A stretch of DNA of 33,239 nucleotides. It comes from Secundilactobacillus hailunensis (lineage in GTDB: Bacteria; Bacillota; Bacilli; Lactobacillales; Lactobacillaceae). The notes below the pieces were generated by a model, which saw only the letters and a program-made list of their open reading frames with translations, did no database searches and was not told the origin of the DNA. Each line of letters starts with the position of its first letter. Position 1 is the stretch's first letter. Below, piece by piece: positions 1-33,239 of the stretch. The stretch is from positions 1 through 33,239 of the forward strand of contig NZ_BJDO01000026.1 in the NCBI RefSeq assembly GCF_005405185.1, given 5' to 3'. The translations under genes and the position numbers were made by a program.

Positions 1-5
1 AGAAA

Positions 6-40
6 CGGCCTCACTCCAGACGAATACTGGAGTGAAGCCG
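6..40 (-). terminator. Strong hairpin at window edge, possible leftward terminator
   Basis: Positions 6-19 pair with 27-40 across a 7-nt loop, giving a 14-bp stem with one C-A mismatch on the plus strand. That mismatch becomes a G-U pair if the RNA is made from the minus strand, where the stem is followed by a short U-rich tail. It lies just upstream of the point where phnE homology begins, so it may mark a deletion or insertion junction. The role is inferred. Confidence 0.3.
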
Positions 41-45
41 CTTAG

Positions 46-321
46 GAACACATAAAACTTTATATTATTTCATTTGTCAACTTGACAGGGCATAGTGCAA
101 GTTACTTCAGTTGGACCTTTATTCGCTTTGAGATTAACTTTGCGGACGCTATCGCCGTGGGTGCGGCTGCCGGCGCTGGTGGCATCGGTTATCAGCTTTT
201 CATGTCGAGTAGCTTTTATTTCAATTTTCACGAAGTCGGCGTCATGGTCTATATGATCTTAGCCTTTGCGCTAGTACTGGAAATCATTTCCTATCGTCTG
301 CGTTCTGTTACTGATCAGTAG
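46..321 (+). pseudogene. phnE: Truncated phosphonate ABC transporter permease (PhnE C-terminal remnant)
   Basis: PhnE is the membrane permease of the phosphonate ABC importer. The reading frame carries a PhnE-like C-terminus: an FIRFEINF stretch, the GAGGIGYQLF segment that matches the EAA-type loop region contacting the ATPase, and a last membrane helix ending in SYRLRS. Homology begins only near position 100. The frame is closed by a TAG at 43-45, and no ATG or ribosome binding site precedes the conserved part (only a TTG at 82). The remaining 80 or so residues cover perhaps a third of a normal permease, with most membrane helices missing. It lies 40 nt upstream of the phosphonatase/transaminase fusion, which fits a former phnCDE-phnXW transport and breakdown operon that has lost its 5' part. 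A split or assembly break at the window edge cannot be excluded. Confidence 0.65.
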
Positions 322-361
322 TCGAATAACGCCGTTGAACTAACTATTAGGAGAAAAATTT

Positions 362-2257
362 ATGATTGAAGCCATTGTATTAGACTGGGCCGGTACCACT
401 GTTGATTATGGCAGTCGGGCGCCCATCATCGCCTTTAAAAACGCCTTCGCTCACTTCAACATTGATCTGAGCGAAGCAACTATCCGTCAAGATGTCGGCT
501 TAGATAAAATGACCCACGTACGTAAATTACTTCAAGAACACGAGATTTCAAGTTCTTGGGAAGCCAACCATCCTACCATTCCGCTAACCCATGCCACGGA
601 AACAATTTATGCTCAGTTTCAGCTTGAAATCAACAAAGTATTGGTCGCAACCGCTGATTTAAAGCCCGGTGTAACTGAATTAGTCAAGTTCGCTAACTCA
701 CATCATATTCAATTGGCAACCACAACGGGATATACACAAGCGATGCTTGATCAAATACTGCCTTTAGCAGCTGAGCAAGGTTACAAACCAATCTATAACA
801 TCACCTCAGAACAAACCAATCTCGTTGGTCGCCCCAAATCAGACATGATTGATCTTGCTGTGAAGAAAATGTCGATTGCTGATCCAACTCACGTGATTAA
901 AGTTGGCGATACCGTCAACGATGTCCTAGAAGGTAAAAATGCCGGCACAATTTCTATCGGTGTGGCCGAGGGCGGTAATTTAATTGGACTGTCTCAACAG
1001 GAATTCAATCAATTGAATGTTGAAGAACGTGCTCGATACCGAATCAAAGCAGCTGCAATCCTCAAAGAAGCTGGGGCCGATGAAATTATTAATAACCTCA
1101 CTGATTTAATTCCACTGATTGAATCAATTGATGATCAGCAACACAAACCGCCACTATTGCTAACCCCCGGACCACTAACAACTAGTTCAGCAGTTAAAGA
1201 AGCCATGCTAGTCGACCATGGTACTTGGGATGATGATTACAAGGCACTTACACAATGGGTGCGTCATGAATTAGTGACGATCGGTAACGCTTCAGAAGCA
1301 GATTATACCGCCATTTTAATGCAAGGCAGCGGTAGTTTTGGCGTTGAAGCTGCTATTGGTACAGCTGTTCCGAAGAAAGGTGCCACATTATTAATCGCCG
1401 CAAACGGTGCTTACGGTGATCGAATGATCGAAATTGCGGAATATTTAGCAATCCCTCACGTTGTACTGCCAGTACCAGAAGATCAAGTTGTCACGTTAAC
1501 AGCAGTAGAAGAGGTGCTAGCAGCACATCCAGAAATCACCCATTTTGCGGTTGTCCACTGTGAAACCACGACGGGGATTTTAAATCCAATCGAGTCCATC
1601 ATTCCTGCTTTGGCAGCTAAGGGCATTATTACATTAGTCGATGCCATGTCTAGTTTTGGCGGTGTCCCAATTGATTTAGAACAGCTCCATGTTGACTACC
1701 TCATTACCAGTTCAAATAAGTGCATACAAGGCGTACCCGGTTTCAGTATCGTGTTAGCCAAGAAGCACACCTTGCTAAAAGCCAAGGGAAACGCCCGCTC
1801 CTTAGCACTTGATTTATATGCCCAATATCAAACTTTTGAAAATCATGATGGCAAATGGCGTTTTACATCACCGACTCACGTTGTTTACGCCTTTGCTGAG
1901 GCCTTACGAGAACTCGATCAGGAGGGTGGCGTAAGTGTCCGAACACATCGTTATCAGACTAACGAAACGCTTTTACGTGAAGGCATGCAGGACCTTGGCT
2001 ATGAATTAGTCATTGATAAGTCCGTCCAATCACCAATTATTACCTCTTTCAAGTTTCCAATGACTGACTTTGATTTCCGAGCATTTTACGACTATCTCAA
2101 AGACCGTGGCTTTATCATTTATCCTGGAAAGGTTTCAAAATGCGATAGTTTTAGGATTGGCAATATTGGTGAAGTTTCTGCCGAAGATATCCATCATCTA
2201 CTGGATTTAATCACAACCTACACCAAAGAAACGTTACAGTTACCGGTTGGTAACTAA
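362..2257 (+). CDS. phnXW: Phosphonoacetaldehyde hydrolase / 2-AEP-pyruvate transaminase fusion
   Basis: This 631-residue bifunctional enzyme degrades 2-aminoethylphosphonate. The C-terminal half transaminates 2-AEP to phosphonoacetaldehyde, and the N-terminal half cleaves its C-P bond to acetaldehyde and phosphate. Residues 1-255 are a HAD phosphonatase: nucleophile D8 in LDWAGTTVDYG, cap-domain Schiff-base lysine K49 in GLDKMTHVR, TTGYT at 121-125, and KVGDTVND from residue 180. Residues 265-625 are a PhnW-type class V aminotransferase: start LLLTPGPLT, D427 in VDAMSSFGG, and PLP lysine K453 in SSNKCIQGVPGF. No stop or linker gene separates the halves; about ten residues join them. AGGAG at 349-353 supports the ATG. 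The order PhnX-PhnW lets the product of the second domain feed the first. The permease gene upstream is truncated, so substrate supply is uncertain. All catalytic residues checked are present. Confidence 0.93.
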   Translation: MIEAIVLDWAGTTVDYGSRAPIIAFKNAFAHFNIDLSEATIRQDVGLDKMTHVRKLLQEHEISSSWEANHPTIPLTHATETIYAQFQLEINKVLVATADLKPGVTELVKFANSHHIQLATTTGYTQAMLDQILPLAAEQGYKPIYNITSEQTNLVGRPKSDMIDLAVKKMSIADPTHVIKVGDTVNDVLEGKNAGTISIGVAEGGNLIGLSQQEFNQLNVEERARYRIKAAAILKEAGADEIINNLTDLIPLIESIDDQQHKPPLLLTPGPLTTSSAVKEAMLVDHGTWDDDYKALTQWVRHELVTIGNASEADYTAILMQGSGSFGVEAAIGTAVPKKGATLLIAANGAYGDRMIEIAEYLAIPHVVLPVPEDQVVTLTAVEEVLAAHPEITHFAVVHCETTTGILNPIESIIPALAAKGIITLVDAMSSFGGVPIDLEQLHVDYLITSSNKCIQGVPGFSIVLAKKHTLLKAKGNARSLALDLYAQYQTFENHDGKWRFTSPTHVVYAFAEALRELDQEGGVSVRTHRYQTNETLLREGMQDLGYELVIDKSVQSPIITSFKFPMTDFDFRAFYDYLKDRGFIIYPGKVSKCDSFRIGNIGEVSAEDIHHLLDLITTYTKETLQLPVGN

Positions 2258-2315
2258 CAGCGGCTACCTTAAACAACATTAAGAGCTACTCCCCCCGAGA
2301 AAAATATTTCGATAA

Positions 2316-2370
2316 TAACGCGCACTAGTAATTCTCCGAGCAAGGAGAATTACTAGTGCGCGTTAACTTT
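2316..2370 (+). terminator. Terminator after phnXW
   Basis: A perfect 22-bp inverted repeat (2316-2337 with 2344-2365) has a 6-nt loop and is followed by a short T-rich tail. It closes the phnXW transcript. The long perfect stem may work in both directions. Confidence 0.7.
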
Positions 2371-2400
2371 TAACGATAAAGGTATTATTAAGAGAATAAT

Positions 2401-2416
2401 TGTTTCACATGAAATA
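2401..2416. promoter_or_regulatory. parS-like palindrome
   Basis: TGTTTCACATGAAATA matches 14 of 16 positions of the ParB/Spo0J parS consensus TGTTTCACGTGAAACA. It lies in the gap between phnXW and the sugar transporter and is the weakest of four related sites in the window, together with 16328-16343. Confidence 0.35.
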
Positions 2417-2749
2417 AAAAATGCATATTGCCCAGTTATTTTTGATCAACCAAAAAAAATAAAAAAATTTCTTGGGGTATACCAATTGCTAAAAATATTT
2501 ACCTATAGTATTTATATTCAAGCGCTTAAACGTTGACTTGTGAATGTAGATGGGCTGATAGCAGCACATGTGAGTAAATTAACATGAATTTAACGCTTTT
2601 TCTCGTGAAAAAAAGCGCTATCCTATCCAAACATGAAATCGCTTTAAATTTAGTCTTATAGGCAATGTAAACGTTTGTGTTTTTTTAATAATGAACTACA
2701 ATTAATACTGTTAAAAACTTATAGCAATTATACGTTAGGAGAGATTATT
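2417..2749 (+). promoter_or_regulatory. Long AT-rich leader of the sugar symporter with several cre-like sites
   Basis: This stretch holds no gene. The best operator is TGAAATCGCTTTAA at 2634-2647, which matches 13 of 14 positions of the CcpA cre consensus TGWAANCGNTNWCA. Weaker GCGC-centred relatives lie around 2520-2533 and 2610-2624, and a further CG-centred one near 2667. A possible -35 TTGACT is at 2533-2538, with only a poor -10 17 nt later. The cluster suggests carbon catabolite control of the transporter downstream. Which site is used is not visible. Confidence 0.5.
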
Positions 2750-4141
2750 GTGCGTGTTCGTCATTTAAGTACTTGGTTTATATTCACTTTCGGCGCACTG
2801 GGTGGCCTTTTATTTGGATTTGATACTGGTATTATTTCAGGTGCATCATCACTGATTGAACACAATTTCAGTCTAAATATTGAACAGACTGGTTTCATTA
2901 CCTCGTCCGTTCTAATTGGTTCCTCAATTGGTGCCTTGTCAATTGGTTCTTTATCAGATAAATTTGGTCGGAAGCGGCTTTTACTGTTTGCTTCTATCCT
3001 CTTTTTAATTGGTTCAGGATTATCAATGACCGCTTCAGGATTTGTCTCAATGGTTATTGCCCGGATTATCTTAGGGTTCGCCGTTGGGTCTGCTTCTGCA
3101 TTAACACCAGCTTACTTGGCTGAACTAGCTGATGCCCCTCACCGTGGATCACTTGGGACCATGTTCCAATTGATGGTTACGGCAGGTATTCTGTTAGCTT
3201 ATGTATCTAACTTAGGCTTCTTAGGACATAATTTGTTAGGTATCCGTGATTGGCGGTGGATGTTAGGATCAGCTTTGATTCCTGCACTTTGCCTGTTCTT
3301 CGGTTCATTAGTCTTACCTGAATCCCCAAGATACTTGGTTGAAATAGGTAAAGTTGATGAAGCCAAAGAAGTCTTGCATGATCTGCGTGCTAAGACCGAT
3401 CAAGATCCCGATAAGGAATTAGCTGACATCCAAGCCGTTGCTAATCAGCCTAAGGGTGGCATTAAGGAATTATTCACCTTTGCCCGTCCAGCTGTTGGGG
3501 TTGCCATTGGTTTAATGCTGTTACAACAATTAGTTGGTATTAACTCTGTTATTTACTTCTTACCACAAGTCTTTATTAAAGGATTTGGTTTTCCAGACGG
3601 TGATGCGATTTGGGTTTCCGTTGGTATTGGGATCGTCAACTTCGTGTTCACGGTTGTGGCATATAAAATCATGGATAAGTTTAACCGTAAGACCATCTTG
3701 CTCTTCGGTTCAATCGTCATGACAATTTCAATTTTCATCTTATCATTCCTGAACTTCACTATGAGTGTTAAGGCTGCTGCGGTACCAACGATGATTTTAA
3801 TTGCCATTTATATCATCGGTTTCGCGGTTTCATGGGGTCCTATTTGCTGGTTAATGTTAGGTGAAATCTTCCCATTGAACGTTCGTGGGATTGGTAACTC
3901 AATTGGTTCAGCTGCTAACTGGATCGGTAACTTCATCGTTTCACAATTCTTCTTAGTATTATTGACCTTCTTCCACAACAACGTCGGTGGTCCATTCTTA
4001 GTATTTGGTTTCTTCGCCATCGTCTCAATCTTCTTTGTTATCTACGCGGTTCCTGAAACCCGTGGCAAAACACTTGAAGAGATTGAAATGGAAATGCGTC
4101 ATAAAGAAGCAGCTAAGGAAGCTAAAAAAGCCGCAAAGTAA
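2750..4141 (+). CDS. MFS sugar/H+ symporter (sugar porter family)
   Basis: This 463-residue membrane protein of the sugar porter family has twelve predicted helices and resembles XylT, AraE and IolT proton symporters for pentoses, hexoses or inositol. Family marks are GFDTG in helix 1, the loop motif DKFGRKR near residues 70-76, PESPRYL before the central loop, QQLVGIN in helix 7, and PETRGKTLEEIE after helix 12. The frame is open upstream to 2675, but the GTG at 2750 is chosen because AGGAGA (2737-2742) precedes it by 7 nt and the N-terminus then matches the family. No sugar enzyme is adjacent, so the substrate cannot be named. Cre-like sites in the leader point to CcpA control. The gene stands alone between two terminators. 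Confidence 0.88.
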   Translation: MRVRHLSTWFIFTFGALGGLLFGFDTGIISGASSLIEHNFSLNIEQTGFITSSVLIGSSIGALSIGSLSDKFGRKRLLLFASILFLIGSGLSMTASGFVSMVIARIILGFAVGSASALTPAYLAELADAPHRGSLGTMFQLMVTAGILLAYVSNLGFLGHNLLGIRDWRWMLGSALIPALCLFFGSLVLPESPRYLVEIGKVDEAKEVLHDLRAKTDQDPDKELADIQAVANQPKGGIKELFTFARPAVGVAIGLMLLQQLVGINSVIYFLPQVFIKGFGFPDGDAIWVSVGIGIVNFVFTVVAYKIMDKFNRKTILLFGSIVMTISIFILSFLNFTMSVKAAAVPTMILIAIYIIGFAVSWGPICWLMLGEIFPLNVRGIGNSIGSAANWIGNFIVSQFFLVLLTFFHNNVGGPFLVFGFFAIVSIFFVIYAVPETRGKTLEEIEMEMRHKEAAKEAKKAAK

Positions 4142-4163
4142 TCTTTTCTGCATTTAAATATCC

Positions 4164-4203
4164 AAAAGGATCTCTGAATTAAAAATTCGGAGGTCCTTTT
4201 TTT
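4164..4203 (+). terminator. Terminator of the sugar symporter
   Basis: A 14-bp stem, with one mismatch and G-U pairs, joins AGGATCTCTGAATT to AATTCGGAGGTCCT across a short A-rich loop and is followed by seven T. It starts about 20 nt after the stop codon. Confidence 0.8.
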
Positions 4204-4255
4204 ACCCGATAAATACATTTCTCACGTCTCTTCGATGGAAACTGGCGGGTAAATC

Positions 4256-4264
4256 TGATACTAT
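4256..4264 (+). promoter_or_regulatory. Possible extended -10 promoter of the ABC-F gene
   Basis: TGATACTAT reads as an extended -10 element (TG, one base, TACTAT). No convincing -35 is visible. It lies 55 nt before the TTG start, directly after the preceding terminator, where a promoter is expected. Confidence 0.35.
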
Positions 4265-4319
4265 GTAGGGACGGATTCACGTTTCTTGATTTCGACAACC
4301 AAAAAGTGAGGTACTAACT

Positions 4320-5942
4320 TTGTTAACTGTAACCAATGTGTCCATGAGTTTTTCGGACCGTAAACTGTATGATGACGTTAATTTAAAATTTACTCCCGGC
4401 AACTGTTACGGCATTATTGGTGCTAACGGAGCCGGCAAATCAACTTTTCTTAAAATATTAGAGGGTCAATTGGCCCCTACTACCGGAACTGTTTCAATGG
4501 GCGCAAACGAACGCATGAGTAGTTTAAAACAAGATCACTTTGCCTTTGATGAGCAAACCGTCTTGAACACTGTTCTGCAAGGCTATGAACACCTCTATCA
4601 AGTCATGACCGAAAAGGACGCGCTCTATGCCAAAGCCGACTTTTCCGATGAAGACGGGATCAGAGCTGCTGAACTTGAAGGCGAATTTGCTGAAATGGAC
4701 GGCTGGAACGCTGAAAGTGATGCTAACCAATTGCTTCAATCCATGGGTATTGCTGAAGATCAGCAGCAAACACTGATGAAAGACCTGCCAGAAAGTGAAA
4801 AGATCAAAGTCTTACTAGCTCAAGCACTATTTGGCAAGCCTGACGTATTACTTCTGGACGAACCGACTAACGGTTTGGATCCCATGACCATCAGCTGGCT
4901 AGAAAACTTCCTAGCTGGCTACGACAACACCGTTTTAGTTGTCAGCCATGACCGTCACTTCTTAAATGCCGTCTGCACCCATATGTGCGACGTAGATTTT
5001 GGTAAAATTCAACTTTTCGTTGGTAACTATGACTTCTGGCTACAAAGTTCAGAACTCGCCTTAAAGCTGCGTAACCAAGCTAATTCCAAAAAAGAAGAAC
5101 AAATTAAACAGTTGCAAGATTTCATCGCGCGATTCTCAGCAAACGCCTCAAAATCTAAGCAAGCAACTTCTCGGAAAAAACAACTCGATAAGATTACCTT
5201 AGACGACATCAAACCCAGTTCTCGTAAATACCCATTTATCAAATTCACGCCTGAGCGCGAATTAGGCAATGATTTACTGCGGGTTGAAAATGTCAGCAAG
5301 ACGATTGATGGTCACCAAGTGCTCGATAACGTTAACTTCATCCTCCGTCCTGGCGATAAGGCAGCGTTAATTTCACGTTCCGATGTGACCACTAGTATTC
5401 TGATGCAACTTCTGGCTGGCACGATGGAACCCGATACCGGCTCAATTACTTGGGGTGTCACAACTAACCGGGCTTACATGCCTAAGGATTTAAATCCCGA
5501 ATTTAGCAACGAAAATCTGAACATTCTCGAATGGCTGCGTCAATACGCCAGCAAAGAAGAGAGTGACAACACTTTTCTGCGTGGTTTTCTCGGTCAGATG
5601 CTGTTTAAGGGTGATGAAGTGCTCAAAGAAGTTCCCGTCCTTTCTGGGGGCGAAAAAGTCCGCAGTTATCTTTCTAAATTGATGCTAAGCAAGGCCAACG
5701 TCCTCTTGCTAGATGACCCAACTAACCATCTGGATCTGGAAAGCATCACGAGTTTAAACGATGCTTTGGTTGATTTCAGTGGTTCAATGGTCTTTACCAG
5801 CCATGATCATGAATTTATTCAAACGATTGCTAACCATATCGTTGAAGTTGGTCCTAAGGGTGTGGTTGACCGTGCCGATACCACCTATGATGAATTTATG
5901 GCACACGAAGCTGCTCAAGCGCAAGTCGCTAAAATTTATTAA
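4320..5942 (+). CDS. ABC-F family ATPase, YbiT-like, asymmetric ATP sites
   Basis: This 540-residue soluble twin-ATPase has no membrane part. ABC-F proteins bind the ribosomal E site and modulate translation or protect against antibiotics. The order and linker (around RFSANASKSKQATSR, 271-285) match the YbiT subgroup. NBD1 has Walker A GANGAGKST (34-42), a degenerate signature (LPESEK near 156-161), Walker B LLLDEPTN with E181, and H210. NBD2 has lost its Walker A (SRSDVTTS at 352-359, no lysine), keeps signature LSGGEK (441-446), and has D466 instead of the catalytic glutamate in LLLDDPTNH. In an ABC sandwich, Walker A of one half faces the signature of the other. One composite site is therefore intact and the other has lost all three parts. 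The TTG start is supported by GTGAGG at 4306-4311. It is flanked by terminators, so monocistronic. Confidence 0.9.
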   Translation: MLTVTNVSMSFSDRKLYDDVNLKFTPGNCYGIIGANGAGKSTFLKILEGQLAPTTGTVSMGANERMSSLKQDHFAFDEQTVLNTVLQGYEHLYQVMTEKDALYAKADFSDEDGIRAAELEGEFAEMDGWNAESDANQLLQSMGIAEDQQQTLMKDLPESEKIKVLLAQALFGKPDVLLLDEPTNGLDPMTISWLENFLAGYDNTVLVVSHDRHFLNAVCTHMCDVDFGKIQLFVGNYDFWLQSSELALKLRNQANSKKEEQIKQLQDFIARFSANASKSKQATSRKKQLDKITLDDIKPSSRKYPFIKFTPERELGNDLLRVENVSKTIDGHQVLDNVNFILRPGDKAALISRSDVTTSILMQLLAGTMEPDTGSITWGVTTNRAYMPKDLNPEFSNENLNILEWLRQYASKEESDNTFLRGFLGQMLFKGDEVLKEVPVLSGGEKVRSYLSKLMLSKANVLLLDDPTNHLDLESITSLNDALVDFSGSMVFTSHDHEFIQTIANHIVEVGPKGVVDRADTTYDEFMAHEAAQAQVAKIY

Positions 5943-5960
5943 CAGTAACGAAGGTCTATT

Positions 5961-5997
5961 AAAAAACGTCATCTCAAAATTTGAGATGACGTTTTTT
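5961..5997. terminator. Bidirectional terminator between convergent genes
   Basis: A near-perfect palindrome (AAAAAACGTCATCTCAAA paired with its complement) is flanked by A and T runs and can stop transcripts from both sides. It reaches the stop codon of the leftward gene that follows. Confidence 0.88.
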
Positions 5998-6457
5998 AAT
6001 GTTCTTTTTTGATTTTGAAATAGCTGCCACGAATGGTTCCTGCTAACTTAGATTTCTGCCGGGCAAATTTAAATTTATCTACAAGTTCCACTGGTACTGC
6101 CATACCATCTGAAAGCTTAAAGCCAACCGACCGTTTTCCATCAGGATCTAAAGCGTACATGACGTTGATCGCCAATCCGCTCTCATAGAATACATAGGTC
6201 CATCTAGTCCCTTCAACCTCGAACTGTGAAACTTCTAAGGGTTTAGATTGAATCTTCAAGTCCCGCTCTGACAACACATCATTAACATAGTCCACTAACT
6301 CTGGATGTTCACTAGCTGGTTCCGTCACGTATTCGTGCTTGTATTTATTCCAAAAATACCGTGCCTCGTTAGCGCGTAACCCAGCTAGTGCTGGTGCGAC
6401 TGGTGATGCCTCTAAGCCAGTTTGTTCAACGTTTTTAAAATCAACTTGATAGCTCAT
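5996..6457 (-). CDS. Conserved hypothetical protein, 153 aa
   Basis: I do not recognise a named domain. The protein is soluble and acidic-to-neutral, with a lysine-rich C-terminus and no signal peptide or membrane segment. Its middle part, with alternating hydrophobic and polar residues (for example TRWTYVFYESGLAINVMYAL), reads as beta strands. The ATG overlaps the stop of the acetyltransferase gene upstream by 4 nt (ATGA), and GAGGTG lies just before it, so it is the last gene of a leftward operon and is translationally coupled. The terminator directly at its stop closes the operon. Co-transcription with GNAT and DUF1801 genes gives no firm functional clue. Confidence 0.75.
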   Translation of the reverse strand: MSYQVDFKNVEQTGLEASPVAPALAGLRANEARYFWNKYKHEYVTEPASEHPELVDYVNDVLSERDLKIQSKPLEVSQFEVEGTRWTYVFYESGLAINVMYALDPDGKRSVGFKLSDGMAVPVELVDKFKFARQKSKLAGTIRGSYFKIKKEH

Positions 6458-6978
6458 TTATTCACCTCATTTTTAACATTATCCGCTGATGCCATTTCAA
6501 ATACAGCTGTTCTTAGTTTACCACCCGGCACATTAGTGACACGGTTAGTTTCAGTTTGATAAAATCCCATTCGAGTGTAAAATTGTTGCGCACTAAGGTT
6601 AGTCGTTAAAACCTCAAGATAGATCTGCTGATACTTAGCAGTTAACGCCTTCAGTACCGGTTCAATCAACCGCTTACCAAGCCCTTGATGCTGGTATTCT
6701 GGCAAAATATAGATGGAATAAAGCTCACCATATGCTGACCAAGCAGCTAATCTAGCTGGTCCGTAGCTACACACGCCGACAATCTGATTCGTATCCGTTA
6801 GCGCTAACTGCATATTTTGCCAGCGTTGTTCAGGCTGCCACGTTGCCGGGGTTAATCTTTTTAAAATGGTACTTGGTAACTGATTTTGATAAGTTGCCAG
6901 CCAGGTCTGGTAATAAACCTGACGAATAGCATCAAAATCTGAATTTTCATTAGCTGGTTCAATGGTGACTGCTGTCAT
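6454..6978 (-). CDS. GNAT family N-acetyltransferase
   Basis: This 174-residue protein transfers an acetyl group from acetyl-CoA to an unknown amine. The GNAT core is clear: motif A strand and P-loop in YSIYILPEYQHQGLGKRL (about residues 87-104), followed by YLEVLTTNLSAQQFYTRMGF, the usual motif B with the tyrosine that can act as general acid. The C-terminal 30 residues extend beyond the core. It is the third gene of a leftward operon and overlaps the next gene by 4 nt. The substrate cannot be read from the sequence. Confidence 0.88.
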   Translation of the reverse strand: MTAVTIEPANENSDFDAIRQVYYQTWLATYQNQLPSTILKRLTPATWQPEQRWQNMQLALTDTNQIVGVCSYGPARLAAWSAYGELYSIYILPEYQHQGLGKRLIEPVLKALTAKYQQIYLEVLTTNLSAQQFYTRMGFYQTETNRVTNVPGGKLRTAVFEMASADNVKNEVNK

Positions 6979-7003
6979 ACTGAAAACTCCCCAGAATTAT
7001 AAT

Positions 7004-7348
7004 TTAGCCTTGCTGGACAACCGTTAGACGATGCTGCGCCAGATTAATAATTAACTGTTCAGGTAGTGGTTTGTCATACGCAACGTGCCAACTGCCTTTG
7101 GTGGTTTGGTAGTCAGCCAATTCAGCTGATAAAAACGCAATGCCCTCACTCGTTGGGTAGATGCCAATATGATGCTGATTGGCACCAAAATAGAGCACCG
7201 CTTTGGGTTGGAAAAATGCCGGCATCCCATAAGAAAGCCGTTCTTCTGCATTGGGCAAAACTGTCTTCAGTAACCGATATAATTTTATCAGTTGCTGCTG
7301 GTGTTCTTGCGGTTGTTTAGCGATATATTCTGTAATCACAGTCATCAT
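7004..7348 (-). CDS. DUF1801 / YdhG-like protein
   Basis: This small soluble protein of 114 residues belongs to the DUF1801 (YdhG) family, whose members have a frataxin-like fold and are sometimes called iron chaperones. The family pattern is visible: an N-terminal helix, AEERLSYGMPAFF (the turn before the first strands), KAVLYFGANQHHIGIYPTSEGI, and a lysine/tryptophan segment KGSWHVAYDKPLP before the last helix. The function of this group in lactobacilli is not established. A second ATG follows the first immediately, so the start may be one codon later. It sits 7 nt downstream of the GNAT gene that heads the operon. Confidence 0.8.
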   Translation of the reverse strand: MMTVITEYIAKQPQEHQQQLIKLYRLLKTVLPNAEERLSYGMPAFFQPKAVLYFGANQHHIGIYPTSEGIAFLSAELADYQTTKGSWHVAYDKPLPEQLIINLAQHRLTVVQQG

Positions 7349-7355
7349 CTAGCCC

Positions 7356-7802
7356 CTACTCCACGACCTTCAGTTCGAAATCAATGTGGGGAATGCCATC
7401 CTCTAAATACACATCCGAGACCGGCTTAAAACCAAACGATTCGTAAAATTTTTGCAGGTAAGACTGGCCGGCAATTTTAATATTATTTCCCGGGAAATCC
7501 TGTTCAATTTCTTCAATCGTTGCACTGACGATTTCCCGACCCAGATGCTGTTTTCGAAAGTCCTTGACCACTAAAACCCTGCCAAAGCTCATATAGCCCG
7601 GTTCAGAACTCTTAACGATCCGGGTATAAGCTGCTAACCGCCCATCAACTCGTAGAATCATATGAAGGGCGTCATCATCTTGATCATCAATTTCTTGATA
7701 AGGACACTCCTGTTCGACTACGAAAACCTTGACCCGGGCTTTCATAATCTCTAGTAATTCAGGTACCGATAATTCTGCCGTTTTCTTTACACTTAGTCTC
7801 AT
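7356..7802 (-). CDS. GNAT acetyltransferase, ElaA-like
   Basis: This protein has 148 residues from the preferred start. The pattern RVKVFVVEQECPYQEIDDQDDDALHM near the N-terminus is typical of ElaA-type GNAT proteins. It is followed by the acetyl-CoA region GRVLVVKDFRKQHLGREIV and by the final QSYLQKFYESFGF motif. An ATG lies six codons upstream at 7820, but GGAGG falls inside that extension, 6 nt before the ATG at 7802, so the shorter form is the likely protein. It is the first gene of a four-gene leftward operon read from an extended -10 promoter near 7880. The acceptor substrate is unknown. Confidence 0.87.
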   Translation of the reverse strand: MRLSVKKTAELSVPELLEIMKARVKVFVVEQECPYQEIDDQDDDALHMILRVDGRLAAYTRIVKSSEPGYMSFGRVLVVKDFRKQHLGREIVSATIEEIEQDFPGNNIKIAGQSYLQKFYESFGFKPVSDVYLEDGIPHIDFELKVVE

Positions 7803-7875
7803 AGAGGTCCTCCATTCCATCTTTACAGTCGATTACCCGTTGAAATTTAAATCACTTTATATCAATTTTAAAGGC

Positions 7876-7884
7876 ATTATAACA
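7876..7884 (-). promoter_or_regulatory. Extended -10 promoter of the GNAT/DUF1801 operon
   Basis: On the minus strand TGTTATAAT forms an extended -10 (TG, one base, TATAAT). The -35 region is poor, which an extended -10 can tolerate. It lies about 75 nt before the ATG at 7802. Confidence 0.55.
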
Positions 7885-7951
7885 TAATCGATAACTTAAG
7901 CTTATCACTTACCGTCCTCTATTGTCGTCACGTTACTCGTTCAATTTACAC

Positions 7952-7996
7952 CAAAAACGGATTGCTGAAATTAAAAAAATCAGCAATCCATTTTTG
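7952..7996. terminator. Terminator closing the Wadjet operon
   Basis: GGATTGCTGA (7959-7968) pairs with TCAGCAATCC (7980-7989), flanked by A and T runs, so it can act in both directions. It lies 60 nt after the jetD stop codon on the minus strand. The remaining spacer (7821-7951) holds only the operon promoter to its left. Confidence 0.8.
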
Positions 7997-8055
7997 TACT
8001 TACTTATTTAATTACGCTTTTGACGCTGCCTCGTTGCTAGCTGTTTTAAAATCAG

Positions 8056-8859
8056 CTACTTTAACCACTGCGCGATAAGCGTTTCGTATTCTTTAACCAG
8101 CTGTTCCTGCTCCACAAATCGTCCAAATACCTGAATCGCATCCAGCTGGTCTTTCAGCTGCGGTGTCTGGATAGTTAAGTTTTCTGTCCGTTTAGCATCC
8201 GTTTTCCCTTTTAGTGATAACCATTTCGTCACGTTCATGGTACTTTGAATCGCAGTAAACGTCTCGATTGAAGTATGCTTCAGCTTTCGGTAAAGGGTAT
8301 CTGCAATCTGAATCCCCTTACTGTCAAGATCACCGAGATACGTAAGTTGAACACCCCGGGCTTCTAATCGCTGAACCACCGTGATATAGGTTGAATTAAA
8401 ATCATTGCCGCTCTGATTAATTAACGGCCACTCAGGGTTGCGTTGGTGCAAAAGGACAAAGATTCCGTTGTTCTCTACGATCACTGCTTGTCGGTTTTTT
8501 AATGGGTAAGCCAGCATTTCGGGAACCTGCCACGGATTGAGGGTTAATGGCTGAGGGATGTCTGTCTGAAAAACATTGGCACAGGTAAACGCCATCCCAA
8601 TTAACTTGGCTGAGAGCTGATCGATTTTTTCATGCTCAAAACAGTGCCGCATGATCCATTGATAATAACTAAACAGTTCCGGATCCTCACTGGCATTATT
8701 TAAACTATGGGCGGTCAGACCAAGATCTACGGCTTGTTGTCCCAATGGCGGTAAAACTTTTCCTGCCGCTAGCTGGTCAAACAACGGGGTTAAGGCAGCT
8801 GCGTTCGCTGGCGCTTTTCGTTTTGTTTGTTCCTCATACATATTTATATAATCAACCAT
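8056..8859 (-). CDS. jetD: Wadjet JetD-like Toprim nuclease subunit
   Basis: This is the probable DNA-cleaving subunit of a Wadjet/MksBEFG-like plasmid defence complex (MksG homologue). The C-terminal Toprim pattern is clear: catalytic glutamate E129 in AVIVENNGIF, then a glycine-bearing segment NQSGNDFN, then D177 and D179 in YLGDLDSKGIQIAD. This resembles the DUF2220/DUF2399 Toprim families and the Toprim of topoisomerase VI and Spo11. At 267 residues it is clearly shorter than the roughly 380-400 usual for JetD, so the N-terminal arm that contacts the SMC complex must be reduced. It starts 10 nt after the jetC stop and is the last gene before the terminator. The assignment relies on Toprim residues plus operon position; the subtype is not certain. 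Confidence 0.82.
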   Translation of the reverse strand: MVDYINMYEEQTKRKAPANAAALTPLFDQLAAGKVLPPLGQQAVDLGLTAHSLNNASEDPELFSYYQWIMRHCFEHEKIDQLSAKLIGMAFTCANVFQTDIPQPLTLNPWQVPEMLAYPLKNRQAVIVENNGIFVLLHQRNPEWPLINQSGNDFNSTYITVVQRLEARGVQLTYLGDLDSKGIQIADTLYRKLKHTSIETFTAIQSTMNVTKWLSLKGKTDAKRTENLTIQTPQLKDQLDAIQVFGRFVEQEQLVKEYETLIAQWLK

Positions 8860-8869
8860 CGATGTCCCG

Positions 8870-11800
8870 TTATCTCCAATTCATTGTCTGCTGTACTTGG
8901 TTAGTGTGGAAACGCCCATCGTTTTGCTGCTTGGGCGCAATGACGTCATAAACCACGTTTTCAACACCATCAGCCAAGATCTTATTCTGCGCACCGCTGG
9001 GCATGGTCGCAATGAAATTAAAGCCAAAATTAGCAATCGTTCTAGCAAACGACTTGGCCGTATCCGGATCCAGTTTATCAGCGAATTCATCAAACATCAC
9101 TAGGTATGGCGCATCGTCTTTTTTAGCCCGTTCTAACACCATTTTAGGAACTAATAGTAGCGGCAATACCATGGCTTGAGCTTTTTCGGCACCAGAACCA
9201 CCGGACTGGACAAATTTATCATCGACCTCTTCAAACTCATCATCGTTATTTTGCCGCCGCTTGATCAGCACCCGAAAGTTTGACCATTGCCGTGTATCCA
9301 ACAGTGATCTCGCTGCATCCATGAACGCGGTATCGTCATCCGCAATTTCCGTATTATTCGCCAAACGATTCAGCCGATTCTCAACTTCTTGTAATAAAGC
9401 TGGCCGCTCCTGCAAGCGTGCATTTCGTGCTTCATCAATCACTGCCTGATCAACCGTGTCAGGCGTTAACGTCACTTTCAGTTTAATACTCTGGCTGTCT
9501 AGGCCACCTTCCGTTAACATCCGGTTATACGTATCGATAACATCATATTGCGCGCTGATCAACGTGACTGCGGCAGTCACATAAGCGTGATAAGCCACGT
9601 CATTCCCCATTTTCATCTCTGCCAGTGCTCGCGTCACATTGGCTTCGTCGTTGACCATCAGCGAAAGAGCTTGTTGTAAGTCAAATGCCGGTAGGTTAAC
9701 GGCACCGTCTTGGATGACTGACTGCTGTCGCATCTGCTCGGAAATAGCCGTGTAACCTCGCTCCTCAAATAAATCATCAAGCGCATTACGATCAACCCGG
9801 TCACCATCATGCCGGTGAATAAGCCGCCTAACTTGGGTACTAAAATCGATAATATTGCTATTTCTGATCTGACTGCGATGACTTTTTTCAAAGTCTAAGA
9901 CATCATCAATACTGTTCAAATGAACGTCATCCGGATAATATGGTGCCAGTTGTTTGACCGCAGTCAAAATAGCTTGTTCCTGATCTGTCAGTTCATCATG
10001 CAGCGTCTTCAAACGGCCTTCTTTTTCGCCGATTCGGGCCTCATTACCACTGATTTCGCTCGTAAACTGCGCCCGTTTTTGATTATACTGCTCAACTTCG
10101 CTGTTGATCTGCTTAAGCTGGTCCGGCAAAGTTTCATCGATTTGCTGGTGAGCTAATTTTTCTGAGAGCTCCTGAATCTCTCGTTTAACTTGTTCAGCAT
10201 CAAATTCCAAGTCCATCGTGGTCTGCAAGCTTTCCAGATTAGTTTGCACCAGCTGTCTTTGGTCGTGTTTAACTTTTAACTCGGCTTGGGATTGACTAAG
10301 CTGATTTAACGCGTCTATCAACCTATCGCTTAACGTTTTCAAGCTCGTCATTAATGTCTGATCTTTTAACAGTTGCTCTAAATCAGGATGTTCATTGATT
10401 AAAGTTTGCATTTGAGCGACTAACTGCTGATACTGCGCATCCATTTGCGCAGCACCGGCCTCATGGATGCGTTGGTTATCACTGTGCAGCCGTTCACGGG
10501 TCCGCCCCATCAAGGCGCCTGTAGTATCCTGATCGATTGCGGTTCCCATATTCGTTTGTATGCCTTGAACGATTGCCACATCTTTACTGGTTCTGTTACC
10601 AGCATCTTCAAGGCCGTGATAACGGGTAATTAGTTGCTGATAGGCTTGTAAGTAGTCTTTCAAATTCGAACTGATTTCTTGTAGATCAACTTGAGTAATA
10701 GTCTTAGCTAGGCCAATTAAGTGCGCACTTTTAGCATTCAGGGCCGCTTGTTGCGGCACTAGCTGTTCTGCTTTAATCTGCTCAACCTGATCATTAGCGC
10801 TATCGATATCCGCTTGCAGCTGGGCAAGGTTTTGCTGATACTGCTCAACTTGCTGACTTTGCTGCTCATTACGCGCTAACGTTGCTTGCAGAGAAGTCAC
10901 TCGCTGCTGATATTGTTCCCGCAATTCAGCTGCCGCTTGTTGCTGGGCAGCCTTCTCTCGCAACGCCTTGAGCGTTTCTTCAGCACTTGCTAGAAGCTGA
11001 CTAACAGTGTCATTTTCCTTTTTGATAGCCTTCGTTCGAATCACCAGCTGATCACGCTCATCACTAATTTCCTCAAATTCGGTATGAGCCTGAGTATAAG
11101 GACCTAATAACTTACTTTTTAGCTGATTCAAATTCCGCCAGAAGATTTCCTGCCGCATCCGTTCCAACCTTTTTTGCGCGGTATCGATCCGCTTTAGAAC
11201 CCCATTTAACCGATTCACTTCACGCTGACTATTAGCGACCCGTTGGATCACCTGGCCATCAATACCTTCTTGAGCGGTCTTCAGTGCCTCTCTAATTGGC
11301 GTAAAGCGCGCATTACCAGCCGTTAAAATGGGTGACGCTAATAACCGGTATACTTTTGTCAGCTCGGCTAGTGCATTGCCACTGGTAAATCCATAAACAT
11401 GTTCGGCAACGTATTCACGATAATCATCCGCACTTCGAAAAATAACGAGTTGCTTGCCAAGGGATTCATTAGCTGCCTTAAACGCTTCCCTGTCTAGTCC
11501 CTTACCATCCGCATCCGTCGTTACGATTTCCAAATCAGGTGCTAGTTGTTCTCGAATCGCAACAAACCACCAGGTTAGCTTACGCTTATCACCAACGGCG
11601 CGATGCGCACCGATCCCCAAAATAACTTGGCGACTGCTGGATTTTAACGTCATGTAACTGTAGCCGGTACGTACTTTCATCGCACCGTCGCCCCAACTGA
11701 GCAACATACTATCAAAGTTTCTTGTATCTCGTGCACTATTCCGGGCAGTTGCTGATTGATCTAATTTTTCGGTCCCCTTCGCCGAATTAAACGACGGTGT

Positions 11801-11986
11801 AGCGATTGAACCATCGATCAGCATTGGGAAAAAGCAGTTCGCTAGTGTCGTTTTGCCGACCCCATTATCACCAGTTAACGTCAGGTTACCCTTTTCGGAA
11901 GCGTCAACATCTAACTTGATATATTTATTAAATTGGCGGAGATGAAAAGTCACTGGCACGAGGTGTTCTTGTAAAGTCATTGTCAT
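8870..11986 (-). CDS. jetC: Wadjet JetC-like SMC ATPase (MukB/MksB-like)
   Basis: This 1038-residue SMC-family motor is expected to extrude DNA loops. It has an N-terminal ATPase lobe with Walker A GDNGVGKTT (39-47), then long glutamine- and leucine-rich coiled coils (about 260-420 and 560-700) around a small middle region that may be the hinge. The C-terminal lobe has signature SGGSGAEKAQ (928-937) and Walker B LVMFDEFADKLD with D966/E967. The D-loop and H-loop regions follow. SGGSG-type signatures and an N-terminal FNKY strand fit the MukB/JetC branch rather than SbcC. It is shorter than MukB and the type III Wadjet ATPase (about 1350), so its arms are short. Its ATG overlaps the jetB stop (TAATG), implying coupled translation. 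Confidence 0.92.
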   Translation of the reverse strand: MTMTLQEHLVPVTFHLRQFNKYIKLDVDASEKGNLTLTGDNGVGKTTLANCFFPMLIDGSIATPSFNSAKGTEKLDQSATARNSARDTRNFDSMLLSWGDGAMKVRTGYSYMTLKSSSRQVILGIGAHRAVGDKRKLTWWFVAIREQLAPDLEIVTTDADGKGLDREAFKAANESLGKQLVIFRSADDYREYVAEHVYGFTSGNALAELTKVYRLLASPILTAGNARFTPIREALKTAQEGIDGQVIQRVANSQREVNRLNGVLKRIDTAQKRLERMRQEIFWRNLNQLKSKLLGPYTQAHTEFEEISDERDQLVIRTKAIKKENDTVSQLLASAEETLKALREKAAQQQAAAELREQYQQRVTSLQATLARNEQQSQQVEQYQQNLAQLQADIDSANDQVEQIKAEQLVPQQAALNAKSAHLIGLAKTITQVDLQEISSNLKDYLQAYQQLITRYHGLEDAGNRTSKDVAIVQGIQTNMGTAIDQDTTGALMGRTRERLHSDNQRIHEAGAAQMDAQYQQLVAQMQTLINEHPDLEQLLKDQTLMTSLKTLSDRLIDALNQLSQSQAELKVKHDQRQLVQTNLESLQTTMDLEFDAEQVKREIQELSEKLAHQQIDETLPDQLKQINSEVEQYNQKRAQFTSEISGNEARIGEKEGRLKTLHDELTDQEQAILTAVKQLAPYYPDDVHLNSIDDVLDFEKSHRSQIRNSNIIDFSTQVRRLIHRHDGDRVDRNALDDLFEERGYTAISEQMRQQSVIQDGAVNLPAFDLQQALSLMVNDEANVTRALAEMKMGNDVAYHAYVTAAVTLISAQYDVIDTYNRMLTEGGLDSQSIKLKVTLTPDTVDQAVIDEARNARLQERPALLQEVENRLNRLANNTEIADDDTAFMDAARSLLDTRQWSNFRVLIKRRQNNDDEFEEVDDKFVQSGGSGAEKAQAMVLPLLLVPKMVLERAKKDDAPYLVMFDEFADKLDPDTAKSFARTIANFGFNFIATMPSGAQNKILADGVENVVYDVIAPKQQNDGRFHTNQVQQTMNWR

Positions 11987-12990
11987 TAGTCGTCCTCTCT
12001 AGGCGTACGTACTTGAAAGCGGTCTGCAAGCGGTGTTGGTAACACGAATCCATCTGTCTGATAGGCTAATGCATTATCCCAAAGCATTTCCTTGACCGCA
12101 CTGGGGCTTACCGTGTTATCTGGATATAATTGACGGGCAATTAACTGGATTCGTTTAGTAAGCTGGTCAGCCTCAAACCCCTCACCCAGCGAATGCGCAA
12201 CGGCAATCGCAATCATAAACGGCCGGGCCGTACTCAATTGGCGATTACGGTCAAGCAATAGCGCGTAGTCATCGCCGCACTCAAGGTCAAAGCGACCAAG
12301 GACTTGCCATTGCGCCGCGATTTCTGATTTATTGGAAACTAATTTGGCCCACAAACTCGGTGTGGTCGTTGGACTTAAAAAGCGCTTCTTCAAGAGTGCG
12401 CGATTGACTTGCTGCTGATCAGTATATGCCGTCACATCATCCGGCCTCATCAAACTATTGACGATAGCCTGGGCGACCAACACAAAATCGGGACTGATAT
12501 CCCAATACTCATTAACTTCCACTTCTTCATCCGTAAACGCACTTTCTGGTAGATCCGGCTTAAAGAGTTTAAAGCGCTCAACAAATAGTTGTGTAATGTA
12601 GCGAAAAATCACTTTTTCACTTAAGTTAGCCGCTTCTGAATAAACTTGATTGATAATCATCTTAGTCTCAACCACTTGGCCAGTCTGGTTATCTTGAATG
12701 TCTGGTAAGTTGATGACCGCCTTCAACGTGGCCAGCAGGACATGAACTTCGTCCGGATTTAAACTGCCTGGTCCAAATAATAAGAGTAAATTAGCTTGAT
12801 AATATTCCGGCACGACTCCCAACAAATTGCGAAAGTAAGCACTGATCCGCTGCTGATGCGACCGCTGCTTGACACTATTAATCGCATCGATCTGAGTCGT
12901 TGCCATCCGTGGGGTAATGGCCGTTGTAAAGACCTGGTGATCAAGTAATTGATTGATCACATAACGCTCCGTTGCTTGCAGTTCAATCAT
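11986..12990 (-). CDS. jetB: Wadjet JetB-like (MukE/KITE) subunit
   Basis: This 334-residue subunit lies between the kleisin and SMC genes, the place of JetB/MukE-type winged-helix proteins that clamp the kleisin. The sequence is helical, with a C-terminal region (DYALLLDRNRQL, then VSPSAVKEMLWDNALAYQ and GFVLPTPLADRF) that reads like a winged helix with a hydrophobic wing and recalls DUF2398 proteins. At 334 residues it is longer than the roughly 200 of type I JetB and close to DUF2398. No catalytic motif is seen. ATGA overlap with jetA and TAATG overlap with jetC indicate a fixed stoichiometry. Identity rests mainly on position; the domain call is tentative. Confidence 0.75.
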   Translation of the reverse strand: MIELQATERYVINQLLDHQVFTTAITPRMATTQIDAINSVKQRSHQQRISAYFRNLLGVVPEYYQANLLLLFGPGSLNPDEVHVLLATLKAVINLPDIQDNQTGQVVETKMIINQVYSEAANLSEKVIFRYITQLFVERFKLFKPDLPESAFTDEEVEVNEYWDISPDFVLVAQAIVNSLMRPDDVTAYTDQQQVNRALLKKRFLSPTTTPSLWAKLVSNKSEIAAQWQVLGRFDLECGDDYALLLDRNRQLSTARPFMIAIAVAHSLGEGFEADQLTKRIQLIARQLYPDNTVSPSAVKEMLWDNALAYQTDGFVLPTPLADRFQVRTPREDD

Positions 12991-14501
12991 TTTTGTTCAC
13001 CTCGTTGTTCAAATTCAACGCTAAAACCACTGGGGAGATACACACTAAAGCGTTCGTTGCGGCAATGCAACTGGATCTGCCCGGTATGAGGTAAGGCTTT
13101 AGCATTAGTGATAGCCCGTCCAAACGCGGAAAAGCCACTGTATCGGTCATAATTTATCGCACCATATAACCGAGCAACTTCATCACGGGCAATTTGAGTC
13201 TGAAAGTTGAGATCACCATCCACCACGACCGTGTCAGCATCGCGCATAACTAGTGCCTGAAACTCCTTTAAGCCGGCTTCTGCATCCCGTTCAATCTCAG
13301 TATCTGGAGCCACCGTTGGATTATCATCTTCAGTGGCTACCGCTCGCTGTCGGTCAACCGCCGTATACTGAACGGGGCCCATTGTTGTGGCATCGAGTAG
13401 ATCAGTTGGGTCTTCAATGTCGCGGTCTTTTGCGAGATGTTGGGGCAACGCTTCAGGAACCAATAATTGCTGATAGCGTTTCATTAACTGGTCAATTTTC
13501 CCAGTCAGGTCTTTAATATCGATGGTCTGCTTATTAATATGGTCGAATTCCCGGCTCAATAAACTAATGGCTCGTAAAATCGTCTCAAACAGCAGGTAAA
13601 TTGAGTCCATGCTGCCATCAATGGCACTGGAACTGGCTTCAAAACTAAGACTCATGGCGACCATTTGGCGGCTAACATACGCAGTTGTTTGCCGGTAGCG
13701 ATGAATCATGCTGACCTTATCATCAATGGCGTGATTCGCATCTAGATCATCCGTCCCCTGCTGACTACGTGCTACCCGTTCAGCAAACGCCGTTGAATGC
13801 GCGAGTTCGTGAATGATGTGGCCTTGATCTAACAGTGTATTAAAAGCGGGCACCGCCTTATCTTTCAGCATCTTTTGCAGGTGCTGGGCGGCTTGGCTGC
13901 CATGATTAAAGGCGAGATCATTTGCCAAAGTTTCCAGATCTTCATCCAACTTGTGCATCCCTTTAGTCACATCATCATAGGCGGTGATCATATTATGGAA
14001 GTTATTATACAATTCCGTACTGATCGCATCCGCACTGTCATCAGCCAAAATGGTAATTAATCGCTTAAAATCATTGATTCGATTGGTATTGGAAACCACG
14101 GTATTTTCCGCATCGACCACCTTTTGCATCATTTTAAGGTACTCAATGCCGCTGCTCGTAATCTGATAAATATCGGATTGCCGGGTGTGATAAGTCCCGC
14201 TTTGCATCCGCTCCCGGATCTTTCGTCGAGATTTTTCAACTAATCCAGCTTGGTCAGCTAGCTCTGTTAAAACACTGGTCATGACTGCATCGGTTATAGG
14301 TGCCTCGTCATTTTCAGCGTCTAAATAAGCGACGTTATATTGGTTGATCAAAAATCGTCTCGTGCGTGGTTGTTCGTTTCCCACACTGCCCTGATAAAGA
14401 ATTGTTAGAACGTCCCACCCAGCTAACGGATGGTCACGACTGGAGCCTAAATTGGTTGCCAGCAAAAGGCGTTTAAGTGCTGGCGCTATTTGGATAGTAA
14501 T
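12987..14501 (-). CDS. jetA: Wadjet JetA-like kleisin (MukF-like), probable ATT start
   Basis: This is the kleisin subunit bridging the SMC heads. From the preferred start it has 504 residues. It shows an N-terminal winged-helix region (WDVLTILYQ through SDIYQITSSGIEYLKMM), long helices in the middle (about 120-350) as in MukF, an acidic low-complexity linker around 370-420, and a C-terminal winged-helix-like part. The first usual start codon is TTG at 14465, which has no ribosome binding site. A perfect AGGAGG lies at 14511-14516, 9 nt before an in-frame ATT at 14501 with no stop between, adding a 12-residue helix MTIQIAPALKRL. ATT starts are rare (known in infC) and would limit expression. 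The gene heads the four-gene operon and overlaps jetB by 4 nt. The exact Wadjet subtype remains open. Confidence 0.78.
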   Translation of the reverse strand: MTIQIAPALKRLLLATNLGSSRDHPLAGWDVLTILYQGSVGNEQPRTRRFLINQYNVAYLDAENDEAPITDAVMTSVLTELADQAGLVEKSRRKIRERMQSGTYHTRQSDIYQITSSGIEYLKMMQKVVDAENTVVSNTNRINDFKRLITILADDSADAISTELYNNFHNMITAYDDVTKGMHKLDEDLETLANDLAFNHGSQAAQHLQKMLKDKAVPAFNTLLDQGHIIHELAHSTAFAERVARSQQGTDDLDANHAIDDKVSMIHRYRQTTAYVSRQMVAMSLSFEASSSAIDGSMDSIYLLFETILRAISLLSREFDHINKQTIDIKDLTGKIDQLMKRYQQLLVPEALPQHLAKDRDIEDPTDLLDATTMGPVQYTAVDRQRAVATEDDNPTVAPDTEIERDAEAGLKEFQALVMRDADTVVVDGDLNFQTQIARDEVARLYGAINYDRYSGFSAFGRAITNAKALPHTGQIQLHCRNERFSVYLPSGFSVEFEQRGEQK

Positions 14502-14535
14502 ATGCTGATTCCTCCTATACAGATTATTAATTAGA

Positions 14536-14570
14536 AGTATATCGTGATTTAGTCACTAGCGATAGCTATC
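14536..14570 (-). promoter_or_regulatory. Possible Wadjet operon promoter with palindromes
   Basis: On the minus strand TATACT (14536-14541) could be the -10; no good -35 is visible. Directly upstream are the perfect palindrome GATAGCTATC (14561-14570) and the dyad GTGATTTAGTCAC (14544-14556). They sit where a repressor would block the promoter. No regulator gene belongs to the operon, so the binding protein is unknown. Confidence 0.35.
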
Positions 14571-14574
14571 TACG

Positions 14575-14608
14575 CCAAAAAGGACGATTTCCGTTAGAAA
14601 TCGTCCCT
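14575..14608 (-). terminator. Terminator of the NmrA-SDR-NmrA operon
   Basis: GGACGATTT pairs with AAATCGTCC over a 7-nt loop and is followed on the minus strand by six T. It lies about 30 nt after the stop of the last operon gene and also insulates the Wadjet promoter. Confidence 0.82.
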
Positions 14609-14635
14609 TTCTGACACTATTATTCTATTAAAAAA

Positions 14636-15484
14636 TTACTTGATTTCGCGTTTCAAATACTCTTCAAAAGTGGTTGGTTCGCGTCCAAGCAACGTCTTAA
14701 GCACAAATGGATTACCATCCAAGCCCCACTTAGAATAAGTATCAGACAAATGCTTAAATGCTTGACGCATATAAAGATCATTAATGTGATTCTCATCCAA
14801 GAACTTTTCGAGGTCGATATGAGTGGCAACAGCGTGTTCGCCAGTCATCTTGTTATAAGTATCAACCAAGTCTTGAGGGGTGTACGTCTTCTTAGTGCCG
14901 ACTAATTCGAAAGTTGCCTTGTTGTAGGTATCTGGGTCCTTAGCAACCTTAGCGGCAACTTCACCGACGTCCAAAGGATCAACGTAGCATAATTTGCCAT
15001 CAGAAGCATAGAAGTTTTCGTACTTACCAGTATCGTGCACCCGTTTAGGATCAAAGTTATGCATATAGTGCATTGGCTGCAAGATGGTGTATGGCAATTG
15101 CGTTGACATACCAGCATAGATCAAGTGCTCTTCAGTATCACGCTTTTCAACGTGTTGCAAGAGTGTGGTCAAGATTGGGTGAGTCACAGAAATGAAGATG
15201 AATTGTGAAACGCCGTTCTTAATGCTTAAATCGATCATTGTCTTACCGATCAAACCTTCCTCTGCGGAAAACAGCGGTGGAATGTAGGCAATCTTATCAC
15301 TGGCTTTAGTAATTTCATCAATTACCGTAATATCGGTTAAATCACCGACGAAAGCCTGCTTGATACCTGGTAAATCTTTAACTGCTGGGTTAATGTCAGC
15401 TGCACCGACTTCGAAGCCAGCATCCACTAATGCTTTAACAACGTGGCTACCAGCATGTCCAGCAGCTGAAGTAACTGTAATCAT
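14636..15484 (-). CDS. NmrA-like NAD(P)-binding protein
   Basis: This 282-residue atypical short-chain dehydrogenase is of the NmrA type. The N-terminal Rossmann fold has the glycine motif TSAAGHAGSHVV (about residues 5-16) and an acidic D35 after strand 2. Then come VGDLTD, YIPP, and FIFISVTHP, the region where classical SDRs carry the active serine. The YxxxK pair is not conserved, so it may act as a redox sensor or as an NAD(P)H:quinone-type reductase like QorB. It is the last of three leftward genes and is a paralogue of the operon's first gene: both contain TLLQH, WVDPLDV/YVDPLDV and a YxKWG stretch near the C-terminus. AAGGAG precedes the ATG. Confidence 0.85.
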   Translation of the reverse strand: MITVTSAAGHAGSHVVKALVDAGFEVGAADINPAVKDLPGIKQAFVGDLTDITVIDEITKASDKIAYIPPLFSAEEGLIGKTMIDLSIKNGVSQFIFISVTHPILTTLLQHVEKRDTEEHLIYAGMSTQLPYTILQPMHYMHNFDPKRVHDTGKYENFYASDGKLCYVDPLDVGEVAAKVAKDPDTYNKATFELVGTKKTYTPQDLVDTYNKMTGEHAVATHIDLEKFLDENHINDLYMRQAFKHLSDTYSKWGLDGNPFVLKTLLGREPTTFEEYLKREIK

Positions 15485-15535
15485 AAAATAGTGCTCCTTT
15501 CAAATCATCTGATCATGCAAATCAGGATAGTTAAA

Positions 15536-16291
15536 CTACCACGGTACGATACCGGCATCTTCTGTGAAGGTCCCGTTAGCATCGTTCTTAGGGTCTAAGG
15601 CAAGTGTAATGGCACGGTGAGCACCACTTTCAACTGGCTTAGCACCATTCTTTTCAAATAATTCCTTGTCGACCAAATCAGTAGCGGTCATACCAGGGTT
15701 AACTGAGTTGGCTGTAACGTTGATCTTAGCGTCTCTGAATTCCTTACTAAAGGCAACGGTCATGGCGTTCAAAGCTGTCTTAGAAGCTTGGTATGGGAAG
15801 GAAATAATGTGTGAGAACATGGACTTTGGATCTGTAGCTAAGCCCAATGAACCCATATCACTAGTAATAGTGATGATCTTACCATATGAAGCCTTCTTCA
15901 ATAGCGGAACTGCAGCTCTCGTCATTGCATAGGTTCCAAAGAAGTTAGTGTCAAAGGTCTTACGTAACTCTTCGACAGTTGATTTCGTTGGTAAAGCATC
16001 TTGATGTCCTGGGATACCAGCATTATTAATTAAAATATTGAGGTAGCCGAATTTATCATTAACGGTTTTAATCGCATCATCAATGTTTTGTTGATCGGTA
16101 ATGTCACAGTGTAACAAAGCAACGTCTAATCCTTGATCTTGTAATTCTTTAACGGCTTTTTGACCAAGTTCCATATCGTAAGCACCGATGAAGACGAATT
16201 GACCATGTTGTGCTAATGTCTTAGCTTCAACAAAACCCATACCTCTTTCGGCACCAGTGATCAACGTCACAATTTTTTTACTGTCAGCCAT
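15536..16291 (-). CDS. Classical SDR oxidoreductase
   Basis: This 251-residue NAD(P)-dependent short-chain dehydrogenase/reductase has all classical marks: cofactor motif TGAERGMG (12-19), NNAG at 89-92, active serine S144 in ITITSDMGS, Y167 and K171 in YQASK, and PGMTATD after strand 6. The middle position between two NmrA-like genes and control by the divergent TetR suggest a detoxifying carbonyl reductase. The substrate is not visible. AAGGAG lies 8-12 nt before the ATG. Confidence 0.9.
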   Translation of the reverse strand: MADSKKIVTLITGAERGMGFVEAKTLAQHGQFVFIGAYDMELGQKAVKELQDQGLDVALLHCDITDQQNIDDAIKTVNDKFGYLNILINNAGIPGHQDALPTKSTVEELRKTFDTNFFGTYAMTRAAVPLLKKASYGKIITITSDMGSLGLATDPKSMFSHIISFPYQASKTALNAMTVAFSKEFRDAKINVTANSVNPGMTATDLVDKELFEKNGAKPVESGAHRAITLALDPKNDANGTFTEDAGIVPW

Positions 16292-16327
16292 TATAAAACA
16301 CTCCTTTTCTTATAAGCATTTAATAAC

Positions 16328-16343
16328 TATTTCACATGAAACA
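16328..16343. promoter_or_regulatory. parS-like palindrome
   Basis: TATTTCACATGAAACA matches 14 of 16 positions of parS. It fills the gap immediately downstream of the first NmrA gene and ends at its stop codon. Confidence 0.35.
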
Positions 16344-17270
16344 TTAAAGCCATTCTGAACTATCTGCTGATTTTTCGGTTTCAGCTACTGTACAAGTAGG
16401 CTTGATGCCGTTAGCAACTAATTGACGGGCACACCAGTTAGCAACACTGCGAGGCTTGTGATCCAGTAATTCGATCAATTGCTTGTTGTTACCAGCCCAG
16501 CCCCACTTGTTGTAAGTTTTACGTAAGGCATAGAAGGTTTCAGTTGCGAAACTGTCGCTACCTGCAAAGTAATCTGGCCAATATTCAACTAACTTATCTT
16601 CAGGTACGGAAATTGGTGTAATTTCCTTACCAGAAACTTTGCTCATGACAGTGGCAACGTCTCGTGGTGTCATGGATTCGTTACTTGCAGTGTAGATCGC
16701 GTACTTGTAGCCATCTTCAGTCAACAGTTTAGCGGCACAATCGGCAACGTCCAATGGGTCGACCCATGAGACCAGCTTGTCGATGTCACACATACTTGGA
16801 TATTCACCCATATCGTAGAACATCTTCATGAAGATGTTTTGATGATACGTTGAAGGCCGAATGACACTCCAGTCTAAGCCGCTTTCAAAACCACGATAAA
16901 GTAGGTATTGTTCATCCTTAGCTTTCATCCGGTGTTGCAGCAGCGTGCTCATGTTCGGGTACATGCAAGAGAGGTAAACATACTTGCTGACCTTAGCATC
17001 GATGGCTGCATCGATTGCCATACGGCCCATCTTAGCTTCTTGGTAAGTAAACTGCGGTGGAATGTAAAGCACCCGATCGACGCCCTTCATTGCTTCAGCG
17101 AGGAATTTTGGATCACGGCTATCACCAACAAGGGTTTCTTTAACTCCTTGTTGTTCAAATTTCTTAATGTCTGGGTTCATGTCAATGGCACGAATATCAA
17201 ACCCTTTTTTGGCAAGGTAAGGGACGATCTGACGACCAACTTTACCATATGCGCAGGTAACTAGTAACAT
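16344..17270 (-). CDS. NmrA-like NAD(P)-binding protein
   Basis: This 308-residue protein is the first gene of the leftward three-gene operon. The Rossmann start VTCAYGKVGRQIV has a slightly changed glycine motif. Then come VGDSRD, VLYIPPQFT, YVYLSCMYP and SVIRPSTYHQN, the core of NmrA-type proteins. The C-terminal 25 residues, after NWCARQLV, form an extra tail with cysteines not present in its paralogue at the operon's end. No YxxxK active pair is seen. It is probably a reductase or redox sensor. AAAGGAGG lies just upstream of the ATG, and a well-formed promoter is 27 nt further away, in the region shared with the tetR-type gene. Confidence 0.85.
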   Translation of the reverse strand: MLLVTCAYGKVGRQIVPYLAKKGFDIRAIDMNPDIKKFEQQGVKETLVGDSRDPKFLAEAMKGVDRVLYIPPQFTYQEAKMGRMAIDAAIDAKVSKYVYLSCMYPNMSTLLQHRMKAKDEQYLLYRGFESGLDWSVIRPSTYHQNIFMKMFYDMGEYPSMCDIDKLVSWVDPLDVADCAAKLLTEDGYKYAIYTASNESMTPRDVATVMSKVSGKEITPISVPEDKLVEYWPDYFAGSDSFATETFYALRKTYNKWGWAGNNKQLIELLDHKPRSVANWCARQLVANGIKPTCTVAETEKSADSSEWL

Positions 17271-17296
17271 ATTTCACAACCTCCTTTAATGACCAT

Positions 17297-17325
17297 AGTG
17301 TATCCCCTTTCAACAAACTCGTCAA
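17297..17325 (-). promoter_or_regulatory. Promoter of the NmrA-SDR-NmrA operon
   Basis: On the minus strand TTGACG (17320-17325) and TACACT (17297-17302) are separated by 17 nt. An inverted repeat AAACTC/GAGTTT (17315-17320 and 17338-17343) spans the -35 region and the divergent promoter, and is a candidate operator for the adjacent TetR protein. Confidence 0.72.
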
Positions 17326-17362
17326 GTATTACTTTATGAGTTTTCTTTAAATTATTTTCGTG

Positions 17363-17368
17363 TATAAT
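17363..17368 (+). promoter_or_regulatory. -10 element of the TetR-type gene
   Basis: A perfect TATAAT preceded directly by TG lies 28 nt before the ATG. The -35 is weak. The promoter faces away from the NmrA promoter about 40 nt to the left, the usual layout of a self-controlled TetR gene. Confidence 0.6.
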
Positions 17369-17395
17369 AGTTTTGAACAGAGGGGGAAGATTATT

Positions 17396-18025
17396 ATGAC
17401 GGGGAAACAATCACAACGGCAGGATCAATATAATCGCGGTAAACAGCTATTTATCGATACTGCTAAGCACCTTTTTAAAACCAAAGGGTATGATAAAACT
17501 AAAGTCAGTGATATCGTTAATGCCAGTGGTCGAAATGTGAGCACGCTCTATCACTATTTCCCAGCAGGTAAGAAAGATATCGTTAAAATACTTCTAATTA
17601 CGGATATTAAAGAAGAATTTGACAAATTAGCCACCTTAATGGCGCAAGAAAGTGACCGTTCGCTCATTGATGCACTACATTTATTTTTTCATCAGTTCGT
17701 GGCCATTTTTTATCACAACTGGTACTTAATGTCGATTATGCTTTACTATAAAGATGATTTTGAGGCTGAAGTGACCCCCATTACGCGCGAAGGGACCGAT
17801 CATATGCGCAAACTGCTGGCCACCTTCTTGCAAAAACGAGTTGACAACAGAGAGTTGTATATCACTGATTGTAACGTGGCTGCTAAATTATTCTTTGCGC
17901 CCGGGATGGAAGCCATCATCGTTAATTTTTCTGAACCTGAAAAAGACGTCTTTGATACTACTGAAATCGACCAGCTGATTGCTATTTGGCAACGAGAAAC
18001 GGTTTTCTTTGATCAAGATAAATAG
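17396..18025 (+). CDS. TetR/AcrR family transcriptional regulator
   Basis: This repressor has 209 residues from the preferred start. The N-terminal helix-turn-helix is typical: AKHLFKTKGYDKTKVSDIV, NASGRNVSTLYHYFPAGKKDI, with YHYF in the recognition helix region. The rest is the variable ligand-binding and dimerisation domain. A GTG start at 17360 overlaps the -10 box and is rejected; the ATG at 17396 has AGGGGG 8-10 nt upstream. The gene is divergent from the NmrA-SDR-NmrA operon, with a 125-nt shared control region, so it most likely represses that operon and responds to a substrate of its enzymes. Ligand unknown. Confidence 0.9.
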   Translation: MTGKQSQRQDQYNRGKQLFIDTAKHLFKTKGYDKTKVSDIVNASGRNVSTLYHYFPAGKKDIVKILLITDIKEEFDKLATLMAQESDRSLIDALHLFFHQFVAIFYHNWYLMSIMLYYKDDFEAEVTPITREGTDHMRKLLATFLQKRVDNRELYITDCNVAAKLFFAPGMEAIIVNFSEPEKDVFDTTEIDQLIAIWQRETVFFDQDK

Positions 18026-18038
18026 AATCGGAGGCAAT

Positions 18039-18085
18039 AAAAATAGTCTGAAACTACCATCCTTCAGTAGTTTCAGACTATTTTT
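18039..18085. terminator. Bidirectional terminator between convergent genes
   Basis: A perfect 18-bp stem (18039-18056 with 18068-18085) has an 11-nt loop and A/T tails on both sides. It serves the TetR gene and the leftward NAD(P)-binding gene. Confidence 0.88.
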
Positions 18086-18098
18086 GTGAACCAAATCT

Positions 18099-18734
18099 TT
18101 AAGCATCTACCACACTAAAACGTTGTCTAATGTACTTAGAGTCAGTCATTTCCTGTACGATTGCTGCAGCAAAGTTACCGATAGTTGTTGTTTCCTTACC
18201 GTCTTTGTTTACCATTGGGTGGTCGCCACCAATTTTAAAGTTGGTTTTGGGTCCTTCAATTAACTCATTTTGAGGAGTAGCAGCGATCCAATCGACGTTA
18301 TTGATCCACTTTAAGTATTCAAATTCATGACTTTGCTGAACTGGTGCGTCGATCCAAGGTTGACCCGCGTACTTTTTCAACACCGTATCGATCATTGGTT
18401 GGCCATCGTCATCTAATAAAGTGCTGGCACCGATGATAAAGACTAATTTCGTAGCCGTATTTTCACGGAACATGGTGATTAAATTAGTCGCCACATCGAT
18501 ATGCTGATAAGCCTTTGGTGACGCAAAAGCATCCACAACATAATCAAATCCCTTTAAATCTGAATAGGTCAATGCTAAGGCATCCTTTTCCAGAATTTGG
18601 GCATCTGAACCAAATAACTTCTGCCCCTTTTTAGCATCGCGGACGATTGCCGTGACCTCAATATTCTGCGCAGCTGCTTCTTTGTAAATCGCTTGACCAA
18701 CGTGTCCTGTTGCCCCAATAATACCGACTTTCAT
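18099..18734 (-). CDS. NAD(P)H-binding protein (YwnB/YesF-like SDR)
   Basis: This 211-residue atypical SDR has the N-terminal motif MKVGIIGATGHVGQAI (glycine motif GATGHVG), followed by VRDAKKG, D74 in FDYVVDAF, and the GAS segment after strand 5. This is the NAD(P)-binding family often annotated as NAD-dependent epimerase or flavin reductase-like. Catalytic YxxxK is absent. The ATG five codons upstream is rejected because GGGGGG lies 8 nt before the ATG at 18734. It has its own promoter and shares a terminator with the TetR gene. The role is unknown, but another NmrA/SDR-type protein beside the TetR operon suggests related redox work. Confidence 0.83.
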   Translation of the reverse strand: MKVGIIGATGHVGQAIYKEAAAQNIEVTAIVRDAKKGQKLFGSDAQILEKDALALTYSDLKGFDYVVDAFASPKAYQHIDVATNLITMFRENTATKLVFIIGASTLLDDDGQPMIDTVLKKYAGQPWIDAPVQQSHEFEYLKWINNVDWIAATPQNELIEGPKTNFKIGGDHPMVNKDGKETTTIGNFAAAIVQEMTDSKYIRQRFSVVDA

Positions 18735-18799
18735 AATAAATCCCCCCATAATAAAGTTTAAATTTAGTTAATTCCAATTAGGTTGCCGACCACTGATAT

Positions 18800-18828
18800 A
18801 ATATAACCAATTTTAATTCACCTGTCAA
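18800..18828 (-). promoter_or_regulatory. Promoter of the NAD(P)H-binding gene
   Basis: On the minus strand a consensus TTGACA (18823-18828), a 17-nt spacer and TATATT (18800-18805). This is one of the best sigma-A promoters in the window. Confidence 0.82.
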
Positions 18829-18894
18829 CCATTAATCATTTACCACTTAATCAAGCTAACATTTCATGGTGAGTGACTTTCATCAATAGCTAAA

Positions 18895-18926
18895 ATAAAA
18901 AAACAGCCATCTTCCAATAGCCGTCT
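18895..18926 (-). terminator. Terminator after the pRiA4b ORF-3-like gene
   Basis: AGACGGCTA and TGGCTGTTT form a 9-bp stem with three G-U pairs on the minus strand, followed by seven T. It lies directly after the stop codon. Confidence 0.72.
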
Positions 18927-18927
18927 T

Positions 18928-19434
18928 TTAATACGCCTCATCCCAGCTACCGGCAAATTCCGCGAATAGTGCATTGATCGTCGCACTATTAAAGGTGTTG
19001 CCACGACTGCCGGTATCTTCTATGCGTTCTGGACCACGACCAGCCAGGACAACCGGCAATTGGTGCTGTTTAGCCTCGATAAAGGACTTCATCGTCACCA
19101 TCTTTTCCAGTTCAATCTGATGGGTCCAGCTCGCACCAAAATCATAGATATACGTCACGTCGCCCTTTTCTAAATCTGGGTAAGCGAAGAACTCAGTTTC
19201 GTTGCGCATTCCTTCACCCATATCAAAGTTCGGCATAACAATACCATACTCAGTAGTAGGATCCTTGACTGGTGAAAAACTATGCAGATGACTATTTGTC
19301 CAACCAAACAACACTTGGATAATAGCGTGAAGCTGGTCATAGCGAATACTCGTCGGGACCAGAACCCGTCGCCAAGTCCCCGGCTTTACATCACTTAACG
19401 TTACTTTTAGTTGCATAATACTACTCTCTGTCAT
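18928..19434 (-). CDS. pRiA4b ORF-3-like protein
   Basis: This 168-residue protein has the plasmid pRiA4b ORF-3 fold. The family pattern is visible: QLKVTLSDVKPGTWRRVLVP, then YDQLHAIIQVLFGWTNSHLHSF, a middle segment with YIYDFGASWTHQIELE, and the final WDEAY. The family is widespread in bacteria and on mobile elements and lacks a known activity. A TTG at 19449 begins the longer frame, but GGGGGTG precedes the ATG at 19434 at good spacing. The gene follows the glycosyltransferase gene by 26 nt on the same strand and probably shares its transcript. Confidence 0.85.
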   Translation of the reverse strand: MTESSIMQLKVTLSDVKPGTWRRVLVPTSIRYDQLHAIIQVLFGWTNSHLHSFSPVKDPTTEYGIVMPNFDMGEGMRNETEFFAYPDLEKGDVTYIYDFGASWTHQIELEKMVTMKSFIEAKQHQLPVVLAGRGPERIEDTGSRGNTFNSATINALFAEFAGSWDEAY

Positions 19435-19460
19435 AAGGCACCCCCACAAGCCAAGTTAGA

Positions 19461-20174
19461 CTATATACGCTCGCCCATCTGATAAATGCGATCAAATACC
19501 TGATTTTCAACATTTCGCTCTGACAGACTTCGTGAATGAATCGTACTGCCAGGCCGATTGACCTTAGTATACCTCACGGCCGGATCGTAGCGATACAGGC
19601 CGGGATTATTCGCAACAAAGGTCGCTGTAAAAAGATAATCTTCAGCAATCGTTAATGACTCGTCAAACAGCAGCTGCTGTTGTCGCAGGGCCGGCAATGA
19701 GTAGGCTTTATTCCAAATATAACCGCCGACTTCTGAACCGTGCCGGCTGGCTTGTTGAAACATCTCTTGCTGGGATAACTGTTCATAGTGATCCCGTTGA
19801 TCAAGTGGTTGGCTCCACCACCGATACCCCACCGCAACTGCCGGTGTATCGGCTTGAAAGCCCCGTGCCAGCGTTTTAACGTAATCCGGATGTAAGCGAT
19901 CATCGCCGTCAACAAAGGCGACTGCATCGCCCGAAGCATGGGTGATGCCAAAATTCCGGGCAGCAGATACCCCTTGATGCGCGGTAAATTGTTCCACATG
20001 AAACATTGGGATGCCATTAGTAAATTGAACTGCCTTTTCTGCCGTGCCATCCGTCGAATGATCATCTACCAGCCAAAGTTCAAAGGTTTCTGTTTGAGCG
20101 GCAATTGTTGCCAGCGTATCAGCAAAATAATGACTTAAATTATAGGTTGGTACCACTAATGTCAGCTTGGTCAT
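19461..20174 (-). CDS. Family 2 glycosyltransferase
   Basis: This 237-residue GT-A glycosyltransferase has the start LTLVVPTYNLSHYFADTL, the nucleotide-sugar contact LVDDHSTDGT (about 35-44), and the metal-binding DxD motif in FVDGDDRLHPDY (about 87-98). ED in TIAEDYLF is the usual catalytic acid region. No membrane helix is seen, so it is cytosolic or peripheral. It likely adds a sugar to a cell-surface glycan or glycolipid; donor and acceptor are not visible. GTG at 20183 is possible, but GGGGTG lies 6 nt before the ATG at 20174. A parS-like 16-mer is embedded in the codons for MFHVEQ. Confidence 0.88.
   Translation of the reverse strand: MTKLTLVVPTYNLSHYFADTLATIAAQTETFELWLVDDHSTDGTAEKAVQFTNGIPMFHVEQFTAHQGVSAARNFGITHASGDAVAFVDGDDRLHPDYVKTLARGFQADTPAVAVGYRWWSQPLDQRDHYEQLSQQEMFQQASRHGSEVGGYIWNKAYSLPALRQQQLLFDESLTIAEDYLFTATFVANNPGLYRYDPAVRYTKVNRPGSTIHSRSLSERNVENQVFDRIYQMGERI
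19990..20005. promoter_or_regulatory. parS-like palindrome inside the glycosyltransferase gene
   Basis: TGTTCCACATGAAACA matches parS at 14 of 16 positions against TGTTTCACGTGAAACA, and 15 of 16 if the common C at position 5 is accepted. It is identical to the site at 32305-32320. Confidence 0.45.
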
Positions 20175-20254
20175 CGTATTCACCCCACGAATTTAATTTT
20201 GCTGTCATTATGGCAGAATATACGACATAGTCAATTATCTTCACTCACTATTAA

Positions 20255-20278
20255 AGGCCTGCCCAAAGCGACAGACCT
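20255..20278 (-). terminator. Probable terminator of the DyP peroxidase gene
   Basis: On the minus strand AGGTCTGTC pairs with GGCAGGCCT through two G-U pairs over a 6-nt loop, followed by a weak T-containing tail. It lies about 20 nt after the stop codon. Confidence 0.55.
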
Positions 20279-20295
20279 CAATCTTTATTTAATGT

Positions 20296-21240
20296 TTAAA
20301 ATATTTCGCCATCCGCAATCTTAATCAGCACTGTCCGCGATGGAATAAAGAATAACTCCCCGGTTTCTGGTGTTGAGAAGTCCAGCAGGCGGTCAGATTT
20401 AGTAAACATTCCTTCTAGCATCCGCTTAGTGACCTCCCAGTGACGCGAATACCCAATGAAATAGGTCCCGTTAACACCTTCAGTCGGATTAGAAAACGGG
20501 ACGTTCATCCGCACGATTTTATGCTCAACGCCGCCTTCGTTATCCTGAGCGACGATGTTATGTGCATTGGGAGCCTTCTGGTCGTCTTCCAATTCTACAT
20601 CGTTAAACTTTTTACGCCCAATTGCTTGTTCCTGCTGTTCAGTTTTCAACTTGTTCCAGGCTGTCATATCATGAACATACTTCTGGGCAAAGGCATACGA
20701 CCCATTGATGAAAGCTGGGTCTTCGTCACCAATCACCGCGTAATCCGGGGTATCCAAAGCACTGGGATTTTCTGTACCGTCCACGAACCCAATAATGGCA
20801 CGGCCCTCAAAGTACCGGAAGCCATGGGTTTCATCAAGTACGGTGACGTTGTCTTGAATCCGTTCCATCACCATCGTCATTAATTCAAAGGGTACCGCTG
20901 AATCCTTGGCCCGAACGTGAAAGAACAAATCTGCCGGTGTTGCTGGTGCCGTATACTTGGGGCCTACCACTGGTTCAAATTCTTCCAACTCCTTAGGTCG
21001 CTTAGCATCCGGAAAGAGGTAATCCCAGGCTTTGCGCGAAAAGCCAAACGCTACGGCTAATCCAGCATCTGGGTAGCGAATATTCAACGAATTTTCAAAC
21101 GCCGGTAAGTGCTCTGCCAAATCTCGAACCATGTCTAAGTCAGCATCGTGATCTTGCCGCTTTAAATTCAGCGTTGAAAAGATAATGTTGCTACCTGCAT
21201 CCTTATAGACTGACTGGACGTCTTTTAAATCAATTGTCAT
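20296..21240 (-). CDS. DyP-type heme peroxidase
   Basis: This 314-residue dye-decolorising peroxidase is of the YfeX/DypB class. It uses heme and hydrogen peroxide to oxidise phenols or dyes, or to act on porphyrins. Key residues are visible: D154 in the family motif GFVDGTENP, proximal heme ligand H227 in APNAHNIV, and distal R244 in KIVRMNVPF. These positions agree closely with those of characterised DypB enzymes. There is no Tat or Sec signal, so it is cytosolic, or would need a partner such as an EfeUOB system, which is not present here. AAGGAGG lies 7 nt before the ATG. The upstream region carries a cre-like site and a short inverted repeat. Confidence 0.93.
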   Translation of the reverse strand: MTIDLKDVQSVYKDAGSNIIFSTLNLKRQDHDADLDMVRDLAEHLPAFENSLNIRYPDAGLAVAFGFSRKAWDYLFPDAKRPKELEEFEPVVGPKYTAPATPADLFFHVRAKDSAVPFELMTMVMERIQDNVTVLDETHGFRYFEGRAIIGFVDGTENPSALDTPDYAVIGDEDPAFINGSYAFAQKYVHDMTAWNKLKTEQQEQAIGRKKFNDVELEDDQKAPNAHNIVAQDNEGGVEHKIVRMNVPFSNPTEGVNGTYFIGYSRHWEVTKRMLEGMFTKSDRLLDFSTPETGELFFIPSRTVLIKIADGEIF

Positions 21241-21292
21241 ATTAAATTCCTCCTTATATACATTAGAAATGCATATACAAAGTTTAAAGAGT

Positions 21293-21307
21293 GTTCTATT
21301 TTAGAAC
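21293..21307. promoter_or_regulatory. Inverted repeat upstream of the peroxidase gene
   Basis: GTTCTA and TAGAAC are separated by TTT, a perfect short dyad about 55 nt before the peroxidase ATG. It resembles neither the PerR box nor a LexA box closely. An operator is possible. Confidence 0.35.
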
Positions 21308-21347
21308 TATTCTTAATTGACTTAATTTTAACACTTTTAAATGCCGA

Positions 21348-21361
21348 TTAAAGCGCTTTCT
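21348..21361. promoter_or_regulatory. cre-like site upstream of the peroxidase gene
   Basis: TTAAAGCGCTTTCT matches 12 of 14 positions of the cre consensus. The gap 21241-21489 holds no gene, only this site, the dyad at 21293 and AT-rich DNA. Confidence 0.4.
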
Positions 21362-21489
21362 AAATTTTTTGATGACCTTATTATCATTACCATCAAGTTG
21401 CTCTACTCAAAAGTACATAATTGATTAATTTGCCAAACTTATCCAGATTTGGTGAGCAAAATTCTAAATTCTGTCAGCCCATCTATATT

Positions 21490-21537
21490 AAAAGAGCGTG
21501 CCGATCAGTTAACAATACTTGATCAGCCCACTCTTTT
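21490..21537 (-). terminator. Terminator of the TetM-like GTPase gene
   Basis: An 18-bp stem (21490-21507 with 21520-21537) has two G-U pairs and one mismatch on the minus strand, with an AAAA/TTTT base. It follows the stop codon by about 15 nt. Confidence 0.75.
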
Positions 21538-21553
21538 CGATATAATTCACTCT

Positions 21554-23485
21554 CTAACTTTTCGCATAAGGATAATGCGCCATCACTGGTAACTGGTCCC
21601 ACTTCACTGGGTAGCCAGCACCATGGGCACAAAATACAGAGTCCGGCGTATTTTCCAAATCTGCCACTGGATTGTAGTCTTTATCCGCTATCACCTCAGC
21701 AGCATTATGGCACGGCCGATAGCCGTCAACCACGCATTCCAGTTCACCTTGACCATGGGTATAGGCATTCACCGTCTGAGCATAACCCTGCATCTCAGCC
21801 ACCGGTGCGCTACCAGTAAGTGTGACCACTGTACCACCAGTATTATCTGGTGTTTCAAATTCGCCGGACATCCGCTGAATATCGTTCATCGCCCGGCCAA
21901 CTTGGTCTTGGGTGACCATCAGCCGAAATTGATACCAGGGTTCCAGTAATTGTGCCGAACCTTGCTGTTTAGTCATCATCAACCCCTGTCTGACCGCTCG
22001 CCAAGTAGCTTCTCTAAAGTCGCCGCCAACCGTATGCACAATACTGCCACGGCCACCGATCAACGTGATGCGCATATCGGTGATCGGCGCGCCAGTCAAC
22101 ACACCAAGATGCTGCTTAGCCGCTAAATTAGTCATGATCAGATGCTGCCAATTTTTACTTAGTACTTCCAGGGAACAATTAGCAGCAAAACTCACACCGC
22201 TACCACGTTCCGTTGGCTCCATAAGCAAATGCACCTCAGCGTAGTGTCGCAAGGGTTCAAAGTGGCCAACACCCTCTATTGGTGCAGTGATCGTTTCCTT
22301 ATATAAGATGCTACCTTCATCAAAGGCCACATTAAGCTGAAACTGCTGTTGCAGTAACTGCTGGATCACTTCTAGTTGCATGGTCCCCATCAACTGCACC
22401 CGAATCTCCTGCAGTTGATTGGACCAAGTGACGTGCAACTGCGGATCTTCATCTTCCAGCTGCTGCAATGCCGTTAAACAGGCGTGCAAATCGTTCCCAT
22501 TCGGATCGACCTTATAGGTTAGCACCGGCTGCAGCAATGGGGTCTTGCTGTCGGCTAGGCCACCTAAGCCTTGGCCCGGACGAGTACCCGTTAGCCCGGT
22601 GATCGCGCAGACTTCGCCGGCGGTAATCGACTGACTCACCGTGTATTTAACCCCATTATACTGCCGTAACTGATTGATCTTTTGGTCGGGTAACACCTCA
22701 TCACGGGGATGCAGTTCACCGCCAGTAACGCGAACCCACGTGAGCCGCTCGCCCTTTTCGTCGTGAGAAACTTTAAAAATGCGCGCACCAAATTCACTTT
22801 TAGGTGCCGGTTCACTGGTCCACCGTTCCAAACCAGCCATCAGCGCTTCCACGCCAGTTAATTTAAGAGCAGCCCCAAAATAAGTTGGAAAGACCTTCCG
22901 CTGGCTGATCAAGTGCTGAATCACGTCATCGCTAAGGGTCTCTGAAGCCATGTAACTATCCAGTGCAGCATCGTCCTGCAAGGCAATATCTTCATAGCTA
23001 TCTGCAATCTTTTCACCGTCAAATGCTAAACAACCTGGTGCTAATTCCGCCTGAAGCTGAGTCAGCATCTCATCACGATCAACGCCTGGGGCATCCATTT
23101 TATTCACAAAAATGAAGGTTGGAATCTGGTATTGGGCTAACAAGCGCCACAGCGTCCGCGTATAGCCTTGAACGCCATCGGTAGCGGAAACTACCAAAAT
23201 CGCATAGTCCAAAACACTCAACACTTGTTCTGTCTGGGCACCAAAATCCGCGTGGCCCGGCGTATCCAGTAACGTTAAGTTAAGTTGATGATACTGTAAA
23301 CTCGCTTCGTGAGAAAAAATCGTGATGCCGCGTTTCTTCTCCAGATCATCGGGGTCAAGAAACGCATCACCGTTATCCACGCGGCCCAGCTGTGAAAGGG
23401 TCCCGGCCCGATACAGCAACGCTTCAGATAAAGTCGTTTTCCCTGCATCCACGTGGGCAATAATTCCTGTTACGATGTGTTTCAT
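21554..23485 (-). CDS. TetM/EF-G-like translational GTPase
   Basis: This 643-residue GTPase of the ribosomal protection branch is related to EF-G, TetM and OtrA. The G domain has AHVDAGKTT (10-18), RGITI in switch 1, DTPGHADF (74-81) and NKMD (128-131). Domains II to V follow, including VGHFEPLRHYAEV and the domain V/IV parts typical of TetM, and a C-terminal tail HGAGYPVKWDQLP. Many lactobacilli carry chromosomal members of this group, and tetracycline resistance is not shown for them, so the neutral name is used. The frame opens at 23512, but AGGAGG lies 9 nt before the ATG at 23485. The gene is monocistronic with its own terminator. There is no Tn916-like or other mobile context, which argues for a resident housekeeping or stress gene. 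Confidence 0.88.
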   Translation of the reverse strand: MKHIVTGIIAHVDAGKTTLSEALLYRAGTLSQLGRVDNGDAFLDPDDLEKKRGITIFSHEASLQYHQLNLTLLDTPGHADFGAQTEQVLSVLDYAILVVSATDGVQGYTRTLWRLLAQYQIPTFIFVNKMDAPGVDRDEMLTQLQAELAPGCLAFDGEKIADSYEDIALQDDAALDSYMASETLSDDVIQHLISQRKVFPTYFGAALKLTGVEALMAGLERWTSEPAPKSEFGARIFKVSHDEKGERLTWVRVTGGELHPRDEVLPDQKINQLRQYNGVKYTVSQSITAGEVCAITGLTGTRPGQGLGGLADSKTPLLQPVLTYKVDPNGNDLHACLTALQQLEDEDPQLHVTWSNQLQEIRVQLMGTMQLEVIQQLLQQQFQLNVAFDEGSILYKETITAPIEGVGHFEPLRHYAEVHLLMEPTERGSGVSFAANCSLEVLSKNWQHLIMTNLAAKQHLGVLTGAPITDMRITLIGGRGSIVHTVGGDFREATWRAVRQGLMMTKQQGSAQLLEPWYQFRLMVTQDQVGRAMNDIQRMSGEFETPDNTGGTVVTLTGSAPVAEMQGYAQTVNAYTHGQGELECVVDGYRPCHNAAEVIADKDYNPVADLENTPDSVFCAHGAGYPVKWDQLPVMAHYPYAKS

Positions 23486-23566
23486 ATGGCCACGCCTCCT
23501 GTGTTTATTCAATACTCCTATTATTCCATGATTTCATTAATAATCAACCAGTCAATAAACGACAAA

Positions 23567-23596
23567 AAAGATCAATTCGTAAATGAATTGATCTTT
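23567..23596 (-). terminator. Terminator of aspA
   Basis: A perfect 12-bp stem AAAGATCAATTC/GAATTGATCTTT has a 6-nt loop and six T on the minus strand. Confidence 0.85.
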
Positions 23597-23638
23597 CAAA
23601 CCACTGAGATTCAAGAAAGCCTTCACGTTATGGTTAAA

Positions 23639-25030
23639 TTACCCCTCTCGCGTGATAGCATGGTACCCTTTCTGATTGGTTAAATTAGTTGATGACAGCA
23701 GTTCATCCACTAATTTAGGCGCTAGTAGATGTTCCGTTTTGAGGATTTCACGAATGGAACGGTTTTCCTTCACCGCACGTTTAACCAATTTAGTGGTCGT
23801 TTCATAGCCTAAATAAGGTGACAATGCCGTAGCAACCACAGCAGAGTGTTCAACGTTTGTTCTGCAGCGATCTTCATTGACCGTGATGCCGGTGACACAG
23901 TTGGTAACCAGCGTCTGGATAGCGTTCGCAAGGTAGGTCTCGCTCGCCAAAATATCACGAAACATAATTGGTTCAAAGGCGTTTAGTTCCAACTGCCCCG
24001 CTTCAGCAGCCAGCGTGACCGTAGTATCGTTACCAATCACCTGAAAAGCAACTTGGTTAACCACTTCTGGAATGACCGGATTGACCTTGGCAGGCATGAT
24101 CGATGACCCAGCCTGTTTAGCCGGCAATTTGAGTTCAGCCAATCCGGCTTGCGGGCCACTGGACAGTAACCGCAGATCGTTACAGAATTTTGAAAGGTCA
24201 ACTGCCAACGCTTTTAAAGCACTGGAAAAGGTGACGTACGCATCGCAGTTTTGAGTGGCATCAATTAAGTTAGTGGCTTGCGTCAAAGATAACTGGGAAA
24301 GTTTATTAACCGTAGGCACAATAGTGGCCTGGTACGTGTCAGTGGTATTGAGGCCGGTCCCAATGGCTGTTGCCCCCAGGTTCACTTCGGTCAATACAGC
24401 CTTGGCAGTCGTTAATCGCTTCGTGTCCCGACTAAACATCGACCAGTAGGCTCTAAATGTGTTGCCATAAGTAGTTGGTACAGCATCTTGAAGTTGCGTA
24501 CGGCCAACTTTAACCGTTTCGGCATACTGATCAGCCTTGTCACGCAATGCTGTTTTTAAAGAATCGATAGCAGTTAGTAAAGCCGGTAGCTTTTTGAGCA
24601 TAGCCATTTTACCCGCCGTCGGAAAAGTATCATTCGTCGATTGGGACTGGTTCACGTCGTCATTTGGATGCACCTTCAGCCCAGGAGTCATTCGTTCAGC
24701 CAAGTGCGCGATGACTTCGTTAACGTTCATGTTAGCCGATGTGCCCGCGCTGCCTTGAATTGCAGGTGCAATGAAAGCCTCGGAATAACGCCCTAGCAAG
24801 AGCTGATTGCAGGCATTAACAATGGCCTGAGATTTGTTAGCAGCTAAGGTACCGGCTTTGAAGTTGACCTCGGCAGCTGCTTTTTTGATCTGAATCAGAC
24901 TTTCAATAAGTAACGGATGCAGCTTCTCATTTGAAATTGGGAAATTCTCCTCTGCCCGCTTACTGTGAATACCATACAAGGCATCATCATCAATCGCTAA
25001 TGTCCCAATACAATCATGCTCAATTCTCAT
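23639..25030 (-). CDS. aspA: Aspartate ammonia-lyase (aspartase)
   Basis: This 463-residue enzyme of the aspartase/fumarase superfamily reversibly splits L-aspartate to fumarate and ammonia. It starts MRIEHDCIG and carries YGIHSKRAEENFPI, typical of AspA rather than FumC. Further marks are GSAGTSANMNVNEVIA, QSQSTNDTFPTA, TQLQDAVPTT, and the mobile catalytic loop GSSIMPAKVNPVIPEVVNQ (308-326) with the active serine. The stretch after the loop (IGNDTTVTLAAEAGQLELN) follows aspartases closely. Fumarase activity cannot be ruled out by eye. Of two nearby ATGs, the second (25030) is chosen because AGGAG sits 8 nt before it. It is monocistronic, with its own promoter. It could feed fumarate into the reductive malate/succinate branch used by heterofermentative lactobacilli. 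Confidence 0.9.
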   Translation of the reverse strand: MRIEHDCIGTLAIDDDALYGIHSKRAEENFPISNEKLHPLLIESLIQIKKAAAEVNFKAGTLAANKSQAIVNACNQLLLGRYSEAFIAPAIQGSAGTSANMNVNEVIAHLAERMTPGLKVHPNDDVNQSQSTNDTFPTAGKMAMLKKLPALLTAIDSLKTALRDKADQYAETVKVGRTQLQDAVPTTYGNTFRAYWSMFSRDTKRLTTAKAVLTEVNLGATAIGTGLNTTDTYQATIVPTVNKLSQLSLTQATNLIDATQNCDAYVTFSSALKALAVDLSKFCNDLRLLSSGPQAGLAELKLPAKQAGSSIMPAKVNPVIPEVVNQVAFQVIGNDTTVTLAAEAGQLELNAFEPIMFRDILASETYLANAIQTLVTNCVTGITVNEDRCRTNVEHSAVVATALSPYLGYETTTKLVKRAVKENRSIREILKTEHLLAPKLVDELLSSTNLTNQKGYHAITREG

Positions 25031-25090
25031 ATTCATCCGCTCCTATCGCTCTTTTAAATTCATGTAAGGTTTAATAACATTACATTCGTT

Positions 25091-25118
25091 ATCATAGACC
25101 AATATTTTAAAATTTCAA
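25091..25118 (-). promoter_or_regulatory. Promoter of aspA
   Basis: On the minus strand TTGAAA (25113-25118), a 16-nt spacer and TATGAT (25091-25096) lie about 60 nt before the ATG. Confidence 0.6.
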
Positions 25119-25230
25119 CTGAAAAGCCATATTTATTTAGGTGATGTTATATATACCAATTATGGATTTTCGATAAAAGTCACTGATATCAAGCTTCTAG
25201 TTCTAGTGAGTTGAATTAAATTGATTTGCT

Positions 25231-25255
25231 TTTATGTTATAAAACATAACATAAA
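25231..25255. repeat. AT-rich perfect inverted repeat
   Basis: TTTATGTTAT and ATAACATAAA form a perfect 10-bp inverted repeat with a 5-nt loop, in the 280-nt gap between aspA and the GPH permease terminator. It is about 110 nt upstream of the aspA promoter. It could be an operator or a cruciform; the rest of the gap is plain AT-rich DNA. Confidence 0.45.
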
Positions 25256-25310
25256 TTTGTAACAATATCATAATTTACCTGCCGTCTACGCTATTTGCTA
25301 AGTTTAAGCC

Positions 25311-25348
25311 AAAAAAAGCGGTCCCTATTAACTTAATAGAGACCGCTT
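25311..25348 (-). terminator. Terminator of the GPH permease gene
   Basis: AAGCGGTC/GACCGCTT plus an inner CTATTA/TAATAG form a 15-bp stem with one mismatch, followed on the minus strand by seven T. Confidence 0.88.
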
Positions 25349-25391
25349 CCAATTTAATATTTATATGCCATTTTAATTTAACTATTATCGA

Positions 25392-26849
25392 CTATGAGTG
25401 ATCTGGAACGGCGTTAGTCTTAGCGTTTACTTTTGTACTCGCATCAGCATCAACGTCGTCTGCATCCAACTTAGTTTCCAGTTTTTCAACGATCTTAGCA
25501 TGTTTCGTTTCGGATAATTGAACTTTGGTATAGAAGATCAATGCTGAAATAACCAGCAATACCATTGGAATATAGAACATAAACGTGTTGAAGTGGAAAA
25601 CACCAGAAGCAGAAATATCACTTGGCTTGGCATTTCCAGTCATCCCTGCTGCCACGGCAACAATACCAACGACACCATTTGAAATGGCACCAGACAGCTT
25701 ATCAATCAACGGACGAATGGATAACGTAACGGATTCATTACGGTGACCACTCTTTAATTGACCATATTCAACACTATCAGTAATTGCCATTAATGTGGCT
25801 AAGAAGATCAATGGGTAAGGGAAGAATAATAGACCGATTGCAACCAGTGCCATTGGTAGGCTGGTTCCGGCGAACAGGAAGAGAATGTAGCCAAGCAGCA
25901 TCACACCAATACCACCACAGAAGATGGCCTTACGGTGAATGAGTGCTTCAAGCTTTGGGAACGAAGCAACTGAGATAACACCTAGGATACAAGTGATAAC
26001 ACCAACCCAGCTATAAGCACCAGCATTGCCTAAACGGTAACGGAAGTAGTACATCAAAAGCGAGTTGTTAACCACGTAGCTAAAGGCAAATAAGAAGTAG
26101 GCTAATGCGATCCAAAGTAATTGATCATTTTGCGCAATAACTTTAAAGACTTCGATGATGCCAGTATGTTTCGTATTGCTCCGAATCTTGTTGTGCTGTT
26201 CATTAGTGTTCAGGCAGGTCAACGTAGCACCACCGACACACAGAACGGCAACAACAATGGCGTAGCCTAACCAACCAGCAGCGGTCTGCTGACCATTCTT
26301 AGCACCAGAAAATAATTTAGAGAATAAGATAATGGCTGGAGTAATAATAATAATAACACCTTGAGCACCAAGGGTTGAACCAAACCGGGCAAACGTAGCA
26401 AACTTCGTCCGTTCTTTAGCTTTCATACTGAGTGCTGGCAGCATTGACCAAAACGAAATGTCAGCGAATGAATAACTACCATCCAACATAACAAACGTAA
26501 TGCCGAAAAGAATGAGATATAACATCGGGTTACTGGTTGTCAAACCAAAGTAATCAGAGAAAATTAACATCAAACCAATTGAAGCAACGATCGAACCACC
26601 GATGAGCCAAGGCTTGAACTTGCCCCAACGGGTGTTGGTGTTATCAACAATACCACCAATGATTGGATCAAAGGCAATTTCACCAACTCGAATCACAACG
26701 ATCAAGGTCGTCACGAAACCAACCATTTTGGCATCGCTAGCATTGGTGAACAATTGACTAGTGACGAACATCATGAAATATATACTTAGTGTATTGTAAA
26801 ACGCATCATGGCCAAAAGCACCAAGGGCGTAGGAAATATACTTTTTCAA
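25392..26849 (-). CDS. GPH-family sugar:cation symporter (XylP-like)
   Basis: This 485-residue membrane carrier belongs to the glycoside-pentoside-hexuronide family, with twelve predicted helices. Family marks are FGHDAFYNTLSIYF in helix 1, DPIIGGIVDNTNTRWGKFKP between helices 2 and 3, and the acidic DSVEYGQ segment in the second half. A hydrophilic C-terminal tail of about 45 residues is rich in Asp, Lys and Asn. It does not look like the IIA-type regulatory domain found on LacS. The long frame opens at 26882, but a TTG at 26849 has AGGAGG (26857-26862) 7 nt upstream and gives the usual LKKYISYALGAFG-type N-terminus. It neighbours a ROK repressor, a pentitol-type SDR and a pentulose kinase, as XylP does in L. 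pentosus. The substrate is probably a pentose, pentoside or pentitol. A perfect cre in its promoter indicates catabolite repression. Confidence 0.88.
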   Translation of the reverse strand: MKKYISYALGAFGHDAFYNTLSIYFMMFVTSQLFTNASDAKMVGFVTTLIVVIRVGEIAFDPIIGGIVDNTNTRWGKFKPWLIGGSIVASIGLMLIFSDYFGLTTSNPMLYLILFGITFVMLDGSYSFADISFWSMLPALSMKAKERTKFATFARFGSTLGAQGVIIIITPAIILFSKLFSGAKNGQQTAAGWLGYAIVVAVLCVGGATLTCLNTNEQHNKIRSNTKHTGIIEVFKVIAQNDQLLWIALAYFLFAFSYVVNNSLLMYYFRYRLGNAGAYSWVGVITCILGVISVASFPKLEALIHRKAIFCGGIGVMLLGYILFLFAGTSLPMALVAIGLLFFPYPLIFLATLMAITDSVEYGQLKSGHRNESVTLSIRPLIDKLSGAISNGVVGIVAVAAGMTGNAKPSDISASGVFHFNTFMFYIPMVLLVISALIFYTKVQLSETKHAKIVEKLETKLDADDVDADASTKVNAKTNAVPDHS

Positions 26850-26946
26850 TGTGAACCCTCCTAAGTGTACTGGTAATAGCAAATTAGATAATGTCGCAAC
26901 CTATTAAACAAGTCATTTTGTAAAACTAGATTACTTATTGCTTTAC

Positions 26947-26976
26947 ATTATAGTTGTAACCGGTTTCAAATCGCAA
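26947..26976 (-). promoter_or_regulatory. GPH permease promoter with a perfect cre in the spacer
   Basis: On the minus strand TTGCGA (26971-26976) and TATAAT (26947-26952) are 18 nt apart. Between them TGTAACCGGTTTCA (26955-26968) matches the cre consensus TGWAANCGNTNWCA at all 14 positions. CcpA bound there would block RNA polymerase. A further cre-like TGAAAACGCTTTAT (12 of 14) lies at 27022-27035. The gap 26850-27118 holds no gene. Confidence 0.85.
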
Positions 26977-27118
26977 GTTAAATTTATTTTTCACTTAAGA
27001 AAATTTCTTTATTTTTAAGCATGAAAACGCTTTATATCAAGGTCTATACCGATAAAAATTTATTTACTAAATTTTTAAAAACACCTCTTATTGTGATTAT
27101 TTGAGCTTTCAATTTCAC

Positions 27119-27151
27119 TAAAAAAGCGTAACTTCCTTCATTAGAAGTTAC
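27119..27151 (-). terminator. Terminator of the ROK regulator gene
   Basis: GTAACTTC (27128-27135) pairs with GAAGTTAC (27144-27151), followed on the minus strand by GC and six T. It lies just after the stop codon and separates the regulator from the permease. Confidence 0.78.
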
Positions 27152-27162
27152 ACCTAATATGC

Positions 27163-28281
27163 TTAGATATTATCTAAAACACTTTTAATAATTGGTAAAG
27201 TGGCGCCAAATGAAACCGCCCGTGATTGAACCGTTCCCCGTTCAACATAGGGCTGATCTTCTGGAAAGGCGGTAATCTCTTTAATGCGGTCATTGATAAA
27301 TTCAATGGCACTATCATCGAGATACCTGACTAATTCACCAGCAATGACCAGCCGATTATCAACGAACATATGCAGGTTATTGATAACTTCTGCCAAATTG
27401 GTCAAATAATTGCGCCAACGCTGGACAGTCTCTTTATCATCTTTAGCCAGTCGGTCCATGAAACTTTGAATAGTTTCGTTTGCCTTCAACAAAGCACTCA
27501 GAGAACTGTAGGTTTCCAAGCAGCCACGTCTGCCGCAATAGCACTTATGGCCATTTTGCGTATTGAGCGTAATATGTTCCATCGTACCGCTGCGGCCCTT
27601 TTCACCCGTGTAGATCCGGTCGTTGATCACGATTGCAGTGCCTAAGTGCTCACCAATAGATAAGTAAGTGGCATCCTCATGGTTATGCGATAAGGTCTGT
27701 TCTGCCAGTGCCACACAGTCTGCATCGTGGAATAGTTTAACGGGTAAGCCAAATGCCCGTTCAAATTGACCATTGGTTAAGCCCGTGCAATTCAAGATCT
27801 TACCATAGAGTACCGTTTTTCCGTCAGATGAAATTAAACCCTGGATGCCAATGCCGACACCTTGAATTTTTTCCAACGGGATCTTTTGTGCCTGAATAAA
27901 ATCTCGAATCCAATCACCTAATTGCTGGAAATAACCCAGTTCAATGGTGAATGGTAAATTAATGGTGGCCGATGCGAGATCTTCATACATTACATTAACG
28001 AGTGTCGCTGTCACATGATTCGCAAATAATTCCAGGCCAATTGCGTAAGCCCTTTCATTGTTTGGCGAATAAACCACGGCACGTCGTCCAACAGTTGAAG
28101 AAAACTTACCGTCAGTCACAATTTGTTCGTCTTGCATCAACTGATGCAGCGTTTGTGTCACCGTTGGTAAACTTAGATCCATCTGCTTAGCAATTTCTTG
28201 TTTAGAAATTTTTCCAGACTCATAAATTAACTGATACATTGCCCGATAATGTCCGGACGGTCTGGTATTATCACGTTTCAT
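27163..28281 (-). CDS. ROK family transcriptional repressor (XylR-like)
   Basis: This 372-residue regulator has an N-terminal winged helix-turn-helix (about 14-60, with SKQEIAKQMDLSLPTVTQTLHQL) and a C-terminal ROK sugar-kinase-like domain. The zinc site of ROK proteins is complete: H236 in GTMEHITL and cysteines C247, C249 and C254 in CYCGRRGCLE. The ATP-binding part is not kinase-like enough to predict activity. Its closest known type is XylR of lactobacilli and bacilli, which represses pentose genes and releases DNA with the sugar. It lies between the GPH permease and the divergent SDR-kinase operon, so it probably controls both. A perfect 10-bp inverted repeat downstream of the SDR promoter is a likely operator. 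The inducer is not visible. Confidence 0.88.
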   Translation of the reverse strand: MKRDNTRPSGHYRAMYQLIYESGKISKQEIAKQMDLSLPTVTQTLHQLMQDEQIVTDGKFSSTVGRRAVVYSPNNERAYAIGLELFANHVTATLVNVMYEDLASATINLPFTIELGYFQQLGDWIRDFIQAQKIPLEKIQGVGIGIQGLISSDGKTVLYGKILNCTGLTNGQFERAFGLPVKLFHDADCVALAEQTLSHNHEDATYLSIGEHLGTAIVINDRIYTGEKGRSGTMEHITLNTQNGHKCYCGRRGCLETYSSLSALLKANETIQSFMDRLAKDDKETVQRWRNYLTNLAEVINNLHMFVDNRLVIAGELVRYLDDSAIEFINDRIKEITAFPEDQPYVERGTVQSRAVSFGATLPIIKSVLDNI

Positions 28282-28344
28282 TCGTTCATCCCCCCGTCAT
28301 GTCATAGTTAAAACCTACCATTACAATGACTAAAATGCAATTCT

Positions 28345-28358
28345 AGAAAACGTTTTCA
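28345..28358. promoter_or_regulatory. cre site between the ROK gene and the SDR gene
   Basis: AGAAAACGTTTTCA matches the cre consensus at 13 of 14 positions and has a perfect 12-bp palindromic core GAAAACGTTTTC. It lies 10 nt upstream of the SDR -35 box and could act on either divergent promoter. Confidence 0.72.
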
Positions 28359-28367
28359 AAAAAAGTG

Positions 28368-28396
28368 TTGACTTTTAATTTGATAGGGGTTACATT
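28368..28396 (+). promoter_or_regulatory. Promoter of the SDR-kinase operon
   Basis: TTGACT (28368-28373), a 17-nt spacer and TACATT (28391-28396). The transcript would have a leader of about 105 nt before the SDR ATG. Confidence 0.65.
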
Positions 28397-28405
28397 TACT
28401 TATGA

Positions 28406-28443
28406 ATTAAATAAAGCGCTTTTACAAAATGAATTTATTTAAT
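28406..28443. promoter_or_regulatory. Inverted repeat operator candidate (XylR-like)
   Basis: ATTAAATAAA (28406-28415) and TTTATTTAAT (28434-28443) form a perfect 10-bp inverted repeat with an 18-nt spacer that contains the cre-like core AAGCGCTTTT. It lies just after the -10, the usual place for repressor binding, and is the best candidate for the neighbouring ROK regulator. Confidence 0.55.
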
Positions 28444-28505
28444 AGATTTTGTTTTTAAATCCGCGAAATTTTAATTACACTATATATTCCTGAGGAGGAA
28501 CAGAT

Positions 28506-29282
28506 ATGGGTATTTTAGATCGTATGGCCCTTACCGGTAAGAAAGCTTACGTTACCGGTGGTGCACAAGGATTAGGAAAAGCAATGGCAACTGCCTTAGC
28601 TGAAGCCGGTGCCGATGTCGCAATCGTTGATATCAACGAAGACGAAGCCAAAGCAACTGCTGCAGAAATCGCCAAGAACACTGGTCGTAAGGCTATCGCC
28701 GTTAAGACCGATGTTACTGACCCTGACCAAGTTAAAAAGATGGTTGAAACAGTTGTTTCTGAATTAGGTGGCCTTGATGCTGCATTTAACAACGCCGGTA
28801 TGTGCTTAAACATTCCAGCCGAAGAAATGTCATATGAAGACTGGTTGAAGGTTGTTAACTTGAACTTGAACTCAGTATTCTTATGCTCACAAGCTGCTGG
28901 CCGTTACATGATCAAGCAAGGCAAGGGTTCAATCGTGAACACCGCTTCAATGTCTGCTCACATCGTTAACCGTCCACAACCACAATGTTCATACAACGCT
29001 ACTAAGAACGGTGTTATTCAATTATCGAAGTCACTCGCTATTGAATGGGCTAAAAAAGGCGTTCGTGTTAACACCATCAGCCCAGGTTACATGGGCACTG
29101 ACTTGACTTTGAGCTCAGAATCATTGAAGCCATTGATCAAGACTTGGAACGACTGGGCACCACTTGGCCGCTTAGGTCGTCCTGATGAATTACAAGGTAT
29201 GGCTGTTTACTTAGCCGGTGATACCAGCAGCTTCTCAACTGGTGACGATTACCTGGTTGACGGTGCCTTCACAGCTTGGTAA
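28506..29282 (+). CDS. SDR sugar-alcohol (pentitol) dehydrogenase
   Basis: This 258-residue classical SDR has cofactor motif TGGAQGLG (17-24), D42 after strand 2 (VDIN, favouring NAD over NADP), NNAG at 95-98, S148 in NTASMSAH, Y163 and K167 in YNATK, PGYMGTDL after strand 6, and the C-terminal LVDGAFTAW typical of polyol dehydrogenases. It resembles arabinitol, xylitol and sorbitol dehydrogenases of the SDR type. Together with the following FGGY kinase it probably oxidises a pentitol to a pentulose. Which pentitol (arabitol, xylitol, ribitol) cannot be read from the sequence. GAGGAGG lies 7 nt upstream. Its codon choice is strongly biased to preferred codons (for example AAC, GGT, GAA), suggesting high expression when induced. 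Confidence 0.88.
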   Translation: MGILDRMALTGKKAYVTGGAQGLGKAMATALAEAGADVAIVDINEDEAKATAAEIAKNTGRKAIAVKTDVTDPDQVKKMVETVVSELGGLDAAFNNAGMCLNIPAEEMSYEDWLKVVNLNLNSVFLCSQAAGRYMIKQGKGSIVNTASMSAHIVNRPQPQCSYNATKNGVIQLSKSLAIEWAKKGVRVNTISPGYMGTDLTLSSESLKPLIKTWNDWAPLGRLGRPDELQGMAVYLAGDTSSFSTGDDYLVDGAFTAW

Positions 29283-29300
29283 TAAGAACAATGTATTTAA

Positions 29301-29484
29301 CAAGGCGCTTACAGACCAAATTATAAGGTGCTCGCGTCGGCAGCATCCCAGCGATGGGGTGTTTCTGCCGGAAGTACCTTATATGCGAGCCTTAGCCTTG
29401 CAGAACATGACCGGATAAATGGCAGTGAGAGCGATAACTCAGCGGTGACCCTCACGTGCCCAACACATTTAAGCCAGCATGTTC
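29301..29484 (+). ncRNA. Structured RNA candidate between dehydrogenase and kinase genes
   Basis: This 184-nt stretch has no credible coding frame but dense pairing. CAAGGC (29301-29306) pairs with GCCTTG (29395-29400). Inside, TATAAGGT (29322-29329) can pair with ACCTTATA (29376-29383), and GCTCGC (29330-29335) with GCGAGC (29385-29390). These two are interleaved, so they form a pseudoknot or are mutually exclusive. CGGCAG-CATCCC with GGGGTG-ttt-CTGCCG (29338-29370) is a strong hairpin. Downstream, GAACATG (29403-29409) pairs with CATGTTC (29478-29484) around a GGCA-GTGAG/CTCAC-g-TGCC hairpin (29421-29460). No riboswitch, T-box, tRNA or ribozyme class that I know fits. It could be a regulatory leader of the kinase gene, a processing or stabilising element, or a separate small RNA. 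Confidence 0.5.
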
Positions 29485-29513
29485 CCTACTCTATCAAAAT
29501 ATGATCGATTGAA

Positions 29514-29527
29514 AGGAAGAATTTCCT
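29514..29527 (+). promoter_or_regulatory. Ribosome binding site inside a small hairpin
   Basis: AGGAA (29514-29518) is the Shine-Dalgarno of the kinase gene and can pair with TTCCT (29523-29527), directly before the ATG. The 5-bp hairpin could lower or gate translation of the kinase. Confidence 0.45.
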
Positions 29528-31096
29528 ATGCAATACCTAATTGGTACAGATATTGGGACTTCAGGTACTAAGAGTATCTTAATGGATACTACCGGTAAGC
29601 TGATTGCTCAAGATCTTGAAGAATATGATGTTTTAACTCCAAAGCCTCTCTGGGCTGAACAATGGCCTGACGTTTGGGTTAAAGGTGTTAAGGATTCAAT
29701 CCGTGCCGTCGTTAAAAAGTCTGGGGTTGCTCCAGAAGACATTAAAGGCATGGGTATTAGTGGCCTTTACGGTGGTTCAGGTGTTCCAGTTGACAAAGAC
29801 ATGAAGCCTGTACGTCCAGACTTGATCTGGATGGATCGTCGTGCACAAGAAGAAACTGAATGGGTCAAAGCTAACATTTCTACTGAAAAGTTGACTGAGA
29901 TCACCGGTGATGATGTGGTTGACCCATACTACGGCTACACTAAGATCTTATGGATCAAGAACCACGAACCAGAAAACTGGCGTAAGATCCACATGTTCTT
30001 GCCACCGAGCAACTACGCTATCTACCAATTAACTGGTGCTGTTTCTATCGATCATACTGCTGCTGGTAACTTAGGTGGTTTATACGATATCAACACGCAT
30101 ACTTGGTCAAAGGAATTGCTGAACGCAATGGATATTCCTGAGAGCATGATGCCAGAACCAATCGTTGACTCAACGACTATCGTTGGTAAAATCACTGACG
30201 AAGCTGCTGCTGACTTAGGCGTTAAAGCCGGTACCCCAGTTGTTTCTGGTGGTGTCGACGTTGGTGCCGCTAACGTTGGGATGGGTGTCTTTGAACCCGG
30301 TCGCTACGTTGCTGCCATTGGTTCATCAATGAACGCTGCTCTTGTAAGCAAGACTCCTATCAAGGGTAAAGGTCTGATCGTATGGCCATATCCTTACAAG
30401 TCTAAAGACTTAGTTTACAACTTCTCTGGTTCAGCTACTGCCGGTGCCATTACAAAGTGGTTCCGCGATACGATGGGCGAAAAAGAAGTTGCTGCCCAAA
30501 ATGCTGGTGGCGATAACGCTTATGTTGCTTTAGGCAAAGAAGCTCATGACATCCCTGTTGGTAGTGAAGGCTTAGTTGTCTTACCATACTTCATGGGTGA
30601 ACGGGCACCAGTCTGGAACTCAGACGCTAAAGGAACTATCTTTGGTCTGTCATTAGTCCACACCAAGGGTCACTTGTTCCACGCCTTCCAAGAAGCTGTC
30701 TGCTACGCTCTGCGTCACAGTATGGAAGCTACTGGCCGCGACCTTGGCGATTACATCGTTATTGCCGGTGGTGTTACCAACTCACCTGACTGGGTTCAAA
30801 TGTTTGCCGATGTTACCGGCTACGCTGTTCGGACACCAATCGACAATGCCGAAGCTAACTTAGGTGACGTTATGCTGGCAGGTCTTGGCACTGGTATCTT
30901 GAACGTTGAAGATGTTCAAAAGTGGCAAGTTCTTGGCGACAAGATCGAACCAGATCCAAAGAAACACGAAGCTTACAACAAGTTCTACAAGCTTTACCGT
31001 CAACTCTACGGCGATCTTGAAGGCGACATGCACACACTCACCCAGATCACTAAAGAATCAGAACAATTGCTTGCCAAAGACACACAAAACGTTTAA
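29528..31096 (+). CDS. FGGY-family pentulose kinase (xylulokinase-like)
   Basis: This 522-residue sugar kinase of the FGGY family phosphorylates a ketopentose such as D-xylulose or ribulose for the pentose phosphate/phosphoketolase route. It starts with the phosphate-1 motif GTDIGTSGTKSILMD, then ISGLYGGSGVPVDKD, WMDRRAQ, SIDHTAAGNLGGLYD, the catalytic aspartate in SGGVDVGAANVG, and C-terminal adenosine motif VIAGGVTNSPDW. Typical xylulokinases carry SGQMHG where this protein has SGLYGG, so it belongs to a neighbouring FGGY subgroup and the exact pentulose is uncertain. It follows the SDR gene with a 245-nt gap that contains a structured element and no terminator with a T-run, so co-transcription is likely. 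Codon bias is as strong as in the SDR gene. Confidence 0.88.
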   Translation: MQYLIGTDIGTSGTKSILMDTTGKLIAQDLEEYDVLTPKPLWAEQWPDVWVKGVKDSIRAVVKKSGVAPEDIKGMGISGLYGGSGVPVDKDMKPVRPDLIWMDRRAQEETEWVKANISTEKLTEITGDDVVDPYYGYTKILWIKNHEPENWRKIHMFLPPSNYAIYQLTGAVSIDHTAAGNLGGLYDINTHTWSKELLNAMDIPESMMPEPIVDSTTIVGKITDEAAADLGVKAGTPVVSGGVDVGAANVGMGVFEPGRYVAAIGSSMNAALVSKTPIKGKGLIVWPYPYKSKDLVYNFSGSATAGAITKWFRDTMGEKEVAAQNAGGDNAYVALGKEAHDIPVGSEGLVVLPYFMGERAPVWNSDAKGTIFGLSLVHTKGHLFHAFQEAVCYALRHSMEATGRDLGDYIVIAGGVTNSPDWVQMFADVTGYAVRTPIDNAEANLGDVMLAGLGTGILNVEDVQKWQVLGDKIEPDPKKHEAYNKFYKLYRQLYGDLEGDMHTLTQITKESEQLLAKDTQNV

Positions 31097-31129
31097 TCGA
31101 ATTTCATAACTATAACTAACTTAACTATT

Positions 31130-31170
31130 AAAAATGGGTCGGAAAACTGCGAGTTTCCGGCCCATTTTTT
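31130..31170. terminator. Bidirectional terminator after the kinase gene
   Basis: A 16-bp stem (31130-31145 with 31154-31169) with one G-U pair and an A/T base. It serves the kinase gene and the leftward CDF gene. Confidence 0.88.
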
Positions 31171-31197
31171 GGTGTTTATTAATAAAACAGTTTAACA

Positions 31198-32214
31198 TCA
31201 TTCATCGCTACTCTTAGTTGCGTCCTCACCCGGATCAGGCACCGCTTGCGTAATCACATCAACAATCTGGAACTGCTGCTCTAAACGCTTTTCTATGCGT
31301 TCAGTCAGTTCGTACAAGTGCATCACATCCATATCAGCATCGACCATGATCAGCATTTCAACCACTAGCACATCGCCAATGTAACGACTACGAAATTCCC
31401 TCACTTGGTGAACCTCACCGAAATTCAAGACTGCCTTTTTGATACGATCCTCCAAATCCGGGTCAACATAATCGGCTAAGTTCAGTGTACTTTCTTGGAA
31501 GATCACTAGGCCTGACCAGAGAACGAACAAGCCAATAATGATACTGACCGTACTATCCAACCAAGGAATATCAAACAGGAAAACGGCCAGCACAGTCACC
31601 AAGGTTCCAAAACTAGTTGCCACATCCCCCATGCTATCTTTTGAAGCGGCCATTAAAACGGAACTCTTTAACCGTTTTCCGTTGTGCCAGTTCCACCACC
31701 AGACAACTGCCATCAGCACAGTCGCAATACCAGCCCCATAGGCCGAATAAATATTGGGATGATGACTGATTCCTGCGGTAAACAAGGCATATAAACTTTG
31801 GTAAATAATTTGGCCAGAGATGAAGATAATAATGAAGCTCGTAATCAGCGTAAAAATGGTTTCCATCCGAAAACGGGATAGCTGCATCCGGTCATCATTG
31901 CGCCCATTGAGCAATGGGATCCGCTTACCAACCAAAAAGTGATCATCGGAATCGGTGGCTGTGTGAAGGCCAACGATGAGAAAGAACGTTGACATGACCC
32001 CAGAGAGGTTATTCATCGCATCGGCGCGCAGAGCTTGAGAATGGCCAATCGATGCTAACCAATATTCAATGGCCGTGATTGCCAGATAGATACCAATATT
32101 GACCCAAAGTGATTTTAAAGCGTGTTGCAATCTCTTGATCTCAGCTGCTTCGATCTCTGACAAATGAGTATGTTCGCGTTTCAGATACTGCGCCAAATTA
32201 TTCACATTGCTCAC
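31198..32214 (-). CDS. Cation diffusion facilitator (CDF) metal exporter
   Basis: This 338-residue divalent metal/proton antiporter of the inner membrane has an N-terminal cytosolic part of about 35 residues, six predicted helices to about residue 240, and a C-terminal ZT-dimer-like domain (VREFRSRYIGDVLVVEMLIMVD). The transport site expected in helices 2 and 5 is formed by D65 and N69 in RADAMNNLSG and D193 and D197 in ASKDSMGD. There is no histidine at this site, unlike zinc-type CDFs. Oxygen/nitrogen-only quartets with an Asn occur in manganese exporters such as MntE, so manganese is possible, though the position of the Asn differs. A histidine-rich loop (ISHHPN) lies between helices. It has no clear operon partner. 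Confidence 0.87.
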   Translation of the reverse strand: MSNVNNLAQYLKREHTHLSEIEAAEIKRLQHALKSLWVNIGIYLAITAIEYWLASIGHSQALRADAMNNLSGVMSTFFLIVGLHTATDSDDHFLVGKRIPLLNGRNDDRMQLSRFRMETIFTLITSFIIIFISGQIIYQSLYALFTAGISHHPNIYSAYGAGIATVLMAVVWWWNWHNGKRLKSSVLMAASKDSMGDVATSFGTLVTVLAVFLFDIPWLDSTVSIIIGLFVLWSGLVIFQESTLNLADYVDPDLEDRIKKAVLNFGEVHQVREFRSRYIGDVLVVEMLIMVDADMDVMHLYELTERIEKRLEQQFQIVDVITQAVPDPGEDATKSSDE

Positions 32215-32292
32215 CTTCCCTGATAATTCACCCAGATTATAGCGCCAAATTAGGTAAACTAGTGTTGGAAAGTCTCCATTAGAAATTCAAAA

Positions 32293-32333
32293 GAGGGGCA
32301 CAAATGTTCCACATGAAACATTTGTGCTCTATT
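32293..32333. other. Hairpin with a parS-like palindrome at its tip
   Basis: GCACAAATGTT pairs with AACATTTGTGC around the loop CCACATGA, giving an 11-bp stem. The 16-mer TGTTCCACATGAAACA (32305-32320) in its centre equals the site inside the glycosyltransferase gene. No T-run follows on either side, so a normal terminator is unlikely. It lies in the 175-nt gap left of the broken acetyltransferase. Confidence 0.45.
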
Positions 32334-32350
32334 CAATATTTTAAGTAAAT

Positions 32351-32385
32351 AAAAACGTTAACAGCCAACAATGGTTGTTAACGTC
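32351..32385 (-). terminator. Terminator of the acetyltransferase pseudogene
   Basis: ACGTTAACA (32355-32363) pairs with TGTTAACGT (32376-32384), with an inner CCA/TGG pairing, followed on the minus strand by five T. Confidence 0.8.
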
Positions 32386-32389
32386 TTTA

Positions 32390-32953
32390 TTATTCCGTCT
32401 TCAATTGGCGAATGGGTTTAGCCGGTACCCCTGCCACTAACGTATTATCAGGAATATCCTTAGTGACAACGGCCCCTGCTGCAATCACAACATTATTGCC
32501 AATAGTCACACCAGGTAAAATAGTCACTGATCCACCTAGCCAGACATCATTACCAATTGTGACTGGACTGGCTTTAGCAAGGTACTGTCGACGACCAGTA
32601 GCTGTCATTGGATGGTTGACCGTATAAATACCGCAATTTGGACCAACCATGACGTTATTGCCAATGGTTACCGGTGCCATATCCAAGATAGTTAGATTAT
32701 AATTGCTTAAAAAATCGTGACCAACGTGGATATTTTCACCATAGTCGCAGTTAAAGCTAGCCTGAACGGAAAGTTTATCACCGTAGCTGCCAAGAATCTC
32801 TTACATTTTAGCCGTTTGTTTAACTGGCTCAGTTGCCGGAATGGCATTGAACTCCTGACACAACTTTGCGGTACGTGCTTTACGAGCAGCAACTTCCGCA
32901 TCAGAAAAGCAGTACCACTCTCCCGCATTAAGTTTATCTATTTCAGATGTCAT
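32390..32953 (-). pseudogene. maa: Maltose/galactoside O-acetyltransferase broken by one stop codon
   Basis: Read from the ATG at 32953, the frame runs 187 codons to 32390 and encodes a complete hexapeptide-repeat sugar O-acetyltransferase, except for a TAA at codon 51 (32801-32803). The N-terminal part (MTSEIDKLNAGEWY through EFNAIPATEP) is the typical Maa/LacA cap. After the stop come ILGSYGDKL, FNCDYGENIHVGHDFLSNYN and the left-handed beta helix with the catalytic histidine in YTVNHPM and the end GVPAKPIRQL. Length and frame are otherwise perfect, so the change is recent: probably a single C-to-T turning CAA into TAA, or a sequencing error. A short downstream frame from 32686 lacks a ribosome binding site and half of the enzyme. 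GGGAG precedes the ATG, and the promoter is of MerR type. Confidence 0.88.
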
Positions 32954-32974
32954 CTCACCGCTCCCTTCAGAAAC

Positions 32975-33005
32975 ACTTTAGCACTTAAAGTAGTGTTTAA
33001 GTCAA
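32975..33005 (-). promoter_or_regulatory. MerR-type promoter with 19-nt spacer and operator
   Basis: On the minus strand TTGACT (33000-33005) and TAAAGT (32975-32980) are 19 nt apart. The spacer region contains a perfect 7-6-7 inverted repeat, ACTTAAA (32983-32989) and TTTAAGT (32996-33002). Over-long spacers with a central dyad are the mark of MerR-family activators, which untwist the DNA. It would drive the acetyltransferase pseudogene. No merR gene lies in the window. Confidence 0.7.
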
Positions 33006-33047
33006 GTGAGATACTTAGGTCGATCAGTAAAAAAACAGTTACTGAAT

Positions 33048-33085
33048 CCACTTAAGTATTCAGCAGCTGGAACTTTTATAAGTGG
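33048..33085. repeat. Hairpin downstream of tnpA, possible IS200/IS605 right end
   Basis: CCACTTA (33048-33054) pairs with TAAGTGG (33079-33085), with an inner AGT/ACT pairing. IS200/IS605 elements end in subterminal imperfect hairpins that TnpA binds, and this one lies about 40 nt beyond the tnpA stop. The exact IS tip cannot be fixed. Another short hairpin lies at 33103-33118. Confidence 0.45.
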
Positions 33086-33125
33086 CGTCAGTTGAGAAAA
33101 CTCGGTATTTTAATGCCGATATGAA

Positions 33126-33239
33126 TCAACGTCTTGGACGTCCACCGTTGTATCGGTCTAATTGTGAGTCAACGTATTGAACTATTGTTTCTTTTGAAGC
33201 ATTACCAAGGGTACTCATAAAGAAGCTAGGAGACCATAA
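33126..33239 (-). CDS. tnpA: IS200/IS605-family Y1 transposase TnpA, C-terminal part
   Basis: The last 37 codons of a leftward gene enter from the right edge. They read LWSPSFFMSTLGN, then ASKETIVQYVDSQ and a basic tail ending RPRR. This is the final strand and helix of HUH-type Y1 transposases: W-SPS-F/Y-F-xxT/SxGN followed by the helix with the single catalytic tyrosine in the QYVxSQ context (22nd residue visible). The HUH motif itself lies outside the window, so whether the copy is intact cannot be said. TnpA cuts and joins single-stranded DNA. The element sits directly upstream of the MerR-type promoter of the broken acetyltransferase gene. Confidence 0.75.
   Translation of the reverse strand, partial: LWSPSFFMSTLGNASKETIVQYVDSQLDRYNGGRPRR

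Follow-up and report, generated by a model that had tools for sequence, protein, structure and literature searches.

A compact four-gene operon of Lactobacillaceae is a likely type-level variant of Wadjet

We describe an operon of four genes, jetA-jetB-jetC-jetD, found by ORF calls on the minus strand (14501-8056) of the window, the 33,239-nucleotide stretch of Secundilactobacillus hailunensis DNA that was analysed. In our judgement the operon is likely to be a type-level variant of Wadjet, found so far in Lactobacillaceae only and encoding a compact complex that would restrict plasmids by loop extrusion. The analysis supports this reading with the recurrence of the four genes, with intact ATPase and Toprim residues, and with fold matches for JetD and JetC.

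The genes are co-directional and closely coupled: jetA and jetB overlap by 4 nt, jetB and jetC overlap by 1 nt, and a 10-nt gap separates jetC from jetD, junctions that are likewise present in intact relatives. Family models and fold identify the last two products as an SMC ATPase and a Toprim nuclease. The first-pass annotation had proposed a kleisin-KITE-SMC-Toprim order with these overlaps and this gap, as well as sizes of 267 residues for JetD, 334 for JetB and about 1040 for JetC. The ORF coordinates confirm the junctions and the sizes, and the order recurs in several genera. The features of the locus are as follows.

12987..14501, minus strand: jetA, putative kleisin; 504 aa from ATT at 14501, 492 aa from TTG at 14465
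14511..14516, minus strand: AGGAGG Shine-Dalgarno sequence, with the ATT codon of jetA 9 nt downstream
11986..12990, minus strand: jetB, weakly KITE/MukE-like, 334 aa
8870..11986, minus strand: jetC, SMC ATPase with type II affinity, 1038 aa
10439..10540, minus strand: apex of the coiled-coil hairpin predicted for JetC, residues 483-516; I484, D503, N504 and H508 invariant
8056..8859, minus strand: jetD, compact Toprim nuclease, 267 aa
8092..8520, minus strand: Toprim/DUF2399 domain of JetD, residues 114-256, placed by family models, profile comparison and alignment
7951..7989, minus strand: inverted repeat GGATTGCTGA...TCAGCAATCC followed by a T-run, 3' of jetD, terminator-like by eye

The earlier annotation named no start for JetA; the coordinate at which it ended, 14501, corresponds to the ATT codon. 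A promoter scan returned 2 sites against 12.2 expected, and a terminator scan returned 6 against 6.8 expected; the GGATTGCTGA...TCAGCAATCC repeat is absent from the latter list, for which the loop limit was 8. A Pfam scan of ten flanking ORFs revealed no defence island, only GNAT, DUF1801, NmrA, short-chain dehydrogenase, ABC, TetR and similar proteins and one ORF that was unmatched.

A JetD profile search (E 1e-85 or better) detected the compact JetD in 53 of 397 Lactobacillaceae genomes, representing 11 of 40 genera, and none was seen in two samples of 299 genomes from outside the family. The suggestion of a Lactobacillaceae-specific variant thus holds among the genomes searched. A four-gene intactness filter retained 27 of the 38 relatives' loci, in which gene order and sizes are kept; the median sizes of JetA, JetB, JetC and JetD are near 499, 337, 1041 and 269 aa, although the 80% coverage filter behind these medians let through a JetC that is split (835 aa) and a JetB that is fused (512 aa). 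The remaining 11 loci failed the intactness filter, two of them (L011 and L012) partly through divergence. Since the four genes recur in order across several genera, the arrangement is more than chance. We also considered whether JetD is a truncated or frameshifted gene, and this was ruled out as the JetD proteins of relatives are equally long.

JetD exceeds the cut-offs of the DUF2399 and JetD_C family models. The first-pass annotation had pointed to E129, D177 and D179 as a Toprim site; these residues, together with E250 and E252, are invariant in all 34 aligned rows (the window's JetD and 33 of the 40 distinct JetD proteins). The structure model (pLDDT 93.1) found its best PDB folds in the nuclease 8b7f, Topo VI-A (9o8p) and JetD (7til), so a Toprim fold is present, although the TM-score of the match to 8b7f is low (0.45). 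Furthermore, the JetD profile is closer to type II (E 5.6e-16) than to type I (E 6.9e-5). The claim of a reduced JetD is well founded: the median is 269 aa, whereas type II loci mostly encode a JetD of 405-487 aa and type I loci one of 423-487 aa, both counted from the first start codon. Some 125-145 N-terminal residues are missing, and a CAP domain is probably retained.

The JetC alignment (the window plus 30 of 34 proteins) showed that the ATPase motifs noticed in the window, a complete Walker A, an SGGSG signature and a Walker B DE, are conserved across relatives. Walker A residues G39, G44, K45 and T46 and Walker B residues D966 and E967 occur in 31/31 rows, and within the signature (928-932) the counts are 30/31 for S928 and S931, 29/31 for G929, and 31/31 for G930 and G932. 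In PADLOC, JetC matches the JetC2 model at E 7.6e-34 (compared with 0.046 for JetC3), and by profile JetC is nearer to type II (99.8%, E 8e-29) than to type I (E 1.4e-7). A fold search of the PDB with the JetC model gave Wadjet-II 9qe0 as the best match (E 1.4e-29, with a low TM-score of 0.39), MukB 9gm6 as the second (2.4e-23), and the JetABC entries 9qxx and E. coli 8q72 next (E near 1e-15). LmuB models of Lamassu reach JetC at E 2.1e-5, far below JetC2 in strength, and Lamassu was rejected. A mosaic of types I and III was also set aside, as profile comparison places JetC and JetD nearest type II.

The genome encodes a separate housekeeping SMC (1073 bits), which excludes that role for JetC. 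The same protein bears on the idea that the operon is an MksBEF-like chromosome organiser in which JetD has another role or none. MukBEF, in which MukB dimerises via its hinge, and several other members of the group lack the JetD nuclease according to the excerpted text of PMC7617805, and a link to plasmid genes was not found. MukB, at 1482 aa, is also a longer protein than the compact JetC. However, JetD is present here with invariant active-site columns, a housekeeping SMC is already available, and the patchy distribution and decay of the loci fit a defence gene better. We consider a chromosome organiser improbable.

In the AF2 model of JetC, helices span residues 244-420 and 435-487, a turn occupies 488-493, another helix starts at 494, and there is no strand between residues 184 and 756. 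Arithmetic on the model segments gives balanced arms of 244 and 246 residues. The model (pTM 0.56, built from 31 rows) thus shows short arms and, in place of a hinge domain, just a turn next to a D-N...H motif, and on this basis JetC seems to be without the usual hinge. At the apex, which has no cysteine, I484, D503, N504 and H508 are invariant, the motif in 31/31 rows. A Gly+Pro composition control set JetC only partly apart from type II, with overlap to type I, and in the profile alignment with type II the gaps were spread over arm and hinge rather than forming a clean hinge excision, so the missing residues were not located.

PADLOC and Pfam searches at E 0.01 returned no kleisin, MukF or Jet match for JetA in any of 28 rows (the window, L012 and 26 of 33 proteins, with unclear-start rows and near-copies omitted). 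Profile comparison of JetA also returned nothing, by a method equally blind to the relationship between type I and type II JetA. The proposal of a MukF-like JetA therefore found no support, and we designate JetA a putative kleisin on the basis of gene position. Among 33 JetB rows (the window plus 32 of 36), some match JetB1/JetB2 models (best E 4.5e-6); matches were to 14 models in all, 11 of them JetB1/JetB2, with at most 5 rows per Jet model. The window's own JetB has no family match, including to JetB1 or JetB2. The JetB profile reaches type II JetB at E 4.2e-4, while ten off-pair controls gave 0.13-0.59, and JetB is weakly suggested by sequence to be KITE-like. Searches of PDB sequences with the JetA, JetB and JetD profiles yielded nothing useful, and neither did scanning genome contigs with the window's JetC alone.

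Is the operon then merely a diverged type II Wadjet, which lost domains through genome streamlining and works by an unchanged mechanism? The A-B-C-D order is identical to that of type II (TIGR02677/02678/02680/02679; nvJET, 9qe0), and the JetC heads and JetD Toprim domain are nearest type II by profile, as JetC is by fold. A JetC-head tree was built from 21 of 35 Lactobacillaceae proteins, 17 of 24 candidate type II loci (those broken or unclear were omitted), 8 type I and 2 type III rows. An AU test left a grouping of Lactobacillaceae with type II acceptable (p 0.39), and the tree gives no firm order of these two branches relative to type I; both type III rows lie on a far branch. In contrast, the type II rows branch without the compact rows (99/99), which form their own branch (95/88), JetA shows no type II signal, and by profile the compact operon is about as distant from type II as type I is. 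Lactobacillaceae also carry full-size type II loci (L082 and L083). Type II proteins are larger, with JetC of about 1360-1430 aa compared with about 1040, and JetB of about 370-415 aa compared with 337. None of the four window proteins reaches its NCBIfam type II cut-off (JetC scores 100.6 against 462.85, JetD 41 against 196, and JetA and JetB are unmatched), while of the type II controls L106 passes 4/4 and L083 2/4. Streamlining of type II is thus a rather unlikely explanation, though one to be taken seriously.

Type I (JetABCD/MksBEFG; 8b7f, 7til, 8q72) shares the four subunits, the JetD fold and a similarly short JetC (1101-1184 aa), but its JetB is 202-256 aa, its JetD is longer as called, and its JetC and JetD profile matches are weaker. 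Overall, neither PADLOC nor NCBIfam gave clear full-length matches of all four proteins to one subtype. The first-pass picture of a Wadjet-like gene set in a Lactobacillaceae variant with a reduced JetD survives; the affinity is to type II rather than to a mix of types I and III, and the MukF-like JetA found no support.

For the preferred reading, a type-level Wadjet variant, we propose by analogy with Wadjet I and II that JetABC would form a compact SMC-kleisin-KITE complex and JetD a trimmed Toprim nuclease. The complex most likely loads on DNA, extrudes it using ATP, and stalls once it has reeled in the whole of a small circle. JetD would then cleave, acting without the N-terminal domain that JetD carries in types I and II. 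The arms of JetC are predicted by the model to close by a tight helical apex replacing the hinge domain, so no passage of obstacles through a hinge channel is expected. Loop extrusion, circle sensing, cleavage and plasmid restriction would all follow the precedent of the characterized types.

Alternatively, a similarly built complex could defend against phage or against DNA other than small plasmids. In its favour, no association with plasmid genes was seen, as Rep_3 was present in 16 of 53 genomes with the compact JetD and in 112 of the 344 without it (odds ratio 0.90, p 0.87), and JetD resembles Toprim enzymes in general. The window's own genome has two Rep_3 genes, both on one contig. However, Wadjet-I and Wadjet-II complexes cut circular DNA, as stated in the consulted portions of PMC10586767 and PMC12647877, and we regard a different target as quite doubtful. 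The operon itself does not appear to be plasmid-borne, as a search of 72,556 plasmid records at E 1e-5 matched neither window JetC nor window JetD; two short patterns run against viral contigs picked up 73 candidates for a phage-borne element, none of which was confirmed.

Hinge-less SMC proteins have been predicted or engineered elsewhere. An SMC cluster of ocean Actinobacteria has heads and coiled coil with the hinge predicted absent (PMC12153180), but the excerpt of that paper describes neither operon nor nuclease and gives no Wadjet context. In E. coli type I Wadjet the JetC hinge contains a channel; an engineered hinge-free core, lacking the elbow-to-hinge segment of JetC, cuts plasmid DNA with loss of obstacle bypass (both from parts of PMC12647877). 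Unlike the natural compact JetC, that core is artificial and is held together by an added disulfide. We hypothesize, tentatively and at somewhat less than even probability, that the compact operon is a natural hinge-less loop extruder with a conserved helical apex, possibly a polar or metal latch replacing the hinge or zinc hook, and with JetD reduced to CAP and Toprim domains. It would then be a fourth Wadjet type and a near-minimal plasmid-cutting SMC machine. Among the titles and abstract openings listed, we found no description of a fourth or new Wadjet type or of this clade; the Cell 2025 survey PMC7617805, which lists Wadjet operons, may include the clade.

The same text of PMC12647877 describes a Wadjet-II without a hinge channel that cannot get past obstacles, and suggests, as speculation, that longer arms compensate for the missing channel in Wadjet-II and -III. 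A type-II-allied JetC with short arms and an apparently absent hinge is a natural counter-case to that idea, and through it the contributions of hinge and arms to loop extrusion could be tested directly. Among 1344 genomes of lactic acid bacteria, DefenseFinder reported Wadjet, of unspecified kind, in 9.38% (PMC13304284, as excerpted). Because window JetA and JetB receive no Jet name from PADLOC-DB 2.0.0 or NCBIfam, the system is probably missing from catalogues built on them. The compact operon could therefore be a hidden barrier to transformation of lactic acid bacteria.

The four open reading frames occupy the positions reported in the first-pass annotation, on the minus strand, and they are coupled as it described, with a 4-nt overlap between jetA and jetB, a 1-nt overlap between jetB and jetC, and a 10-nt gap between jetC and jetD:

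12987-14501, minus strand, JetA open reading frame
11986-12990, minus strand, JetB open reading frame
8870-11986, minus strand, JetC open reading frame
8056-8859, minus strand, JetD open reading frame

NmrA-like, short-chain dehydrogenase and TetR genes cluster beside the operon (window 14636-18749).

The upstream end of JetA, 14501, falls on an ATT codon (window 14499-14501) with AGGAGG 9 nt ahead of it, and the earliest standard in-frame start is a TTG 12 codons later. When the homologous codon was located by ungapped extrapolation, which could not place 3 of the 45 JetA rows, it was ATC or ATT in 15/45 rows (13 distinct): the window has ATT, and the 12 other distinct operons have ATC. In three distinct operons (the window and the relatives L042 and L049, the last identical to L066), ATG, GTG and TTG are all absent from the upstream stop to the twelfth codon; AGGAGG stands 8 nt ahead of the ATC in L042, and GAGG stands 8 nt ahead of an ATC one codon upstream in L049/L066. 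An upstream or +4 alternative start is available in most of the remaining ATC/ATT cases, and the relatives L055 and L061 carry ATG at the same place, followed by a similar stretch (compared with L043). The use of AUU and AUC as start codons is known for infC. Judged from these sequences, the window jetA likely uses a start of this type.

The compact operon is a recurring family and not an accident. A single JetD query matched 6 of 99 other genomes, five of them almost end to end, and a JetD profile matched 61 of 397 Lactobacillaceae genomes. A compact JetD (E 1e-85 or better) was present in 53 of these 61, covering 11 of 40 Lactobacillaceae genera, and the other eight held canonical JetD or fragments. 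A scan of genome contigs gave at least nine loci, at least six of which coincide with loci in our numbered set, in Schleiferilactobacillus, Lacticaseibacillus, Companilactobacillus, Lapidilactobacillus, Levilactobacillus and one Lactobacillus sp. Not counting the window, 27 of 38 loci had all four genes intact by our filter; the 11 failures (L009, L011, L012, L053, L054, L062, L064, L068, L069, L079 and L084) reflect stop codons, genes that are split or absent, or a sequence that diverges from the query. In L079 and L084 jetD was found alone, with jetA-C not found beside it. L069 lacks jetC, and its jetB and jetD matches share a 518-codon open frame (9607-11163), a natural in-frame fusion. Six loci (L056, L060, L062, L068, L069 and L080) lie on contigs of 2.67-3.01 Mb and are thus chromosomal.

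Outside the family, two samples of 299 genomes each, one drawn at class level and one at phylum level and both including the window's own genome, gave JetD profile matches in 37 and 30 other genomes, respectively. None of these matches starts before profile position 90, and all but one fall in open frames of 358-572 aa, the exception being an open frame of 130 aa (genome G800); no compact full-length JetD was seen in either sample. Within the family, L011 and L012 belong to the window's genus, represent a more divergent sub-lineage and fail the filter partly by divergence (JetA 19% and JetD 35-37% identical to the window), and the JetC closest to the window's in a tree of JetC heads is that of L067, from another genus. 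This pattern suggests, from sequence relationships, transfer within Lactobacillaceae.

Family models recognize the window proteins unevenly. Against Pfam, JetD matched DUF2399 (41.2 bits, cut-off 23.4) and JetD_C (29.9, cut-off 22) and JetC matched the SbcC Walker B model (36.4, cut-off 27), while JetA and JetB gave no match over cut-off. Against PADLOC, JetD matched JetD2 in its Toprim part (2.5e-15) and JetC matched JetC2, most strongly in an N-terminal stretch (7.6e-34); JetB matched no model and JetA no Jet model. The NCBIfam type II models matched JetC and JetD far below cut-off and left JetA and JetB unmatched. As controls, all four proteins of a type II operon from the class (L106) passed the NCBIfam cut-offs, and in a Lactobacillaceae type II operon (L083) JetA and JetC passed, JetB fell narrowly short (121.3 vs 124.65) and JetD scored 118.9 vs 196; PADLOC type II models matched all eight control proteins at 2.6e-109 or better. 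The NCBIfam cut-offs taken alone are therefore strict, yet the window proteins fall far below the controls in both collections. Among 33 JetB rows, some matched PADLOC JetB1 or JetB2 (best E 4.5e-6), which make up 11 of the 14 models matched, each by at most five rows; the window's own JetB matched none of them. None of 28 JetA rows matched a Jet or kleisin model in PADLOC or Pfam, and their scattered weak matches were to ZorA1, PDC-S05 and six unrelated Pfam families.

Type II operons of the class share the A-B-C-D order and differ in size. Counted from the first start, their JetA is mostly about 500 aa, JetB 370-415, JetC 1358-1437 and JetD mostly 405-487, whereas the clade medians, over distinct proteins with at least 80% query coverage, are 499, 337, 1041 and 269 aa. 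Lactobacillaceae also contain type II JetC and JetD of full size, in L082 and L083, and so does L013 from the same taxonomic order. Profile-profile comparisons are given below; ten off-pair controls gave 0.13-0.59.

Profile-profile comparisons (E-values unless marked %)
Clade vs type II: JetC 8e-29 (99.8%); JetD 5.6e-16 (98.6%, residues 91-260); JetB 4.2e-4 (34%); JetA 0.6%
Type I vs type II: JetC 8.5e-25; JetD 6.4e-12; JetB 3e-6; JetA 0.15
Clade vs type I: JetC 1.4e-7; JetD 6.9e-5; JetB 0.042; JetA 0.65

On this scale, and with alignments that differ in depth, the clade and type I are about equally distant from type II. The absence of JetA similarity says little, because the accepted JetA types miss each other too. 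A JetC-head tree (474 columns, 48 rows; type III as two long-branched rows) recovered the Lactobacillaceae (95/88), type II (99/99) and type I (97/100), or 97/94, 99/99 and 98/99 without the long-branched L012. With a midpoint root the best tree joined types I and II (88/82), and neither the clade with type II (p 0.39) nor the clade with type I (p 0.069) was rejected. Thus the clade JetC appears to be a group separate from types I and II, with the branching order among the types not fixed.

The Toprim residues E129, D177 and D179 noticed in the first-pass annotation are present and, with G151 and an E250-Q251-E252 motif, invariant in 34/34 JetD rows. The AlphaFold2 model (mean pLDDT 93.1) had as best PDB folds a C. 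glutamicum nuclease (8b7f, E 7.7e-6), Topo VI-A (9o8p, 2.0e-5) and JetD (7til, 1.4e-4); TM-scores of about 0.45 and a whole-chain rmsd of 13-16 A indicate that domain placement differs from these matches. A permissive alignment paired the N-terminal 120 residues with type II columns starting at 146 (L013 residue 126), with H51 facing an invariant type II His; by itself this stretch was not significant (E 0.046 over 30 columns; reversed control 0.33). JetD has a Toprim half, and its N-terminal half is likely CAP. We read the protein as CAP plus Toprim, with about 125-145 N-terminal residues gone.

In the JetC model (mean pLDDT 80.8, pTM 0.56), the N-head is followed by helices 244-420 and 435-487, a turn at 488-493, a helical stretch with short breaks (494-683) and then a region resembling a joint, which contains a strand pair (757-766) and a helix (770-825); no beta strand is listed from 184 to 756. 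To our knowledge, known SMC hinges contain beta structure. Segment arithmetic gives balanced arms (244 vs 246 residues) with the turn at 490 as the tip, and unequal arms (177 vs 305) with the break at 421-434. In Gly+Pro profiles, type II JetC shows a hinge-like stretch of 168 columns and type I one of 96 columns plus a further rich stretch (385-432), whereas the clade arms have a single 24-column bin above 0.1 (481-504). Sequence by sequence the groups separate only in part: the 60-residue windows richest in Gly+Pro reach 0.05-0.15 in the clade (n=31), 0.133-0.233 in type II (n=12) and 0.083-0.367 in type I (n=8). The apex (461-540) is conserved at 2.2-2.8 bits, compared with 1.4-2.2 in bins 301-460 and 541-680, and I484, D503, N504 and H508 are invariant in 31/31 rows. 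A cysteine zinc hook at the apex is ruled out, since none of the 31 rows has a cysteine in residues 465-530. Profile alignment against type II does not remove the hinge as one clean block, so a hinge-less clade JetC is a prediction.

As described in PMC12647877, Wadjet-I cuts circles once extrusion is complete, a Wadjet-II has a hinge without a channel and no obstacle bypass, and E. coli JetC minus its elbow-to-hinge segment, held by a disulfide, still supports plasmid cutting. By analogy, the clade JetABC would reel in small circles by extrusion and activate JetD, with no bypass through a hinge. In comparisons that ignore kinship and plasmid size, genes for the plasmid initiator Rep_3 occurred in 16/53 compact-JetD genomes vs 112/344 without (odds ratio 0.90, p 0.87), and in 5/28 intact-operon genomes vs 4/11 with a filter-failing copy (p 0.24) or vs the same 112/344 (odds ratio 0.45, p 0.14). 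These counts weigh neither for nor against a role in plasmid restriction. Two Rep_3 genes lie on contig C52 of the genome that holds the window, even though its operon looks intact.

Among the papers listed by our searches, none was seen to report a new or fourth type of Wadjet or to describe this clade. A Cell 2025 survey compiled Wadjet operon lists (PMC7617805) and 9.38% of the genomes of lactic acid bacteria carry Wadjet according to DefenseFinder (PMC13304284), so parts of the clade may already be listed. Hinge-less SMC proteins are reported from ocean Actinobacteria (PMC12153180). That the clade is a natural hinge-less loop extruder and a fourth Wadjet type is a tentative idea, to which we give somewhat less than even chances. 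Together, these considerations lead us to regard the clade as a variant of the known Wadjet kind.
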